This document shows, piece after piece, positions 1 through 64,000 of a stretch of DNA of 64,000 nucleotides. The notes beneath the pieces were generated by a model. That model saw nothing but the letters and a program-made list of their open reading frames with translations. It was not told the DNA's origin and searched no databases. How positions within the stretch are numbered: position 1 is the stretch's first letter; every line of letters starts with the position of its first letter. Origin of the DNA: Kordia periserrulae (GTDB taxonomy: Bacteria > Bacteroidota > Bacteroidia > Flavobacteriales > Flavobacteriaceae); contig NZ_QBKT01000005.1 in assembly GCF_003054265.1 (NCBI RefSeq), positions 186,001 to 250,000 of the forward strand, written 5' to 3'. The translations under genes were made by a program, and so were the position numbers.

Positions 1-175
1 CATCAAAGGCTTTTTCACCCGATAAATACTTAAACGTATACTTATTTCGGGCGTCACCATCCTCTATAATAGCAACTTCCTTATTGTCAAAAAGAATCTT
101 ATTCTTCTTAATTTTAATTTTTTGACTAATTGCCAAAGCAGGCAACAACAACAATACCACTAAAATGTTTTTCAT
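1..175 (-). CDS. Secreted hypothetical protein, N-terminal part only
   Basis: The window starts inside this gene, so only the first 58 or so residues are visible. Translation from the ATG at 175 begins MKNILVVLLLLPALAISQ, a clear signal peptide for Sec export, and continues with a lysine-rich stretch and then residues typical of a small beta-rich domain. No family is recognisable from this fragment. The C-terminus lies to the left of the window. There is no gene between it and the Rrf2 regulator on the other strand, so the two are divergently transcribed. Confidence 0.7.
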   Translation of the reverse strand, partial: MKNILVVLLLLPALAISQKIKIKKNKILFDNKEVAIIEDGDARNKYTFKYLSGEKAFD

Positions 176-509
176 TATCAATATTTAATTTAAAATCAAT
201 TGGCGACTAAATTACTAAAAATAAAAGTGCACAGAATGAGAATGTTAGAGTATTTACTTCATAATCGAGGTTTAAAATGCTCCGGCGCTTGTCCAAAGTA
301 GTAGACTAAGTGAAGGGAAGATGTGTGAGTTTTTGATGAAAAACCAGCATTAATGATTTTATAGTACAAAAAATTAAAAAAATGAATACGATTGTGGTTA
401 ATCTGTCAGATAATTAACATTTTCTTTGTTTTTGTGAAACATCCCGTTATTTTTGTGCCTAAGATTGTAACGCCTCGAAAATGTTCCCACATATCAGAAA
501 ACTAGTCAC
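176..509. other. Divergent intergenic region
   Basis: This 334-bp gap separates the partial secreted protein from the Rrf2 regulator. It is A+T-rich. The only element I can support in it is the promoter at 425-455; no open frame with a convincing start, no hairpin and no RNA gene were seen. Confidence 0.5.
425..455 (+). promoter_or_regulatory. Bacteroidota-type promoter of the Rrf2 gene
   Basis: TTTG at 425-428 and TATTTTTG at 448-455 are separated by 19 bp, matching the Bacteroidota housekeeping consensus (TTTG, about 19-21 bp, TAnnTTTG). The ATG at 510 follows about 55 bp downstream. This is the best-formed promoter in the window. Confidence 0.65.
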
Positions 510-923
510 ATGTTGTCTAAAAAAACAAAATATGGGCTTAAAGCATTAAGTTATATTGCTAATAAAGGCGATGATGCTCCAGTACTAATCTCAGAAATTG
601 CTACAGAAGAAAATATCTCAAAAAAATTCTTGGAAGCCATTCTGCTTCAACTCAAAAACAACGGTTTATTGGGCTCAAAAAAAGGAAAAGGAGGCGGTTA
701 CTATTTGATAAAAACTCCCAAAGAAATCAAAGTCGCTTCACTCATCCGAATTTTAGAAGGTCCTATTGCGATGTTGCCCTGCGTGAGTTTAAATTTCTAC
801 GAAAAATGTGACGATTGTAAAGATGAAACGCAATGTGGATTGCATCACATTATGATTGAAGTCCGCGATAATATGTTGGCAGTTTTAGAAAACAAAACTT
901 TAGAAGATTTGACGAGTTTATAA
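510..923 (+). CDS. Rrf2 family transcriptional regulator
   Basis: A 137-residue protein with the Rrf2 layout: an N-terminal winged helix-turn-helix (residues 1-65, including ISEIATEENISKKFLEAILL and the glycine-rich wing GKGGGYYL), followed by a linker helix. Four cysteines (91, 100, 103, 109) lie where IscR, NsrR and CymR relatives carry cluster-binding or sensing cysteines. Their spacing is not the exact IscR pattern, so an Fe-S or thiol sensor is likely but unproved. The protein should bind DNA as a dimer. A strong promoter sits just upstream. The next gene, argS, is co-directional but has its own TATCTTTG element, so the regulator is probably monocistronic and its targets are not evident here. 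Confidence 0.88.
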   Translation: MLSKKTKYGLKALSYIANKGDDAPVLISEIATEENISKKFLEAILLQLKNNGLLGSKKGKGGGYYLIKTPKEIKVASLIRILEGPIAMLPCVSLNFYEKCDDCKDETQCGLHHIMIEVRDNMLAVLENKTLEDLTSL

Positions 924-971
924 ATCTGAATTATCTCTCACAACTTTTCGTCAATCCTTATCAATAATTGA

Positions 972-979
972 TATCTTTG
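972..979 (+). promoter_or_regulatory. TAnnTTTG promoter element of argS
   Basis: TATCTTTG lies 24 bp upstream of the ATG at 1003, which would give a 5' leader of roughly 15-20 nt. No clear TTTG element is visible upstream, so this is only a partial match to the consensus. Confidence 0.45.
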
Positions 980-1002
980 CATCTTAAATTTTTTTGAGAA
1001 TC

Positions 1003-2781
1003 ATGAATATTCAAGAAGTATTAACAGCAAAAGTCAAAGAAGCATTTGAAAACTTATACAGTGCCACATTAGATACTGTAGAGTTTCAAGCAACCCGAAA
1101 AGATTTTGAAGGAGATATTACCGTAGTTGTATTTCCGATGTTACGCGTTAAAAAAATGAATCCTGCACAACTCGGCGAAGAGTTAGGGAACTTTTTAGTG
1201 GAACATGTTGCTGAGGTACGTCGCTTCAACGTGGTCAAAGGATTTTTAAATCTCGTGATTGACGATGCGTATTACTTAAATTTCTTCGCGAAGAGTACTG
1301 AAAATGAAACGTTCGGACATGCAACTCAAAAAGCTGGAGAAGCTGCTGTAATGGTAGAATATTCATCACCAAATACCAACAAACCCTTGCACTTAGGACA
1401 CATTCGAAACAACTTGTTAGGATATAGTGTTGCCGAAATCATCAAAGCTTCTGGAAAAAAAGTATACAAAACCCAAATCATCAACGATCGAGGAATTCAC
1501 ATCTGTAAATCCATGTTGGCTTGGAAACGCTATGGAAATGGCGAAACACCTGAATCCACAGGTATCAAAGGTGATAAGTTAGTTGGAAATTACTATGTGA
1601 AATTTGATAGTGTTTACAAGCAAGAAATTGTAGAATTGGTAGCCAACGGAATGCCAGAAGAAGAAGCAAAAAAGCAAGCGCCGATTTTGTTGGAAGCACA
1701 AGAAATGTTACGTAAATGGGAAGCAGGCGATGCTGAAACGGTGGCGTTGTGGAAGCAAATGAATCAATGGGTATATGATGGTTTTGCGGTGACGTATAAA
1801 AACCTAGGTGTTGATTTTGATGCCTTATACTATGAAAGTGACACCTATTTATTAGGAAAAGATTTTGTCGCGGAAGGTTTGGAAAGCGGTGTTTTTTATA
1901 AAAAAGAAGACGGTTCTGTGTGGTGCGATTTGACTGATGAAGGTTTGGACGAAAAAATCGTATTGCGTGCCGATGGAACTGCGGTATACATGACACAAGA
2001 CATCGGAACGGCAATTCAGCGTGTAAAAGACTATCCAGATGTAGGAGGAATGATTTACACAGTTGGGAACGAACAAGATTATCACTTTAAAGTACTGTTC
2101 TTAATCTTGAAAAAACTTGGATTCGATTGGTCTAAAAATCTCTATCACTTATCCTATGGAATGGTGGATTTGCCAAGCGGAAAAATGAAAAGTCGTGAAG
2201 GAACTGTGGTAGATGCGGATGATTTAATGATTGAAATGGCAGCAACCGCCAAAGAAATTTCACAAGAATTAGGAAAACTAGACGGATATTCTGAAGAAGA
2301 AAAAGAGGAACTCTACAAAATCATCGGAATGGGCGCGTTGAAGTACTTTATCTTAAAAGTAGATCCCAAAAAACGTATTCTATTTGATCCAAAAGAATCG
2401 ATTGATTTTGCAGGAAATACAGGGCCTTTCATTCAATATACCTATGCGCGTATTCAGTCCATCTTGCGTAAGGCAGATTTTGACTATTCCAAAGAAATCG
2501 CTGGAATTGATTTAGACATTCGCGAAAAAGAAATACTAAAGCAATTGCAAGGCTATCCAGATGCCGTACAATTGGCAGCTAACAATCAAAGTCCAGCAGT
2601 CATTGCCAATTACACCTACGATTTGGTGAAATTGTATAATTCGTTCTTCCAAAACATTTACATCTTAGGTGAAGAAAACCAAGACAAAAAAATATTCAGA
2701 GTTCAGTTGTCTAAAAAAGTAGGCGACACCATAAAATTAGCCTTTGGTCTGTTGGGAATTGAAGTTCCTGAGCGCATGTAG
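1003..2781 (+). CDS. argS: Arginyl-tRNA synthetase
   Basis: This class Ia enzyme charges tRNA-Arg with arginine in the cytoplasm. The HIGH signature appears as HLGHIRNN (after the SSPNTNKP stretch), the KMSKS loop as KMKSREG, and the C-terminal anticodon-binding helical domain ends in the family-typical EVPERM. The length of 592 residues is normal. I prefer the ATG at 1003 (MNIQEVLTAKVKEAF) over an upstream in-frame TTG at 994, because relatives start at this point and the promoter lies close by. A strong hairpin terminator follows at 2810. Confidence 0.97.
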   Translation: MNIQEVLTAKVKEAFENLYSATLDTVEFQATRKDFEGDITVVVFPMLRVKKMNPAQLGEELGNFLVEHVAEVRRFNVVKGFLNLVIDDAYYLNFFAKSTENETFGHATQKAGEAAVMVEYSSPNTNKPLHLGHIRNNLLGYSVAEIIKASGKKVYKTQIINDRGIHICKSMLAWKRYGNGETPESTGIKGDKLVGNYYVKFDSVYKQEIVELVANGMPEEEAKKQAPILLEAQEMLRKWEAGDAETVALWKQMNQWVYDGFAVTYKNLGVDFDALYYESDTYLLGKDFVAEGLESGVFYKKEDGSVWCDLTDEGLDEKIVLRADGTAVYMTQDIGTAIQRVKDYPDVGGMIYTVGNEQDYHFKVLFLILKKLGFDWSKNLYHLSYGMVDLPSGKMKSREGTVVDADDLMIEMAATAKEISQELGKLDGYSEEEKEELYKIIGMGALKYFILKVDPKKRILFDPKESIDFAGNTGPFIQYTYARIQSILRKADFDYSKEIAGIDLDIREKEILKQLQGYPDAVQLAANNQSPAVIANYTYDLVKLYNSFFQNIYILGEENQDKKIFRVQLSKKVGDTIKLAFGLLGIEVPERM

Positions 2782-2809
2782 CCATTAGAAAAGCTAGTAT
2801 AAAAACTAT

Positions 2810-2845
2810 AAAGCACATATTCTTTGGAGTATGTGCTTTTATTTT
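2810..2845 (+). terminator. Rho-independent terminator after argS
   Basis: AAAGCACATA at 2810-2819 pairs perfectly with TATGTGCTTT at 2830-2839. The loop is 10 nt and a T-rich tail follows. Confidence 0.8.
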
Positions 2846-2882
2846 TTGTTTTCGAGATAAACTTAAAACTCTACCCAAAAAC

Positions 2883-3338
2883 TCAATGTTGACTTTCGGC
2901 AAGAGCTACTCTTTTGGAATAGAGCAGATCCAATAACTGCATTTTATTTTTAATTTGTAGTAAAGCAGAAAATTGGAATTCTAGACTTTTAATAAGAAAG
3001 ACTGAATTACTTTTAGTTAATTCCAAACTACGCAATCTTTCATATAAACTATCAGACAAATTTTCATTGTGAGTTTCCTTTAAATGCGCCAGATACTTAC
3101 TAAAGGTCATATCTTTAAATAAGAGCTTATCGGAAGCATTCGCTTTTAAAATATAATTTTCTATATCTAGTTGAACTTCTTTAGACAGCTTTTGAGTTGC
3201 TTTAAATCGTACTTCTAAAGGATCGATATATTCTTCTTCTTTCTCTTCTTCTTTTTCTTCTTTGCGTTTATGAAAGAAAAAGTATTCAACAGCAATCATT
3301 ACAATTATAAACCCTAAAATTCCAATAGTTACTTCCAT
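2883..3338 (-). CDS. Single-pass membrane protein of unknown function
   Basis: From the ATG at 3338 the protein is 151 residues: a short exterior N-terminus, one transmembrane helix (VTIGILGFIIVMIAVEYFFF), a highly charged KEEKEEEKEEE linker, then a soluble helical cytoplasmic domain of about 110 residues. An in-frame ATG at 3398 would add a second hydrophobic stretch; the later start is chosen because it gives a normal signal-anchor protein. I recognise no family. It lies between the argS terminator and the TonB-receptor gene and is co-directional with the latter, about 80 bp from its end. Confidence 0.6.
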   Translation of the reverse strand: MEVTIGILGFIIVMIAVEYFFFHKRKEEKEEEKEEEYIDPLEVRFKATQKLSKEVQLDIENYILKANASDKLLFKDMTFSKYLAHLKETHNENLSDSLYERLRSLELTKSNSVFLIKSLEFQFSALLQIKNKMQLLDLLYSKRVALAESQH

Positions 3339-3421
3339 GTATTTTAAAATTATGATAATATATTTAAAAATCAAAGAGGTACGTAAGATTTTAATCACAT
3401 TTTATAACATGGTGATATAGT

Positions 3422-5728
3422 TTAAAAATCAACCCGAAAACTCAAATTGGGCGTAATGCCTAAGGCACGATTTTGAATTTGAGAAACCACATCATTGTCC
3501 AAATTGTAGTATTCGTTTAAGACGTTTTGTTGGTTGAAAATATTCCAGATAGAGAGTCCAATTTTAGAATATATTTTCTTCTTTTTAGACAAAGTAAAAC
3601 GATAGGTTGATGAAAAATCCGTTCTAAAATAGTTTTCTAAGGTTGCTGCATTTGGTGCGTTGTAGTTGATTTCACCATTTGTGACTTCTGGCGTTCCAAC
3701 GGTGGTGTTGGGAATTCCTGTGCGGAAGTAACTTCCCAATGAAAACTCAAATTGTTTCCATGAATAGGTTGCGCCTAATGTGAGATTGTGTGTAATGTCA
3801 ATATTATTTGGGAACGAATTTCCATTGTTGAGTGAGGAGAATTCATAATTGTTTTTGCTGATAGAATAACTCAACCACGTATTCAAATCGTACCATTTTT
3901 TGTTGAATAAAAAGTCAATTCCGTAGGTTGTATAGCTTCCTACCGCATTCACAAATTGAAACTGATTTTGAAACCCTTGACTTCGCGTGGTAATGCCGTC
4001 AACATCTTTTATATATGCTTCTGCCGTAATCAACAAATTATTTTTGGTGTATTGCACGCCAACAGACGCTTGTTTGCTTTCAATCAGTGGAATAGAAGTG
4101 CCGTTTGCCAAAGTCCAACGACGTTTTTCCACACCTAAAAAATCATTTTGTAAGTCAATTACTTGTGAGATGGCTTGACTTTTAAATTCACCCAACACCA
4201 ACACACTAAAATAATTAGAGAATTGCTGTCGAAAACTCAATCGTGGTTCCCAACGGAATTTGTCAATCTTTCCATACTGATTCGCGCGAAATCCCAAAGT
4301 TAACATGGTGCGATAACTGTCTGAAAAATAATGAACTTCTGAATACAAGGCGTGATTTCGCATGACATCTTTACGTTCGCTGCGAAATTGCGGATTGCTC
4401 ACATCTTGAATGTTGGTAATGCCAATTTCAGAAAACTGATAGCCGCTTTCTACGGTAAAATTTTCATCAATTCGGTATTTGGTATGAAATTTTATAGAGC
4501 TATCTGCCAAATCATTTTCCTGAAATAATCGCTGATTGTCCGCAATGTTGAAGTTGGTGGCTTCCAAATTGTAATTTGAAGTGTACAACTGTACTTGGGT
4601 AGAAAATGCAGGATTCCATTCGCGAAAATAGGTCAGTCCAGTTGCCAAGTTTCGTTGTGTAATGCCACTATTGACGGTGAGTTGTCTGTTGTTCAAAGTA
4701 GCTTCTTCTGTATAGCTTAAATCGTTGAAAATATTCAAAAAGCTAAACTGTAAATTTTCAGTTTTAGAAATATCATAAATAAACTTTGCGCCCACATCGT
4801 AAAAATAAAAATCTCTATCGGTCGTCGTCGTTCTATTGGTTTCTTGATTGTTGTTGGTGATGTCAGTATCTTGAAAAATTCGATCAAAATAAATGGCGTA
4901 GGTTGGTGTTTCTAGCAAATCGGTAATCGCTCTTCGTGCTGAAACCTGTACTTCCATCTTTTTGTTGAGCGGTACTTTGCCAAAACCATCAACGTGAATT
5001 AGGTTCAATCCCGCGCCAGCGATTAAAGAATCATTTACATGTGCGTCCAAATCCATTTGAATCATTCCAGAAACGCCATCGCCGTGTTGCGCGCTGGTAC
5101 CGTTTTTTGTCACGGTAATTTTCTTTAGGAAATACGGATTAAATGCAGAAATCAACCCGAAAAAGTGTCCAGATTGATACATTTTAATATCGTCCCACAA
5201 TAAAATATTTTGGTCGTTTGTACCGCCGCGAATGTTGATGTTAGAAACCGTTTCGTTTACGCTAGAAATGCCAGGCAAAGCTTGAATCGTTAATAATACA
5301 TCAGGTTCGGTAACGCCAGGAAGAATGCTGAAATTTTTAGGTTTTACGGTAATTTGTCCATTTCTATTCGTAGAAATTCCCGACGCAATATATTCGGTCA
5401 AATACACTTCGTCCAACTCTTGAATTTGGTCTATAAAAACCGTAATAGCAATGTAGCGTTCGTTGATAATGGTAAAGCGCAAGTTGGTTTCCTGCTCAAA
5501 ACCGTCTAACAATTCTTGTAATGAAATTATTTTTTTTCTTGGCGTAACTACAACCGTATCGAGCGTATTATCGACATACGAAAAAACGACATCGTATTGC
5601 TTTTGGATGCTGGGTAATAATTTGGACAGTAAAATTTTATTCTCTTGATTTTCTTGTGCGATAAGACACTGAAAACTAAGAAAGAAGCATAGAAAAGTGA
5701 AAAAAGTGAGTACGCGTTTTTTAATCAC
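3422..5728 (-). CDS. FecA-like TonB-dependent receptor with STN domain
   Basis: An outer-membrane receptor of 768 residues. After a signal peptide (to about residue 24) comes a secretin/TonB short N-terminal (STN) signalling domain (about 33-95), then the plug (about 105-230, including NINIRGGTNDQNILLWDDI) and a long beta-barrel ending in F (SFRVDF). In FecA-type systems the STN domain contacts an anti-sigma protein when ligand binds. That partner, FecR, is encoded immediately upstream with an 8-bp overlap, and an ECF sigma gene precedes it. No SusD-like partner is present, so the ligand is unlikely to be a typical Sus polysaccharide. It cannot be named from sequence. Confidence 0.88.
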   Translation of the reverse strand: MIKKRVLTFFTFLCFFLSFQCLIAQENQENKILLSKLLPSIQKQYDVVFSYVDNTLDTVVVTPRKKIISLQELLDGFEQETNLRFTIINERYIAITVFIDQIQELDEVYLTEYIASGISTNRNGQITVKPKNFSILPGVTEPDVLLTIQALPGISSVNETVSNINIRGGTNDQNILLWDDIKMYQSGHFFGLISAFNPYFLKKITVTKNGTSAQHGDGVSGMIQMDLDAHVNDSLIAGAGLNLIHVDGFGKVPLNKKMEVQVSARRAITDLLETPTYAIYFDRIFQDTDITNNNQETNRTTTTDRDFYFYDVGAKFIYDISKTENLQFSFLNIFNDLSYTEEATLNNRQLTVNSGITQRNLATGLTYFREWNPAFSTQVQLYTSNYNLEATNFNIADNQRLFQENDLADSSIKFHTKYRIDENFTVESGYQFSEIGITNIQDVSNPQFRSERKDVMRNHALYSEVHYFSDSYRTMLTLGFRANQYGKIDKFRWEPRLSFRQQFSNYFSVLVLGEFKSQAISQVIDLQNDFLGVEKRRWTLANGTSIPLIESKQASVGVQYTKNNLLITAEAYIKDVDGITTRSQGFQNQFQFVNAVGSYTTYGIDFLFNKKWYDLNTWLSYSISKNNYEFSSLNNGNSFPNNIDITHNLTLGATYSWKQFEFSLGSYFRTGIPNTTVGTPEVTNGEINYNAPNAATLENYFRTDFSSTYRFTLSKKKKIYSKIGLSIWNIFNQQNVLNEYYNLDNDVVSQIQNRALGITPNLSFRVDF

Positions 5729-6617
5729 GTTTTAGAATAATCGAATGTTGTTTTTTCTGATACTTCAAGTTAAACGGTAATGTAATGGATTGTAGTGCGG
5801 TATCAATATTTGTATGCGTGAAACTTCCAGTAACTATTTGAGAAGTGTCAATATTTTTGGCTTCTACCGTTACATCATATTGTCGTTCAAACTCTTGAAT
5901 AACTTCCTGTAAAGGTAAACTTTTAAAAGAACTTTCATTGCGAATCCACGTAGGTTCTTTCAGATTTTCTTTTTCGTAGCGAAATTCTTTCCCATTCAGT
6001 ATTCCATAGCTTTCTCCTGGTGATAATACCACGCTTTTGTCGTTGTGCGTCACTTTTACAGAACCTTCATAGCAAAACACTTCAAACAAGTGATTGCGCT
6101 GTTTTACGTTAAATTCAGTTCCTAAAACAGTGACAATCCCGTCGTCTGTTAGCACACTAAAAGTCTTTCCTTTTGCGACTTTAAAATACGCTTCTCCATT
6201 GAGATTGACTTCCCGTTTGTCTGTCCACGTATCTTTATCAAAAGACACGCTAGAAACCGCATTGAGCATTACTTCGGAAGTATCGGGCAATTCGATGCGT
6301 GTTTTATGTGCCACTACCGTTTCATGCGTTGTGAGTGTTGGTAAGGTGGCATAAAAATAAGTGCCAAACCCGATGACTAATATGGCGGCAATTTTAAGCA
6401 AAGGCATCAACCAAGTCGTCGACTTTGGGGTATCTTTTTTTGTAGTCGTTACAGTATTGTATGCCGAATTTACGTCTACTTCAGGCGCTTTAAAATACTG
6501 TAAAGCGGTTTGCATCTTGGTCAATTCCTCGTAATCGTCAAGCTGTTTAAAAGCTTCCAATTCCTCAGGAGTCAACGCATGATCCAACCATTTCTGAATT
6601 AATTCTTCTCGTTTCAT
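5721..6617 (-). CDS. FecR family anti-sigma factor
   Basis: A 298-residue inner-membrane anti-sigma regulator. The N-terminal cytoplasmic segment (1-70, starting MKREELIQKWLDHALTPEEL) should hold the sigma factor. One transmembrane helix (about 73-92) is followed by the periplasmic FecR domain (about 100-195, with the ELPDTSEVMLNAVSSVSFD and GEAYFKV signatures). The C-terminal DUF4974 domain (about 225-295) resembles an STN fold and is the likely contact for the receptor. The gene overlaps the receptor gene by 8 bp, implying translational coupling. It is separated from its sigma gene by 385 bp of repeat-rich DNA, which is longer than usual for this gene pair. Confidence 0.93.
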   Translation of the reverse strand: MKREELIQKWLDHALTPEELEAFKQLDDYEELTKMQTALQYFKAPEVDVNSAYNTVTTTKKDTPKSTTWLMPLLKIAAILVIGFGTYFYATLPTLTTHETVVAHKTRIELPDTSEVMLNAVSSVSFDKDTWTDKREVNLNGEAYFKVAKGKTFSVLTDDGIVTVLGTEFNVKQRNHLFEVFCYEGSVKVTHNDKSVVLSPGESYGILNGKEFRYEKENLKEPTWIRNESSFKSLPLQEVIQEFERQYDVTVEAKNIDTSQIVTGSFTHTNIDTALQSITLPFNLKYQKKQHSIILKRD

Positions 6618-7002
6618 AATCGTTACTTATCTATATAACAACTTACTATGTAAAATTCCCCTGTGTTTTTTAAGTATTCAGTACTGAGATATTCGTATTG
6701 AGATTGTTTTCATTAAAATGAATCGCTTCATAGCAGATTTCGACACAAAATCGCTGCGAGATTTCACTCAATCTGACGTTTGGCAATCAAACACATCAAA
6801 AATCAGCAATTGGCAATTATCAATCAAAACCGTCACTTCGAGTGAATTTGTGTAACAAATTCGTATCGAGAAGTACTAGGAAAACGAATGTTTCACAGCA
6901 GATTTCGATACAAAATCGCTAGGCGATTTCACTCAATCTGACGATATGAAATCAAACAAATCAAAAATCAAAAATCGTCAATCGTCAATCAAAAATCGTA
7001 CA
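6618..7002. repeat. REPIN/MITE-like palindromic repeats between fecR-like and sigma genes
   Basis: A full element spans 6831-6943: it opens CGTCACTTCGAGTGAATTTG, turns at about 6875-6895, and closes with GATTTCACTCAATCTGACG, so the two ends are imperfect inverted repeats. The right half occurs a second time at 6719-6779, making a truncated direct copy. The stretch 6961-7000 is built of short AATCGTCAATC/AAAAATC repeats and runs to the stop codon of the sigma gene. The same element type occurs at 26853 and 41425. Confidence 0.7.
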
Positions 7003-7518
7003 TCACAACTCCTCAATCTCTTCTCGTAGCTTTGCCAGCGCTCTGTAAATACGTTTTTCCACTGCTTTAGTGGAAATATCCAAAATAGCTGCAATTTCTT
7101 TGTGACGTTTTCCTTCCACACGATTCATCAAAAAAGCAACGCGTTCCGATTCGGTCAAATTTCCAATGGCGCGTTGTAATTTTTGTAAATATTCTTGCTC
7201 TTGCATTAAAAATTCGGGACTCTCGTTGGTATGCGATTTTGGCTTTATTTTTTGATGTTGCAATACTACTTTGTGATGTTTTACTTCGTTCAGCATCAAA
7301 TTATTGCCAATCGTAAACACATAGCTTTTGGCTTTTTCGGGAGAAACTTTTCCACAATTTTGCCACAACTTCGTAAAAGCTTCCTGCGTTTTATCTTCGG
7401 GATTCAAATAATCACCAAACTTATAGTACAAATACGAATACAAACTTTGGTAATGCTTCTTAAAAAAACTAGAAAACATCACCTCATTACAAATAGTATC
7501 TTGGAGCGATTTTGGCAT
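7003..7518 (-). CDS. ECF (sigma-70 family) RNA polymerase sigma factor
   Basis: A 171-residue sigma factor with region 2 (about 18-85, including NPEDKTQEAFTKLWQN) and region 4 (about 115-168, the helix-turn-helix with HKEIAAILDISTKAVEKRI). It belongs to the Bacteroidota FecI-like group that partners FecR-type anti-sigma factors. The gene order sigma, anti-sigma, TonB receptor on one strand is the classical cell-surface signalling arrangement. The likely targets are the receptor and perhaps the divergent lipoprotein gene starting 118 bp away. Confidence 0.92.
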   Translation of the reverse strand: MPKSLQDTICNEVMFSSFFKKHYQSLYSYLYYKFGDYLNPEDKTQEAFTKLWQNCGKVSPEKAKSYVFTIGNNLMLNEVKHHKVVLQHQKIKPKSHTNESPEFLMQEQEYLQKLQRAIGNLTESERVAFLMNRVEGKRHKEIAAILDISTKAVEKRIYRALAKLREEIEEL

Positions 7519-7636
7519 TTAGGTTGGCTTAACGATGGACTAAAAGTAAACATAAATTTTTTATAAATAAAAGGTAGGAATTTTACTGTTTGAGTTGTTC
7601 AATAGATAGCATACTAAAAGAGTAGACTAGTATTTT

Positions 7637-9646
7637 ATGAATAAAATTGCCCCAATAAAAGCTATAAAAACGGTGCTATTGCTGTGCGCGATGAGTTTTT
7701 GTTTTTATGCTTGTCAAGAAGAAAATGCACAAACTTCTGAACCTGATACAGCAACTACGTTGGTACCCAATACTACCTTACCTCGCTTGATGGAGCGCGT
7801 ATCGTTGCTCGATGGTTCTGTGGATAATTTTATTGATAATGCCAATTGTTTTATAGTCGATTTGCCTGTGACGATTTCCGCCAACGGAACCACAATTACT
7901 ATCAATACACCAAATGACTATCCTGCGATGTTGGAATTGTTGCAGCAATCTGATGAAAATACGGTTGAAATTGCCTTTCCTATTACTATTATTTTAAGCG
8001 ATTATACAGAAATTAGTATTGAAAACGAAGAAGAACTCGCGACGCAGATTTCAAATTGTGCTGGACCGAATCAGCCAGATATTGACATAGAATGTATAGA
8101 CTTTCAATATCCTTTTACAATGGCTATTTTCAATACCAATTTTGAAGTAACAGAAACGCTCACCATCACAGATGATGAAGAATTATTTACTTTTTTAGCA
8201 ACGTTGGCAAATGGTGTGGTGGCGAGTATCAACTATCCCATCAATTTGATACAAGCAGACGGAACTGTTATTACCGTCAATAGTAATGAAGCATTGGAAG
8301 CGGCAATCGCTGCGGCGGAAAATTCTTGCGATGAAGACGATGACAACAATTATAATGACGCCGATTGTACAGAAACACAAGTAACGGCGAGTTTGATAAA
8401 CTGCTTTTGGCGAATCACTAATTTTGCTGGAAATACGGAATTGCCTTATGAATTCTATTTTAACCAAGATGGCTCGTTTACGTTTTCTACAGAACCGACC
8501 AGTAGTACTACACACACCGGAAATTGGGAAGTCGCAGTTTCGCAAGGAAGTTTGGTGTTGAACATTTCTAATATTTCAGATGAATTTACCTTGCTCAACG
8601 GTTCGTGGATTATTGCTGAATGCAGCGAAGACGAATTGATAGTCTACAACGGAAATCAAGAAGTCGTGTTAGAAAAAATATGTGAAAACACGACTGCTTT
8701 TGAATGTTTTGAAAACACAACACTCACCGTGTGCGATGAAGAAAATCCGTTTGATGGTTTTGTTGAAATGGACTTAGAAGCATTGGTAATTGCACCTATC
8801 AATTGTACGCAAGAATTTACCTTTTCATTCCACACAACGCAAGCAGATGCAGATTCTGATACCAATGCGCTCAATCCGAATTCATACACCAATACTGCCA
8901 CGATAGAAACCTTGTATTTGCGCATTGTAGCGTTGGATGGCACTTTTGAAGTATATACGATAGAAATCACAGTTGAAGATTGCTGTACCAACGATACCAT
9001 TTTAACGGAAAACTTGGTGTTATACCTGCCGTTTGCCAATGAAACAACAGATTTGGTAAGCAATTGGGAAGCTTCAGGAAATTACAATTATGTGTCTGAT
9101 AGAGCCGGAAATCAAAACTGCGCGATTTCGTTTAACGGCAATGAAATGGTTGAAATTCCTGTGACAGCTATGAATCAAATTGTGCAAGGCGATGCGTTTT
9201 CGGTAAGTCTGTGGTTTCGAATGCAAAATACCAATCCGTCTAACTATGAAATTCTATTCCAAAAAGGAAGTTCGGTCAGTGAAGGTTTTCAAATCAGTGT
9301 ATTTGATTTGAACACGCCCGTATTCAGTGATGCAGATTCGGGTTACGGTTTGTGGGATGATCCTTGGAATATGGACGCCAATTTACCAAGCGACACGACC
9401 AATTGGCATCACTTGGTCATTACCGTTGATGAAAACAATACCGTGCGCTTGTATCGTGACGGAATTCAACGAAACGTAGATGAAAATGCCAGTATTGATA
9501 TAGGAAATACGCCGTTACAAAATTATATTTTAGGAAATGGCTTTGAAGGTCATTTAGACGACATACGCATGTACAAAGTGGCGCTCAATCCAAATCAAAT
9601 AACTCAGTTGTACAACTTGGAAGCCGATTGCAACAACTGTTTATAA
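7637..9646 (+). CDS. Surface lipoprotein with C-terminal LamG (concanavalin-like) domain
   Basis: A 669-residue lipoprotein with a type II signal peptide whose lipobox is FYAC (cysteine near residue 25). The acidic residues that follow suggest outer-surface localisation. Residues about 55-240 contain two copies of a beta-rich unit with a YP-x-TMAIFN / LPVTISANGTTITI pattern. About 250-355 resembles a lipocalin-like fold (CFWRITNF, then NWEV, then DELIVYNGN). About 465-660 is a LamG-type jelly roll (LVLYLPF, AISFNGNEMVEIP, FSVSLWFRM, GHLDDIRMY). It probably binds glycans or other surface ligands. The gene is divergent from the ECF sigma gene and may belong to its regulon. Confidence 0.75.
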   Translation: MNKIAPIKAIKTVLLLCAMSFCFYACQEENAQTSEPDTATTLVPNTTLPRLMERVSLLDGSVDNFIDNANCFIVDLPVTISANGTTITINTPNDYPAMLELLQQSDENTVEIAFPITIILSDYTEISIENEEELATQISNCAGPNQPDIDIECIDFQYPFTMAIFNTNFEVTETLTITDDEELFTFLATLANGVVASINYPINLIQADGTVITVNSNEALEAAIAAAENSCDEDDDNNYNDADCTETQVTASLINCFWRITNFAGNTELPYEFYFNQDGSFTFSTEPTSSTTHTGNWEVAVSQGSLVLNISNISDEFTLLNGSWIIAECSEDELIVYNGNQEVVLEKICENTTAFECFENTTLTVCDEENPFDGFVEMDLEALVIAPINCTQEFTFSFHTTQADADSDTNALNPNSYTNTATIETLYLRIVALDGTFEVYTIEITVEDCCTNDTILTENLVLYLPFANETTDLVSNWEASGNYNYVSDRAGNQNCAISFNGNEMVEIPVTAMNQIVQGDAFSVSLWFRMQNTNPSNYEILFQKGSSVSEGFQISVFDLNTPVFSDADSGYGLWDDPWNMDANLPSDTTNWHHLVITVDENNTVRLYRDGIQRNVDENASIDIGNTPLQNYILGNGFEGHLDDIRMYKVALNPNQITQLYNLEADCNNCL

Positions 9647-9697
9647 GAAATAAAGAATAAGTGTTTATTTAAGTTAGTTTAGTGACTTAGTCAAAAA

Positions 9698-9730
9698 GCT
9701 GCCTCAATTCATTTTGGGGTGGTTTTTTTT
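9698..9730 (+). terminator. Probable terminator after the LamG lipoprotein gene
   Basis: A hairpin with wobble pairs can form between GCTGCCTCAA and TTGGGGTGG, followed by eight T residues. The stem is imperfect, so this call is tentative. Confidence 0.4.
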
Positions 9731-9736
9731 GTAAGT

Positions 9737-10402
9737 TTAAATTTGTGAATTTTTCACGATTTCTAATTGCTGTTTCAATGCTGAAATCTTTAGGTCAATT
9801 TCTGCCATTAATTCTTTAGCAACTGCGGGATTAATTTTTTGATGTCTTGAACCTACTTTATTCATTTCTTGTACAAAGGATTCTAGTGTGGTAAGTGTTG
9901 CATCATCTTTTTCCAAAGCTTTAGCAACACGTATATTAAAACGTCCAATCTCAGGAGTCATTTTTATGAAAGATGGTATAAAGAATTTATCTTTGACAGC
10001 TTTCCAATACGCAAGCGAATCTACTTCTATTTCTGGAAACAAAATTTTTTCAGAACGTAATTTTCGCAAGCGTTTACTCTCCTGAAAATAGGCGAGTAAA
10101 ACCACAAATAAAATAAATCCAAAAAAGATTCCAAAAGTAACGCCAATGCCTAACCATTCATATTTTATGTAAGTAAAAACAAAAGGAAGGGGAATACTTA
10201 AAATCCACATTGGAATGAAAAAAAGGCGTCCATTAATATCATTATTTTTTCCAATAAAAGAAGCTACTAAAATCATCCAACTCATAAAAATAACAAGGAT
10301 GCTTTCATTCATGCCTCCAAATGCATAAATAATAAAAAAAGGAATACATAAAAGTGCAGCAATAAGTAACACAATTATTGCTGCTACATTGAAAATAATC
10401 AT
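9737..10402 (-). CDS. Multi-pass membrane protein of unknown function
   Basis: A 221-residue protein with about four transmembrane segments in the first 110 residues (for example IFNVAAIIVLLIAALLCIPF and GVTFGIFFGFILFVVLLAYF). A soluble, charged, mostly helical C-terminal half of about 110 residues ends in a likely coiled coil (ELMAEIDLKISALKQQLEIV). No catalytic motif or known family was recognised. It stands alone, convergent with the LamG lipoprotein gene and divergent from ffh. Confidence 0.6.
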   Translation of the reverse strand: MIIFNVAAIIVLLIAALLCIPFFIIYAFGGMNESILVIFMSWMILVASFIGKNNDINGRLFFIPMWILSIPLPFVFTYIKYEWLGIGVTFGIFFGFILFVVLLAYFQESKRLRKLRSEKILFPEIEVDSLAYWKAVKDKFFIPSFIKMTPEIGRFNIRVAKALEKDDATLTTLESFVQEMNKVGSRHQKINPAVAKELMAEIDLKISALKQQLEIVKNSQI

Positions 10403-10679
10403 AGTGCATACATTTTTAAGGACTTAAATGTAAATGATATTGTGTACTTGGACAATACTTTCTATCATTTTTTCGAATGAATAATACATCATGATATAAA
10501 ACTAACACTGAAGAATAAAGGAGTTTCAAAAAAAAACAAATTAACAAAAAGACAAATCAACAAATCAACAGAGCACAGCAATCTAATACCCAAAACCCAA
10601 CACCTAAAACCTTTTAAAATTTAGAAGTTTCCACTATCTTTGCCACTTATCAAATTCTCAAAAAAAGAATAAAAGTCGT
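10403..10679. other. Intergenic region upstream of ffh
   Basis: Contains A-rich low-complexity runs of the AACAAATTAACAAAAAGAC kind near 10530-10570 and a short CCCAAAACCCAACACCTAAAACC-like heptamer remnant near 10589-10613. The ffh promoter element follows at 10635. Nothing else is apparent. Confidence 0.5.
10635..10642 (+). promoter_or_regulatory. TAnnTTTG promoter element of ffh
   Basis: TATCTTTG lies 37 bp upstream of the ffh ATG, giving a leader of about 30 nt. The upstream TTTG element is poorly matched. Confidence 0.5.
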
Positions 10680-12011
10680 ATGTTTAATAATTTAAGTGAA
10701 AAACTCGATAAGGCGTTACATGTATTAAAAGGACATGGAAGTATAACGGAAGTAAATGTTGCGGAAACCTTAAAAGAAGTGCGTAGAGCATTGCTTGATG
10801 CCGATGTGAACTTTAAAATTGCGAAAGACTTTACAAAAAGAGTCAAAGAAAAAGCCATTGGACAAAACGTACTGACAACTTTACAGCCAGGACAGTTAAT
10901 GGTAAAAATCGTAAAGGATGAATTGACGGAGTTGATGGGTGGAGACGCCGCAGGAATCAATCTGTCAGGGAAACCAACGATAATTTTAATGTCTGGTTTA
11001 CAAGGTTCGGGTAAAACGACTTTCTCTGGTAAACTTGCCAATTACTTAAAAAATAAGAAAACCAAAAAGCCTTTATTAGTTGCCTGTGACGTATACCGTC
11101 CAGCGGCGATTGATCAGTTGCACGTAGTTGGTGATCAAATCAACGTTGAGGTATATTCAGATAAAGGAAATAACGATCCAGTTGCCATTGCACAAGCAGG
11201 AATTGCGCACGCAAAACAACATGGACATAATGTAGTGATTATAGATACCGCAGGTCGTTTGGCAGTTGATGAAGCCATGATGACCGAAATTGCCAATATT
11301 CATAAAGCCATTGAACCGCAAGAAACCCTATTTGTAGTGGATTCTATGACGGGACAAGATGCGGTGAATACTGCAAAAGCCTTCAACGATATCTTAAATT
11401 TTGACGGTGTTATTTTAACAAAGTTAGATGGTGATACGCGTGGTGGAGCAGCAATTTCTATCAAATCTGTCGTAAACAAACCTATCAAGTTTATTGGTAC
11501 AGGTGAAAAGATGGAAGCGATTGATGTATTCTATCCTTCACGTATGGCAGATCGTATTCTCGGAATGGGAGACGTTGTTTCGTTAGTAGAAAGAGCGCAA
11601 GAGCAGTTCGATGAAGAAGAAGCAAGAAAATTACAAAAGAAAATTGCGAAGAATCAGTTCGGTTTTGACGATTTCTTAAAGCAAATTCAGCAAGTAAAGA
11701 AAATGGGGAACATGAAAGACTTGGTCGGCATGATTCCAGGGGCTTCCAAAGCGATGAAAGGTATGGAAATCGAAGACGATGCTTTCAAACATATTGAAGC
11801 ATTAATTCATTCTATGACGCCAGAAGAACGCTCAAAACCATCTATGATTAATGCAAGTCGTAAAAAGCGTATTGCCAAAGGAGCAGGTCGTTCAGTACAA
11901 GAAATGAATCAACTCTTAAAGCAATTTGACCAAATGAGCAAAATGATGAAGATGATGCAAGGTGGCGGCGGAAGAAAGCTCATGCAAATGATGAAGGGCA
12001 TGGGAAGATAG
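10680..12011 (+). CDS. ffh: Signal recognition particle protein (SRP54/Ffh)
   Basis: The GTPase subunit of the signal recognition particle, which binds signal sequences of nascent inner-membrane proteins and docks with FtsY. Its 443 residues show the N helical domain (1-85), the G domain with P-loop GLQGSGKTTF (about 105-115), the DTAGR motif (about 190) and TKLDGDTRGGAA (about 248), and the methionine-rich M domain from about 330 to the end (MSKMMKMMQGGGGRKLMQMM). The length is normal. A single ATG at 10680 fits the promoter upstream. Confidence 0.97.
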   Translation: MFNNLSEKLDKALHVLKGHGSITEVNVAETLKEVRRALLDADVNFKIAKDFTKRVKEKAIGQNVLTTLQPGQLMVKIVKDELTELMGGDAAGINLSGKPTIILMSGLQGSGKTTFSGKLANYLKNKKTKKPLLVACDVYRPAAIDQLHVVGDQINVEVYSDKGNNDPVAIAQAGIAHAKQHGHNVVIIDTAGRLAVDEAMMTEIANIHKAIEPQETLFVVDSMTGQDAVNTAKAFNDILNFDGVILTKLDGDTRGGAAISIKSVVNKPIKFIGTGEKMEAIDVFYPSRMADRILGMGDVVSLVERAQEQFDEEEARKLQKKIAKNQFGFDDFLKQIQQVKKMGNMKDLVGMIPGASKAMKGMEIEDDAFKHIEALIHSMTPEERSKPSMINASRKKRIAKGAGRSVQEMNQLLKQFDQMSKMMKMMQGGGGRKLMQMMKGMGR

Positions 12012-12190
12012 CTTCTAGCTTTTAGCCTTTAGCCTTTAGCTCTGAAGAATTTTAAGCTTATGTGTTTATAAGTTTACGTATTTATTATTAAAAGAATAAA
12101 CGAAAAAGCTTCATTTACTAACAGCTAATAGCAAAAACCAAAACTAAAACCAAGACCCAACACCCAAGAAACAACAACACAACACACATA

Positions 12191-13078
12191 ATGATTTTAT
12201 TAGACGGAAAAAAAGTATCGAATGATATCAAGGACGAAATAGCAGCAGAAGTCCAAAAAATGAAAAATCGCGGTGAAAAAGTACCACACTTGGCAGCTGT
12301 ATTGGTAGGAGATGATGGTGCAAGTTTAACATACGTAGGAAGTAAAGTGCGTGCCTGCGAACGTGTAGGTTTTGAATCTACTTTGGTGCGTATGTCGAAT
12401 ACCACTTCTGAATTGGAGCTTCTGAGAAAAATCAAAGAACTGAACGAAGATGATAATATTGACGGATTTATCATTCAGTTGCCATTACCTCCACAAATCA
12501 ACACGCAAAAGGTTTTAATGGCAGTCAATCCTGAAAAAGATGTAGACGGATTCCATCCAGAAAACTTCGGAAAAATGGCGTTGGATATGTCAACCTTCAT
12601 TCCTGCAACTCCTTTCGGAATTCTAGAATTGTTAGAGCGTTACGACGTACAAACCAAAGGAAAACATACCGTAGTTATTGGAAGAAGTCATATTGTGGGA
12701 AGACCGATGAGTATTTTGATGGGAAGAAAAGGATTTCCTGGAAACTCTACGGTAACGTTGACGCACAGTCATACCAAAAACATCACGCAAATTACCTGTC
12801 AGGCAGACATTATCATTACCGCATTGGGGCAACCAAACTTCCTAAAAGCAGAAATGGTAAAAGACGATGCCGTAGTCATTGATGTTGGAATCACAAGAGT
12901 TCCAGACGAGACACGTAAACGCGGATATCGCATTACAGGTGATGTTGATTTTGAAAATGTAAGTAAAAAAACAAGTCACATCACACCAGTGCCAGGTGGT
13001 GTAGGACCAATGACCATTGCGATGTTGCTTAAAAATACCTTGCTAGCGCGTGAAGGTCACATGGAAACGAGAAAATAA
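12191..13078 (+). CDS. folD: Bifunctional methylene-THF dehydrogenase / cyclohydrolase
   Basis: A cytoplasmic enzyme of one-carbon metabolism that oxidises 5,10-methylene-THF with NADP and hydrolyses the product to 10-formyl-THF. Its 295 residues contain the conserved TYVGSKVRACERVG stretch, which carries the catalytic Y and K. They also show the QLPLPPQI signature, the cofactor-binding loop VVIGRSHIVGRPMS and the C-terminal TPVPGGVGPMTIAML motif. It follows ffh by 180 bp on the same strand. That gap contains low-complexity CCCAACACCC and CTTTTAGC-type repeats, so the two genes may be separately transcribed. A hairpin terminator follows. Confidence 0.97.
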   Translation: MILLDGKKVSNDIKDEIAAEVQKMKNRGEKVPHLAAVLVGDDGASLTYVGSKVRACERVGFESTLVRMSNTTSELELLRKIKELNEDDNIDGFIIQLPLPPQINTQKVLMAVNPEKDVDGFHPENFGKMALDMSTFIPATPFGILELLERYDVQTKGKHTVVIGRSHIVGRPMSILMGRKGFPGNSTVTLTHSHTKNITQITCQADIIITALGQPNFLKAEMVKDDAVVIDVGITRVPDETRKRGYRITGDVDFENVSKKTSHITPVPGGVGPMTIAMLLKNTLLAREGHMETRK

Positions 13079-13101
13079 TACTTCTTATAGCATATAAACT
13101 G

Positions 13102-13134
13102 AAAAGCAATCTTTAAAAAAGGTTGCTTTTTTTG
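13102..13134 (+). terminator. Rho-independent terminator after folD
   Basis: AAAAGCAA at 13102-13109 pairs with TTGCTTTT at 13123-13130, and the run of T residues continues to 13134. Confidence 0.7.
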
Positions 13135-13193
13135 TAAAAAATATTGAAATACGATTAGATTAAGTACTTTCATTCATAACAAATACACAATCA

Positions 13194-13634
13194 ATGAAAA
13201 CCTCCGAACCGCCAGTAATTGTTTTACAACACTTTTCACAACCTTTAGAAACCGTATGGAAAGCCATCACGGAAGTTTTGCAAATGCGCCAATGGTTTTT
13301 TGAAAATATACCCGATTTCAAAGCTGAGGTAGGTTTTCAAACAGAATTCAATGTTAAAGCGCCTTCTCGCGATTTTGTTCATCAATGGACTATCAAAGGT
13401 GTGTTACCACTACAAAAGATTATTTACAATTGGAAATACAAAGACCTTGCAGGCGATTCCTTTGTCACTTTTGAGCTGCATGAAAAAGAAAGAGGAACAC
13501 GTTTAACGGTGACTACAGCAGTTATCCAAGATTTTCCTGACGATATTCCTGAGTTTACCAGAGAAAGCTGTCTTGAAGGTTGGAATTATTTTATCAAAGA
13601 GCGGTTGGTGAGTTTTATGGAGAACTTGCCTTGA
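13194..13634 (+). CDS. SRPBCC (AHSA1/START-like) domain protein
   Basis: A 146-residue single-domain protein of the activator-of-Hsp90-ATPase-like SRPBCC family. The family hallmarks are the opening strand with FSQPLETVWKAITEVLQMRQWF, the strand pattern FQTEFNVKAPS then IIYNWKYKDLAGDSFVTFEL, and the long C-terminal helix (GWNYFIKERLVSFMENL). Such proteins have a hydrophobic ligand cavity, and many are of unknown physiological role. The protein is cytoplasmic with no signal peptide. The next gene starts 63 bp downstream with its own TAGCTTTG element. Confidence 0.85.
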   Translation: MKTSEPPVIVLQHFSQPLETVWKAITEVLQMRQWFFENIPDFKAEVGFQTEFNVKAPSRDFVHQWTIKGVLPLQKIIYNWKYKDLAGDSFVTFELHEKERGTRLTVTTAVIQDFPDDIPEFTRESCLEGWNYFIKERLVSFMENLP

Positions 13635-13670
13635 AGTTTCTAGCATTTTCAATAAGTGTGAAATAATATG

Positions 13671-13678
13671 TAGCTTTG
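13671..13678 (+). promoter_or_regulatory. TAnnTTTG promoter element
   Basis: TAGCTTTG lies 20 bp before the ATG at 13698, matching the -7 element of Bacteroidota promoters. The distal element is weak. Confidence 0.45.
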
Positions 13679-13697
13679 AAACCTTAAAAAATACTAC

Positions 13698-14417
13698 ATG
13701 AAATCTATCATATCTAATGTATGCTTGTTGTTCTTTTTTGTGACAATAATTTTTGGTCAAACAAGTGATTCGCTTTCAATTGAAAAAGAATGGACTATTG
13801 AGGATTACCAAAAATTTACTTCACTTTTAAAAACACTTTCTCCTGATGCGTATCCAACACTTAAAAATGAAGCTACTGGAAAGTTATTTCAAAAAGTAAT
13901 TGCACCAAATTATAAAAGTTTTCTGCAAAATGAAAGTATAAGTGTTGATAAGAAAATGGAGTATGGGTTTACCTATCAACAGTCTATCAGAGAAGTGTTA
14001 AACACGTATGCTACTGCACATGTAAATGGTAATGCTTATGGAATTGAACTTTCTCATTTAGTAGGTGTTATAATTGATTTTTCTGCTGAAACTATTCCCG
14101 TTGCAGAAATATTTGTAAAAACTCTTAATCCCAATGACAAAACCTATCAAGTTCGCATGAATGGTTTACAGCAAATTAAGTATGGCATGAAACAAATTCT
14201 TGAAGGATCTTTTATGATGATACGGAATACAGAAGATTCTACAGATGAAGAACGGATAATTTTAGCAACTTATTTTTCAAATGCAGGAGTCGATATTTTA
14301 AACTATTTAGATGCTTCTTATCGTACAGAATTTAAAGTGGAAATTGAGAAGTATATTCTACAAGAATCTAATGCTACAGTAAAAACATTATTACAATCAT
14401 TACTTCAAAAAATATAA
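13698..14417 (+). CDS. Secreted hypothetical protein
   Basis: A 239-residue protein with an N-terminal signal peptide (MKSIISNVCLLFFFVTIIFG, cleavage probably near residue 22). The mature part is mostly alpha-helical, with no cysteines, no repeats and no catalytic motif that I recognise. It is probably periplasmic or secreted. It has its own promoter element and is closed by a hairpin terminator shared with the convergent receptor gene, so it is likely monocistronic. Confidence 0.6.
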   Translation: MKSIISNVCLLFFFVTIIFGQTSDSLSIEKEWTIEDYQKFTSLLKTLSPDAYPTLKNEATGKLFQKVIAPNYKSFLQNESISVDKKMEYGFTYQQSIREVLNTYATAHVNGNAYGIELSHLVGVIIDFSAETIPVAEIFVKTLNPNDKTYQVRMNGLQQIKYGMKQILEGSFMMIRNTEDSTDEERIILATYFSNAGVDILNYLDASYRTEFKVEIEKYILQESNATVKTLLQSLLQKI

Positions 14418-14424
14418 CACTAAA

Positions 14425-14465
14425 AAACCGAGCAAATTCCGCTAAAAATAACTGCTCGGTTTGTT
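14425..14465. terminator. Bidirectional terminator between convergent genes
   Basis: AAACCGAGCA at 14425-14434 pairs perfectly with TGCTCGGTTT at 14453-14462. A-rich and T-rich flanks lie on both sides, so it can serve both the secreted protein gene and the receptor gene on the opposite strand. The same CCGAGC/GCTCGG stem is used at 18263. Confidence 0.85.
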
Positions 14466-14493
14466 TATAACAACTTAAAAGTGTGTAAATTTT

Positions 14494-17208
14494 CTATAAC
14501 GTATAAATAAATCGGAAGGTTACAAATCGTGGTTGAATGAAGGTTTCCGAACTGAATACTGAGATGTTATTGGCACTGTTTCGTACACGTGCATCAATGT
14601 CTAACAAGTTGGTTGCTCTAATTTCATATTCCCATTTGGCATCTCTGTCTTTTCTATAGGAAAGTGAGGCATTCCAAGTTTGAAAGGATTGCGATTCTCC
14701 GTTTCCTAAATCCTGATTGGTATACGTAAAATCCGTTCTGAATGTTAGTTTTTTCCAAATATACGCATCAAAGTCAAATGTAGTGGCGTTGGTCGTAAAT
14801 CGCGTATCTCGTCCACCCTGATTGTTGTCTGTAACGCTATAACGGTGACGCAATTCTACGTTTGGCGCAACTCTAAAATTGGTTCTAATACCTGGCGTAT
14901 AACTTTGTGTAAATCCTTCGTTTACCGAACGACGTTGCTGAATGAACTGATTAATCTTACTATAGTTAAAACTTGCGTTTAAGGTAGCTCTCACTTTCCC
15001 AAAAGTACGCTGTACTCGTCCGAATACATTGACGTTTTCATCCGCAAAATTCGAATTGAAAAATGTACTTGTACGAATGACACTCTCAAAGTCTGTCAAC
15101 CCACGAATTTGATCAATATTGCTCGAATAAGCAGCTCTTGCAAACACATTGGTGTAGTTAAACAAATTAAAACTGGTGTAAATCAAGCTTACATTGTGCG
15201 ATAGCGCATTTTGCAAGGTTGGTTCTCCAAATTGATAACTATTAAAATTGTTCATCACCAAACCTTCTGCCAAACGCGTAACATCTGTAAATTGATTTCG
15301 CATGTCGTAACGCAAGGTCAATGCTTCACTCTTTTTAAACTGAATTCGGGTTTCGAAATCTGGTAATATTCTGAAGAAATTGTCTTTATATTCTACACCA
15401 AACTGCATATTCTTATTGCCGTACGCATGTACCGAAAATCCTGGCGTAAAGGTGAACTTACCACTTTTTAAACGGTAATGAAACCCTAAATAAATGTCAC
15501 TAAAATTATATTCAATATCATTACTAGCGCGTCCGTCATTGAAGGTTGGAGTAGGGTTTAACGTCAATCCAGGACCTAAAAACTGAAATAAATTCGAGTT
15601 GAATCGTTGATTGCTTAAAATGGTTCCAAACGTGATGTTAAGATTGCTTCGCGCATTTAAAATATGGTAATAATCGAGTTTTACGTCCAATTGATTGGAT
15701 TTGATACGTCGGTTTTGTCCCAAATTGTATTGATTAGCGTCCGTGTCTAAACCTAGTGCAGTTGCGGTAGTATCAAAAGCACTGTTGGTGTCATTGTCTA
15801 AAATCGCATTGTAAAAAGGATCTTCATCTTTAATCAAATGTTGTGCTTCTAGCGCAAAAATATTGTTCTCGTTGAGCGTGTAATAGTAGTTTAGGTTTTG
15901 ATTAAAACTAAACGGCGTCACTTCTTCAATCTGATTCGTGCTTCCAATCACAGATGAAAACACACCTTGGTTTTGCGTGTCGTTCGAAATTCTACCAATC
16001 ACATCATAATCCAATTGATTGTTTAAGTTAGGCTGATACGAAGCACTCAATTTTGCCACAGCTTGGTCCGAACGTTCTCTACTTCGCTGCTCAGTGGCTT
16101 CATCAGGAATGCCCAATTCTGGATCGGTATATTGTACAAAACTAGTTTCTCTCGATAAAATACGGCTACTGCTGTAAATTAAAAATCCGCCAATATCCAA
16201 GGCTTTGTTAGGAGAATAGCTAAAGTTTCCTGTTGCCAATTTACTTTCTATTTCCAACGCATTGTTTTGATTCGTTAAAAAATTCAAGCCATTATCACCA
16301 AGATTGATATTCGTTCCGCTGCTTCTACTTGGTGCGCGAAATCCGCCTGTGAAGTTTCGAATATCACGTCGCGTCAACGCGAGTTCTCCAATATTGTTCA
16401 TATCACCAATAAAGTTGATGCTGTATTTTGGACTGTAATAGAAAAGCTTAGGCTGAAACAAATACAATTCATTATCTGGCGACGCACCACTTCCTGCGGT
16501 AACATTACCAAACCAGAAATTCTCTTTTCCTTCTTTCAATTTGATGTTGATCGCAACATTATCTTGATTATTGGTCACGCCGCGCAATTGTCCAACTTCC
16601 GAATAATTACGCAATACTTGAATCTTATCTACTGCTTTAGACGGAATATTTTTTGTAGCCAATTTGGTATCGCCATCAAAAAAGTCCTTTCCGTTCACCA
16701 TCAATTTATTGACCACTTTTCCTTCAACTTCCACTTGTCCATCTTCGTTAATTTCTACGCCTGGCAGTTTTTCCAATACATCTTCTAGCTTCCGTTCGGT
16801 ACCGTTTTTAAACGAATCTGCATTATACACTAAGGTATCGCCTTTAATCGTTACGGGCATTTCGTAGGTAAGCTCAACAGCTTCTAACGAGTTGCCTTGT
16901 TTCATGATAAAATCCTTCGTAATGTCGCTTTCTTTGGTAGAAAGATCTTGTTCCAAGTTTTCCAATCCGATATAGCTAACTTGAATTTTATAATTGGTGT
17001 TTTTAGAAAGTTTCAGTCGGTATTTTCCAGTTTTATCTGTGATTCCATACGATTCTAGCGTGCCCGATTCTTTATTCAGCGCAATCACATTTGCTAGTTC
17101 CAATGGATTTTTAAGACTATCTCTTACAACTCCTTCCATGGTTACTTGTGAGTAGGAAATTGTAGCTACTAAAAGCAGTAGCAAAGTGCAGAGTTTTTTA
17201 ATGTTCAT
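14494..17208 (-). CDS. TonB-dependent receptor-like outer membrane protein
   Basis: 904 residues: a signal peptide (about 1-20) and a carboxypeptidase-regulatory-like beta-sandwich (about 22-105, VTMEGVVRDSLKNPLELANV). A TonB-receptor plug follows (about 115-235, VLEKLPGVEINEDGQVEVEG), then a 22-strand-type beta-barrel rich in aromatic and polar alternation to the C-terminus (VTFRFIYTL). This is the group annotated as outer membrane beta-barrel family proteins. The neighbouring upstream gene encodes a GLPGLI protein, a recurrent partner of this receptor group in Bacteroidota. The pair is probably one transcript (45-bp gap) for uptake of an unknown substrate, perhaps peptide or metal. Confidence 0.87.
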   Translation of the reverse strand: MNIKKLCTLLLLLVATISYSQVTMEGVVRDSLKNPLELANVIALNKESGTLESYGITDKTGKYRLKLSKNTNYKIQVSYIGLENLEQDLSTKESDITKDFIMKQGNSLEAVELTYEMPVTIKGDTLVYNADSFKNGTERKLEDVLEKLPGVEINEDGQVEVEGKVVNKLMVNGKDFFDGDTKLATKNIPSKAVDKIQVLRNYSEVGQLRGVTNNQDNVAINIKLKEGKENFWFGNVTAGSGASPDNELYLFQPKLFYYSPKYSINFIGDMNNIGELALTRRDIRNFTGGFRAPSRSSGTNINLGDNGLNFLTNQNNALEIESKLATGNFSYSPNKALDIGGFLIYSSSRILSRETSFVQYTDPELGIPDEATEQRSRERSDQAVAKLSASYQPNLNNQLDYDVIGRISNDTQNQGVFSSVIGSTNQIEEVTPFSFNQNLNYYYTLNENNIFALEAQHLIKDEDPFYNAILDNDTNSAFDTTATALGLDTDANQYNLGQNRRIKSNQLDVKLDYYHILNARSNLNITFGTILSNQRFNSNLFQFLGPGLTLNPTPTFNDGRASNDIEYNFSDIYLGFHYRLKSGKFTFTPGFSVHAYGNKNMQFGVEYKDNFFRILPDFETRIQFKKSEALTLRYDMRNQFTDVTRLAEGLVMNNFNSYQFGEPTLQNALSHNVSLIYTSFNLFNYTNVFARAAYSSNIDQIRGLTDFESVIRTSTFFNSNFADENVNVFGRVQRTFGKVRATLNASFNYSKINQFIQQRRSVNEGFTQSYTPGIRTNFRVAPNVELRHRYSVTDNNQGGRDTRFTTNATTFDFDAYIWKKLTFRTDFTYTNQDLGNGESQSFQTWNASLSYRKDRDAKWEYEIRATNLLDIDARVRNSANNISVFSSETFIQPRFVTFRFIYTL

Positions 17209-17252
17209 GTGTTATTCTAAGTTAGTTTATTAGTACGTGTAAAAGTAGTGAA

Positions 17253-18071
17253 TTAGCCTCTTCTTCTACCACGATTGTTCATCATTTCTTGCATCTTTCC
17301 ACGAATCGTTTCTTGATACTTTTCTTTTGTAATTTCTTTCCCGCTGTCAGGCGCTTCTATTTTAATTTCTTCTCCAGGATTGATGACAATTTTAGAGCAT
17401 AACATGGTCGTATTATCTGCGCTAACTTCTAAAATAAGTCCTGGCAATCCCCAAAATTCTGCTGGTCCGTGACTTACAGGAACTTGCGGTGTATACCAAG
17501 CTTCTACAGCAATCATCGGAACGTCTGGTGTTCCGTCTCCGTCGTCATCATTTCTTCGTAAATCGCTCCAAGAAAAATTATACCATTCCAAATCGTCTTT
17601 GGAAACCATTGCAGTCGCCTTGAAACACATATATTGCCCAATTTGCTTGGTTTCTTTCCCCATTTTCCATGCAATCGTATGTAATTTGTCTTTGACTAAA
17701 AATTTCTTTCCATAAAACTCTTGTGCCTGCACCAACGCAGAATCCTTAACGTTTTTGTATTGCTCGCCACGAGAGAAATTTGCGCCCCATGAATCGGTGG
17801 CACCAGAAACAGCGTCCAATCTATCTTCTTCTTTAAAAACAGACGCTTCTTTGTCAAAACTCAATACATAACTTTTCTCTAATCGGTTCTTTAAACGTGC
17901 GGCAACATCTTTTTTCTGAGCTTCACTCAAACGTGCGCCCCAGTTTCCGAGTTCCATTTTAGATTTTGAAAAATAATAGGCTTTTCCTTGAAATTTTTGA
18001 GAGTCATCTACACTAAAAGAAAGCAGTGCGACAAAGGAAAGTGACAGGAATTTTAGTAAAAAAGTTTTCAT
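17253..18071 (-). CDS. GLPGLI family protein
   Basis: A 272-residue exported protein with an N-terminal signal peptide (to about residue 20). It carries the family-naming motif in WGLPGLILEV at about residues 205-215 and the upstream AWYTPQVPVSHGP segment. The family is confined largely to Bacteroidota and lies beside TonB-dependent receptors; its biochemical role is not established. The C-terminus is a basic tail ending NNRGRRRG. It is the first gene of the pair with the receptor at 14494-17208. Confidence 0.92.
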   Translation of the reverse strand: MKTFLLKFLSLSFVALLSFSVDDSQKFQGKAYYFSKSKMELGNWGARLSEAQKKDVAARLKNRLEKSYVLSFDKEASVFKEEDRLDAVSGATDSWGANFSRGEQYKNVKDSALVQAQEFYGKKFLVKDKLHTIAWKMGKETKQIGQYMCFKATAMVSKDDLEWYNFSWSDLRRNDDDGDGTPDVPMIAVEAWYTPQVPVSHGPAEFWGLPGLILEVSADNTTMLCSKIVINPGEEIKIEAPDSGKEITKEKYQETIRGKMQEMMNNRGRRRG

Positions 18072-18262
18072 AGCGGGTGATTCAGTTTGTTTTGTCTAAC
18101 GAATATAGTGAAAGATTAAACGTTTAAGGTGAATTCATGCCAATATTAACATTAATTTAAGTTCCAATCGTCTTCTTCTCATTTCATTAGAGCTCGTTAG
18201 ACTACAGAAATTGAAAAAGGTTTAAAATGTTTTTGATTTTTTTGAAATCATAATAAATGAAG

Positions 18263-18299
18263 AAACCGAGCCATATCCTTTCTAAATACCGCTCGGTTT
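18263..18299 (-). terminator. Rho-independent terminator after isocitrate dehydrogenase
   Basis: AAACCGAGC at 18263-18271 pairs with GCTCGGTTT at 18291-18299. Read on the minus strand it is followed by a T-rich tract, and it lies 50 bp past the dehydrogenase stop codon. Confidence 0.8.
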
Positions 18300-18348
18300 G
18301 CTAACTGAATAATAACACTTACTAACTACTTATGAACTTTTTTATATG

Positions 18349-19860
18349 TTATTCTCCTTGACCCAATGAGAAACCGCGTTTCCCATCAAACTCATAGAGG
18401 TTTTCTGTTTTGATAACTTCGTACCCAATTTCGTTGATGTTTGATAACAAGGCTAAGATTTGTTCAAAATCTACAGGTGTGTAGACGGATTGTCCGCCGT
18501 TAATTTCTGCATCGGTTCCTACGAATCTGCAACGCCAGTGGTCTGTACAATAGGTTTCTGGCAATCCGTTTGGATACACTTTCACACCGCGATTGGTAAT
18601 CATTTTTAATTTTAGTTTGTACGATTGCAAACTTGCCAACGCATCGCCAATTTCTTCTGGATTGCTTCCTTGCCAGTTGATAAACACGTCTGTACCGACC
18701 AATACTTGTTTTTCTTTTGGACGATTGTATTCTGGAATTACAATGCTTCCCGCGTTTTCATCCAAGTTGCTTAATGGTAACTTTTCAGGAGTTTTGCCTA
18801 AGTTTTCTATGATTTTTTCAGCAAATTCACTGGTAGAAACTTTCTGAATGCTTTTTCCTTCTTGGTAAATATCTGCGGTGTGATATCCTTGCTCAATCGT
18901 AGTCAACAACGCATTTTTGATTTTATTAGCAACTCCTGCTTTTCCAACATGTACCAACATTAAGACAGCAGCGTTGATCAATCCTGACGGATTGGCGATT
19001 CCTTTTCCAGCAATGTCTGGTGCCGAACCGTGAATCGCTTCAAACATGGCTACGTTTTTTCCAACATTTGCCGAACCTGCCATTCCTACCGAACCAGCAA
19101 TTTCTGCCACAATATCCGATACAATATCACCGTACAAGTTAGAGGTTACGACCACATCATAATCTTCTGGTCGCGCTGCTATACGTGCGGAACCGATGTC
19201 AATAATTTGTGAGTCACTTTTAATTTCTGGATATTCTGCGGCAATTTCTTTAAAGACATTGTGAAACAATCCGTCGGTCAACTTCATGATGTTGTCTTTT
19301 ACCATACACGTTACCTTCTTACGTCCGTACAGTTTTGCGTATTCAAAAGCATATCTAACAATCTTTTCGCAACCTGGACGCGTTATCAATTTTAAACATT
19401 GTACCACATCTTGGGTTTGCTGATGCTCAATGCCTGCATACAAATCCTCTTCATTCTCACGAATAATCACCACATCCATATTTGGAAAGTTGGTGTGGAT
19501 GTATGGATGTAGCGCGCTTACCGGACGCACATTGGCAAATAATCCGAGCGATTTGCGCAGCGTTACATTCAAGCTTTTATAGCCTTTTCCTTGTGGAGTT
19601 GTAATTGGCGCTTTTAAAATGATTTTATTTTGATTGATTACTTCCCAAGACTTCTTTTCAATTCCTGAAGAGTTTCCAGATAAATATACTTTTTCGCCAA
19701 CTTCAATAATTTCAGGTTCGATTTCAGCGCCTGCTGCAGCTAAAATGTTAAGCGTAGCTTTCATAATTTCAGGACCAATTCCGTCCCCATAGGCTACGGC
19801 TACTTTAGTTTTTGTATTCGTTTGTCGCTGTTGCGAAACCTGTGATTTGATGTTCTCCAT
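18349..19860 (-). CDS. Isocitrate dehydrogenase (isocitrate/isopropylmalate family)
   Basis: A TCA-cycle enzyme that oxidatively decarboxylates isocitrate to 2-oxoglutarate. From the ATG at 19860 it has 503 residues. The catalytic domain (about 20-340) shows AVAYGDGIGPEI, VIIRENEEDLYAGIEH, the catalytic lysine region CMVKDNIMKL and NLYGDIVSDI. The C-terminal extension of about 150 residues places it with the longer Thermus-type or type II homodimeric enzymes rather than the short E. coli icd type. The extra N-terminal codons to a TTG at 19887 are not needed. Cofactor preference (NAD or NADP) cannot be read with certainty. It is monocistronic by its terminator. Confidence 0.92.
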   Translation of the reverse strand: MENIKSQVSQQRQTNTKTKVAVAYGDGIGPEIMKATLNILAAAGAEIEPEIIEVGEKVYLSGNSSGIEKKSWEVINQNKIILKAPITTPQGKGYKSLNVTLRKSLGLFANVRPVSALHPYIHTNFPNMDVVIIRENEEDLYAGIEHQQTQDVVQCLKLITRPGCEKIVRYAFEYAKLYGRKKVTCMVKDNIMKLTDGLFHNVFKEIAAEYPEIKSDSQIIDIGSARIAARPEDYDVVVTSNLYGDIVSDIVAEIAGSVGMAGSANVGKNVAMFEAIHGSAPDIAGKGIANPSGLINAAVLMLVHVGKAGVANKIKNALLTTIEQGYHTADIYQEGKSIQKVSTSEFAEKIIENLGKTPEKLPLSNLDENAGSIVIPEYNRPKEKQVLVGTDVFINWQGSNPEEIGDALASLQSYKLKLKMITNRGVKVYPNGLPETYCTDHWRCRFVGTDAEINGGQSVYTPVDFEQILALLSNINEIGYEVIKTENLYEFDGKRGFSLGQGE

Positions 19861-20020
19861 TGCAGTGTTTTTAAGTTTACAATGCAAAGGTCAGAAAAAG
19901 AATTCATATATTTTTATTTATGTTTTATATGATATGTATAAGTGTTTTTTATGTTTGCTTTGTTTGATGGAAAGATTCAACGATTGAAAGATTCAATGAT
20001 GTTTTTCCAAAAAGCGTAAG

Positions 20021-20407
20021 TTACTTATGTTTCGTAAACTTCACCGTTTTCATCCGATTCTTAAACTCTACACTTGGGCGAAAGCTTACTTTAACATCTG
20101 TAATACTGTATGCATTAACGGCTTCGGGAGTATCTTTTCCTTCACTGCGAATATGTACCGAAAACGTACCAAAGTCGCCCAACGAAACACTATTGCCTTT
20201 GCACAAATATTCAGGTAACAAATGCACCAAACCTTGTAACACAGCAATCGTGTCAATTTCAGATACGGTAGAAATAGCGGCGAGTCGTTCGCTTAATTGT
20301 TTTAAATCTATCTTTTGGCGTGCGGTTGCGGAAGCGTAATATTTCTTAGAACCACCACCAGAAACTCCAGGTGTTCCGCGTTCGGTAACTTTATATTTAA
20401 TTGCCAT
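20021..20407 (-). CDS. HU-like DNA-binding protein
   Basis: A 128-residue protein of the Bacteroidota HU-related family. A family-specific N-terminal arm (MAIKYKVTERGTPGVSGGG) precedes an HU/IHF-like fold (about 35-120) with LPEYLCKGNSVSLGDFGTFSV and VSFRPSVEFKNRM, the strand that leads to the DNA-binding beta arm. It should be a dimeric nucleoid or architectural protein. The gene is single, and the 395-bp region upstream carries three 22-bp tandem repeats that may be operators. Confidence 0.9.
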   Translation of the reverse strand: MAIKYKVTERGTPGVSGGGSKKYYASATARQKIDLKQLSERLAAISTVSEIDTIAVLQGLVHLLPEYLCKGNSVSLGDFGTFSVHIRSEGKDTPEAVNAYSITDVKVSFRPSVEFKNRMKTVKFTKHK

Positions 20408-20802
20408 TGTCTTGTGTATTTACCATTATTAAACAGATTATTTGTCTGCGTTCTCAAGTAGTTTCTCATAAAACTTCTTGATGTTTTGATACGCTACTAA
20501 ATATAAAAATAAATTTTAATACGTATGAAATTTATTTTTAATAGGTATCAAACTTATTTTTAATACGTATTAAATTTTTAAAGCCTCTTTATCTTTTATA
20601 ACAAACATCTTGATGAATGGGTTGGGTGTACTTGATGGAGTGGTGGGGAAGTCTCTTTGTTTTGAAGGAATGATTTAGAGTATTTACTAGCGATTGCGGG
20701 AAACCGTAAGGTTTACATATATATTACAGCTAGATTTAATATTGAATTTAAATTTTTCTCTGTAAGTCAGAGTTTTTTAATGAATATTTAATACTTGAAA
20801 TA
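20408..20802. other. Divergent regulatory region upstream of the HU-like gene
   Basis: 395 bp of very A+T-rich DNA between two divergent genes. It holds the 22-bp tandem repeats at 20514-20579 and one degenerate related unit near 20484 (TTTTGATACGCTAC). The stretch 20600-20800 shows no further structure. Confidence 0.5.
20514..20579. repeat. Three 22-bp tandem repeats, possible operator sites
   Basis: Units begin at 20514, 20536 and 20558, each starting TTTTAATA(C/G)GTAT and spaced exactly 22 bp. The core ATACGTAT is itself palindromic in units 1 and 3. Two helical turns per unit would place the cores on the same DNA face, which suits cooperative binding of a dimeric regulator or of the HU-like protein itself. 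Position: about 107-172 bp upstream of the HU-like start. Confidence 0.6.
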
Positions 20803-21630
20803 ATGAAGCAAAAACTTATTTTATCATTTCTTTTGTTTAGTAACTTTATGTTATCACAAACAAACCCTGTAGTACATTTTTCATCTCCTAATTTGGTTAA
20901 AGGTATAGGTCAAATCGGAAACATAATATATATTAGTACTGATTCAGATTTTAATCCAGAATACGAAGTGAAAGTTAACGAAGAGGGAGAGTTTGAATGT
21001 AAATTCTCTCCTCCTTTAACTGTTGGAGATAATATTATATTATGGGCAGAAAATTCTAAAAATGAGATTTCTCAGAAAGTTCTTTCCAAAATTGAACAGT
21101 CAGAAGTAATTCTTAATACTTTGAATGAAGAAAGATTTTCTAATTTCTCTTTATCGGGTAAAACTATTAGTTACAAGGCTACTATTTGGAATACTAACTT
21201 TTCTGTTCCTCTAGCTAGATTTAATTTTACTAAAAATGATAATCAGAAAGAAGGAGATATTTTATTGTTTAATTCAATAGGCGCTGGATTTGGAATCAGT
21301 TGTGGAGAGTTAAGAGAAACAAGAGATATTGGTAATAGTATAATAGATCAAGAATTTGTTAGTACATTTGGTATTCATTTAGGATTCTTGTTTTCTGCAG
21401 GAACTGGAGATGATACCCAAAATGTTTTTGCTCCTACATTAAATATTAGCGTTCTAGACTTTCAATTAGGGATTGGGTATGAGTTAGGAACTCTATCAGA
21501 AAATCAAAAACCTGTATTTTTAACTTTATCTTATGCTATTCCTTTGTATAAATTAAAAAAAGGAGGATTTTGGATTTGGAAAGATTCAACACCTATAATT
21601 GACCCTAAAGATTCTAGGTTAGGTAATTAA
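20803..21630 (+). CDS. Secreted hypothetical protein, beta-rich
   Basis: 275 residues with a signal peptide (MKQKLILSFLLFSNFMLSQ). The first 90 residues of the mature part read as an Ig-like or carboxypeptidase-regulatory-like sandwich (VKGIGQIGNIIYISTDSDF). The rest alternates hydrophobic and polar residues, with glycine-rich hairpins near GFGISCGEL and GFLFSAGTG, suggestive of a small outer-membrane beta-barrel. No family assignment is secure. Codon usage is more A+T-rich than in neighbouring core genes. A hairpin terminator follows. Confidence 0.6.
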   Translation: MKQKLILSFLLFSNFMLSQTNPVVHFSSPNLVKGIGQIGNIIYISTDSDFNPEYEVKVNEEGEFECKFSPPLTVGDNIILWAENSKNEISQKVLSKIEQSEVILNTLNEERFSNFSLSGKTISYKATIWNTNFSVPLARFNFTKNDNQKEGDILLFNSIGAGFGISCGELRETRDIGNSIIDQEFVSTFGIHLGFLFSAGTGDDTQNVFAPTLNISVLDFQLGIGYELGTLSENQKPVFLTLSYAIPLYKLKKGGFWIWKDSTPIIDPKDSRLGN

Positions 21631-21652
21631 AAAAATGATTTAGTCCATAAAA

Positions 21653-21690
21653 AACCCAAACAATACATTCTCACAAATATTGCTTGGGTT
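21653..21690. terminator. Hairpin terminator after the beta-rich secreted protein gene
   Basis: AACCCAAACAAT at 21653-21664 pairs with ATTGCTTGGGTT at 21679-21690, with one A/C mismatch on this strand (G-U on the other). Flanks are A-rich upstream. Confidence 0.6.
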
Positions 21691-21868
21691 AAGGCTAACT
21701 TTTATAACACTTACTAATTACATACGATATAGAGTATGCGGTTTTCTAATTTTCTACAAGTCAAATATCGGGATTAAAAGTTATTTGTTTTTATTTATGT
21801 TTTAAATGATATCTATAAGTATATTTTATGTATCTGTAAAGACTTTGTAAATCAGTAGATTATGTGGT

Positions 21869-22444
21869 TTACTCTTCGCGTTTGGTACATGAAATTTTCC
21901 AAAAAGGAAAACTCATGGTCTCTTTTGGGTCTACCCATTCGCCAATCCATTTGTAACCAGTTTCGGTGATGTCGTAAAACGTCAATCGTGAAAAACCGTC
22001 CATGCCATTCGGTGCTTTTTGTGGTTTGTAGAGGACAATCTTTCCATCGGCTGTTTTGCTGCCTTCCCACGAACCGAGTGTTGGCGTAGGAGAAGCAGAA
22101 GTATAATAATGTACATACCATTTCAAACTATCTTTATGAAACTGTCGGATGCTTCCCGAATGCCTTCCATCGGCTTTCAAGGTTTCATCCTGAATTGCCA
22201 TGCCGTTCATGATATACTTAAACTTCCACGTCATTTGTACAGGAGCTGCCCATGAACCATCAGGATTTTTACGTTGCGAATCGCAATCGCAAATGCCAAT
22301 CATCGGTTTAAAATCGTCTAATTGTTTGGGTGCTTTCGGGTTTTTAGTTCCATACGGATCCATTTCGGTAGGTTCGTGTTCCGTTTGTGCAAGCGCAAAA
22401 GACGTAATAAATACGAGAAGAACTGTAATGGCTGTTTTCATCAA
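21869..22444 (-). CDS. Secreted DUF1579-like protein
   Basis: 191 residues with a signal peptide (MMKTAITVLLVFITSFALAQ). The mature part has the pattern of DUF1579/heme-nitrobindin-like beta barrels: MIGICDCDSQRKNPDGSW near the start, WKFKYIMNGMAIQDE, then LTFYDITETGYKWIGEW and a C-terminal SFPFWKISCTKRE. Function is unknown. Four cysteines may form disulphides in the periplasm. The assignment rests on pattern only. Confidence 0.65.
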   Translation of the reverse strand: MMKTAITVLLVFITSFALAQTEHEPTEMDPYGTKNPKAPKQLDDFKPMIGICDCDSQRKNPDGSWAAPVQMTWKFKYIMNGMAIQDETLKADGRHSGSIRQFHKDSLKWYVHYYTSASPTPTLGSWEGSKTADGKIVLYKPQKAPNGMDGFSRLTFYDITETGYKWIGEWVDPKETMSFPFWKISCTKREE

Positions 22445-22759
22445 TAAGGGTTTTAATCTTAGGGAAGATAGTGATTTTTTAGGTCTTGTGGTGTTTATAG
22501 TCGTGAGTATTGAGTCGTGAGATTTTTTGTGTTGTTACGAACGTTTCTTGTAGCGCAGCTTTTTGTGAGTTTTTTTGTAACGTCACTGCGAAGCGTAGCT
22601 GTGTCAGTCTTTTTGTATCGAAGTACATGTTTTTCTTTGAAAGTCACAGATTGCCACGAATTTCAGTGAAATTCTCGCAAAGACGTTTCAAAAAAATCGT
22701 AAATCAACAATCGTAAATCAACAATCGTAAATCAACAATCGTAAATCGTAAATCAAAAA
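22445..22759. other. Intergenic region with simple repeats
   Basis: 315 bp between the DUF1579-like gene and the response regulator gene. From 22696 onward it consists of AATCGTAAATCAAC tandem units. The part before that shows short GTCACTGCGAAGCGTAGC-like repeat fragments but no gene. Confidence 0.5.
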
Positions 22760-22760
22760 T
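22696..22760. repeat. 14-bp tandem array touching a stop codon
   Basis: The unit ATCGTAAATCAACA starts at 22696, 22710 and 22724, followed by degenerate units to the stop codon of the response regulator (22760-22762 on the minus strand). A closely related array ends at the stop codon of the kinase gene at about 23681-23721. Confidence 0.7.
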
Positions 22761-23512
22761 CACTTCCGATGAATACTGCTCAACACTTCCATAACTTCCA
22801 CTTTCTTCCGAACGGAAACAGGCACCGTACTTTTATCTTTCAACAATAAATACCCGCCATCCGTTTTGATATAGGCTTTGATGAATTGTAAATTGACCAA
22901 ATGACTTTGATGCACACGCAAAAATTGATAGTTGCTCAACATGTCTGAGAAGTATTTCAACGTTTTGGTTACGAAGATTTTCTGTCCGTCTTGCAAGTAA
23001 AAAATCGTATTATTACTATCCGATTCACAACGAATGATTTCATCCAGACTCACAATAATGATTTTATCTAATGTATGAAGTGATATTTTCGTAGGCTTTT
23101 CATTGGGTGCGGCTAAGGTATCTTTTAAAATGTCTAAACGTTCTTTATTTGGGTGAATTTGACCTTTTGCTTTTTCAATCGCCGCCGTGAGTTCTTCTTC
23201 CGAATACGGTTTCAACACATAATCAATTGCCGCAAATTTAAAGGCTCTAATGGCAAACTCATCGCTCGCTGTGACAAAAATAATTTTTGAGGTGAGATTT
23301 GGAAAGATTTCCAACACATCAAATCCAGAACCATCGCCCAACATAATGTCTAAAAATAAAATATCAGGTTGTTGTTTACGCAACAGTTTCGCCGTTTCCA
23401 CCACACTTGAAGCGGTTCCAATAATCTTCAATTCAGGATGCAGACGTTGGATATCGTCGTGAAGCATTTCTAAAGCCGCAGGAATATCGTCAACGATTAT
23501 AGTAGTGAGCAT
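22760..23512 (-). CDS. LytTR family response regulator
   Basis: A 250-residue regulator with an N-terminal receiver domain: acidic pocket near TIIVDDIPAAL, the phosphoacceptor aspartate in DILFLDIMLGDGSG (about residue 55), threonine in IIFVTASDE and lysine in YVLKPYSEEEL. The C-terminal LytTR DNA-binding domain spans about 145-245 (FLRVHQSHLVNLQFIKAYIK). It lies directly downstream of the sensor kinase gene on the same strand, so the two form a two-component system. The 209-bp gap between them is filled with simple repeats. Targets are not identifiable here. Confidence 0.94.
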   Translation of the reverse strand: MLTTIIVDDIPAALEMLHDDIQRLHPELKIIGTASSVVETAKLLRKQQPDILFLDIMLGDGSGFDVLEIFPNLTSKIIFVTASDEFAIRAFKFAAIDYVLKPYSEEELTAAIEKAKGQIHPNKERLDILKDTLAAPNEKPTKISLHTLDKIIIVSLDEIIRCESDSNNTIFYLQDGQKIFVTKTLKYFSDMLSNYQFLRVHQSHLVNLQFIKAYIKTDGGYLLLKDKSTVPVSVRKKVEVMEVLSSIHRK

Positions 23513-23516
23513 ATTT

Positions 23517-23592
23517 TTAGGTATTAGGTGTTAGGTGTTAGGTTTTAGGTTTTTGGTGTTAGGTGTTGGGTTTTAGGTTTTTGGTGTTGGTT
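23517..23592. repeat. TTRGGTG heptamer-type tandem repeat
   Basis: Units TTAGGTA, TTAGGTG, TTAGGTG, then degenerate TTTTAGG / TTTTTGG / TGTTGGG units fill the space just upstream of the response regulator start. A CATTCCTGCGTAGGCAGGAAT palindromic repeat follows at about 23604-23625. The same heptamer family recurs at 54578, 58184 and 62593. Confidence 0.7.
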
Positions 23593-23721
23593 TTGTCTTT
23601 TGTCATTCCTGCGTAGGCAGGAATCTATATCTTTTCATGAATCACTCAAAGCATACTTCTTGTTTCAAGCTTAAATATAACAATCAAAAATCGTAAATCA
23701 ACAATCGTAAATCAAAAATCA

Positions 23722-26700
23722 CTAAAACTCCGTTTCCAAAGGAATTTTAAACGAAATTTTGGTTCCTGTTCCAACTTCTTTTGACAAGTCATGAATCGTT
23801 AAAGTATTTTTTCCTGCTAACGATTCTATGCGTTCTTTGGTCACTTGCAATGCCATCGATTGATGATCGGTTTTCGGTTTGTTTTGTTGCGATTGTTGAA
23901 TACCGATGCCGTTGTCGGTCACCGTGGCGTATAAAAAGTTGGTATCTGTGGTAAACGTGATGTTAAGTTTGCCTTCTCTCTGCAACGGCATGATGCCGTG
24001 TCGTATCGCATTTTCCACAAACGGCTGAATCAACATGGGCGGAATGAGTACTTCTTCTGGGTCTAAATCTGATGTCACCTCAATCGCATAGGTAAAATCA
24101 TTGCTCGCCATTAAGCGTTCTACTTCAATATAGTTTTTAAGCGTTTTTACTTCTTGCGCAAGCGTAATGGTATCTTTTCTCGAATTTGTCAAGGTTTCAC
24201 GAAGCAACACCGCAAAGGTATTGATGGTTTTGTCCATCTTTGGAATATCGTTTCTGCTCATCCCTTTAATACCATTCAAAACATTAAAAATAAAGTGTGG
24301 ATTCATCTGTAGGCGCAAAGCTTTTTGTTCTAGCGAAAGCAAGTGGTTTTCTAGTTGTAAGCGTTCACGAATAGCACGGTTTTTCGCCTTTACACGTTTG
24401 ATGTAATTGTAAATGATAAAAGCGACAATCAACCCGAGAATCGTCCATAATAGATTTTTAAACCATGTTTTTTTGTACAACGGTTGAATAACGTGAAAGT
24501 TAAAGCCAATCGGGTCACTTTCCAACCAATCTTTGTTGCGAGATTGTGCCGAAAATGTATGGTCGCCAAAATCCAAATCGCCAAAAGTAATTTTACTTTC
24601 GGTATTCCACGGACTCCATTTGTTATCGTCAAATTTGTAACGATATACAATGGCTTCCGGATTGTCCAAATCAACCGAACGAAACTGAAACGCCAAATCG
24701 TTTTCATCTTCGGTAAGTTGCAATTGCTTATCGGAATTTGTCCAAGCTTGCAAGTCAATAGAATCCAAAGGTTGATAGGCGACTTCAATATTTTCAAAGT
24801 GTATTTGCGGCTTAGAACCTTCTTGCGTCGAGGCAGAAGGCGTATATTTGGTAAGTCCGTAAATAGTACCAAACCACAAATTCCCTTCGGCGTCTTTTGC
24901 AGTAGCGTTGTGACAAGTTTCAATACCTAAAAAACCATCATTTTGTCCGTAGTGAATCACGTTTTGGATTTCATTTTTCTTATCCAACGTAATTTGGTCC
25001 ACGCCGCGCTCACTTCCTGCCCACAAATCGCCGTTAGTGTCAAAAATCAATTGATAAATATTGTCAGAATAAAGGTCTTTTTTTCCTTGTAAGGGTTTAA
25101 ATTCAAAGTCTTTCGACAGATAGGAAAACCAAATTCCTTTTCCAAACGTGCCCAAATACATATCGTAATTGTGAAAACGAATTGTACCAATCGTGACTTC
25201 ACTTCCTGTTACTTTTTCATAGCTAAAGTGCGTGACTTCATCATTTTTAATAAAACCAACATGGCCTTTGCTCGTAGCATACCAAATACGTCCTGTTTCA
25301 TCACGAGCCAAATCGCGAATACTCACATCCTTCATACCGTCTTCCGTACCGAATGTTTTGAGATTGTATATCTTTTTCTTTTCGTGATTGTACTCAAAAC
25401 GCGCAATTCCATCCGCATACGTCGCAATCCACACTTGCGAACCGTATATTTTTATCTTGCTAATCCAGTCGGAAGGCAGTCCAATATCGGTTGTAATGCT
25501 AGCTTCGTAAATATCTTCAATTTTTTGAATTTCATAAGCGTTTTCACCAGAAGAGTCATTGTTGTAAACGATGCTGTCGCGAACTTTTTTCTGATAAATA
25601 TAAATTCCTTTTCCTTCGGTGCCTGCCCAAATTCTTCCTTTGGTATCGTTGGTCAGTGTTTTTACTTTTTTGTTGAGATAGTTGCTTGTTTCTCTTTCTT
25701 GATGAATGCCTGTAGAATCAATTTTGGTCAAGCCAGATTCTGCCGTCGAAATCCACAACGCATCGTTCACATGATGCAAAGCGTAAATTCGGTTAGCAAC
25801 CAAGCCGTTGTCCTTGGTGTAATGTCGAAAGTTATTCTTTTCAAACTTGAACAATCCGCCGCCTGAAGAGCCAATCCACACATTGTTTTGGCGATCTTTA
25901 AAGACAGTTCTAATATTGTAGACTGATAAACCGCTACTTTTAGCAATTGGTTTTTCGGCAATATTATCGGTAAGATTGATACGTTTGATGCCTGCATTGG
26001 TGGTGTTTATCCATAATTCGTCGCCATTAATTACTTCAATACTATTAATTTGCCGAACTTCAGAAACTTCTTGAAAGCCTTGTCTTTTTGGGTGAAATGA
26101 AAAAATGCCATCTACAAAACTCGCGGCAATAATTTGGTCTTTGTACAATGTGAGCGATTTAAAATCACTGTTGAATACTTTTTGAAACGTTCCGTCAGCC
26201 GCCAAACGATTTGTTTTCCACAACCCACGTCGCGAAGCAATCCAAAAGAAATTCCCGTCAAACAAAATATCGTTGATTTGTGTGGCATTGAGTGTTGTAT
26301 TGCAATCAATTTTTTCAATTTCGTTTTTAGCATTGTATTGATAAATGCCTTCTTGCGTTGCTAAAAAAGCAGTATTGTTTGCAATTTCAATATCGTAGAC
26401 GCGTGGCGCCTTGTATTCTTGAAAACTATTTTTTGAACGAATCGCCAAACCTTGTCGCGTACCGATGTAAAGTTTGTTTTTTTCAAATTTCAGTGCGTGA
26501 ATGTAATTGGACATCAGTCCATTCTTTTCATTCCAAACCGTGAATGACTTTCCATCAAAACGCGCAATACCGCCGCCTTGTGTTCCAATCCACAAATAAC
26601 CCAATGCATCTTGAACAATAGCATTTACTTGCGATTGCGGCAAACCATCTTTCAACGTGTAGGCACGTAGTTGATTGTTTTGCGCCTGTAAAAAGGTTCC

Positions 26701-26751
26701 ATAAAAGACACCAATAAAAAAGAATACGATACGTATTTTGGTTGTATGCAT
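23722..26751 (-). CDS. Two-component propeller sensor histidine kinase (LytS/YpdA-type)
   Basis: 1009 residues. A signal/anchor segment at the N-terminus leads into about a dozen two-component-regulator propeller repeats (for example LGYLWIGTQGGGIARFDG, NVWIGSSGGGLFKF) and a Y_Y_Y domain (about 670-750), all periplasmic. One transmembrane helix (about 767-783) precedes a coiled coil and the cytoplasmic His_kinase domain, with the phosphoacceptor in NPHFIFN (histidine about 819). The HATPase domain follows (PFVENAIRHG near 910-920; VTDNGIGI near 945). This is the CheY-LytTR partner type rather than the hybrid (HTCS) type. The LytTR regulator is encoded just downstream. Confidence 0.93.
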   Translation of the reverse strand: MHTTKIRIVFFFIGVFYGTFLQAQNNQLRAYTLKDGLPQSQVNAIVQDALGYLWIGTQGGGIARFDGKSFTVWNEKNGLMSNYIHALKFEKNKLYIGTRQGLAIRSKNSFQEYKAPRVYDIEIANNTAFLATQEGIYQYNAKNEIEKIDCNTTLNATQINDILFDGNFFWIASRRGLWKTNRLAADGTFQKVFNSDFKSLTLYKDQIIAASFVDGIFSFHPKRQGFQEVSEVRQINSIEVINGDELWINTTNAGIKRINLTDNIAEKPIAKSSGLSVYNIRTVFKDRQNNVWIGSSGGGLFKFEKNNFRHYTKDNGLVANRIYALHHVNDALWISTAESGLTKIDSTGIHQERETSNYLNKKVKTLTNDTKGRIWAGTEGKGIYIYQKKVRDSIVYNNDSSGENAYEIQKIEDIYEASITTDIGLPSDWISKIKIYGSQVWIATYADGIARFEYNHEKKKIYNLKTFGTEDGMKDVSIRDLARDETGRIWYATSKGHVGFIKNDEVTHFSYEKVTGSEVTIGTIRFHNYDMYLGTFGKGIWFSYLSKDFEFKPLQGKKDLYSDNIYQLIFDTNGDLWAGSERGVDQITLDKKNEIQNVIHYGQNDGFLGIETCHNATAKDAEGNLWFGTIYGLTKYTPSASTQEGSKPQIHFENIEVAYQPLDSIDLQAWTNSDKQLQLTEDENDLAFQFRSVDLDNPEAIVYRYKFDDNKWSPWNTESKITFGDLDFGDHTFSAQSRNKDWLESDPIGFNFHVIQPLYKKTWFKNLLWTILGLIVAFIIYNYIKRVKAKNRAIRERLQLENHLLSLEQKALRLQMNPHFIFNVLNGIKGMSRNDIPKMDKTINTFAVLLRETLTNSRKDTITLAQEVKTLKNYIEVERLMASNDFTYAIEVTSDLDPEEVLIPPMLIQPFVENAIRHGIMPLQREGKLNITFTTDTNFLYATVTDNGIGIQQSQQNKPKTDHQSMALQVTKERIESLAGKNTLTIHDLSKEVGTGTKISFKIPLETEF

Positions 26752-26852
26752 ATAACAAATATAGGGATTCGGTGGTGTTTTATTGTTTTTGTTGTTTGTT
26801 TTTTGTGATTCGTTTTTCGATGTATTCGTGATTGTTGTTTTGTGAATTTAAA

Positions 26853-26989
26853 ACGTTATTTCGAGTGAATTTGTTGCTTAGTGAACAAAGCCGAAATACA
26901 ATAAATTTGTATCGAGAAACACACAGAATATTAGCTTTCTAAGCATTTCTCGATACAAAATCTCTCCGAGATTTCACTCGAAATGACGT
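26853..26989. repeat. Palindromic CGTCATTTCGAGTGAA element, copy 2
   Basis: The left end ACGTTATTTCGAGTGAA (26853-26869) and the right end TTCACTCGAAATGACGT are inverted with one mismatch over 17 bp. Inner arms (TTTGTATCGAGAAA and TTTCTCGATACAAAA) are also inverted, giving an element of about 137 bp that could fold end to end. From about 27005 to 27039 short AACAACCAACAACC repeats run to the stop codon of the next gene. Confidence 0.75.
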
Positions 26990-27039
26990 CTTAGTTTCAA
27001 ATCGACCAACAACTAACAACCAACAACCAATAACAAACA

Positions 27040-28089
27040 CTAAAGCTGCGTATAATATCGTTGATTCTCAAACTCCGTACGCACATACGATAACGGATTG
27101 TTGCGTTGCATCATTGGTTGTAGTACACATACAACAGTTGTTTTTCCTTTGATGATGACTTTTTGTCCAGAAGTGTAGGCTTTCCATCTAAATTTTTCAA
27201 TGTCGATTCCCATGTCTTTGATGCGCTTGCTGTATGCTTCATTGGCGTCAATCCAATCCATAATTTCGTTGGCATTGCTTAGTTTTGGCACATCTTCGTC
27301 ATCTGGAAATTGAATTTCCCAACGTATAGGAATATTAAATTTATACGAGAATGCTTCGCCAGGTTCGCCTTCTTCTTTGGTTCGGATAGCATCTAGCCAA
27401 TGAATGTCTTCCAACGGATATTTGCGAATAAACTGCTTTGATAAGTCTACATTTCCAGGCGATTGCGCTGTTGGATAATACCCGTAAAATACTTTTGCCA
27501 AGTAATGCTTTTGAAAGTTTCCGTTGAATACTGTTGCATGCGGCGTCGCAAATACTTTCGGTTGATGATTTGCTGTAAAGGTTTGTCGTAACACTTGCAA
27601 GAGTTGTTTATTTTTCCCCAATTCGGAAGTGTGAAACACCAATTTGCTATCAGCAGCGAGTACATTTTCTAGTTTAGGAAGTTTATCCTCTTTTAAGCAA
27701 TTCAACAAAGCTTCTTGTGATAAAAGTTCACCATGAATCGTAGTTTCGAGCGATAGTCCTTTTTTGGAATTTCCTTTGTTGACAATATGAATTTCTTCAA
27801 AATCTTTTCCATCGTGATTTTTATTTAGCCACGAAATAATTTCTTGAAGCGAAAAGGCATCATCTACAATGGTGTATTGTTGGGCTTCAAAGTGTGCTTT
27901 GGCGTCTTTATAATAGGTGCTTTCACCTTTGTCATATCCTGCAATAAACACGACTGATTGCTTTGAAATGGCAACTTCTTCGTTATTAATTGCGGTTAAA
28001 TTTTCTTTTTTCTCTTCTGGGGAACATGCAAAAAACAATGTCAATACAAGTCCCATGAATGCGGTCATTTTGAATGTTCTTGTTTTCAT
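27040..28089 (-). CDS. Lipoprotein of unknown function
   Basis: A 349-residue lipoprotein with lipobox FFAC (cysteine about residue 22) followed by SPEEKKEN. The mature part starts with a Rossmann-like alternation (SVVFIAGYDKGE, IHIVNKGN, KLVFHTSEL, KVFATPHATVFNG), resembling the caspase/CHAT- or DUF4347-type fold that guards secreted adhesins. The catalytic His-Cys pair is not evident, so this is only a hint. The C-terminal part (IPIRWEIQFPDDED to the end) is unassigned. The gene stands 242 bp downstream of a small open frame; the cloverleaf structure lies between them. Confidence 0.6.
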   Translation of the reverse strand: MKTRTFKMTAFMGLVLTLFFACSPEEKKENLTAINNEEVAISKQSVVFIAGYDKGESTYYKDAKAHFEAQQYTIVDDAFSLQEIISWLNKNHDGKDFEEIHIVNKGNSKKGLSLETTIHGELLSQEALLNCLKEDKLPKLENVLAADSKLVFHTSELGKNKQLLQVLRQTFTANHQPKVFATPHATVFNGNFQKHYLAKVFYGYYPTAQSPGNVDLSKQFIRKYPLEDIHWLDAIRTKEEGEPGEAFSYKFNIPIRWEIQFPDDEDVPKLSNANEIMDWIDANEAYSKRIKDMGIDIEKFRWKAYTSGQKVIIKGKTTVVCVLQPMMQRNNPLSYVRTEFENQRYYTQL

Positions 28090-28124
28090 AGTAGTAGTAT
28101 TTATAATTAGTAAATCCTTTAATT

Positions 28125-28164
28125 CTTCAATCTTTCAATCTTTCAATCTTTCAATCATTTAATC
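28125..28164. repeat. Octamer tandem repeat TTTCAATC
   Basis: Four near-identical TTTCAATC units, then a degenerate unit TTTAATCG, in the leader region upstream of the lipoprotein gene on the minus strand. A related inverted GATTGAAAGATTCAA pair occurs at about 19974-19997. Confidence 0.65.
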
Positions 28165-28182
28165 GTTTAGTTGCATAACATA

Positions 28183-28306
28183 AAAATCAGCTCGAATGTT
28201 TTTATTTTTTGGATAAAAACGACTATCGGTATTGTTTTCCTAACCCACTCTTCAATACGTTTGATAGTCCTTTTTGACAGCCATCAAAAAGATTCAAGCT
28301 GATTTT
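28183..28306 (-). ncRNA. Perfect four-way cloverleaf, candidate structured RNA or cruciform
   Basis: Four helices fit together with no unpaired base at the junction. P1: 28183-28197 with 28292-28306 (14 of 15 paired; the one C/A mismatch becomes G-U when read on the minus strand). P2: 28198-28205 with 28213-28220 (8 of 8). P3: 28221-28227 with 28263-28269 (7 of 7), extended past a small internal loop by 28229-28234 with 28253-28258 (6 of 6), apical loop 18 nt. P4: 28270-28277 with 28284-28291 (8 of 8). The wobble suggests a minus-strand transcript; P1 is followed there by TTTTTA. It lies between two minus-strand genes. Identity is unknown; a folded mobile element or 3' end structure is also possible. 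Confidence 0.55.
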
Positions 28307-28331
28307 CCCAACTAACCAACCTAAACGTTTT

Positions 28332-28547
28332 TTATCTTTTTAATGTGATCGATGCTTTTTGTCGTACAGGCAATGCAATATGTTGTAAGCGCATGCGTTT
28401 TGCGAGTGTGGGACTCGAAATCCATTTTCCTTCTTGAAATAAATCAACAGTGTTGACTTTGCCTTCTGCGTCAAATTGCATTCGAATTTGTGAGTAAATG
28501 TCCAAATACGTTTGAATCATTTTTGTTGCTCTTATATCGTACCACAT
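28332..28547 (-). CDS. Small hypothetical protein
   Basis: 71 residues from the ATG at 28547 (a second ATG at 28520 would give 62). The sequence has the ordinary composition of a soluble protein: an amphipathic helix (MIQTYLDIYSQIRMQF), a polar turn, a strand, and a basic C-terminus ending ASITLKR. It has no signal peptide and no known motif. It is co-directional with the lipoprotein gene downstream, with the cloverleaf starting 25 bp after its stop codon. Being short, it could be a chance frame. Confidence 0.4.
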   Translation of the reverse strand: MWYDIRATKMIQTYLDIYSQIRMQFDAEGKVNTVDLFQEGKWISSPTLAKRMRLQHIALPVRQKASITLKR

Positions 28548-28763
28548 TTGTTTTTCTTTTTTAATTACATTTCAAATGTAGTGGCAACTTGCTGCTTTTT
28601 GGGAGTGGTTTTAGAATTCGTTGGTTGTAAACTAGAATTCGTAAAGATGTTTGTTAAAGAAAGGGGAAAATTTAGCAGGTTTTTATTTTTTGCCTGTAAC
28701 GAAACCGTCTTTTTCCTATGTAGAATTAGTTTTTAAACTCTTTCGTAACTATTTGAACCTGAA

Positions 28764-28771
28764 TAGTTTTG
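28764..28771 (+). promoter_or_regulatory. TAnnTTTG promoter element
   Basis: TAGTTTTG lies 36 bp upstream of the ATG at 28808. TTTC at 28741-28744 is 19 bp further upstream, near the TTTG position. Confidence 0.45.
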
Positions 28772-28807
28772 TGACGGAAATAATATAACCTAAAAACTAT
28801 AAAAATC

Positions 28808-30274
28808 ATGGGAACAATTAAATCAACTTGGGCAGGAACGCCTATTAGCTTAGATGACCAATTAGAAGATGCGGTTTGGTCAGGCGCATTGGAGAAACAA
28901 ATGGAGTTTGATGGCGGATATATGCTGGCAAAGAACGACGCAAAGTATTTGTACGTTGTATTAGATGTGGTAAAGGATACGCATAACGACCCAGGAACGG
29001 GCGATTATTTTTGGTTTACATTCGATAGAAACCGAAATAAAGCTATTTCACCAAAATACGATGTGAATTATGGAAATTATCCCGGAAATCCTAATAAAAT
29101 GGGACGACAGTATTATTTAGGAGCTGGACGATGGACTGGATTACTGAATGAAGAACAAAAGTCAGAATGTAAAAGCACGTTTGGAACGTCGCCAAATTCA
29201 GCAACACCGCACAGAATTTGGAAATTCAGATTTTTGTTGTCTGATTTGAAAGTGAATTTATTATGGTGGTGGTTCAGTTCGTATACAAAGTTTGGCTTTA
29301 GAGTACATTCAAACAAACCGAATTTGAATTATGACACACCAGCCAATTTCTTTAGAGATTTCTCAAAATTGCACACACTGTATTTTTCAAGAAAACCAAG
29401 CATAGCAACGGCTGATTTAGGGCCAGTAATGGGAAGTGTAGGATTGATTCCAACGACAAAAATTAATTCGTCAACAGGACGCGCTACGACAGCTTCTAAC
29501 TATTTTATTCACGCAAAAAATGCCGCTTTTGGTGGACGATTGAACGTGATTGGAAATCGTACAAAAATGGATCAATTGCCAGGATTAGGCGCGAAAAAGT
29601 ATAAAGTATTTCACCGCTCCGGAACCTCAGGTTCGTTTTCAGAGTTCGTGACTTCTTGGTACAATTATAAGTGGAATGGCTCCGATTATGTACTTGAAGC
29701 GTCTTCGCCAGACAGTAGTAATTTCTACAAAATGCCAAGTGCAGGTGTTGATTATTCTATTGACGATTTGCTCTTTCAGTTCGATTCAACCAAATTAAAC
29801 ACTGGCTTGCAGCAATTCAAAGTAAAATTCTACAACAACGCAGGAACAGAAGTTGGCGCGACGAGTCCTGAGCAAGTGTTAACAATGTATATTGACAATA
29901 ATGTGCCTGAAGTAAGTATTAATTCTGTAAAGTATAAAAATGCAGAAATTGGCGCGTGTGGTATTGTAAACTTGCAAAATCCGACCGATAAAATTGATGT
30001 TAACTTTGAAGCGTTTGATACCGAAGGAAATCTGTTAGATTATAGTTTAACGGCACGTTGGGGCGATGGCGATTCGGAAAATATTGTCTATCAAGCGTAC
30101 AACTTAACAACGCCGCCTGCAACGTGGCAAGGAAGTCGAAATATTTCAGGAAGTTTTAACGCAAAAGTAACTTGTGCACATTCATTCAACGTGTATGCAA
30201 GAGCTAGAACGACCAACGGTTACGGCTATATTGGAAAAAATAGTACGTACCGATATGTGACGATTATTAAATAA
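28808..30274 (+). CDS. Protein with CBM9/DOMON-like N-terminal domain, unknown function
   Basis: 488 residues with no signal peptide. The opening ISLDDQLEDAVWSGA followed by AKYLYVVLDVVKD and FWFTFDRNRNKAIS resembles family 9 carbohydrate-binding or DOMON-type sandwiches, which normally begin with a D-x-x-L-D-E-x-x-W pattern. The middle (about 200-370) and C-terminal part (about 370-488, VPEVSINSVKYKNAEIG and AKVTCAHSFNVYARARTTNGYGY) read as further beta-sandwich units. Export by a leaderless route, cytoplasmic use, or a mis-set start are all possible. It has its own promoter element and a strong terminator, so it is monocistronic. Confidence 0.6.
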   Translation: MGTIKSTWAGTPISLDDQLEDAVWSGALEKQMEFDGGYMLAKNDAKYLYVVLDVVKDTHNDPGTGDYFWFTFDRNRNKAISPKYDVNYGNYPGNPNKMGRQYYLGAGRWTGLLNEEQKSECKSTFGTSPNSATPHRIWKFRFLLSDLKVNLLWWWFSSYTKFGFRVHSNKPNLNYDTPANFFRDFSKLHTLYFSRKPSIATADLGPVMGSVGLIPTTKINSSTGRATTASNYFIHAKNAAFGGRLNVIGNRTKMDQLPGLGAKKYKVFHRSGTSGSFSEFVTSWYNYKWNGSDYVLEASSPDSSNFYKMPSAGVDYSIDDLLFQFDSTKLNTGLQQFKVKFYNNAGTEVGATSPEQVLTMYIDNNVPEVSINSVKYKNAEIGACGIVNLQNPTDKIDVNFEAFDTEGNLLDYSLTARWGDGDSENIVYQAYNLTTPPATWQGSRNISGSFNAKVTCAHSFNVYARARTTNGYGYIGKNSTYRYVTIIK

Positions 30275-30299
30275 AACGATTTGAATTAGTTGATAATTT

Positions 30300-30346
30300 C
30301 GAGCGCAGTTAGGAACATTTTAAACTCTTCACTGCGCTCGATTTTT
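30300..30346 (+). terminator. Rho-independent terminator
   Basis: CGAGCGCAGT at 30300-30309 pairs perfectly with ACTGCGCTCG at 30331-30340, followed by ATTTTTT. The stem uses the same GAGCGCAGT word as the repeats at 30438, 57577 and 62559. Confidence 0.75.
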
Positions 30347-30361
30347 TACTTGAATATATTC

Positions 30362-30568
30362 TTTTAAACCTGAGTTGGATTAATCATCATCATTTTATCA
30401 CTTATAGTTAGCCAATAAATAACAGATTGTCAGTTCAGAGCGCAGTCGAGAACAACTAAGAAAGTCTATATTTCTATTGAATCTCGACTGCGCTCGATTT
30501 GACACTTTTGTAACTGTTTAAAAATCATGATTATAAATCGAATTTTAAATCGAACTCAGGTTTTAAAA
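30362..30568. repeat. Nested inverted-repeat element of about 207 bp
   Basis: Outer arms 30366-30381 and 30548-30563 (AAACCTGAGTT-G-GATT against AATC-G-AACTCAGGTTT) pair at 15 of 16 positions and extend into A/T-rich ends. Inside, TAATCAT (30381-30387) pairs with ATGATTA (30527-30533). A central perfect 13-bp stem GAGCGCAGTCGAG (30438-30450) pairs with its complement at 30483-30495. It could be a MITE-type element or a structured RNA; no coding frame is present. Confidence 0.55.
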
Positions 30569-30691
30569 AACAAATTACTCCGTCAAACCAAATCAAGTTT
30601 GGTTTCTCATAACAGTGAGAAAGCTACGATAGCACTAATTTGTGACCTTGAATCAAGTTTAAGGTGACATTAGCATGTTTACGAAAGTTTT

Positions 30692-31063
30692 CTATTGCTC
30701 TTCTCGATGTACCAAATCCATTGAAAAAGCTGGCAAGCAAATAGCAATGTATTCGCAATCTTCGTCAAACGGATTGGAATATTGAATGCGCGTATTTTTT
30801 TCTATTTTGATTGATTGTCCCGCTTCCAACACAATGGTTTCACCTTCAATGATAAACTGTTTTTTTCCTTTGATAATATATGTGTACTCGTCAAATTCAG
30901 GTGTTTGAAACGGCTCGCTCCATTTGGGCGGTGCAATCATGTGTGCGATGCTGATTCCAGAATTTCCGTCTGTAGCATTTCCAAAATGTTCTTCAATCAA
31001 TTTGCCATCGGTAGTAGGAACTACAAACGGGCTTTTTTGGATGTGATATTTTTTATTCGCCAT
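30692..31063 (-). CDS. Cupin domain protein
   Basis: A 123-residue single cupin. The first conserved motif is represented around ISIAHMIAPPKWSEPFQTPEFDEYTYIIKGKKQF and the second around IEKNTRIQYSNPFDEDCEYIAICLP in the usual double-strand pattern. The canonical metal-binding histidines of motif 1 (HxH) are missing; glutamate and tyrosine occupy the area, so a metal site is doubtful. The protein is cytoplasmic. It overlaps the upstream lipoprotein gene by 11 bp and ends a three-gene minus-strand operon with the HerA-like helicase. Confidence 0.85.
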   Translation of the reverse strand: MANKKYHIQKSPFVVPTTDGKLIEEHFGNATDGNSGISIAHMIAPPKWSEPFQTPEFDEYTYIIKGKKQFIIEGETIVLEAGQSIKIEKNTRIQYSNPFDEDCEYIAICLPAFSMDLVHREEQ

Positions 31064-31643
31064 CTTTTTTCTCCGTTTTTTCAGTTTCTCGGTGTTTCCA
31101 ATTAATCATGAATTGCTTGATTTTCGCTTCACCAGGAATTTGAATGGCTTCAATATTTAAGCTCATATCGTAACGTAAATCTTCAGGCAATTCTGTTTTA
31201 TCAATCGTAAAATATTCTTGTCCATTTACGGTAATCACCAAATTTTTCATGGTGTTGTAAATGTTTTTTATTTTGTAATGCTCCCGAATATCTTTGAAGG
31301 TACTTTTTAATGAAACACCATTTTCAGTTTTGTAACGAGCATCATGAATTTGAATGGTTTCTATCTTTTCATTTTCGTCATGCTGTTGTCTTGGAATTAA
31401 GGTAAAAAGATGTTTTCCTTGCTTTTCATACACCAAATAGTGGTCGTTTCCAGCTTGCATATAATCGCCTTCGCCAATGCGTTTTACCAAAGAATCCTTC
31501 GCGAAAATAGAATCCAATTGCTTTACAGTAGCCTCTTTTGAGAGTTTTCCAATACGATCATTCTGAATTAAAAATGGGTCTTCTTTTTTAGCACAACTTA
31601 CCAAGCAAGCTGCCATAAGTCCAAGAAATACGGTTTTTTTCAC
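31053..31643 (-). CDS. Lipoprotein of unknown function
   Basis: A 196-residue lipoprotein: lipobox LVSC with the cysteine near residue 17, followed by AKKEDPF. The C-terminal part carries a highly charged tail (HRETEKTEKKDGE). The core (about 30-180) is of mixed alpha/beta character, with repeats of short strands around IETIQIHDARYKTENGVSLKS and LVITVNGQEYFTIDK. This resembles small Bacteroidota lipoproteins of unknown role. It is co-transcribed with herA-like (23-bp gap) and the cupin gene (11-bp overlap). Confidence 0.65.
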   Translation of the reverse strand: MKKTVFLGLMAACLVSCAKKEDPFLIQNDRIGKLSKEATVKQLDSIFAKDSLVKRIGEGDYMQAGNDHYLVYEKQGKHLFTLIPRQQHDENEKIETIQIHDARYKTENGVSLKSTFKDIREHYKIKNIYNTMKNLVITVNGQEYFTIDKTELPEDLRYDMSLNIEAIQIPGEAKIKQFMINWKHRETEKTEKKDGE

Positions 31644-31666
31644 GCGATTTTAATTTTTGTAATTTG

Positions 31667-33175
31667 TTATTTAATTATTTTTTTGAGGATTCCAAAAATA
31701 CTTCTGATAAAAGTAGCACTTGTCAATACTTTTACGATTGGATTTTGTCGAGTGCTTCTGCTAGACGAACTTCTGGAAGTCTTTTTTTCTGCTTCTTTCT
31801 CTTTTTCGTGAAGTACTTCTGCTTTTTCAATCTTTTCAGATAGCATTTCGTACGCACTTTCTCTGTCAATTTCCTCGTTGTATTTTTCTACCAATTTTGA
31901 GTTGTCAATGACTTCCGCTAATTCTTTTGGCGTTAATACATCCATACGGCTCATTGGTGCACGTAACATGGTGGCAGCTAATGGCGTTGGGCGTCCTTTT
32001 TCGTCTAAGGCAGAAATTAAGGCTTCCCCAATTCCTAAAGAAGTTAAGACTTCGGTAGTATCGTAAAATTCAGAATCTGGATAATTTTCAGCGGTCAATT
32101 TGATGGCTTTTCTATCTTTCGCGGTAAACGCACGCAACGCATGTTGAATTTTGAGTCCTAACTGTCCCAAAACGGCTTCAGGAATATCGGTCGGATTTTG
32201 TGTAACGAAATACAAACCAATTCCTTTAGAACGAATCAATTTGACAATACTTTCAATCTGATCTAATAACGCAGCTGAAGCTTGCTTAAAGATTAAATGC
32301 GCTTCGTCAATGAATAATACCAATTCTGGTCGTCCGCTGTCGCCTTGCTCTGGAAAGGTTTCGTAAATTTCTGCCAAAAGACTTAACATAAACGTAGAGA
32401 AGAGTTTTGGTTTGTCTTGAATATCTGTCAATCGAATGATGTTGATATAACCGCGACCGTTTTCATCAATGCGCGTTAAATCGTCCACTTCAAAAGACGT
32501 TTCCCCAAAAAACAAATCGGCTCCTTGCTGTTCTAGCTCAATAATTTTTCGCAAAATTGCACCTGTAGAAGCAGTTGAAATACGTCCGTACGATTCTTGA
32601 AATTCTTCTTTTCCTTCGTCGGTAGCGTATTGCAATACTTTTTTAAAATCTTTTAAATCGAGCAATGGCATTTTGTGGTCGTCACAGTATTTAAAAACGA
32701 CTGCCACAATACCTGATTGCGTTTCGGTCAAATCTAAAATTCGAGAGAGCAACACAGGACCAAATTCGGAAACCGTAGCACGCAAGCGAACACCATCTTG
32801 ATCAGATAGTGATAAAATTTCAACGGGAAAGCTTTTGGCTTCAAACGGAAATCCAATTTTTGCGTGACGTTCGTCAATTTTTGGATGTCCCGCGCTTGGT
32901 TGTGCAATTCCACTCAAATCACCTTTTAAATCCATCAATAATACAGGAATTCCTTGTTCGGAAAGGTTTTCTGCCAATACTTGAAGCGTTTTGGTTTTTC
33001 CAGTTCCTGTCGCACCTGCAATTAAACCGTGTCTGTTTAAGGTTTTTAAAGGAATTTTTACATACGAATTTGTCACTGTTTCGCCTTCATACATGGCTGC
33101 ACCCATGGTGATGAAATCTCCTTTAGTAGTGTATCCTTTTTCAATATGCTCAATAAAATGATCTTTGCTGCTCAT
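31667..33175 (-). CDS. HerA-like bipolar helicase/ATPase (DUF853)
   Basis: A 502-residue ATPase of the HerA/FtsK superfamily, DUF853 branch. It shows Walker A GATGTGKTKTLQ near residue 35, the VLLMDLKGDLSG segment typical of this branch, a Walker B in ELVLFIDEAHLIF (about 290), and the arginine-finger/sensor region FVTQNPTDIP. The C-terminal tail is basic with SRSSSSRSTRQ. HerA proteins form hexameric DNA-translocating rings, often with NurA nuclease in DNA end processing, but no nurA is next to it here. It is the first gene of the operon with a lipoprotein and a cupin gene. Confidence 0.88.
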   Translation of the reverse strand: MSSKDHFIEHIEKGYTTKGDFITMGAAMYEGETVTNSYVKIPLKTLNRHGLIAGATGTGKTKTLQVLAENLSEQGIPVLLMDLKGDLSGIAQPSAGHPKIDERHAKIGFPFEAKSFPVEILSLSDQDGVRLRATVSEFGPVLLSRILDLTETQSGIVAVVFKYCDDHKMPLLDLKDFKKVLQYATDEGKEEFQESYGRISTASTGAILRKIIELEQQGADLFFGETSFEVDDLTRIDENGRGYINIIRLTDIQDKPKLFSTFMLSLLAEIYETFPEQGDSGRPELVLFIDEAHLIFKQASAALLDQIESIVKLIRSKGIGLYFVTQNPTDIPEAVLGQLGLKIQHALRAFTAKDRKAIKLTAENYPDSEFYDTTEVLTSLGIGEALISALDEKGRPTPLAATMLRAPMSRMDVLTPKELAEVIDNSKLVEKYNEEIDRESAYEMLSEKIEKAEVLHEKEKEAEKKTSRSSSSRSTRQNPIVKVLTSATFIRSIFGILKKIIK

Positions 33176-33279
33176 TCGTTCAAAAATTTGGCTTAAAAGT
33201 ACGGATTTTGATGAAGTCTAAAAAAAATGCGTTTAGATTTCCGCAAAAGTTCTTTCACGAGCATTCATTCCAAAATAAA

Positions 33280-33309
33280 ACATCCGCTTTTCCTAAGAAA
33301 AACGGATGT
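33280..33309 (-). terminator. Rho-independent terminator of the secreted protease gene
   Basis: ACATCCGCTTTT and AAAAACGGATGT form a nearly complete stem with a short loop. On the minus strand the stem ends in a T-rich tract, 24 bp past the protease stop codon. Confidence 0.7.
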
Positions 33310-33332
33310 CATACGTATTATTATGTTTTATG

Positions 33333-35669
33333 TTAGTATCGTATAATCTTTTTCGTAACGCTGATATTATTTTCAGTATCGGTAATTCTGATAAAGTATA
33401 AACCAGCTGCTTGTCCTCTCATAGAAAGTGTGTTGTCACCTTCATTAAAGTTTCCTGCTTTGATACGTTGTCCTGTCACGCTTTTAATTTCATACGTCAC
33501 ATTAGCATAGTTACGAATGTTCACTGTGAAATCTGCTGCAGATGGATTTGGATAAATACGCAAGTTGCTTTCTAATGCATTTTCACCCACACTTAATGGT
33601 TCTGTAACTTTGAATAAGTTGGAAACGCTAGATGTAAATGAACCGCTACCATTGATTAAAATATTTCCACTTCCATCTTCTAAACGATAGGTTCCAGCGC
33701 CGTATAAACAGCAAATTCCGTCACCATACGAGTCGTTTAAGGTAAATGTATAGCATTCGTTAAGTGTAGTAATGGCTACATCCTGAATTTCGTCGGGTTG
33801 TGTTGTGTTGGTTCCTATGGTAGTATATGGTCCACCGCTACCGATAATCATTCCGTTAGAATCTTCTAAGGTCCATGTTGTTTCCGCTCCGTAACGGTCT
33901 GGTGTAATAATAACGCGAATCGTAGTTACTTCAAATCCTTGTGGAATTGAGAAGTTTTTTACATTAGTATCGTTTGTAAGTGATTCGTCTGTACCACCAT
34001 TAGGATTGGAAACGGTTGCTGTAAATGAATGTGCGCCTTCGCCAGTTACTGCGATTGGACTTAATACGATATCTTCAAATTCGTCCAAAGCCAAACTTCC
34101 TGTCCAATTGATAACTACTGGTGTGTCTGTATCTAGTTGATGCGTAATGGTTGCACTTGTCAATTGTAAGTTTCCAGCATTTGTAATTCGGATGGTTGGT
34201 GTGATGGTATTTTCACATAAATCATTCGGAATATTTAATACAGAAACAGCTGCATCCGTATCAAATGTTTGTGCTGGAGGAAATTGTCCTAAAGTAATCG
34301 GATTGGTTCCTGCTGGATCTAACCAAAATTTTAATTGGGAAGCATTGGTAGTTCCAAAATCCCAAGAAACACCAAAACGCCCATAAATGTCATATCCACC
34401 ATTATCATTGGTTCCTGAACATGCTGCTGTACCTCCAGAGAGTTTCCCGATGATATATCCATCTTGGTCAAATAGCGGAGAACCTGAAGAACCTGGTTCT
34501 GTAACACCTAAATCCCAATCAGCAATACGCCACATTTCTGCTGCTGGATTTCCGTTGAATGTAGTCGTTTGTCTGGTTGCACCTTGCAAGTCTACACATA
34601 CTTTTTGAATGTCTCCACTAGGATGATGAACACCCACGTTTAATGAAGGTACTGCTGAAGTTGAGCGATTCCATCCTGCCCATACCAAGTTAGCACTGTT
34701 GTTTGTAAAGAAAGCCGCATCTGTAATTTCTAGTAAAGCCATATCCGATTTGGAGTTGAAAGCTCTTAAAATACTACCACTAGCCGTTTGGATGAAGGAA
34801 TTGTTGATACTTGGTGCATTTGTAGCACAGTCTGCAACCGACTCGTCACTTGCCCAATTGAATCGGAAAGCCCATCCAGCTACCGAGCCACCCAAACAGT
34901 GATTTGCCGTTAAGAAATACGGTGTTCCATCATTATTAGTATTGTTTACCAATGCTCCGGTACAAAAACCATTTCCGCTTACAACAATCATAGCTACTGA
35001 TTTTTTTAAATCTTCTTTAATGTCGTGTGCGGTGGAGTTAAACGCAGAAATATCACAATTCACATCTACGTTACAAGGGCCGGAATCGTTTAATGCTTTT
35101 CCAGGAGTATCCTCAAAAGTTAGGGTACGGTATCCGTGAATAACATTCCCTATTTCTAATTTTCCTTGACCTCTCACTTTTGCAGGTTCAAAATATTCAA
35201 TCCACAGACTTTCGCCAGCAACCATCCAAGTTCCTAATATTTCTTCAGGATTGTTGTGTAAATGCGTGTACGGATTTAATACTTCTGAACGATCATCATT
35301 ATAAATATATACTTTTCCGCCAATTGGAATTTTGTAGCGTTCAAACAAAACATTCATGGTTAGTGCTTTTGGAGAGATGATATTAATTCTCCATATACGG
35401 TCTCCATTAGGTAATTCGTGCCATTGCCCTGCATTTTCAAGACCGAAGCTTACAAAGTGATCATATCCAAATCGCCATGGTTTGGATTTGTCCAAATCGT
35501 TCACAGCATCTTCTGCTTTTAAAGGCGCTAAATTAGGTTTTGGTAATTGTATTGGAGTTACGTTATCAATTGAAGGAATGCTCCAACTTTCTGGTTCTAG
35601 TTGTTGAGAATTTTGTGCCGATACCTGAAAAATAAAGGCAAGCAACACAAAAAGCGTAAAGTTTTTCAT
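33333..35669 (-). CDS. Secreted trypsin-like (lysyl endopeptidase-type) protease with T9SS sorting domain
   Basis: A 778-residue exported protease. It has a signal peptide (to about residue 18) and a propeptide-like N-region. The S1 catalytic domain shows FCTGALVNN, the catalytic histidine in YFLTANHCLGG (about 255), aspartate in KSDMALLEIT (about 312) and serine in EPGSSGSPLFDQDG (about 400). The context GPCNVDVNCD before the domain is typical of the Achromobacter protease I / Lys-C branch. After beta-sandwich domains comes a C-terminal type A sorting domain (last 75 residues, LRIYPNPSAADFTV to VTKKIIRY) that directs secretion by the type IX system. Likely role: extracellular protein degradation. 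Confidence 0.9.
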   Translation of the reverse strand: MKNFTLFVLLAFIFQVSAQNSQQLEPESWSIPSIDNVTPIQLPKPNLAPLKAEDAVNDLDKSKPWRFGYDHFVSFGLENAGQWHELPNGDRIWRINIISPKALTMNVLFERYKIPIGGKVYIYNDDRSEVLNPYTHLHNNPEEILGTWMVAGESLWIEYFEPAKVRGQGKLEIGNVIHGYRTLTFEDTPGKALNDSGPCNVDVNCDISAFNSTAHDIKEDLKKSVAMIVVSGNGFCTGALVNNTNNDGTPYFLTANHCLGGSVAGWAFRFNWASDESVADCATNAPSINNSFIQTASGSILRAFNSKSDMALLEITDAAFFTNNSANLVWAGWNRSTSAVPSLNVGVHHPSGDIQKVCVDLQGATRQTTTFNGNPAAEMWRIADWDLGVTEPGSSGSPLFDQDGYIIGKLSGGTAACSGTNDNGGYDIYGRFGVSWDFGTTNASQLKFWLDPAGTNPITLGQFPPAQTFDTDAAVSVLNIPNDLCENTITPTIRITNAGNLQLTSATITHQLDTDTPVVINWTGSLALDEFEDIVLSPIAVTGEGAHSFTATVSNPNGGTDESLTNDTNVKNFSIPQGFEVTTIRVIITPDRYGAETTWTLEDSNGMIIGSGGPYTTIGTNTTQPDEIQDVAITTLNECYTFTLNDSYGDGICCLYGAGTYRLEDGSGNILINGSGSFTSSVSNLFKVTEPLSVGENALESNLRIYPNPSAADFTVNIRNYANVTYEIKSVTGQRIKAGNFNEGDNTLSMRGQAAGLYFIRITDTENNISVTKKIIRY

Positions 35670-35887
35670 AGTAAATAGGTTGATTAATTTGGTTTACAAA
35701 AATTTTTTGTCGGGAAATTAACAAAAAAATAACATTTTAAGCCATAAATCTCGAATTAATCCTGAATAAAATAATCAGAATATGAGAAGTTTAACAGATT
35801 TACGGTAAAACCATATTTCTCCATTTCTTTTTTGAAAATCAGTTAGAAAGTAATATTCTTGTATAGCCTACCTTTTACAATATATGT

Positions 35888-36421
35888 ATGAAAAAAATCT
35901 TAACTATTGTTTTTCTTTTTGTGGGAATACATTTTACGGTTGCTCAGAGTGATCCGTATATTGATAGTGTAAAGCATTATTTGACCATTAATGGAACGCA
36001 AACGCAATACGAAAATGCCATTGATGCGATGTTTGTGATGTTGAAAAAGCGTTTCAAAGCGTATGGAATTTCAGAGGCAATTTGGACAGAATTAGAAAGC
36101 GAGAAAGCAACACATGTAGAAGATATAAAATCAATTTTGGTTTCTGCTTACAAAGCGTATTTCACGCTAAATGATATTAAAAACATGACCGCTTTCTATG
36201 AATCTACAGCTGTCAAACAAATGCGGGCTGACAAAACGAAACTCACCGATACGCAGCGACAACAAATCGTGAATTTTTACAACTCAGACACTGGCTTGAA
36301 AATGATTGACAGTCGTGAAGGTTTGGCAAAAATTGAAGGCGAAATTTCGCAACAATGGAGTGGTGAATTGTATAAAAATGTCCTTGCGAAACTTGCGGCT
36401 AAAGGATATAGTTTAGATTAA
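35888..36421 (+). CDS. DUF2059 family secreted protein
   Basis: A 177-residue protein with a signal peptide (MKKILTIVFLFVGIHFTVAQ) and an all-helical mature domain. The family pattern YFTLNDIKNMTAFYESTAVKQM followed by a proline-free helix is the DUF2059 signature, seen in many Gram-negative periplasmic proteins of unknown role. It is transcribed alone and divergently from the protease gene; the 218-bp region between them should hold both promoters (TACCTTTT at about 35868 is a partial match). Confidence 0.85.
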   Translation: MKKILTIVFLFVGIHFTVAQSDPYIDSVKHYLTINGTQTQYENAIDAMFVMLKKRFKAYGISEAIWTELESEKATHVEDIKSILVSAYKAYFTLNDIKNMTAFYESTAVKQMRADKTKLTDTQRQQIVNFYNSDTGLKMIDSREGLAKIEGEISQQWSGELYKNVLAKLAAKGYSLD

Positions 36422-36639
36422 ATCGCTTCGCTCAATTCAAGGATTTAAAAATTCAATAATTCAAGGTTTTTTTCTTCGCTTCGCTCAATGTAAGAGTTTT
36501 AGACGCGCTTTGCTTTTAGAGTTTAGACTGCTTTGCTATTAGATTCTAGATTTATCTTGCTTTGCTCAATTTAGTTTTTCTTAGTAATCAATTATCAAAT
36601 TAGCACATTTTCAAATCATCAAATTGGTATGTTATCAAA

Positions 36640-37344
36640 TCAAACAAAAAGCTTTGCTAAATAATCATAATGTTCACCTTCTAAGACGAGTTCGCATTGC
36701 AAACCGCACGAGTGCGCCGCATTTTGTAGCGTGTTGTAATCAATGTATAACCAAGGAAATGGCGCTTCGTGTTCGCCTTTGTAACTTACGTAGTATAACA
36801 ATTCGCCGTAATAATCCGTGTCGGAAGGAATCCATTTTCCACCGTCTTCATCTTCGTCAAACATGTAAATGATATCGGAAGAATCTACCAAAATTTGTCC
36901 ACCATCATTCAATAGCGTTTTTAAATGATTGAGAAAATCAGCAATTTGATTCAGTTTTCCACACATGCCAGCGCCGTTCATCAACAACAAAATCGTGTCA
37001 AATTTCCCTGAAAATTGCATTACATCTGCAACTTCAGCATGTTGTACGCCTCGCAATTTGCAAGCTTCAATGGCAGCGGGCGACACGTCAATGGCAGTAA
37101 CTTCTAGTTTGCGTTCGTTTTGCAAATACAAACTGTGACTTCCTGCGCCGCAACCCACATCAAGTACGTTTCCTTTTGCGAGTTGTAATGCGGTTTGCTC
37201 TAGCAACGGCATTTCCGAATACGAACGAAACAAATACGGAAGTGGTAATGAATCTTCTTCCGAAATTGAAGTCGCTGTCGTAATATCTTCTGTGTAGTTT
37301 CCCTGTTGGTAATCTAAAATCGCTTTTCCGAATAAATCTTTCAT
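36640..37344 (-). CDS. Class I SAM-dependent methyltransferase
   Basis: From the ATG at 37344 the protein has 234 residues. The Rossmann motif I VLDVGCGAGSHSLYL (about 60-75), motif II VTAIDVSPAAIEACK and motif III-like FDTILLLMNGAGM identify a class I methyltransferase that uses S-adenosylmethionine. The substrate is not predictable. An in-frame start 36 codons upstream (37452) would overlap the hairpin at 37438, so I reject it. The gene is alone on this strand. The 218 bp after its stop codon hold only A+T-rich, GCTTTGCT-type repeats. Confidence 0.9.
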   Translation of the reverse strand: MKDLFGKAILDYQQGNYTEDITTATSISEEDSLPLPYLFRSYSEMPLLEQTALQLAKGNVLDVGCGAGSHSLYLQNERKLEVTAIDVSPAAIEACKLRGVQHAEVADVMQFSGKFDTILLLMNGAGMCGKLNQIADFLNHLKTLLNDGGQILVDSSDIIYMFDEDEDGGKWIPSDTDYYGELLYYVSYKGEHEAPFPWLYIDYNTLQNAAHSCGLQCELVLEGEHYDYLAKLFV

Positions 37345-37437
37345 GAATAGTATGCTTGTAGCAAAAGTACAGCAAGAAATTGAACTTTTACTCGATAATT
37401 GAGATTTAAAATAGGGCAACAGAAAGACATAAAAAAA

Positions 37438-37470
37438 GCAACGACTCCTCACAAATGGATTCGTCGTTGC
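37438..37470 (-). terminator. Intrinsic terminator without an obvious gene
   Basis: GCAACGAC at 37438-37445 pairs with GTCGTTGC at 37463-37470. On the minus strand it is followed by TTTTTTTATG, the form of a terminator. It lies between divergent starts (methyltransferase at 37344, YkgJ-like at 37673), so no annotated gene ends here. A short non-coding transcript from about 37500-37600 is possible. Confidence 0.55.
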
Positions 37471-37672
37471 GGTTGTTAACTATAACCTAAATAATTAACA
37501 GAATTACACTAGTCCCTAAAAATTCCCCAATTTGCAAGGCTAGGCTTTCATTCTTTTCATGAAAAATGATACTATAGTTATGGTTTAGTACTCTGAAGTG
37601 TCGTGTTATTTATTTTGTTACCCAATACATCTAAAAAAATGTGTGTATTTTTGTTTTTTAAGAAAAATGCAC

Positions 37673-38179
37673 ATGCAAGATATTATTGATGATTTGCCAA
37701 ATAAGGCAAAAGAAGTTGAAAAAGAGAACCAGAAATTCTTCCATAAACTACGAAAGAAAACGCCTAAAAATTTAGATTACATCATGCAAGAATTGCACGA
37801 GGAAGAGTTTTCAAAAACGGATTGTCTAGCTTGTGCCAATTGCTGCAAAACGACGAGTCCAATATTTACAAATGCTGATATTGCGGGTATTTCCAAGCAT
37901 TTTCGCATGAAAGAACACCAATTTATCAGTCAGTTTTTATACTTTGATGAAGACAATCATTACGTGTTGAAAAGTGCACCGTGTCATTTTTTGGGAGCTG
38001 ATAACGAATGTATGATTTACGATGTGCGACCTAAAGCCTGTCGTGAATATCCGCATACCGACCGCAAAAAGTTTCATAAAATTTCAGACATTACCATGAA
38101 TAATATTGCGATTTGCCCTGCAACCTACAATATTGTAGAAAAACTCAAATTGGTGATTGAAGGTAAAGGAAAACAGTAG
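37673..38179 (+). CDS. YkgJ family cysteine cluster protein
   Basis: A 168-residue protein with the CxxCxxCC-type zinc/iron cluster of the YkgJ (UPF0153) family: DCLACANCCKTTSPIF at about residues 45-60, with a further pair in SAPCHFLGADNECMIYDVRPKACREYP. The family coordinates a metal through these cysteines; its function is not well established. The start at 37673 (MQDIIDDLPNKAKEVEKEN) matches the usual family N-terminus; ATG 37667 is one codon pair earlier and equally possible. It is cytoplasmic. Confidence 0.9.
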   Translation: MQDIIDDLPNKAKEVEKENQKFFHKLRKKTPKNLDYIMQELHEEEFSKTDCLACANCCKTTSPIFTNADIAGISKHFRMKEHQFISQFLYFDEDNHYVLKSAPCHFLGADNECMIYDVRPKACREYPHTDRKKFHKISDITMNNIAICPATYNIVEKLKLVIEGKGKQ

Positions 38180-38234
38180 TTTGGACTAATTTTTAGAAAG
38201 TCGTATCTTTAAAAACACATAAAAACCTAGAGAA

Positions 38235-39086
38235 TTGGATACTATTTTAGCATATTTTGATGGCATTCCATCGTCGCATCGAAGCCTAATTTTAGTGGGC
38301 GGAATTGCGTTTTTTTGGTTGATAGAATACCTAATTCCGCTATTTCGATTCAACTATAAAAAAGTAAATCACGCAGGTATTAATATCTTTTTTACGCTGA
38401 CAACGATTGTGGTAAACTTTGTATTGGCGTTTCTACTATTCAAAGTTTCCGAATGGACCGTAGCCAATAATTTCGGAATTTTACAATGGATTGACTTGCA
38501 ATTTCCAGAATTATCCGCTTGGTGGTATGTGTTAATCGGAGTCGCGTTGCTAGATTTTATTGGTGCTTGGCTCGCACATTATGTAGAACACAGAGTACCG
38601 TTTTTCTGGCGTTTCCATTTGGTACATCATACTGATACACATGTAGACACGACAACGGCGAACCGACATCATCCAGGCGAAAGTGTGATTCGTTTTGCCT
38701 TTACACTTTTAGGGGTTTTTATTGTGGGTGCGCCGGTTGCGATTATCATGTTGTATCAATCAATGTCGGTAGTGTTGTCGCAGTTCAATCATGCGAATAT
38801 CAACATTCCAACAAAAATTGACAGATGGATTAGTTATGTAATTGTTTCACCCAACATGCACAAAGTCCATCATCATCATGTGTTGCCATATACAGATACC
38901 AATTATGGAAATATTTTCTCTATTTGGGATCATCTCTTTAGAACCTTTGCGGTGAAAGATCCAAAAACGTTAGTGTATGGCGTTGATACCTATCCAGATG
39001 CGTCTGAAAATGCCAATTTAAAAAGTCTTTTAAAAATTCCATTCAACAAATACCGTCCGCCAACGACGCTTCATGCGGATGAATAA
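38235..39086 (+). CDS. Fatty acid hydroxylase / sterol desaturase family protein
   Basis: A 283-residue integral membrane di-iron enzyme. Histidine boxes are visible: HYVEH (about 115), HLVHHTDTHVD (about 130), and HKVHHHH near residue 215. Membrane segments occur at about 15-35, 50-75, 95-115 and 165-190. The family inserts oxygen or a double bond in lipid chains (sterols, fatty acids, carotenoids); which lipid is unknown. The only good start is TTG at 38235, unusual but allowed. It begins a run of four same-strand genes of envelope or lipid character (GDPD, glycosyltransferase); GDPD follows 11 bp after its stop codon. Confidence 0.88.
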   Translation: MDTILAYFDGIPSSHRSLILVGGIAFFWLIEYLIPLFRFNYKKVNHAGINIFFTLTTIVVNFVLAFLLFKVSEWTVANNFGILQWIDLQFPELSAWWYVLIGVALLDFIGAWLAHYVEHRVPFFWRFHLVHHTDTHVDTTTANRHHPGESVIRFAFTLLGVFIVGAPVAIIMLYQSMSVVLSQFNHANINIPTKIDRWISYVIVSPNMHKVHHHHVLPYTDTNYGNIFSIWDHLFRTFAVKDPKTLVYGVDTYPDASENANLKSLLKIPFNKYRPPTTLHADE

Positions 39087-39097
39087 TTATATACTTT

Positions 39098-39988
39098 ATG
39101 AAATCACTGCTACGGAGTTCTTTTGCGTTATTGTTGTTGTTACTAGTACATTGCAAAGAAAATACTTCCCAAAAACAATTCTCAAAAATGATTGACATTC
39201 AAGGACATCGCGGTTGTAGAGGATTGTTGCCAGAAAATTCTATGATAGGATTTGAAAAAGCCATTGAATTGGGCGTGCATACGTTAGAATTGGACGTCGT
39301 GATTTCAAAAGATAAAAAAGTTGTGGTTTCGCATGAACCATTCATGAATCATGAAATTGCGCTCGATGTACAAGGAAATCCGATTTCGGAAAGTGATGAA
39401 CTGAATTATAATCTTTATCAAATGAGTTACGACAGCATTCATCAATACGATTGCGGTAGCAAACATCATCCACGATTTCCAAATCAAGAAAAAGTAAAAG
39501 TCTCAAAACCGTTGCTTTCTGAGGTTATCGAAATGGCGGAAGCAAAAACGGAAAAAACTATACGATACAATATCGAAATCAAGCGCCAACCTTCGTATGA
39601 TGAAGTATTTGCAGCAAAAGTAGCAGAGTTTGTGCGTTTGGTATTGGAAGTCATTCAAAAATATGATTTGGGCAATCGTGTCAATTTGCAAGCATTTGAC
39701 TTGGAAACCTTAGAAGAAATCAAAAAACAAGCGCCTTCGATGAAAATTGCGTTGTTAGTAGATGACGGCGAATCCATCGATGACAAATTGCAACAACTTA
39801 GTTTCACGCCAGAAATCATCAGTCCGTACTATGAATTATTAACACAAAAAAATATCGCAAACTATAAAAAGAAGCAGTTTTTAGTCATTCCGTGGACGGT
39901 GAATAAAAAAAGTGACATGCTCCGATTGATTGATTGGAATGTGGACGGAATTATCACAGATTATCCAAATTTACTAACAAAACCCTAA
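39098..39988 (+). CDS. Glycerophosphodiester phosphodiesterase family lipoprotein
   Basis: A 296-residue lipoprotein with lipobox VHC (cysteine about residue 15). The GDPD barrel begins with IDIQGHRGCRGLLPENSMIG, the catalytic HRG and PENS motif, followed by LELDVVISKDKKVVVSHE, which supplies the metal-binding E, D and H residues. The C-terminus DGIITDYPNLL matches the family end. It hydrolyses glycerophosphodiesters to glycerol-3-phosphate and alcohol, probably in the periplasm. It is tightly linked to the glycosyltransferase gene (7-bp gap) and to the hydroxylase gene (11-bp gap), so an operon is likely. Confidence 0.92.
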   Translation: MKSLLRSSFALLLLLLVHCKENTSQKQFSKMIDIQGHRGCRGLLPENSMIGFEKAIELGVHTLELDVVISKDKKVVVSHEPFMNHEIALDVQGNPISESDELNYNLYQMSYDSIHQYDCGSKHHPRFPNQEKVKVSKPLLSEVIEMAEAKTEKTIRYNIEIKRQPSYDEVFAAKVAEFVRLVLEVIQKYDLGNRVNLQAFDLETLEEIKKQAPSMKIALLVDDGESIDDKLQQLSFTPEIISPYYELLTQKNIANYKKKQFLVIPWTVNKKSDMLRLIDWNVDGIITDYPNLLTKP

Positions 39989-39995
39989 AAACTTC

Positions 39996-41234
39996 ATGCA
40001 ACACGTGTTAGTCATTGGCTATGTGTGGCCAGAACCGAATTCATCAGCCGCAGGAACGCGTATGTTGCAATTATTACAACTCTTTCGAGCAGAAAATTGG
40101 CACGTAACCTTTGCGTGTCCCGCAGCGAAAAGTGTGTTTTGTGTAGACTTACGTCAGATGGATATTGCTACCAAAACCATTCAAATTAATGACAATAGCT
40201 TTGACGAATTCATCAAAAAATTACAGCCAACCATTGTACTGTTTGATCGTTTTATGATGGAAGAACAATTCGGTTGGCGTGTGGCGGAACATTGTCCTGA
40301 TGCACTGCGAATTTTGGATACGGAAGACTTACACAGTCTGCGAAAAGCACGACATCAAACTTTAAAAGATGGAAAAGAATTTCATATAGACCAATTAAAA
40401 AATTACCAATTGGCACAGCGCGAAATCGCCAGTATTTTACGCTGTGATATTTCACTTATGATTTCGGAAGTAGAACGCAATCTACTCATCAATGACTTTC
40501 AGATTGACGAAGCCTTATTATTATACATTCCGTTTATGTTGGATGAAATTCGTCCAGAAGCAAAAGAAAAGCTACCCACTTTTGAAGCGCGACAACATTT
40601 TGTTACGATTGGAAACTTTTTACACGCGCCCAATCGTGATGTGGTTTTGTATTTGAAAAAGGAAATTTGGCCAATCTTGCGAAAAAAACTACCCAAAGCC
40701 GAAATGCATGTCTACGGTTCGTATGCTAAAGAACACAATTTACAACTCAATCAACCGAAAGAACGCTTTTTTGTAAAAGGCAGAGCAGAAAGTGCGGCTG
40801 AGGTTGTCAAAAATGCACGAATTGTATTAGCGCCGTTACGTTTTGGCGCAGGTTTGAAAGGGAAATTTATTGATTCAATGCAAAACGGAACACCTTGTGT
40901 TACAACATCTATCGGCGCAGAAGGCATGCATGGCGAGTTGCCTTGGAACGGAATTGTTTCTGACAATTTAGAAACTTTAATTGAAGAAACCGTCAAACTG
41001 TATACGGACAAAAATCGTTGGTTGCAAGCGCAGGAAAACGGTTTTGAAATCATACAACAGCGGTATCAAAAACAGTTCTTTCAGCAACAATTACTAAATA
41101 AAATTAGCACAACACAAAAAAATCTTCAAGCGCATCGCACACAAAACTTCTTTGGAAGCATGTTGCAATTGCACAATACAAAAAGTACCAAATACATGTC
41201 ACTTTGGATTGAAGCTAAGAATCAGTCAATCTAA
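39996..41234 (+). CDS. Glycosyltransferase, GT4-like
   Basis: A 412-residue GT-B fold enzyme. The N-terminal domain shows the glycine-rich opening (VLVIGYVWPEPNSSAAGTRM), and the C-terminal domain the nucleotide-sugar site region GLKGKFIDSMQNGTPCVTTS-IGAEGM, including the E of the E-x7-E type motif. It is cytoplasmic or membrane-associated. The donor and acceptor are not known. Its position after a membrane hydroxylase and GDPD suggests a role in glycolipid or surface glycan modification; this is inference from gene order only. Confidence 0.88.
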   Translation: MQHVLVIGYVWPEPNSSAAGTRMLQLLQLFRAENWHVTFACPAAKSVFCVDLRQMDIATKTIQINDNSFDEFIKKLQPTIVLFDRFMMEEQFGWRVAEHCPDALRILDTEDLHSLRKARHQTLKDGKEFHIDQLKNYQLAQREIASILRCDISLMISEVERNLLINDFQIDEALLLYIPFMLDEIRPEAKEKLPTFEARQHFVTIGNFLHAPNRDVVLYLKKEIWPILRKKLPKAEMHVYGSYAKEHNLQLNQPKERFFVKGRAESAAEVVKNARIVLAPLRFGAGLKGKFIDSMQNGTPCVTTSIGAEGMHGELPWNGIVSDNLETLIEETVKLYTDKNRWLQAQENGFEIIQQRYQKQFFQQQLLNKISTTQKNLQAHRTQNFFGSMLQLHNTKSTKYMSLWIEAKNQSI

Positions 41235-41561
41235 CAATTTATCAATGTATTACTGTAGTAATGTTTGTACTTGATTAAAAGTAATCTCCACAAACATTTA
41301 ATCGTCAAATTGATTTCTATGACAAAAGCAAGTGGTTTTTGTTGCTTTATGGGAAGCTGAATCGAGTTCAGCTTGACGAAATATATTTTCAATTCTAAAT
41401 AAAAACCATGATACATTGAAAAAACCGTCACATCGAGTGAATTTCTGCCAAGAAATTTGTATCGAGATGTACTTTGATGTTAAGAGTTATCAAGGACTTC
41501 TCGATATAATTTTTCTTCATTTCATTTCGAAAACCACTCGAAGGGACGTTTTAGGTTCTAC
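41235..41561. other. Intergenic region with palindromic element
   Basis: 327 bp between convergent genes. It holds the palindromic element at 41425-41548. Upstream of it (41290-41420) is A+T-rich DNA with no clear gene or terminator. Confidence 0.6.
41425..41548. repeat. Palindromic CGTCATTTCGAGTGAA element, copy 3
   Basis: It begins CCGTCACATCGAGTGAATTT and ends CACTCGAAGGGACG. The inner arms TTTGTATCGAGATG and CTTCTCGATATAATT are inverted. It resembles the elements at 6831 and 26853 with more divergence, so it is likely an older copy. Confidence 0.65.
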
Positions 41562-42842
41562 TTATTTGTAAATTAAATACTTTTTACGAGTTTTCTTAAA
41601 ATCTTCCAAGCCAGCTTTCCAAGTCGCTTTGATGTCGGCTTCGGACATTCCTGACTCAATTTGTTGTTGTAATTTGTCGGTTCCTGCAAGTTTAGAGAAG
41701 AACTTATTTTTGTTGAAAAATGGTGTTTTTGGCGCGTATTGTTGGTGCGTTTTGTAAAACTCTAACAACCATTTTAATTTCAATTCTGACAAGCGTGGCT
41801 CTTTTGTTAAATTGTAACCGTTGCATTCTTTGCCATTATGCTTCGGATTTTTGGCGCCAAGATTTGGTTTTGGTGTAAAACTATATAAATGACGCTTCAA
41901 GAAATATTCAGGTGTGCCAATAACTTGAAATTGTCTGTTGGTTCCGCGCCCAACGCTGATGGGAGTTCCTTCAAACAGACACAAACTCGGATATAAGTTA
42001 ATAGCTTTGTCATTTGGTAAATTTGGCGATGGTTTTATTGGCAAACTATATTCCGTTTGATGTGTATAGTTATCCACAGAAATTACAGTCAAATCGCATT
42101 GTGCTTTGTTTGCTAACCATTGTTCGCCGTTAATCATTTGAGCGTATTCACCAATCGTCATGCCGTGTACAATCGGAATTGGATGCATGCCGATAAAACT
42201 TTTAAATTCTTTCTCTAAAATAGGTCCGTCAATATAATGTCCGTTCGGATTTGGTCTGTCGAGTACGATCACAGGAATATTGGCTTCTGCGCAGGCTTCC
42301 ATCACATAATGTAAGGTAGAAATATAGGTGTAAAAACGCACACCAACATCTTGCACGTCAAAAATGACAATGTCTACATTTTCAAGCTGATTGGGAAATG
42401 GTTTTTTGTTTTTTCCGTAGAGCGAAATAATGGGCAAGCCTGTTTTTATATCCTTTCCGTCTTTTACAATTTCGCCAGCATCTGCTTGTCCGCGAAAACC
42501 ATGTTCGGGTGAAAAAACGGTTTTTACATCAACATTCAAGGCGACTAACGAATCTACCAAATGTGTATAAGTTGAATCGGGTTTAAAAACCACACTCGTT
42601 TGATTGGCAACAATGCCCACGCGTTTATTTTGAAGCTTGGGCAACCATTCGTCTATTTTTTGAGCGCCTACAATTGGACCTTGCTGTGTCAATTCTGCGG
42701 AAGCGTTATCAGTTTCAGTATTAGAAGCTATACCAGTATTCGTAAGCTTTTGCGGATTTTGTTGTTTGTTGGCGTCACATCTTGTGAAAAATCCAATCAA
42801 TAACAACAAGAAAAATGTATTTTTGAAAAATCTATAAACCAT
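41562..42842 (-). CDS. DUF1343 exo-beta-N-acetylmuramidase (NamZ family) lipoprotein
   Basis: A 426-residue lipoprotein with lipobox TRC (cysteine about residue 23). The core matches the NamZ/DUF1343 family: GIVANQTSVV, VFSPEHGFRG, VDIVIFDVQDVGVRFYTYI, ANIPVIVLDRPNPN, IVHGMTIGEYA and LFEGTPISVGRGTNRQFQVIG in order. The characterised member from Tannerella removes terminal N-acetylmuramic acid from peptidoglycan fragments. A cell-wall recycling role in the periplasm is likely. Its ATG at 42842 is only 7 bp from the divergent start of the permease gene, so the promoters of each must lie in the other gene. Confidence 0.93.
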   Translation of the reverse strand: MVYRFFKNTFFLLLLIGFFTRCDANKQQNPQKLTNTGIASNTETDNASAELTQQGPIVGAQKIDEWLPKLQNKRVGIVANQTSVVFKPDSTYTHLVDSLVALNVDVKTVFSPEHGFRGQADAGEIVKDGKDIKTGLPIISLYGKNKKPFPNQLENVDIVIFDVQDVGVRFYTYISTLHYVMEACAEANIPVIVLDRPNPNGHYIDGPILEKEFKSFIGMHPIPIVHGMTIGEYAQMINGEQWLANKAQCDLTVISVDNYTHQTEYSLPIKPSPNLPNDKAINLYPSLCLFEGTPISVGRGTNRQFQVIGTPEYFLKRHLYSFTPKPNLGAKNPKHNGKECNGYNLTKEPRLSELKLKWLLEFYKTHQQYAPKTPFFNKNKFFSKLAGTDKLQQQIESGMSEADIKATWKAGLEDFKKTRKKYLIYK

Positions 42843-42849
42843 TCTTAGT

Positions 42850-44091
42850 TTGAATTACGAGTTTTTTATTGCCAAACGTATTATTAAGGCAAAACAATAT
42901 AAAAGTAGTGTATCTGCAACGATAATAAAAATCGCCATTGCTGCTATTGCAATTGGCATTATTATGATGATGGTTGCGATTGCTACGGGAATGGGACTGC
43001 AAAAAACAATCCAAAAAAAAGTTTCGACGTTTAATGGGCATATTCAAATCTCGAATTTTGACAATAATAATTCGGAAGTTTCATTGATGCCTTTGGATGT
43101 AAACCAAGAGTTTTACCCAGAGTTTACTGATGTTTCGGGCATACAGCACATTCAAGCAGTAGCCATTAAAGCAGGCATAATTCGTACCGAAAAAACTTTT
43201 GAAGGTGTGTTGGCAAAAGGTGTTGGTGCAGATTATAATTGGACTGCTTTTGAAGATTTTTTAACTGAAGGACGCTTTCCCAATGTTTCTGAAAAACGTG
43301 AAAATAGAGAAGTATTGCTCTCTGCATATATGGCAAGACGGTTGGAATTGAAACTGGGTGATACATTTAAAACCTTATTCTTAAAAGAAGATACAAGCGA
43401 AATTCCCAACGAACGTACGTTTGAAATCGTAGGAATTTACGATTCAGGATTTCAAAAATTTGATGCCAATGTAATGCTGGTTGACATTCGGCACATTCAA
43501 CGCATGAACAAATGGAGAAACGGCGAAGTAGGTCATTTTGAAGTTTTTATTGACGATTTTAATGAGATTAACGAAAAAACCATTGAAATTTACAATAGCA
43601 TTCCATCCAATTTAGATACGCAAAGCGTCATCAGTAAGTATCCGTTTATTTTTGAGTGGATTTCGTTGTTTGATGTGAATATCTTTCTCATCATCGGCAT
43701 CATCATTATTGTAGGTGGCATTAATATGATTACAGCCTTATTGGTTTTAATTTTAGACAGAACACCTATGATTGGAGTTTTAAAATCACTTGGAAGTAGC
43801 GATTGGAGCATTCGGAAAATATTTTTGTACAATGCTGCATATTTAATTGGCGTTGGATTGCTGTGGGGAAATATCATAGGCATTGCGTTGGTGTGGACAC
43901 AACACACATTTGGTTTTTTGAAATTTCCGAATCCTGAACAATATCACACGTCTATCATTCCTATTCATATAGAAGTATGGCATATCATCGCGCTCAATAT
44001 TGGTACGCTTGTTTTATGCGTATTGATGTTGTTGCTGCCGTCGTATATTATCACCAAAATATCTCCTGTAAAAGCCATAAAGTTTCAGTAA
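42850..44091 (+). CDS. LolCE/FtsX-type ABC transporter permease
   Basis: A 413-residue permease: an N-terminal transmembrane helix (IKIAIAAIAIGIIMMMVAIA), a large periplasmic MacB-PCD-like domain (about 50-250, including FNGHIQISNFD), and three C-terminal helices (about 270-300, 325-345, 375-400), ending SPVKAIKFQ. The layout matches LolC/LolE, which release lipoproteins from the inner membrane together with the LolD ATPase, but no ATPase gene is adjacent. The start is a TTG at 42850, which fits the family start MNYEFFIAKRI; the next ATG is far inside. It is divergent from and nearly abutting NamZ. Confidence 0.85.
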   Translation: MNYEFFIAKRIIKAKQYKSSVSATIIKIAIAAIAIGIIMMMVAIATGMGLQKTIQKKVSTFNGHIQISNFDNNNSEVSLMPLDVNQEFYPEFTDVSGIQHIQAVAIKAGIIRTEKTFEGVLAKGVGADYNWTAFEDFLTEGRFPNVSEKRENREVLLSAYMARRLELKLGDTFKTLFLKEDTSEIPNERTFEIVGIYDSGFQKFDANVMLVDIRHIQRMNKWRNGEVGHFEVFIDDFNEINEKTIEIYNSIPSNLDTQSVISKYPFIFEWISLFDVNIFLIIGIIIIVGGINMITALLVLILDRTPMIGVLKSLGSSDWSIRKIFLYNAAYLIGVGLLWGNIIGIALVWTQHTFGFLKFPNPEQYHTSIIPIHIEVWHIIALNIGTLVLCVLMLLLPSYIITKISPVKAIKFQ

Positions 44092-44157
44092 TGTTATACG
44101 TCTATTAAATTAGTAGGTGTTGTAAAAATATTAATATAAAAATCTGTAGAGACTTTG

Positions 44158-44165
44158 TATCTTTG
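44158..44165 (+). promoter_or_regulatory. TAnnTTTG promoter element
   Basis: TATCTTTG lies 18 bp upstream of the ATG at 44184 of the PLP enzyme gene. Confidence 0.5.
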
Positions 44166-44183
44166 TGCCTTCAAAATAAAAGA

Positions 44184-45545
44184 ATGGAATACGCAGAAAA
44201 TATATTAGAAACTATTGGAAATACGCCTTTAGTTAAAATGAACGCTTTAGTAAAAGAAGTCGATGCCTTAGTATTGGCAAAGTACGAAACTTTTAACCCT
44301 GGAAATTCTGTAAAGGATAGAATGGCTTTAAAGATGATTGAAGATGCGGAAGCGGACGGACGTTTACAACCTGGCGGTACTATTATTGAAGGAACTTCTG
44401 GAAACACAGGAATGGGCTTAGCATTAGCAGCCATTGTAAAAGGATATAAGTTGGTGTGTGTCATGGCAGACAAACAATCGAAAGAGAAGATGGATATTTT
44501 ACGTGCGGTTGGTGCTGAAGTTGTGGTATGTCCGACAGCTGTGGAGCCAGACGATCCACGTTCGTATTATTCAGTTTCCAAACGTTTAGCGGAAGAAACG
44601 CCAAATTCTTGGTATGTAAATCAATACGATAATCCGAGTAACGCAATAGCTCATTACGAAAGTACAGGACCAGAAATCTGGAAGCAAACTGACGGAAAAG
44701 TGACACATTTTATTGTGGGTGTTGGAACAGGAGGAACCATTTCAGGAGTTGGAAAATACTTAAAAGAGCAAAATCCGAATGTAAAAGTTTGGGGCGTAGA
44801 TACGTATGGTTCTGTGTTTAAAAAATATCACGAAACGGGTATTTTTGATGAGAATGAAATCTATTCGTACGTCACGGAAGGTATTGGAGAAGATATTTTA
44901 CCTAAAAATGTCGATTTTGATATCATAGACGGATTCACAAAAGTGACCGATAAAGATGCCGCAGTATATACGCAGCGTTTGGCAAAAGAAGAAGGAATGT
45001 TTTTAGGAAACTCTGCCGGAGCAGCCATCAAAGGTGTATTGCAACTTAAAGAACACTTTACCAAAGATGATGTTGTGGTAGTGTTGTTTCACGATCATGG
45101 AAGTAGATATGTTGGAAAAATGTTTAATGACGATTGGATGCGCGAGCGTGGCTTTTTAGAAGAAGAAGTTTCTACAGCGGCGGATTTAATCAAAGAACAT
45201 GCTGACAAGCCGTTAATAACGGTAAAAACTGGCGAATTGGTATCGCACGCCATTGAGCGTATGCGTACATTTAAAATATCGCAAATTCCTGTGGTAGACA
45301 CGGAAGGCTTTGTTGGTTCAATAGATGAAACTTCGTTATTTGCAAAATATATGGAAGGGAAAGATATTGCGGATGCATATATTTCTGACATCATGCAAAA
45401 ACCGTTTCCAATTGTAAAACGCAACACGCCAATTGACGCAATTGCAAAGCTTATCAATAAAGAAAATCAAGCAGTGTTGGTCGATTTAGGAGATGGAAAA
45501 CATCACATTGTTACCAAGTATGATATTATCAAAGCATGTGGATAA
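44184..45545 (+). CDS. Cystathionine beta-synthase-like PLP enzyme with CBS pair
   Basis: 453 residues from the ATG at 44184. The N-terminal fold type II PLP domain (about 1-320) carries the PLP lysine in NPGNSVKDRMALKMI, the asparagine/threonine loop GTSGNTGMGLA, and the phosphate-binding glycine loop GVGTGGTISG. The C-terminal part (about 335-453) holds two CBS domains with MRTFKISQIPVVD and DIMQKPFPIV, which usually bind adenosyl ligands for regulation. The enzyme condenses serine or O-acetylserine with homocysteine or sulphide. The family context in Bacteroidota leaves both cystathionine synthesis and cysteine synthesis possible. Confidence 0.9.
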   Translation: MEYAENILETIGNTPLVKMNALVKEVDALVLAKYETFNPGNSVKDRMALKMIEDAEADGRLQPGGTIIEGTSGNTGMGLALAAIVKGYKLVCVMADKQSKEKMDILRAVGAEVVVCPTAVEPDDPRSYYSVSKRLAEETPNSWYVNQYDNPSNAIAHYESTGPEIWKQTDGKVTHFIVGVGTGGTISGVGKYLKEQNPNVKVWGVDTYGSVFKKYHETGIFDENEIYSYVTEGIGEDILPKNVDFDIIDGFTKVTDKDAAVYTQRLAKEEGMFLGNSAGAAIKGVLQLKEHFTKDDVVVVLFHDHGSRYVGKMFNDDWMRERGFLEEEVSTAADLIKEHADKPLITVKTGELVSHAIERMRTFKISQIPVVDTEGFVGSIDETSLFAKYMEGKDIADAYISDIMQKPFPIVKRNTPIDAIAKLINKENQAVLVDLGDGKHHIVTKYDIIKACG

Positions 45546-45566
45546 TGCTGCGAAAAGTTAAAGTAT

Positions 45567-45600
45567 AAAAAAGGTCGAATAGCAATATTCGACCTTTTTT
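45567..45600. terminator. Bidirectional terminator
   Basis: AAAAAAGGTCGAAT at 45567-45580 pairs with ATTCGACCTTTTTT at 45587-45600, a perfect 14-bp stem. It can serve both the PLP enzyme gene and the convergent small membrane gene. Confidence 0.88.
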
Positions 45601-45609
45601 GTTTGAATT

Positions 45610-45954
45610 TTATATCGTAGAATCTTTACTCTTGAATTCTGTGAGGAGCTTTTTATAACGCTTTTCTAAATTCCGATTGTCTATCAAGATGATTACCAAT
45701 ACTGAAAAGAAAATAAAAATAAAATATCCCAACACAGAATCTAGCGTATCTTCTTTTGTATCTGAAAAGGATGCACCGAAAGAACCACTTTCATCGTCCA
45801 TAATTCTTGGCGACTCAAAAGAGATTTCTCCACTTGATTCAGTTCTTATAATGGTAGATGTCGTATTTGTGAAATCATCAGTATATGTAAGATTACTTGC
45901 TAGCAAGACGCTAGAACATAAGAAAAATAATACTATGGTGCATTTTAGTTTCAC
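45610..45954 (-). CDS. Small secreted/membrane protein
   Basis: 114 residues: a signal peptide (MKLKCTIVLFFLCSSVLLAS), a Ser/Thr/Asp-rich periplasmic segment with GSFGASFSDTKEDTLDS, one transmembrane helix (VLGYFIFIFFSVLVIILID, about 75-93) and a charged cytoplasmic tail (NLEKRYKKLLTEFKSKDS). It belongs to no family I recognise. The codon usage is normal for the window. Monocistronic by the shared terminator. Confidence 0.55.
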   Translation of the reverse strand: MKLKCTIVLFFLCSSVLLASNLTYTDDFTNTTSTIIRTESSGEISFESPRIMDDESGSFGASFSDTKEDTLDSVLGYFIFIFFSVLVIILIDNRNLEKRYKKLLTEFKSKDSTI

Positions 45955-46491
45955 AGGTTAAATGTATAAAAAATATCTTACAAAAATAAGTTTATTCCTT
46001 GATTTTTAATTTTTTACTATGATTTAGGTTTGCTGTTTTATAAAATAAACAAACGCTATCACATATTTTTATTCTTAAAGAATGCACTTACAAGCTTGCA
46101 TAGTAGCCATGACTGCTTTCTTTTTAAAAACAATTATTTAGTATTGTTAGCCTTCCTGTAGTTCTTTCAGTTTGTTACATCACTTTAGGTGAATTTTAAA
46201 AACTAAAAGCACTATACATTTCCATAAAAACATCATACGACAATGTGTTGGCTTAGGGGAAAGTGTTTGTTGCGTATGTGTACGATTTTACGGATTACCT
46301 TCAAATCAAAACAAATAAACGACTTTTTTTTGAGAAAATCGCATAAAAATGTCGGATTAACTGCAAAGAAGGGAAGATGAAGTGCATTTTTGAAAGAATT
46401 CTTTGTAAGAATCACAGATTTGCTAACGAATGTTAGTTTACTAACAATTTTTAAAATGAAAGAAATCTTATCTTGCGGTAAAATATAGCAG
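45955..46491. other. Long A+T-rich intergenic region
   Basis: 537 bp upstream of the PTH2-like gene with no convincing gene. A minus-strand open frame there is low in complexity and overlaps the next gene start, so I leave it out. A palindrome GTTAGTTTACTAAC lies at 46432-46445, about 50 bp before the next ATG, and could be a regulator site. Confidence 0.45.
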
Positions 46492-46812
46492 ATGAAAATG
46501 TACATTCTACTCAAAGCTTCTGTGCCTGACACCTTTGCGCCTGTTATTGCAGCACATGCTTCGTTGGCTTGCTACAAAAAGTACGAAGACGATGCCGATA
46601 TGCAACAATGGATACAAGGTATCTTTAAAAAAGTAGTCTGTCGTGTAAATGATAAAGAATTTGAAAATGCCAAAGCAGAAACCAAACACATCATACTTAC
46701 GGAAGCTGCTCTTGACCATCAGGAAGTGTGTATTGCTTTTTGTCCCCGCGAAGTATATTCCAAGCAATTTCAGTTTTTTCCAATGTGGAAGCCTACAATG
46801 AATCAAACATAA
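46492..46812 (+). CDS. PTH2-like small protein
   Basis: A 106-residue protein whose opening MKMYILLKASVPDTFAPVI-AAHASLACYKK recalls peptidyl-tRNA hydrolase 2 (K-x-x-AAQ-x-AHA pattern), with the helix and strand order of that fold. The second half runs FKKVVCRVNDKEFENAK, then IILTEAALDHQEVCIAFCP, close to the strand/turn that carries the PTH2 active-site aspartate and glutamine. The canonical residues are partly substituted, so activity is uncertain. Bacteria normally use PTH1, so this would be an extra enzyme or a repurposed one. It lies alone, upstream of the HEIGH peptidase. Confidence 0.6.
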   Translation: MKMYILLKASVPDTFAPVIAAHASLACYKKYEDDADMQQWIQGIFKKVVCRVNDKEFENAKAETKHIILTEAALDHQEVCIAFCPREVYSKQFQFFPMWKPTMNQT

Positions 46813-46999
46813 GTGAACTTTTGTTATATTACCTTAAAATTATCTTATCGTTAACAATGACAGGCATTCATACATAATTTATACGTACTAAAATACATGC
46901 TTTTTCGTACCTTATCTATGGTGTTTCCGTACTCATACTATACTAGTGTCTTGTAATTTTGAAGAACAATATAAATTCAAAAATAAAATTACAACGACC

Positions 47000-48133
47000 A
47001 TGAAAAAACTTCTCAATTACAAACTTATGCTTGTATTGATAGGACTTACATTTTTTGTAAGCTGTCAACACGAAACCGAAGAAGCATTAGAAGACGCTGC
47101 TACCAACATTGAGCGCGTTGATGTTAAATGGCTTGCGCCAGACGATCATCCTGTAGTACAATTACTGTACAGCAGAGGTTATAAAAAAGGAACTATTTAC
47201 GAAACAGAAGAGTATTTCCTAGCGCCGCCAGATTTGTTTTACAGCAAAGACATCAAAGATTATGACCTTACCGATACAGGAGCAGACCCAAAACAAGCGT
47301 ATAATACAGGTGCATTGGTATCTTTAGACAGAATGCGCATCAACGTATTCTTAGATGCTTCTATTGGAACCGACTTACAAACACAATCGGTCAACGCAAT
47401 GAACGAACTGAATGGTATTAACAACTGCGCGCTGTTCTTTGTGCGTGTTTTCAATGCTAATCAGGCACAAATCACTATTCGAAGCGATTTTGGCGTAGAA
47501 GGCACAAATGTTCTTGGACGTGCAGGGTTTCCATCCAACGGACGTCCTTTCAATTTGGTTACCTTAAACGTAGACCGCATTGATGATTTTGGAGCAGACA
47601 TCCGAAGAAATGTGATTATTCACGAATTAGGACACTGTGTAGGCTTACGTCACACCAATTGGCAAGCCAATGGCGAAAGTGGAGCCGTGAACATTCCAGG
47701 AACTTCTGCTTTTGATTCAGGTTCCATTATGTGGAGTACAGCCAATGGAGGAACGCCATTTACGAACGGCGACTTAACAGCATTCAGAGCCTTATTTCCA
47801 AGAGCCTTACGCAGAGATGTGGTAAATGTCATTGATGAATACGATTACAGCGGTGAAATTTACGTAGTAGACGAAGTATTTGTAGACGTATTTACGGATG
47901 GAAGTTACACAACATCGGCAACGCTCAACAGAAACGTACAAGTCAACTATAAAAAGCGTGTACAAGAATACAATCACACTTCTGGTACATATACATACTA
48001 CAGAAACCGTTTGCTATCTGCTGGAAGCAGTCGTTACTATTTAGACGAAGAAGAAGAGCAATGTTCACCATACCAAGGAGAAACCTGTACGTATGAAGAT
48101 GTAGACATTACTTATGCGTTTAGCATTTTATAA
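47000..48133 (+). CDS. HEIGH-motif (M57-type) metallopeptidase lipoprotein
   Basis: From the ATG at 47000 the protein has 377 residues. A lipoprotein signal with lipobox FVSC (cysteine about residue 23) is followed by an acidic linker. The zinc-binding site HELGHCVGLRH (H-E-x-x-H-x-x-G-x-x-H) is near residue 210, and a downstream SIMWSTAN stretch gives the Met-turn. This fits the Bacteroidota family described as dual-action HEIGH metallopeptidases (M57, protease B-like). The C-terminal domain (about 300-377) is beta-rich with cysteines in CSPYQGETC. It is probably anchored in the envelope. A terminator and a double-glycine peptide gene follow. Confidence 0.87.
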   Translation: MKKLLNYKLMLVLIGLTFFVSCQHETEEALEDAATNIERVDVKWLAPDDHPVVQLLYSRGYKKGTIYETEEYFLAPPDLFYSKDIKDYDLTDTGADPKQAYNTGALVSLDRMRINVFLDASIGTDLQTQSVNAMNELNGINNCALFFVRVFNANQAQITIRSDFGVEGTNVLGRAGFPSNGRPFNLVTLNVDRIDDFGADIRRNVIIHELGHCVGLRHTNWQANGESGAVNIPGTSAFDSGSIMWSTANGGTPFTNGDLTAFRALFPRALRRDVVNVIDEYDYSGEIYVVDEVFVDVFTDGSYTTSATLNRNVQVNYKKRVQEYNHTSGTYTYYRNRLLSAGSSRYYLDEEEEQCSPYQGETCTYEDVDITYAFSIL

Positions 48134-48176
48134 TATTCTCTTCTCTATAAAAAACATCCGTTTTTTTCAATGCAAC

Positions 48177-48204
48177 AAAGCCCAACGAATCTCCGTTGGG
48201 CTTT
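48177..48204. terminator. Bidirectional terminator
   Basis: AAAGCCCAACG at 48177-48187 pairs with CGTTGGGCTTT at 48194-48204, loop of 6 nt. It lies between the convergent peptidase and small-peptide genes. Confidence 0.8.
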
Positions 48205-48230
48205 CTAATTGTTATAAGCTGAAGTTTATA

Positions 48231-48479
48231 TTATGCTTCGTATAAAGTAGTATGGCTTTCATATACACCATTTACATAAAATACGTTCACGGTATATCCA
48301 TCACCAAAAGCATCACCACCACATCGGTATGAAGCTGTGGTATATGTTCCGTACGAACCTTCATACGTAAGACTTCCCGTTAAGCGACAGTCTGAAGCCA
48401 ATCGTCCACCAGCAACGGTATGTTGTTCTTTTTTGTTTAATTCTTTTACTCCGTCTAATTTTAAAATGTCTTTTAACAT
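48231..48479 (-). CDS. Double-glycine leader small peptide (bacteriocin-like)
   Basis: 82 residues. The N-terminal part MLKDILKLDGVKELNKKEQH-TVAGG is a typical Bacteroidota double-glycine leader (glycines 24-25), normally cut by a C39-peptidase exporter. The remaining 57 residues are rich in Gly, Tyr, Thr and Ser, with two cysteines (31 and 53) that could form one disulphide. No immunity, ABC-exporter or modification gene is visible nearby. The peptide may be a bacteriocin, a signal, or a degenerate orphan. It is convergent with the HEIGH peptidase gene and 26 bp from the terminator. Confidence 0.72.
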   Translation of the reverse strand: MLKDILKLDGVKELNKKEQHTVAGGRLASDCRLTGSLTYEGSYGTYTTASYRCGGDAFGDGYTVNVFYVNGVYESHTTLYEA

Positions 48480-48702
48480 ACTAAGTTTTTTTAGTTAATA
48501 ACTACGGTCTAAAGTATTAGAAGTGCGTCAAAAACTAAAGAAAAACACCTCGTAATTCATAAATCTGAACTAGTACTTCTATAGGTTATTGTGCTGTTTG
48601 TGAGTTTGGTAGAATGTGTTGTTGCAGCGTATTTTTAAAATTGATGCACACAAAAAAAGCGAACCGAAGTCCGCTCTCATAATTAGTGATATTTTTACTA
48701 AC

Positions 48703-48864
48703 CTATTTTATATGACAACCTAGTCCACCTTCAGCAACAGGAACTGAATTACAAGTGTAAACCGTAGCTTGTGGTTGACTTGTTCCACCTTTTACACTTT
48801 GCGTGTTTAAATTAGAAACTTGTTTTTTGTTTAATAACAATGTGTGTACATTTCTTTTTTTCAT
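48703..48864 (-). CDS. Small lanthipeptide-type precursor peptide
   Basis: A 53-residue peptide from the ATG at 48864. The leader holds L-x-L-N-K-K-Q-V-S-N-L (residues 9-19) and a GG at 26-27, the pattern of Bacteroidota class I lanthipeptide precursors. The core, about 26 residues, has two cysteines (38 and 50) and several Ser/Thr residues (27-40) that could be dehydrated to form lanthionine rings. No LanB/LanC-type enzyme is present in the window. It shares leader style with the precursor at 54210-54476. Short length and simple composition make it easy to miss in gene calling. Confidence 0.65.
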   Translation of the reverse strand: MKKRNVHTLLLNKKQVSNLNTQSVKGGTSQPQATVYTCNSVPVAEGGLGCHIK

Positions 48865-49416
48865 GGTATATATATTTTGATTTCTTTAAAAATACAGTAT
48901 GTATTAGAAAAAGTAGTAGGGCATTCCCGTAGAAAATTTATTTGTTGTAAATGTGTTTTAAGGCTTCACTTCTAAAATAAAACCATCAACGCTTACAATT
49001 ATCTAACTTTTATAGAAAAAGAGATACGCTTATAAAAAACTGGTAACGCTTATAAATTAATATATGTGTAGTAATTGATTTTTTTATGAGATTCATGGGG
49101 TGAAACAGAAACACTACTAGCTTTTTGAGTAAAACAAAAGCGTATTGCATGTCTGCGAGAACGTTTCGGTTGCTCCCGAAAGCCTGTTGCACTTTTGCAG
49201 GGACGTTTCGGTTGCTCCCGAAAGCTTGCTGCACGTCTGCAGGGACGTTTCGGGACTTCCCGAAAGCCTGTTGCAGGTCTGCGAGAACGTTTCGGGATGT
49301 CCCGAAAGCTTGTTGCATTGCTGCGAGAACGTTTCGGGATGGTTTTTTTTGCGAATAATGCAATAAAACCTCCAAAAACAACAAATTTTTTACGAATATT
49401 TTAAAATCCGATTATT
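48865..49416. other. Intergenic region with 42-bp tandem array
   Basis: 552 bp between the lanthipeptide-type precursor and the DUF6261-like gene. The repeat array at 49144-49341 occupies much of it; open frames in all directions through the array are by-products of its 42-bp (14-codon) period. The part 48900-49140 shows no gene. Confidence 0.6.
49144..49341. repeat. 42-bp tandem array of hairpin-forming units
   Basis: The word ACGTTTCGG starts at 49161, 49203, 49245, 49287 and 49329: a constant step of 42 bp. In each full unit it begins a palindrome, perfect in units 3 and 4 (TTTCGGGACTTCCCGAAA and TTTCGGGATGTCCCGAAA) and slightly degenerate in units 1 and 2 (TTTCGGTTGCTCCCGAAA). Between palindromes lies a conserved linker (GCYTGYTGCAnnTCTGC). 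The array stops 75 bp before the start of the DUF6261-like gene. It is not a CRISPR, since whole units are conserved and there are no unique spacers. Confidence 0.85.
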
Positions 49417-50193
49417 ATGGAAAAACCAACATTAGATCGCTTTCGAAACAGCGAATTTTTGCAATACATGAAAGATGTATTAGAATTAGTCAACGCACAA
49501 GATGTTGAGGTATTACAACTAACCACGCAACGTGATGCCCTTGCGACACTTACCAATCAGATAGACAATTTGTTTCAGCAGGAGCAAAGTAGTGGCATTA
49601 CGCAAGAGTTGATTGATTTAGATAACAGACGTGACAAAGCCTTTATGGGCATCAAAGCCTCGTTGGAAGCTTACGGCTATCATTATGATGAGCGTATGCA
49701 AATGGCAGCACGCAGTTTATTATTTAATTTGAATAACTACGGTACCAACATTCCGCGGATGAACTATCAAGCCGAAACCGCAATCATAGACAGTATGTTG
49801 TCCGATTGGGAAACCGAAACCGATTTGATAAACGCCATCACTACCGTTGGACTTGCCAATTGGATCGCAGAACTAAAAACGGCAAACGCAGCTTTTAACA
49901 ATCGGTATTTGGCGCGTGTTTCCGAATCGGCTGCCAATCCCGCTACAAGTTTTACTTCGGTACGCGAAGTTGCAACAGATGCCTATCGCCAGTTAACGGC
50001 GCATGTAGAAGCACACGCTACCTTAGGAAGCAATGTGGTACACCAAGAATTAGTCAATGAATTTGGTGTATTGGCAAAGCAGTATAATCAAACTGTAGGG
50101 CAGCGATTGAGTTTAGGCGATAATGCTGTAAATCCGCCAGAAACGGGAGAGGATGTTTCTTTTAATGATGAAATTATCTCTGAGCAAGTGTAG
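49417..50193 (+). CDS. DUF6261-like helical protein
   Basis: A 258-residue, almost wholly helical protein without signal peptide or transmembrane segment. The first 120 residues (RFRNSEFLQYMKDVLELVNAQ, then a run of heptad-like helices) match the pattern of the DUF6261 family of Bacteroidota; I give this name with moderate confidence. No catalytic motif is seen. It sits directly after the 42-bp hairpin array. A link between this gene family and the repeat would be a testable idea. The C-terminal tail is acidic. Confidence 0.6.
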   Translation: MEKPTLDRFRNSEFLQYMKDVLELVNAQDVEVLQLTTQRDALATLTNQIDNLFQQEQSSGITQELIDLDNRRDKAFMGIKASLEAYGYHYDERMQMAARSLLFNLNNYGTNIPRMNYQAETAIIDSMLSDWETETDLINAITTVGLANWIAELKTANAAFNNRYLARVSESAANPATSFTSVREVATDAYRQLTAHVEAHATLGSNVVHQELVNEFGVLAKQYNQTVGQRLSLGDNAVNPPETGEDVSFNDEIISEQV

Positions 50194-50226
50194 GATTGAT
50201 GTATTAGTTGAAGTTTTTAAAACAAA

Positions 50227-50260
50227 CACCCTTTGAATTTATTTTGGAGGGTGCTTTTTT
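50227..50260 (+). terminator. Probable terminator after the DUF6261-like gene
   Basis: CACCCT at 50227-50232 pairs with AGGGTG at 50248-50253, followed by CTTTTTTG. A short inner stem adds support. Confidence 0.55.
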
Positions 50261-50344
50261 GTCTATGGATTACAGTGACTAAAGGAAAGTTTTTCTTACT
50301 TTTAAACGGTAGAATATAAACAACTTTAAAACACCTTGCTATAA

Positions 50345-51265
50345 ATGGCAATCTTTTTAAACACTACCAAATATAATCATTGGATACCCAGACTTATAGA
50401 CGAAAGTAAAAAAGAATTAGTACTGATAGTACCCTACATTCAAACTTCTGAAAACATATATGAAACTCTGAAAAGAGCAGATGATAGAAATGTTGAAATA
50501 ACATTGGTGTATAGAGAAAATAAACTTTCTTCAACAGAAAAAGAAAAACTGAAGAATCTAAACAACATTAACTTATTACATCATCCTAACATTCATTGTA
50601 AATGCTATTATAATGGCGACTTGTTAATACTGGGTTCTATGAATTTATACGAATATTCAGAAAAAAACAATCGTGAAATGGGAATGTTGTTGCACAGGGA
50701 AAGTATCAAAGAAGCTGGAAGTCGATTTGGATTTGGAAATGCAGACAAAAGAGAATTATTTATTGATGCTGTTGATGAAATCCGAGAAATAATTAATGGA
50801 GCTAGTTTAGAAAAAGTGAGTAAGAAAGCAAAGGAAACAGCTTTTACAATTGATATTATTAAAACCTATAAAGAGCTAGAACAAGACCATTGTGATAGAA
50901 TTAATCAATACTTTTTAAATAAAAAGTTTGAACCTTATGAATATGCTCCAAATAAATTTAAGGCTATTTGTAAAAATTACTTTGATAAAATTGATGTTAT
51001 AAACGATGGGTATCGTATAGCAATAGATATTAAGATTTCTGAAAATGAACGAGAGAAACTATATGATAAGTGGATGAAAACCTATGAAGAATATGAATTC
51101 AAAGGATTTAAATACTATTGGAACTATCACAAATCAGATATTTTACTATATCGAGACTTTAATTTTGATTGGGAAAATATAGCGGATGAAGCTATCTTTT
51201 TTAAGAAGCTTCAACAAGGGATTCAGTGTATTATTAATAAGTATCGGGAGTTAGCGGGGAAGTAA
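50345..51265 (+). CDS. Phospholipase D-like (PLDc_2) domain protein
   Basis: A 306-residue protein with a single PLD-type half-site: HCKCYYNGDLLILGSMNLYE-YSEKNNREMG at about residues 84-113, with the H84/K86 pair and the GSxN stretch (97-100). The usual aspartate after the lysine is displaced by one position, so the HKD motif is slightly degenerate. Such single-motif proteins act as dimers on DNA, RNA or phosphodiesters. The C-terminal 135 residues are unassigned and helical. The gene is markedly A+T-rich, has its own start after a terminator, and is followed 81 bp later by the PHP-ATPase gene, with which it probably forms a two-gene unit. Confidence 0.8.
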   Translation: MAIFLNTTKYNHWIPRLIDESKKELVLIVPYIQTSENIYETLKRADDRNVEITLVYRENKLSSTEKEKLKNLNNINLLHHPNIHCKCYYNGDLLILGSMNLYEYSEKNNREMGMLLHRESIKEAGSRFGFGNADKRELFIDAVDEIREIINGASLEKVSKKAKETAFTIDIIKTYKELEQDHCDRINQYFLNKKFEPYEYAPNKFKAICKNYFDKIDVINDGYRIAIDIKISENEREKLYDKWMKTYEEYEFKGFKYYWNYHKSDILLYRDFNFDWENIADEAIFFKKLQQGIQCIINKYRELAGK

Positions 51266-51346
51266 TTTTTGTATTACGGTTTTCCACACTATAAGATAGT
51301 TGTAAAGTTGTTTCTTTGTTTTTGTATAAATAAAAATAGTTTAGAA

Positions 51347-54118
51347 ATGGTAAATAGAGGTTCGGAGTGGAGAAAGTGGGATTTACACGTACATTCACCG
51401 TATACTTTTTTAAATAAATATTCAAGTACTGACGAGGAATTTATTAGCAAAGTCAAAGCTAAGAATATTTCATGTCTTGGTTTAACAAATTATTTTAAGT
51501 TTGATACTCGTGAGTATGAACTAAAGAAAAAACTTGAAGATGAAGATATAATCACGTTCTTGAATTTAGAACTAAGATTAGACTATCAAAATAAAGACGA
51601 TGAATGTCTTGATTTACATATAATTTTTTCAAATAAAGTCTGTAATGAAAAAATAGATAGATTTTTAAATAACATGACTGTAAATGTTCAAGGAGTTGAT
51701 AAAAAACTTGCTGATTTAAATTCGTTAAATGATTTTAAAAAAGCGGTAATTAACTTTGATTCGTTATTAGAATGTTTGAAAACTGAATCAATTGGATTAA
51801 ACGGGGAGTTCTTAATCGGTTTTTTGTCAAGAGGTAAGGGAAATGCAAGAAGTAGCACAAACTATGAAAAAATTACGAGAAACATAGATTTATTAATTCA
51901 TTCAACAAATAATCCTAAAAATGTTTATGAAGATAGAGAGTTTTGGCTTGAGTATAAGAAACCGGTTCTACAAAATAGTGATGCACATTCCTTAGAAACT
52001 ATAGGTAATAAGTTTACTTGGATTAAAGCTCATAAATCTTTCGAAGGCTTAAAGCAAATAACTTACGAACCAGAAGAAAGAGTAAAGATTCAAACTGAAA
52101 TGCCCGAGTCTGAAAAGTTAGATCAATTAATGATAGAGAAAGTAACTTTTACTTCTTCAAATGATAGATTTACACCTGATCCTATATATTTTAATAAAAA
52201 CCTTAATGTAATTATTGGAGGTAAATCTTCGGGAAAATCAATATTATTGTATGAAATAGCGAAAACACTTTATGCAAATACAGAAGATAAAGTTTTAAAA
52301 TACAGGGATATAGAAAGTAATACTGAAAAAGATTTATACGAATTGGAGTATTTAAAAGAAGGGCAGAAAGATAATGATTATAGTTTTTGTGTTCATTTAT
52401 ACTCGGGTAGTTCCCAAAAAAAGGATGATAGAGAAGAAAATTCAAGTATTTTGTCTAGTATCAAATATATTCCTCAAAACCACTTATCAAATCTTGTAGA
52501 TAAGAGTAGAAAAAATGGAGCCACTTTAAAAAAGATAATTCGTAACCTAATATTAGAAGAGCCTAGGTTTAAGGAAAAGTATGATGATTTTGTTGAGAAG
52601 GCTAAAGCAAATGATAGAATTAGGAATCAAGATATAGATTACTATTTTACTTTAAAAGATAACCTTGATTCTAAAGAAAAAGAATTACTAGGAAAAGGAG
52701 ATACTAAAGCATTAAAAGAGGGGATATTTCATAATAAGAAAAAAATAGAAGAATTAAATAAGGACTTTACTGCTGAAGAACAGGCTAAATACACTGAACT
52801 TACAGAGAAATTAAGTTTACTAAAAATAAAAGAAAACCAAATAAATTCAGATTTTGAGAAACTTCGTAATTTTCAAATTGAGCTAAAAAGATTTCTAGAA
52901 GAATACTCTAATAAAAAGCGAATAACCATTGACACTCTTCAAAATGATAAAATTAAGGATGAATATCAAAGTAAATTAGCTTTTATTGATGAAGCATTAT
53001 CTTCTACAAGTGAATTAGCCAAAGAACTAAGTAAAGGTGAAGATGAAAAGTATATTCAAGGTTCAGTTTTTGCTGATTTGATAAATGATATATCAACTGA
53101 AATTAAGCAAGCAGAAAAAGACCTTGAACCTTTAAATGCGAAGTTTGATAACCAAAAACAAGTCGCCGCTTTACAAAAAAGTATTAGAGAGAGTGAAGAA
53201 AAAATTACTGAAATTGAGCAATTTTTAAAAGAAGTTGAAAAAAATAAAAAGGCTGTTGAAGAACAGAAGGAAAAAATCTTCAAAGATTTCAAAACCAATT
53301 TTGAGCTTTACGATGAAATTATTAAGGACTTACAACCTCGAATAACAGATATAAATAGTGAAGCTGATAAAGTTGAGATTTTACCAAGTATAAAGTATAA
53401 TTTTCCAAAATTTAGAAAATTAATAGATAGTCTTTTTGATGGTAGAAGATTTAATAATCAGGGTTTTGAAGAATTATATCAGTATGTGGATAAAAATCCT
53501 AAATCTGCATTAGTTGACATTGATTATATTGAAATTGAAAAGTCATTAAGAATACTTTTTGAAAAAATAAACAACGGAGATCTTTCTCCAAAAGGGGGAA
53601 ATAATAAGAAAGATGCAATCAAAAAGGTATTTACTGATTTCTTCTTTGACCATTGGGATGTAAAATCTCAAGGGGATGATATACATAAGATGTCTACGGG
53701 CAAAGCCAGCTTTGTATTGCTGAAATTAATAATAAAATTAAGTAAGGATAATGGACCTATTCTGATAGATCAACCAGAAGATAATTTAGATAATCGCTCT
53801 ATTTCAAAAGCTTTGGTAAACTTCTTAAAAGACAAAAAGAAAGAACGGCAAATCATATTAGTTACTCACAACCCAAATATTGTTGTTAATGCAGATGCAG
53901 AAAATATAATCGTAGCTAACCAAAAAGGACAAAATGATGTTGAAAGTACAAGTTCTTACACGTTTGATTATATTAATGGAGCTTTAGAAAATTCTTTTCC
54001 TTACAATGGTAGTTCTGATTTGCTAAAGTCAATGGGTATAAGAGAACACATCGCTGAAGTAGTAGAAGGAGGTAAAGAAGCGTTTAAAAAACGAGAAGAG
54101 AAATATGGCTTTATGTAA
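51347..54118 (+). CDS. PHP domain + SMC/ABC-type ATPase (TrlF-like)
   Basis: 923 residues from the ATG at 51347; upstream codons to 51269 look untranslated. The N-terminal PHP phosphoesterase domain (about 10-225) has H14 and H16 in WDLHVHSPYT, E75, H91 and the NSDAH motif with D212 and H214. The usual Asp of motif II (T-D-H/Y) is Asn (LTNYF, 48). From 265 on is an SMC-type ATPase: Walker A GGKSSGKS (291-298), a long coiled coil (about 400-720), signature-like MSTGKAS (about 785), Walker B ILIDQPEDN (D808, E811) and the H-loop histidine in LVTHN (841). This architecture matches the family named TrlF-like AAA ATPases. Together with the PLD protein it suggests nucleic-acid defence. Confidence 0.82.
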   Translation: MVNRGSEWRKWDLHVHSPYTFLNKYSSTDEEFISKVKAKNISCLGLTNYFKFDTREYELKKKLEDEDIITFLNLELRLDYQNKDDECLDLHIIFSNKVCNEKIDRFLNNMTVNVQGVDKKLADLNSLNDFKKAVINFDSLLECLKTESIGLNGEFLIGFLSRGKGNARSSTNYEKITRNIDLLIHSTNNPKNVYEDREFWLEYKKPVLQNSDAHSLETIGNKFTWIKAHKSFEGLKQITYEPEERVKIQTEMPESEKLDQLMIEKVTFTSSNDRFTPDPIYFNKNLNVIIGGKSSGKSILLYEIAKTLYANTEDKVLKYRDIESNTEKDLYELEYLKEGQKDNDYSFCVHLYSGSSQKKDDREENSSILSSIKYIPQNHLSNLVDKSRKNGATLKKIIRNLILEEPRFKEKYDDFVEKAKANDRIRNQDIDYYFTLKDNLDSKEKELLGKGDTKALKEGIFHNKKKIEELNKDFTAEEQAKYTELTEKLSLLKIKENQINSDFEKLRNFQIELKRFLEEYSNKKRITIDTLQNDKIKDEYQSKLAFIDEALSSTSELAKELSKGEDEKYIQGSVFADLINDISTEIKQAEKDLEPLNAKFDNQKQVAALQKSIRESEEKITEIEQFLKEVEKNKKAVEEQKEKIFKDFKTNFELYDEIIKDLQPRITDINSEADKVEILPSIKYNFPKFRKLIDSLFDGRRFNNQGFEELYQYVDKNPKSALVDIDYIEIEKSLRILFEKINNGDLSPKGGNNKKDAIKKVFTDFFFDHWDVKSQGDDIHKMSTGKASFVLLKLIIKLSKDNGPILIDQPEDNLDNRSISKALVNFLKDKKKERQIILVTHNPNIVVNADAENIIVANQKGQNDVESTSSYTFDYINGALENSFPYNGSSDLLKSMGIREHIAEVVEGGKEAFKKREEKYGFM

Positions 54119-54157
54119 AATATATTTTATAAAATTTTCTGAGATAAAACAAAAAAA

Positions 54158-54190
54158 AGCAAGCCTATCAAAAAACTCTCAAGGCTTGCT
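54158..54190. terminator. Terminator between convergent PHP-ATPase and precursor genes
   Basis: AGCAAGCCT at 54158-54166 pairs with AGGCTTGCT at 54182-54190. On the minus strand it runs into eight T residues, serving the precursor gene; on the plus strand it follows the PHP-ATPase gene. Confidence 0.75.
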
Positions 54191-54209
54191 CTCTTTCATA
54201 AAAATATTT

Positions 54210-54476
54210 TTAATAATCTCCTCGTGCACAGCTTGTAGCGGGTTGGGTGTCCGTGTCTACAAATTTCGTATGCGCAACACCTTCTGGGCAGATGCTAATA
54301 GAATCACATGCAGCTAACTGCGAGCATCCAGTTTTCGTAGCATAATCGGTCGTACGAATAATAATCACGGTTCCAATATCTACAATAGAATCCGTACCAC
54401 CCGAAATCGTATAACTATGCAGACTAGAAACAGTGGATTTTTGAAGCTGTAAGCTTTTCAAGTTCTTTTTTTTCAT
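54210..54476 (-). CDS. Lanthipeptide-type precursor peptide
   Basis: An 88-residue peptide. The leader MKKKNLKSLQLQKSTVSSL-HSYTISGG follows the Bacteroidota class I lanthipeptide pattern (L-x-L-x-K-x-x-V-S-x-L, then GG at 26-27). The core of about 61 residues contains four cysteines (51, 57, 63, 83) and many Thr/Ser, compatible with several lanthionine rings. No dehydratase, cyclase, protease or exporter gene lies in the window, so modification would need enzymes encoded elsewhere. It is convergent with the PHP-ATPase gene and shares its leader style with the peptide at 48703. Confidence 0.75.
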   Translation of the reverse strand: MKKKNLKSLQLQKSTVSSLHSYTISGGTDSIVDIGTVIIIRTTDYATKTGCSQLAACDSISICPEGVAHTKFVDTDTQPATSCARGDY

Positions 54477-54790
54477 AATCGTGAAGTTTAAAATGTTAGT
54501 TGACTAGTTTTTAGGATTAAAAAGATAAAAAGAAAACTTAGTTTAAAGCTACGGTTTTCCCGTAAATGTTTGATTTGTTAGGTGTTAGGTGTTAGGTGTT
54601 AGGTGTTAGGTGTTGGGTGTTGGGTGTTGGGTTTGGGTTTGGGTTTGGAAACTACGAATAACAAATAACAAAAAACGAATAACAAATCTAAAATGAAAAA
54701 GTATATTTAACCGACAACAGGAGCAAAGCGACTAACATCAAAAAAAGCCGTATTTTTACAAAAGTGTTTCACACACCAAAAATTGCTACA
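54477..54790. other. Intergenic region with heptamer array
   Basis: 314 bp upstream of the repair module. The heptamer array at 54578-54648 is followed by AACAAATAACAAAAAACG-type repeats to about 54690 and a segment AAAATGAAAAAGTATATTTAA that also occurs near 58164 and 62575. Confidence 0.6.
54578..54648. repeat. TTAGGTG/TTGGGTG heptamer array
   Basis: Five TTAGGTG units (from 54578), two TTGGGTG units, one TTGGGTT unit, then TGGGTT units to 54648. This is the reverse complement of the CCCAACA arrays at 58184 and 62593. Confidence 0.85.
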
Positions 54791-55810
54791 ATGAGGATTG
54801 TAAAATTCACAAAAAAAGGAATCTACTGTATTCCAGGGAAATTTTATTTGGATCCTTGGTTGCCTGTGGACTATGCTGTTATCTCACACGGACACGCCGA
54901 TCATGCGCGTTGGGGAATGAAACACTATCTCTGTCACACGCACACCAAAAACATTCTAAAGCATCGGATTAGCGATGATATTTCTGTAGAAACACTCGAT
55001 TACAACGAACCGAAAACCATCAACGGCGTCAAACTTAGTTTTCATCCTGCGGGACATATCATCGGTTCGGCGCAAATTCGGTTGGAATACAAAGGAAAAG
55101 TAGTCGTATTTACAGGCGATTATAAAGTGAAACATGACAACATCACCATTCCTTTTGAATCGGTAAAATGTCACGAATTCATCACGGAAAGTACCTTCGG
55201 ATTGCCGATTTACAAATGGTTACCCGAAGAAACCTTACAGCAACAAATTCACAATTGGATTCTGCAAAACAAAGCAAACAATCGTACGAGTGTATTGTTT
55301 GGGTATTCGCTCGGAAAAGCACAACGCATCATGAAACTAGTAGAAGGATTGGACGAAATTCTCGTGCACAACGCTATCTATCATATCAACAACGCCATTG
55401 AAAGTTCGGGAATCGTATTGCCAGAAACGACACGCTTGGACGGACATTTTAACAAAACCGACGTTCAAAACAAAATTATCATCATGCCACCAGGATTATT
55501 AGGAAGCAAAATGCTCAAACGTGTGCCCAATGCGGCTACAGCGATTTGTTCTGGTTGGATGCAAGTTCGCGGAAATCGTCGCTGGCGTGGTGTCGATGCA
55601 GGATTTGCCGTAAGCGATCATGCGGATTGGGACGGATTATTGCAAGCTGTAAAAGCATCCGAAGCCGAAAAAGTATACGTGACGCACGGTTCACAAGCGA
55701 CCTTTGCCAAATATCTAAACGAAATAGGAATTGAAGCTGCCGAAGTCATCACAGAATATGGCGACAACAAATTAGAAGCTGAAGAAGCCAAAAAAGAAGC
55801 AACGGCATGA
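54791..55810 (+). CDS. Ligase-associated DNA exonuclease (metallo-beta-lactamase fold)
   Basis: 339 residues from the ATG at 54791 (GTG 54764 is an alternative start). The metallo-beta-lactamase motif SHGHADHARWG, the GDYK motif after VVVFTGDYKVK, and the C-terminal beta-CASP-like histidines in VSDHADWDGLL and VYVTHGSQATFAKYL mark this as the exonuclease of the Lhr/ligase repair module. It should act on DNA ends. It overlaps the ligase gene by 4 bp (ATGA), so the two are translationally coupled. Confidence 0.93.
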   Translation: MRIVKFTKKGIYCIPGKFYLDPWLPVDYAVISHGHADHARWGMKHYLCHTHTKNILKHRISDDISVETLDYNEPKTINGVKLSFHPAGHIIGSAQIRLEYKGKVVVFTGDYKVKHDNITIPFESVKCHEFITESTFGLPIYKWLPEETLQQQIHNWILQNKANNRTSVLFGYSLGKAQRIMKLVEGLDEILVHNAIYHINNAIESSGIVLPETTRLDGHFNKTDVQNKIIIMPPGLLGSKMLKRVPNAATAICSGWMQVRGNRRWRGVDAGFAVSDHADWDGLLQAVKASEAEKVYVTHGSQATFAKYLNEIGIEAAEVITEYGDNKLEAEEAKKEATA

Positions 55811-57396
55811 AGCAATTCTCAGAACTCATCAGTGCCATCGAAATCACTAACAAAACGAACGCTAAAATTGCAGCGTTGGTGAATTTCTTTACGGTTGCGG
55901 ATGACAAAGATAAATTGTGGATGATTGCCCTCTTTACAGGAAAACGCCCGCCACGACCTGTAAAATCGTCGCTGATGAAACAATGGTGTGCCGAAATCAC
56001 CGAGTTGCCCGAATGGTTGTTTTTAGAAAGTTACAGTACCGTGGGCGATTTGGGAGAAACACTCGCATTGCTTTTGCTGCCACCAACACATCACATCGAA
56101 AAATCGTTGGACGATTGGATGCAGGAACTCATCCAACTAAAACCAAAAACCGACGAAGAAAAGAAAGAATATGTGTTAAACGCTTGGAGCGGACTGGAAG
56201 CGCAAGAGCGTTTAATCTTCAACAAACTCATCGGCGGAAGCTTTCGAATAGGTGTTTCTAAAAAAACACTGGTCAATGCGTTGGCAAAACTCACAAACAT
56301 TGACGCGAATCAGCTGATGCACAGCATTATCGGAAACTGGGATACCAACTCAATTACCTTTGATGAATTGCTCTCAGGGAGTCACATCAACTATGACAAT
56401 TCTAAACCGTATCCGTTCTGTTTGGCGTATGCCTTGGAAAAAGAATTGGACGAATTGGGCGATGTCAACGATTGGCAAGCAGAATACAAATGGGACGGCA
56501 TTCGCGGGCAAATTGTCAAGCGAAACAACGAATTATATATATGGAGTAGAGGTGAAGAACTGGTGACCAAACAATTTCCCGAACTCACAGAAGTATTCAA
56601 AACGTGGAAACATGATTTTGTCATGGACGGCGAAATTCTCGCAATCAAAGATAGTAGCGTGTTGTTATTTAATGACTTGCAAAAGCGCCTAAATCGGAAG
56701 AATGTCTCTAAAAAACTCTTGGAAGAGGTGCCTGTGGGTTTTTATGCGTATGATATCTTGGAATTTGAAAACAAAGACATTCGCACTGAATCTTTGGCGG
56801 AACGACGAAAAAATCTGGAACGTATCTTTCAACAAAATACCGCAGAAAACATACAGCTTTCTGAAATTGTTACGGTTGAAAATTGGTCAGCATTGCATGC
56901 AATTCGAGAAGATTCTCGGAGTGTCAATTCGGAAGGTTTGATGCTAAAACACAAACATTCACCCTACCATACAGGAAGAAAAAAAGGCGATTGGTGGAAA
57001 TGGAAAGTCGATCCGTTAACGATTGATGCGGTCATGATTTACGCCCAAAAAGGAAGCGGACGACGTAGCTCAAAATACACCGATTACACCTTTGCCGTAA
57101 AAAAAGACGACGGTTTGGTGACAGTTGCCAAAGCCTATTCTGGATTGACAGATGCGGAAATCACGGAAATCAGTCGTTGGGTGAACAAAAATGCGATTGA
57201 AAAATTCGGTCCTGTACGCACCGTAAAACCTGAGTTGGTGTTTGAAATTGCCTTTGAAGGTATCGCGCTTAGCAACCGACATAAATCAGGAGTCGCACTG
57301 CGTTTCCCAAGAATCAAACGCTGGCGACAAGACAAAAAAGTAGAGGAAATTGATACCATAGAAAGTGTAAAGGATTTGATTTTTACTAGGTCTTAG
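55807..57396 (+). CDS. ATP-dependent DNA ligase (LigB-type, ligase-associated module)
   Basis: A 529-residue ATP-dependent ligase. The nucleotidyl lysine is in EYKWDGIRGQIV (about residue 225). Further motifs are WSRGEELVTKQFPELTEVF (motif III region), FVMDGEILA (motif IIIa) and LMLKHKHSPYHTGRKKGDWWKWK (motifs IV to V). A C-terminal OB-fold region ends near VEEIDTIESVKDLIF. An N-terminal DNA-binding domain of about 200 residues precedes the catalytic core. It seals nicks in the Exo-Lig-Lhr-PdeM DNA repair set. The next module gene, the helicase, is separated by 838 bp of repeats. Confidence 0.94.
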   Translation: MKQFSELISAIEITNKTNAKIAALVNFFTVADDKDKLWMIALFTGKRPPRPVKSSLMKQWCAEITELPEWLFLESYSTVGDLGETLALLLLPPTHHIEKSLDDWMQELIQLKPKTDEEKKEYVLNAWSGLEAQERLIFNKLIGGSFRIGVSKKTLVNALAKLTNIDANQLMHSIIGNWDTNSITFDELLSGSHINYDNSKPYPFCLAYALEKELDELGDVNDWQAEYKWDGIRGQIVKRNNELYIWSRGEELVTKQFPELTEVFKTWKHDFVMDGEILAIKDSSVLLFNDLQKRLNRKNVSKKLLEEVPVGFYAYDILEFENKDIRTESLAERRKNLERIFQQNTAENIQLSEIVTVENWSALHAIREDSRSVNSEGLMLKHKHSPYHTGRKKGDWWKWKVDPLTIDAVMIYAQKGSGRRSSKYTDYTFAVKKDDGLVTVAKAYSGLTDAEITEISRWVNKNAIEKFGPVRTVKPELVFEIAFEGIALSNRHKSGVALRFPRIKRWRQDKKVEEIDTIESVKDLIFTRS

Positions 57397-57526
57397 GTGT
57401 TGGGTTTTGGGTGTTAGGTCGCTTCGCTTAATTGTGAGTATTGAGTATTGAGAAGTTCAATTGTCATTCCTGCGTGTCACATTGAGCGCAGTCGAAATGC
57501 AGGCGGGAATCTGTTTTGGAGTGGTA

Positions 57527-57684
57527 AAGGCATTAGTGGATTTGGAATTAGGGATTAGAAAATTCCAAATGTCATATCGAGCGCAGTCGAGATAGCTTTG
57601 AAACGAGAAAGGTATTAATAGATTGGGTATTAGAAAAGTTTCAAACAACATGTTGAAAAAAAAAGAAAAACAATTGTAAAACAA
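57527..57684 (+). repeat. Direct repeat copy A (158 bp)
   Basis: Nearly identical to 57752-57908, offset 225 bp, the main difference being one A fewer in the poly-A run of the second copy. It contains a GAGCGCAGTCGAGATAG unit and ends AACAATTGTAAAACAA. Confidence 0.85.
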
Positions 57685-57751
57685 GTGGTGTTGGTATTTA
57701 GAAGTTTCAAATGTCATTGCTATGCAAGCGAGAATCTATGTGTAAAGATAG

Positions 57752-57908
57752 AAGGCATTAGTGGATTTGGAATTAGGGATTAGAAAATTCCAAATGTCAT
57801 ATCGAGCGCAGTCGAGATAGCTTTGAAACGAGAAAGGTATTAATAGATTGGGTATTAGAAAAGTTTCAAACAACATGTTGAAAAAAAAGAAAAACAATTG
57901 TAAAACAA
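57752..57908 (+). repeat. Direct repeat copy B (157 bp)
   Basis: Second copy of the 57527-57684 sequence. The 67 bp between copies holds a diverged GTCATTGCTATGCAAGCGAG palindromic unit. High identity suggests a recent duplication or recombination. Confidence 0.85.
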
Positions 57909-58183
57909 AGTGGATTCCGCATCAAGTGCGGAATGACACTTCGACAAGCTCAGTGTAAACAAACACTTCGACAAGCTCATCATAAAGAAAACATGAAAAA
58001 TAAACAACAACCGAGCGAAGCGACCAATAATAAATCGACAAACAACAAACAACAAATAACAAACAACGAATAACAAACAACGAACAACGAATAACAAACA
58101 ACAAACAACGAAATTCAAAATATAAAGCTCAAAATGTGTCACATCGAGAGCAGTCGAGATGTAAAATGAAAAAGTATTTTTAA

Positions 58184-58232
58184 CCCAACACCCAACACCC
58201 AACACCCAACACCCAACACCCAACACCCAAAA
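58184..58232 (+). repeat. CCCAACA heptamer array adjoining the helicase start
   Basis: Six CCCAACA units and one CCCAAAA unit end 2 bp before the ATG at 58235. The preceding 75 bp (58109-58183) are a direct copy of 62521-62592. Confidence 0.85.
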
Positions 58233-58234
58233 AA

Positions 58235-60694
58235 ATGACCAAACTAGAACAAACCGAAGGCTACCGCATCATTCACAATTGGATGGCAGAGAAAGGATTC
58301 TCGCCGTTTGATTTCCAGTTGAAAGCTTGGAAAAAATATGCGCAAAACTATCACGGACTCGTGGTGGCACCGACAGGTTTTGGAAAAACATATTCCATGT
58401 TTCTAGCGGTGTTGATTGATTATCTCAATCATCCAGAACAGTATAAAAAAGGCATCAAATTGCTTTGGATAAGTCCGTTGCGCTCGTTGGCGAAAGACTT
58501 GCAAATCGCGATGCAAACGGCGATTGACGAAATTGGACTCGATTGGCAAGCGGCAGTTCGAAACGGAGACACATCTACAGCAGTGCGACGCAAACAAGAA
58601 CGCAACATGCCCGATATTTTACTCACCACACCCGAAACGATGCATTTGCTTTTCTCGCAAAAGAAAAACTCGCGTTGGTTCAAAAATGTACGTTGTGTCG
58701 TGGTGGACGAATGGCACGAATTGCTCTCTACAAAACGCGGCGTATTAACCGAATTGGCGATTGTACGATTACGTTCACTATCTTCAAAAATTCGAGTTTG
58801 GGGCGTTTCGGCAACTATTGGAAATTTAGAAGAAGCCAAAAATGTGTTGATTCCTTTTAAAGACGTCAAAACAACTATTGTTACTTCCAAAGAAAAGAAA
58901 AAACTTAAAATCATTTCCTTGTTGCCTGATGAGGTTGAATTGTTACCGTGGGCGGGACATTTGGGAAAACAACTCGCCAAAAGCGTGTTGCAAGTCATTT
59001 ATAAAAACAACACAACGCTGGTGTTTACCAACACGCGAAATCAGGCAGAATTGTGGTATCAATTATTGTTAGATGCAGATGTGGATTTGGCAGGGCAAAT
59101 CGCAATTCATCACGGTTCTATTGATGCCAAATTGCGCAATTGGATTGAGGATGCCATCAATCAAAACCTGTTGAAAGTTGTGGTGTGTACGTCGTCACTC
59201 GATTTAGGTGTCGATTTTAAACCGGTGGATTGTGTGGTGCAAGTTGGTTCAGCAAAGGGAATTGCGCGTTTCATTCAGCGCGCGGGACGTAGTGGACATT
59301 CACCGTATGAAGTTTCAAAAGTCTATTTTGTGCCGACGCATACGCTAGAATTGATTGAAGTTTCAGCCCTAAAAGAAGCCGTAAAACAACACGATGTGGA
59401 AGCACGTGAACCTATGGTGTTAACGTATGATGTGTTGGTGCAGTTTCTCGTAACACTTGCCGTTGGAGAAGGTTTTCAATGTGACGAAACGTTTGCAATG
59501 ATTCAGCAAACTCATGCCTTTTCGTATATGACGAAAGACGATTTTGAATGGGCAATGCAATTCATTACCAAAGGCGGAACTACCCTAAATGCGTACGAGG
59601 AATTCCATAAAGTGGTGTACGACGACGAAAAGGAATTGTACGTGGTAAAAAGCAGACGTATCAGTATGTTGCATCGGATGAATATTGGTGCAATTGTGAG
59701 TGATGCCATGTTGCGCGTACGATATTTAAAAGGCGGACATTTAGGTATGATTGAAGAATATTTTATCTCAAAATTAAAAGTCGGAATGCCGTTTGTCCTT
59801 GCGGGAAGAATCTTGGAAATCGTGCACATCAAAGACATGACCGTTTTTGTGCGACGCAGCAAAGCGAAAAAAGCCATTACGCCAAGTTGGAAAGGTGGAC
59901 GTTTGCCGTTAACGTCGTATTTGAGTCACTATTTACGTTTAAAGTTGAACGATGCCTTGCAACCGTCTACGCGAGAACGGGAACTGAAATTTTTAAATCC
60001 GTTGTTGACAACACAAAGCAAACACTCGCACATTCCGAAGTCGGACGAATTTTTGGTAGAAAAAATTCAGGCAAAAGAAGGGTGTCACTTGTTTTTCTAT
60101 CCGTTTGAAGGGCGTTTGGTGAACGAGATTATGGCATCGTTGATTGCCTATCGCATCAGTAAATTACAACCAATTACCTTTTCCATTGCGATGAACGATT
60201 ACGGTTTTGGCTTATTGAGCGATCAAGATATTCCGGTAACGGAAGAAAATTTAAAAGAAATTCTATCCAAAGAAAACCTCATGGACGATGTGATTGCCAG
60301 CATCAACGCATCGGAAGTGGCAAGTAGAAAGTTTCGCGATATTGCGGTCATTGCTGGCTTGGTGATACAATCGCAACCTGGCGCGCGTAAAACGAACAAA
60401 AGTTTGCAATCGTCTTCGAGTTTAATTTTTAAAGTGTTGGAAGATTACGAACCGAATAACTTACTTTTGCGGCAAGCGTATACCGAAGTTTTTAACGAGC
60501 AATTGGAAGAAGCACGTTTGCAAGAAGCATTTGACCGAATTTCAAAAAGTACCGTCATTTTAAAAGAAGCAAAAGGCTATACACCGCTGAGTTTTCCAAT
60601 CAAAGTAGACGGATTGCGCAATACGATGAGCAACGAAAAGTTAAGCGATCGCATTGCACGACTCCAAAAACAACAATATAAAATACTAACGTGA
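58235..60694 (+). CDS. Ligase-associated DEXH-box DNA helicase (Lhr-type)
   Basis: An 819-residue superfamily 2 helicase. Motif I APTGFGKTYS (about residue 47), motif II VVDEWHE (about 153), motif III GVSATIG, and motif VI FIQRAGRSGHSP (about 350) are present. A winged-helix and the C-terminal Lhr core domain follow (about 390-600), with a C-terminal region typical of the ligase-associated group. It works with the exonuclease, ligase and PdeM. The ATG overlaps nothing, but the next gene pdeM starts 4 bp before its stop codon. Confidence 0.93.
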   Translation: MTKLEQTEGYRIIHNWMAEKGFSPFDFQLKAWKKYAQNYHGLVVAPTGFGKTYSMFLAVLIDYLNHPEQYKKGIKLLWISPLRSLAKDLQIAMQTAIDEIGLDWQAAVRNGDTSTAVRRKQERNMPDILLTTPETMHLLFSQKKNSRWFKNVRCVVVDEWHELLSTKRGVLTELAIVRLRSLSSKIRVWGVSATIGNLEEAKNVLIPFKDVKTTIVTSKEKKKLKIISLLPDEVELLPWAGHLGKQLAKSVLQVIYKNNTTLVFTNTRNQAELWYQLLLDADVDLAGQIAIHHGSIDAKLRNWIEDAINQNLLKVVVCTSSLDLGVDFKPVDCVVQVGSAKGIARFIQRAGRSGHSPYEVSKVYFVPTHTLELIEVSALKEAVKQHDVEAREPMVLTYDVLVQFLVTLAVGEGFQCDETFAMIQQTHAFSYMTKDDFEWAMQFITKGGTTLNAYEEFHKVVYDDEKELYVVKSRRISMLHRMNIGAIVSDAMLRVRYLKGGHLGMIEEYFISKLKVGMPFVLAGRILEIVHIKDMTVFVRRSKAKKAITPSWKGGRLPLTSYLSHYLRLKLNDALQPSTRERELKFLNPLLTTQSKHSHIPKSDEFLVEKIQAKEGCHLFFYPFEGRLVNEIMASLIAYRISKLQPITFSIAMNDYGFGLLSDQDIPVTEENLKEILSKENLMDDVIASINASEVASRKFRDIAVIAGLVIQSQPGARKTNKSLQSSSSLIFKVLEDYEPNNLLLRQAYTEVFNEQLEEARLQEAFDRISKSTVILKEAKGYTPLSFPIKVDGLRNTMSNEKLSDRIARLQKQQYKILT

Positions 60695-61338
60695 AGATAG
60701 TTACGAAAGACATCCGTTTTGGTCATGAAATGTTAACCTTGACGAATCAGCGCGTGCTGTTTTGGAAAAAGCAACAGGCATTGGTGTTGTCGGACATTCA
60801 TATTGGGAAAACAGCACATTTTCAGCAACACGGTATTGCTATTCCAGATACAGTTTTGTTAAAAGATTTGGAGCGATTGCAACTGTTGATACACTATTTT
60901 TCTCCTAAAAAGTTAATCGTTGTGGGCGATTTGTTTCATGCCGATTACAATCAGAATTTTGACGTTTTTGTACAATGGATGCAGCAATTTGACGGTTTGG
61001 AAAAAACACTCATTCGCGGAAATCACGATCGTTTTTCAACTGCATTTTACGAAAACTTAGGGTTTCACACTCAAAAACAACAACAATACAATGCATTGGT
61101 TTTTGTCCACGATGCTGTAAAAGTAGAAGAAGATACCTTTTATATTTCGGGACATATTCATCCAGGCGTTCGCATTCAAATGAAAGGCAGGCAGTATTTG
61201 AAACTTCCGTGTTTTCAAGTCAATTCCCAACAGTTAATTTTGCCAGCGTTCAGTCTTTTCACAGGATTAAACACACGCTCAGAACTAGAAAATGTTCGGA
61301 ATTACGCCTTTACTGACGATGCGATTTTGGAGTTTTAG
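60691..61338 (+). CDS. pdeM: Ligase-associated DNA damage response endonuclease PdeM
   Basis: A 215-residue calcineurin-like phosphoesterase. Metal-binding motifs: LSDIHIGKTAHFQ (D and H), VGDLFHAD, IRGNHDR, VFVHDA, and SGHIHPGV. It begins with GTG at 60691, overlapping the helicase stop by 4 bp. In the family this enzyme is linked to the Lhr/LigB module in DNA damage response. The start MKIVTKDIRFGHEML is the normal family opening. Confidence 0.92.
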   Translation: MKIVTKDIRFGHEMLTLTNQRVLFWKKQQALVLSDIHIGKTAHFQQHGIAIPDTVLLKDLERLQLLIHYFSPKKLIVVGDLFHADYNQNFDVFVQWMQQFDGLEKTLIRGNHDRFSTAFYENLGFHTQKQQQYNALVFVHDAVKVEEDTFYISGHIHPGVRIQMKGRQYLKLPCFQVNSQQLILPAFSLFTGLNTRSELENVRNYAFTDDAILEF

Positions 61339-61416
61339 GCTGGTGTGTTGTCAGTTTGTTTTCTGTTTTTTGTTGTTTGTTGTTTGTTCTCAAACATAAG
61401 ATGACAAAACAAGCCA

Positions 61417-61447
61417 TAAAAAAGGCTAGCAGCAAAGCAACTAGCCC
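61417..61447 (-). terminator. Rho-independent terminator after lipA
   Basis: GGCTAG at 61424-61429 pairs with CTAGCC at 61441-61446. On the minus strand a T-rich tract follows, 26 bp past the lipA stop codon. Confidence 0.65.
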
Positions 61448-61472
61448 AAAATTCATAATTCATAATTCTGAA

Positions 61473-62348
61473 TTAATCAACGTGTTTATGTGCTTTGTAC
61501 GAAGAGCGCACCAACGCGCCACTTTCAACGTGACGAAATCCTAAATCGAGTCCGATTTGGCGATAACGGTCAAATTCGTCTGGCGTAACAAAACGTTGTA
61601 CAGGCAAGTGTTTTTTACTTGGTTGTAAATACTGTCCAATCGTAACAACATCTACGTTTGCAGCACTTAAATCGTGCAGGGTTTCAATCACTTCTTCTTC
61701 CGTTTCTCCCAACCCTAACATAATACCCGATTTGGTACGGTTGATGCCTTGGTCTTTTAAATATTTCAAAACACCCAAACTACGGTCGTATTTCGCTTGA
61801 ATTCGCACTTCGCGTGTCAAACGGCGTACGGTTTCCATATTGTGCGATACCACTTCTGGAGACACTTCCACAATACGATCTAGATGGCGTTCAATGCCTT
61901 GAAAATCTGGAATTAAAGTTTCTAAAGTCGTCGTAGGATTCATTCGGCGCACGGCTTTTACCGTTTCTGCCCAAATAATGCTTCCCATATCTTTTAAATC
62001 ATCACGGTCTACCGAAGTCAACACCGCATGCTTAATTTTCATAATTTTTATAGAACGCGCTACTTTTTCAGGCTCGTCCCACGCAACTGTTTCTGGTCGT
62101 CCTGTTTTTACACCACAAAATCCGCACGAGCGCGTACATACATTTCCTAAAATCATAAACGTCGCTGTTCCTTCGCCCCAACATTCGCCCATATTCGGAC
62201 AGCTTCCAGAGGTGCAAATCGTATTTAGTTTGTACTTATCTACCAAGCCACGAAGTTCTGTATATTTCTTTCCCGTTGGAAGCTTCACGCGAAGCCATTT
62301 CGGTTTTCCTTTTGGAGGTAATACACTTGCAGTTGTTTCTGTACTCAT
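61473..62348 (-). CDS. lipA: Lipoyl synthase
   Basis: A radical SAM enzyme that inserts two sulphurs into protein-bound octanoyl groups to make lipoyl cofactor. From the ATG at 62348 it has 291 residues. The auxiliary cluster cysteines are in [13 protein letters not shown], the radical SAM motif CxxxCxxC is CTRSCGFC, and the C-terminal RSSYKAHKH holds the serine that ligates the auxiliary cluster in the family. The upstream in-frame codons to 62390 are not needed. Transcription ends at the 61417 hairpin. The lipA upstream region carries GAGCGCAGTCGAG and heptamer repeats. Confidence 0.96.
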
Positions 62349-62729
62349 AAATCTTTTTCTTCTATGTGTAATTGAGCTACAAAGATACAAAGAATCTTAT
62401 TGTTTATAGGATGTTCGTTTTTTTGTTTTTTTTTGTGGATATGTCTTTTCGTCGATTTGTCGATTTGTTCTTTCATTATCAACAACGAACAACAAACAAC
62501 AAATAACGAACAACAAATAACGAAATTTAAAATGTAAAGCTCAAAATGTGTCACATCGAGCGCAGTCGAGATGTAAAATGAAAAAGTAATTTCCTAACAC
62601 CCAACACCCAACACCCAACACCCAACACCCAACACCCAACACCCAACACCCAACACCCAACACCCAACACCCAACACCCAACACCTAACACCCAAAACCT
62701 GACAGACTGAGCCAAGTCGAAGTCAACAC
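62349..62729. repeat. Repeat-rich region between lipA and the Nramp-type gene
   Basis: 381 bp: AACAACGAACAACAAACAAC-type runs (62478-62520), a 72-bp segment (62521-62592) that matches 58109-58183, and the heptamer array 62593-62697. Open frames across it are low-complexity by-products. Confidence 0.7.
62593..62697 (+). repeat. CCCAACA heptamer array, 15 units
   Basis: CCTAACA, then twelve CCCAACA units (62600-62683), then CCTAACA and CCCAAAA. The longest heptamer array in the window. Confidence 0.9.
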
Positions 62730-63944
62730 CTACAAAACAACCAAATACCAAACCGAGAATCCTACCAAAAACAAAATTCCAAACCAGCTTAAAATTCGCA
62801 ATCCTAGCTTTGGTTGCCAAGCTTTTGGCGTGTGTTTACTTGTGATGAGGATGTAATTGGAAATAGCATAAAAAGGCGCGGTGACAAACGATAAAATGGT
62901 AGCAATTTCAATAAGCATCGCCATTTCTGATAAAAACTGTGTCATGATGATAATGGTTCCTGCAACGAGTACCAACATCCAAAAAATATAACTGTGTTTG
63001 ATGTATTTCCCAAAGAGTAGTTGACTCGTTTTTGCCATTGCTCTTGGAGACGCATCTAAGGTTGTTAGTGTTGTGCTAAACATGGTTGTAAATGCTGCAA
63101 TCGCAATGATGATGTACATGCCGCTTCCTAGGTTTTGCGTATATAAATCAATGAGTTGTTTGGCAAATACGCCGCCTTTTGGAGAGAATTCGATACCAGA
63201 ATCGAACATGACGTATGCACCTAACGCCATAAAACAGATGCCTAAAATGATGGTAATGATAAAACCAAAATCGAAGTCGAATAGTGCGGTTTTGGGAGTG
63301 AATTTGTCTGTTTCTTGTCGTTTTTCAATTGCCCATAGCGAGTGCCATATTGAAATATCAAGCGGTGCAGGCATCCATCCCATAAAAACAATTAGTAGTG
63401 TCATGCCGCCAATTTCTGTTGGAAATACTTGTCCTGCAGTTAACGCTTCGTTTCCGTCAGTAAACGCAAAAAACACCGCAATAACCGTACTTATGGTTAG
63501 TGTGATGATGATAAATTTCATCAGTTTATCTAAAAACGAGTAGCGTCCCATCGCTAATACTCCTAAGCATATAAAAGTGATGATTGTACTCCAAATTCCC
63601 ATTGAAAAATCGAGTCCGAAGAGTTGTTTTGCCAATCCTGCGGTTACAATGGTAACGGCGGTTTGTATGGTAAACATGGTGGCAAATGTGAGTAGGAAAT
63701 AGGCAATTAACAATCCCTTGCCTAGTTTTTTGTAACCTTCTAACAAACTTTCGCCTGTCGCCGCTGCATATCGTGGTCCGAATTGGAAAAACGGATATTT
63801 ACATAAGTTTACCAACAACAACGCCCATAACAACCCGAAGCCAAATTCAGCTCCTACTTTGGTGGAATTCACCAAGTGTGAAACGCCAATAGCTGCACCC
63901 GCAAATAATAAGCCTGGACCTAGTTTTTTAAGATTCAATTTCAT
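62730..63944 (-). CDS. Nramp family divalent metal transporter, divergent
   Basis: A 404-residue membrane protein with about 11 transmembrane segments and the Nramp family outline (KKLGPGLLFAGAAIGVSHLV at helix 1, WALLLVNLCKYPFFQFGPRYAAATGE at helix 2). Known Nramp metal transporters have the DPGN motif in helix 1 and MPH in helix 6 for binding the metal. Here these positions read GVSH and MPAPLD, so the metal site is changed. Transport of another ion (for example magnesium) or a non-metal substrate is possible. It is probably the only gene of its transcription unit. Confidence 0.85.
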   Translation of the reverse strand: MKLNLKKLGPGLLFAGAAIGVSHLVNSTKVGAEFGFGLLWALLLVNLCKYPFFQFGPRYAAATGESLLEGYKKLGKGLLIAYFLLTFATMFTIQTAVTIVTAGLAKQLFGLDFSMGIWSTIITFICLGVLAMGRYSFLDKLMKFIIITLTISTVIAVFFAFTDGNEALTAGQVFPTEIGGMTLLIVFMGWMPAPLDISIWHSLWAIEKRQETDKFTPKTALFDFDFGFIITIILGICFMALGAYVMFDSGIEFSPKGGVFAKQLIDLYTQNLGSGMYIIIAIAAFTTMFSTTLTTLDASPRAMAKTSQLLFGKYIKHSYIFWMLVLVAGTIIIMTQFLSEMAMLIEIATILSFVTAPFYAISNYILITSKHTPKAWQPKLGLRILSWFGILFLVGFSVWYLVVL

Positions 63945-64000
63945 CTTTAACTATACTATATACCATATTTACAATTTTTTTTGAGAAGTAAGTATTATTC

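Follow-up and report, generated by a model that had tools for sequence, protein, structure and literature searches.

What role does a four-helix structure play between two genes of Kordia periserrulae? The window analysed here, a 64,000-nt stretch of the genome, contains at 28183-28306 a 124-nt sequence in which a first-pass annotation had recognized a cloverleaf around a four-way junction, and for which it had proposed a structured RNA belonging to no known family. We examined the predicted fold, its conservation among relatives, the sequences that flank it and the genes on either side.

A conserved and covarying cloverleaf in Kordia

Both strands of 28183-28306 were predicted to fold into the helices originally described, with minimum energies of -38.0 kcal/mol for the plus and -39.9 kcal/mol for the minus strand. 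On neither strand did any of 200 dinucleotide shuffles match the cloverleaf fold (fold z -7.5 and -6.3), which bears out the earlier statement that chance formation was very unlikely. The single plus-strand mismatch in P1, a C-A, was correctly seen to be a G-U pair on the minus strand. The zero-linker junction was accurate for the window copy, which has no unpaired junction base, but is not general among relatives: in the consensus structure most of them have linkers of 1 nt (P3 to P4) and 2 nt (P4 to P1), and in two of the 11 copies an additional base separates P1 from P2. The limits given for the element likewise described the cloverleaf, but the conserved unit also takes in the flank at 28321-28307 and the U-run to 28182 (Table 1).

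Table 1 Features of the cloverleaf locus, with positions in the window
Feature	Position	Strand	Remarks
Predicted lipoprotein gene	27040..28089	-	349 codons; in 11/11 Kordia
U-run TTTTT ending P1	28182..28186	-	
P1 3' arm ATTCGAGCTGATTTT	28183..28197	-	GCTGATTTT invariant in 11/11
P4 hairpin	28198..28220	-	Most variable arm; loop CGAAAGCA in many relatives
P3 arm	28221..28269	-	Internal bulges; TATTGAAGAGTGGG nearly invariant, G009 and G007 deviate
P2 hairpin	28270..28291	-	Loop GATGGCTGTC in 10/11 Kordia, one base off in G003
P1 5' arm AAAATCAGCTTGAAT	28292..28306	-	Putative terminator stem
P1 stem	28306-28292 with 28197-28183	-	15 bp, one G-U (C-A on plus)
Pre-terminator motif GGTTGGTTAGTTGGG	28307..28321	-	15 nt; 10 nt past the stop of the 71-codon gene
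71-codon gene	28332..28547	-	Homologous to C-terminal module of VWA-domain proteins
Candidate sigma-A -7 box TACATTTG (TAnnTTTG)	28573..28580	-	In 11/11 species

Covariation was computed on a MAFFT alignment of the 11 cloverleaf copies. Standard pairs occupied 93.0% of cells, a value that dropped to 27.8-46.1% when the partners were slid by 1-3 columns. Two-sided (compensatory) changes occurred at 13 of 47 pairs (26 cells), including 4 of the 7 outer P3 pairs and 3 of the 8 P4 pairs, and none of 500 shuffles reached these values; further pair types taken alone were unremarkable (41/500 shuffles). The homologues thus do carry covarying pairs, in agreement with the structured-RNA role first suggested. 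The RNAalifold energy was -33.2, whereas column shuffles averaged -4.2 (0/200). The antisense alignment also lay far from its shuffles, as any inverted repeat would, so this test does not pick a strand. G-U cells outnumbered A-C cells by 29 to 7 in favour of the window's minus strand; a single column pair, U-G in 10/11 copies, supplied 10 of the 29. From this excess, the RNA most likely lies on the minus strand, which is also that of both neighbouring genes. The P2 and P3 loop sequences were nearly invariant across Kordia and P4 was variable, its loop being degenerate in the window copy and in G010; P1 of G007 has a shifted register with one bulge. The 124-nt cloverleaf is therefore a real, non-chance and conserved structure.

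A covariance model built from the minus-strand rows found the cloverleaf at one locus per genome in all 11 Kordia genomes examined, at 133-172 bits on the minus strand against at most 44.8 bits on the opposite strand; the K. periserrulae genome itself holds one copy. Of nine weaker matches, eight fell on the reverse strand of loci already counted and one was a simple hairpin in G002. The view that the element belongs to no known RNA family was upheld by the Rfam 15 covariance models, none of which reached its gathering score anywhere in the window; two matches around the element were far below threshold (E 1.6 and 8.9).

Searches beyond the genus returned short matches. At E <=0.1, 10 of 299 family genomes matched, two of them Kordia and eight others with matches of 45-62 nt, in a search that scored 10 candidates per genome and from which distant full copies may escape. 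The full model, run with no filters on 12 loci of lipoprotein homologues (10 non-Kordia and 2 of the Kordia paralogue), gave a best score of 13.7 bits. In a laxer search, 6 of 13 genomes gave nine short matches in all, each 38-75 nt long, and the two viewed were simple hairpins preceded by the flank motif described below. In viral contigs the P2-loop and P3-loop strings had 3 and 49 exact short matches, respectively; two of the 3 scored 12 bits with the model and one scored none.

This distribution bears on whether the element acts as DNA, in the form of a cruciform, an attachment site or the relic of a mobile repeat. Such an element would fit the folding of both strands and the 15-bp terminal inverted repeats. 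Against it stand the one-strand G-U bias, the nearly invariant loops, a phage collection that gave no cloverleaf match, and the occurrence at a single locus in 11/11 Kordia, where the several copies per genome of a MITE- or REP-like pattern were not found. We consider a DNA-level role very improbable.

A flank motif that precedes terminator-like hairpins

The flank GGTTGGTTAGTTGGG was exact in 9 of the 11 Kordia genomes, altered in G005 and shortened in G003. It stays beside the cloverleaf where extra DNA of ~160 bp (G001) or ~330 bp (G006) splits off the 71-codon gene, and conservation on the other side stops at the U-run. An outer helix pairing the 5' and 3' flanks was rejected: the window, G010 and G004 showed more complementarity than shuffles did, yet the mean z over 11 species was -0.86.

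Judged by its genomic counts, the core of this 5' flank, GGTTGGTTAGTT, is a Flavobacteriaceae motif. The 13-mer TGGTTGGTTAGTT had 282 matches in 149 family genomes against 38 for a reversed-letter control, and was present in 100 of these genomes against 35 for the control. This 13-mer starts with T and the Kordia element with A, and its four matches in the K. periserrulae genome therefore exclude the element. A count of the 15-mer with 2 mismatches in that genome (7 against 14 for the control) had spoken for no general motif, a view overturned by the exact 13-mer. Outside the family but within the order, the motif was not enriched (15 against 13 for the control in 104 genomes, many of them small or incomplete).

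We then scored motif loci with a terminator rule (stem of at least 7 with at least 3 G-C, a T-run and a loop of at most 24 nt, within 80 nt). The rule was satisfied downstream of the motif in 21 of 30 loci, one per genome, compared to 0/30 upstream, 1/30 on the opposite strand and 15/1061 at random positions. A second set of 20 hand-picked sites in five genomes gave 14/20 downstream and 0/20 upstream. Several of these 50 loci are homologous between genomes, so that the counts are not independent; the 15 of 50 with no rule-passing terminator include coding-looking sites and sites like L201, where a hairpin is followed by too few T. Similarly, nearly all non-Kordia matches of the covariance model, among the alignments shown, consisted of the motif, a simple hairpin and a U-run, the exception being L053 with its poor flank. 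A motif-like flank and simple hairpin came right after the end of a lipoprotein homologue in two of the four alignments shown from the 12 lipoprotein-homologue loci (L039 and L040), and at L151 a motif-hairpin directly follows the stop of a 152-codon gene. The genes read upstream of motif terminators (L155-L184, L185-L204) include some that we take, from sequence resemblance, to be ClpB-like and UvrA-like. A repeated secreted-protein type was also seen among them.

The association of GGTTGGTTAGTT with terminators offers a testable termination or 3'-end signal across Flavobacteriaceae, and this pre-terminator motif may be of broader significance than the cloverleaf. In the form GGUUGGUUAGUU it is possibly a Flavobacteriaceae-specific signal read by a dedicated factor.

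Since the motif precedes terminators in the family, the 71-codon gene most likely has its intrinsic terminator in P1 and the U-run. The first-pass proposal of a novel structured minus-strand RNA agrees with the covariation, the strand bias and the Rfam result, but missed this terminator nature, to which the flank and P1 with its U-run point. The motif, P1 with its A-tract and U-run, and the position after a stop codon together make a terminator likely. In the window P1 starts 25 nt past the stop of that gene; in G001 and G006 it is displaced by the extra DNA. When the loop limit was raised to 129 nt, P1 plus the U-run passed the rule in 8 of 11 Kordia, compared to 19 of 358 stretches drawn at random from these loci. 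The three that failed were G005, G008 and G009, whose U-run reads four T and then C. At the 24-nt limit the window copy fails, and a generic terminator scan with a loop limit of 8 did not return it. The arms of P1 in the window are separated by 94 nt, bridged by three helices. Short loops are usual in intrinsic terminators but are no strict requirement.

Some motif loci resemble small RNA genes. In this sRNA-like family a sigma-54-like TGGCAC-N5-TTG site lies 91-96 nt ahead of the motif and is followed by a GAG(N)TGGTTACT-like block, the motif and a terminator. Its members are L095 (1395-1560) and L096 (1400-1560), both on contig C3 of the K. periserrulae genome, together with L158, L168, L185 and L204. 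The TGGCAC-N5-TTG site occurred in 7 of 56 motif loci, among them L198, which has no GAG(N)TGGTTACT-like block. Rfam gave no match at the sRNA-like stretches of L095, L096, L158 and L168. A third motif copy lies 207 bp beyond the pair in the K. periserrulae genome.

The cloverleaf might itself be a trans-acting sRNA, either made independently or processed from the 3' UTR of the 71-codon gene. In that case the motif and the P2-P4 loops would pair with RNAs or bind a protein and P1 would merely be the 3' terminator. The use of the same motif and terminator to end sRNA-like loci, two of them in this genome behind sigma-54-like sites, agrees with such a role, as do the nearly invariant P2 and P3 loops. 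However, no conserved promoter of its own was found by eye directly upstream, where G001 and G006 carry different extra DNA, and in G003 the stop of the gene almost touches the motif. We rate an sRNA as rather unlikely, although this reading overlaps with that of a terminator and the two do not exclude each other.

Neighbouring genes and predicted read-through

The placement of the element between a small open frame and a lipoprotein gene was confirmed, the small frame being the 71-codon gene. This gene looks truly coding: differences from the window fell 81/76/222 over the three codon positions (10 relatives, G001 in part). Its product matches the C-terminal module of longer frames, mostly of 720-741 residues, which occur in 11 of the 299 family genomes searched, including two Kordia, with modest E values of 5e-8 to 0.007 for the non-Kordia matches. 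The one longer frame read contains a VWA domain, and in the K. periserrulae genome a larger VWA-type gene directly precedes a paralogue of the lipoprotein gene. The 71-codon gene is a free-standing copy of this module; by eye, a similar module appears to end a 191-residue predicted lipoprotein at L050. Among 199 family genomes, 12 encode homologues of the lipoprotein, and two of these are Kordia. It had no Pfam match, and its AlphaFold model was poor (pLDDT 56, pTM 0.42).

The available text of PMC9723704 gives TAnnTTTG as the sigma-A -7 consensus. The candidate box TACATTTG lies 33-78 nt ahead of the 71-codon gene in all 11 species. Between P1 and the lipoprotein start, neither TAnnTTTG nor TAnnTTG occurred in any of the 11 species, an absence that is no proof of a missing promoter. 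This spacer measures 63-111 nt across the 11 species and 93 nt in the window (28090-28182), and is A/T-rich and poorly conserved. It contains GATTGAAA / ATTAAAAG repeats, which are abundant in several Kordia, and its length varies. Upstream of the 71-codon gene there are two direct repeats ACGAATTCTA, at 28642-28633 and 28621-28612 (21 bp apart), and a near-palindrome TACATTTGAAATGTA at 28580-28566. The nearer repeat is present in the 10 Kordia rows that cover that stretch and the farther one in the rows that reach that far; G002 and G007 have a disrupted palindrome. Repeats and palindrome are possible regulator sites.

The presence of a candidate box upstream of the 71-codon gene only, with none in the spacer, is suggestive of incomplete termination or attenuation. 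In the simplest picture, both genes would be served by a single promoter and separated by a partial terminator. We propose, as a fairly probable explanation, that the element is a minus-strand intrinsic terminator with a branched head, partial in its action, which would set the dose of the lipoprotein through read-through. Transcription would begin at a start predicted upstream of the 71-codon gene and continue beyond its stop codon and across the GGUUGGUUAGUUGGG motif. First would come the 5' arm of P1, after which P2, P3 and P4 would each fold on emergence, and the 3' arm of P1, ending in the U-run, would be made last. P2-P4 are stacked with few or no linkers and would therefore hold the arms of P1 close, so that P1 could zip as though its loop were small and halt RNA polymerase at the U-run. 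With ~94 nt between the arms, this scheme assumes that folding is completed soon enough for termination. Termination would be partial, the lipoprotein gene being reached by read-through at a dose set by the element, as in attenuation, and the conserved P2 and P3 loops may be the site at which efficiency is tuned.

A plain terminator has no need of conserved loop sequences. The same terminator could nevertheless be complete, with an idle head and a non-consensus promoter of its own for the lipoprotein gene. This alternative shares its terminator part with the branched partial terminator and draws on the same resemblance of the motif and P1 to other family terminators, but the covarying pairs of the head and loops nearly invariant across the genus go beyond the needs of an idle loop, and the spacer is without a promoter consensus. 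It appears unlikely to us. Doubtful as well, if plausible, is a sensor within the terminator, recruited by GGUUGGUUAGUU, in which a ligand, protein or RNA bound to the nearly invariant loops of the P2-P4 head would ease or impede closure of P1 without an antiterminator. If the head were such a sensor, binding would directly set read-through into the lipoprotein gene.

The conserved loops could also belong to a riboswitch-like ligand-binding leader of the lipoprotein gene, acting through translation or a separate expression platform. The element lies 93 nt ahead of the lipoprotein start and co-occurs with this gene in 11/11 genomes. Inspection by eye showed CAGCU of the 5' arm of P1 (28306-28292) to be complementary over 5 bp to GGCUG in the nearly invariant P2 loop (28291-28270). 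The two could perhaps pair transiently or as an alternative, and this might account for the conservation of that loop. However, P1 is a long stem of high stability (-15.6 to -21.1 kcal/mol when computed with a model loop), the spacer is poorly conserved and A/T-rich up to the start codon, and the element was not found at the loci searched of the lipoprotein paralogue or of homologues elsewhere. A leader of this kind is, in our judgement, improbable.

Relation to known terminators and structured RNAs

Candidate structured RNAs of Bacteroidetes include 6S-flavo, Flavo-1 and Bacteroid-trp, according to the available text of PMC2864571. Like the Kordia element they are phylum-specific and came from comparative genomics; unlike them, the window matches no Rfam family, these included. 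The elements HMP2_4205, HMP2_1065 and HMP2_1032 of Bacteroidetes, in the available text of PMC8040213, are 80-132 bp, palindromic and predicted to be terminators, and we liken them to the Kordia element, and set them apart as palindromic, by that description alone.

The Flavobacteriaceae intrinsic terminators resemble the Kordia element in their A-tract, stem, U-run and 5' motif GGTTGGTTAGTT, and several likewise lie just past a stop codon. Those that pass our rule are simple hairpins, whereas the Kordia element has a three-helix head of ~94 nt, nearly invariant loops and a short U-run; the rule sees loops of at most 24 nt, and larger heads in other Flavobacteriaceae terminators would escape it. 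Operon transcription attenuators are terminator-like elements between genes under one promoter. The Kordia element, which is terminator-like and lies between two genes that apparently share one promoter, is similar in this respect, but no antiterminator hairpin or leader peptide was noticed in Kordia, and a sensor, if any, would lie inside the terminator loop.

Intrinsic terminators and attenuators are thus a known kind, and no description of a branched terminator or of the pre-terminator motif was found in a limited literature search. As far as our searches show, what is new is a covarying four-way junction with nearly invariant loops inside a putative terminator loop, in all 11 Kordia. Intrinsic terminators are usually pictured as a single short hairpin. 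If the Kordia element is a terminator, its loop can house a structured and perhaps regulated domain, and tight stacking can take the place of a short loop.
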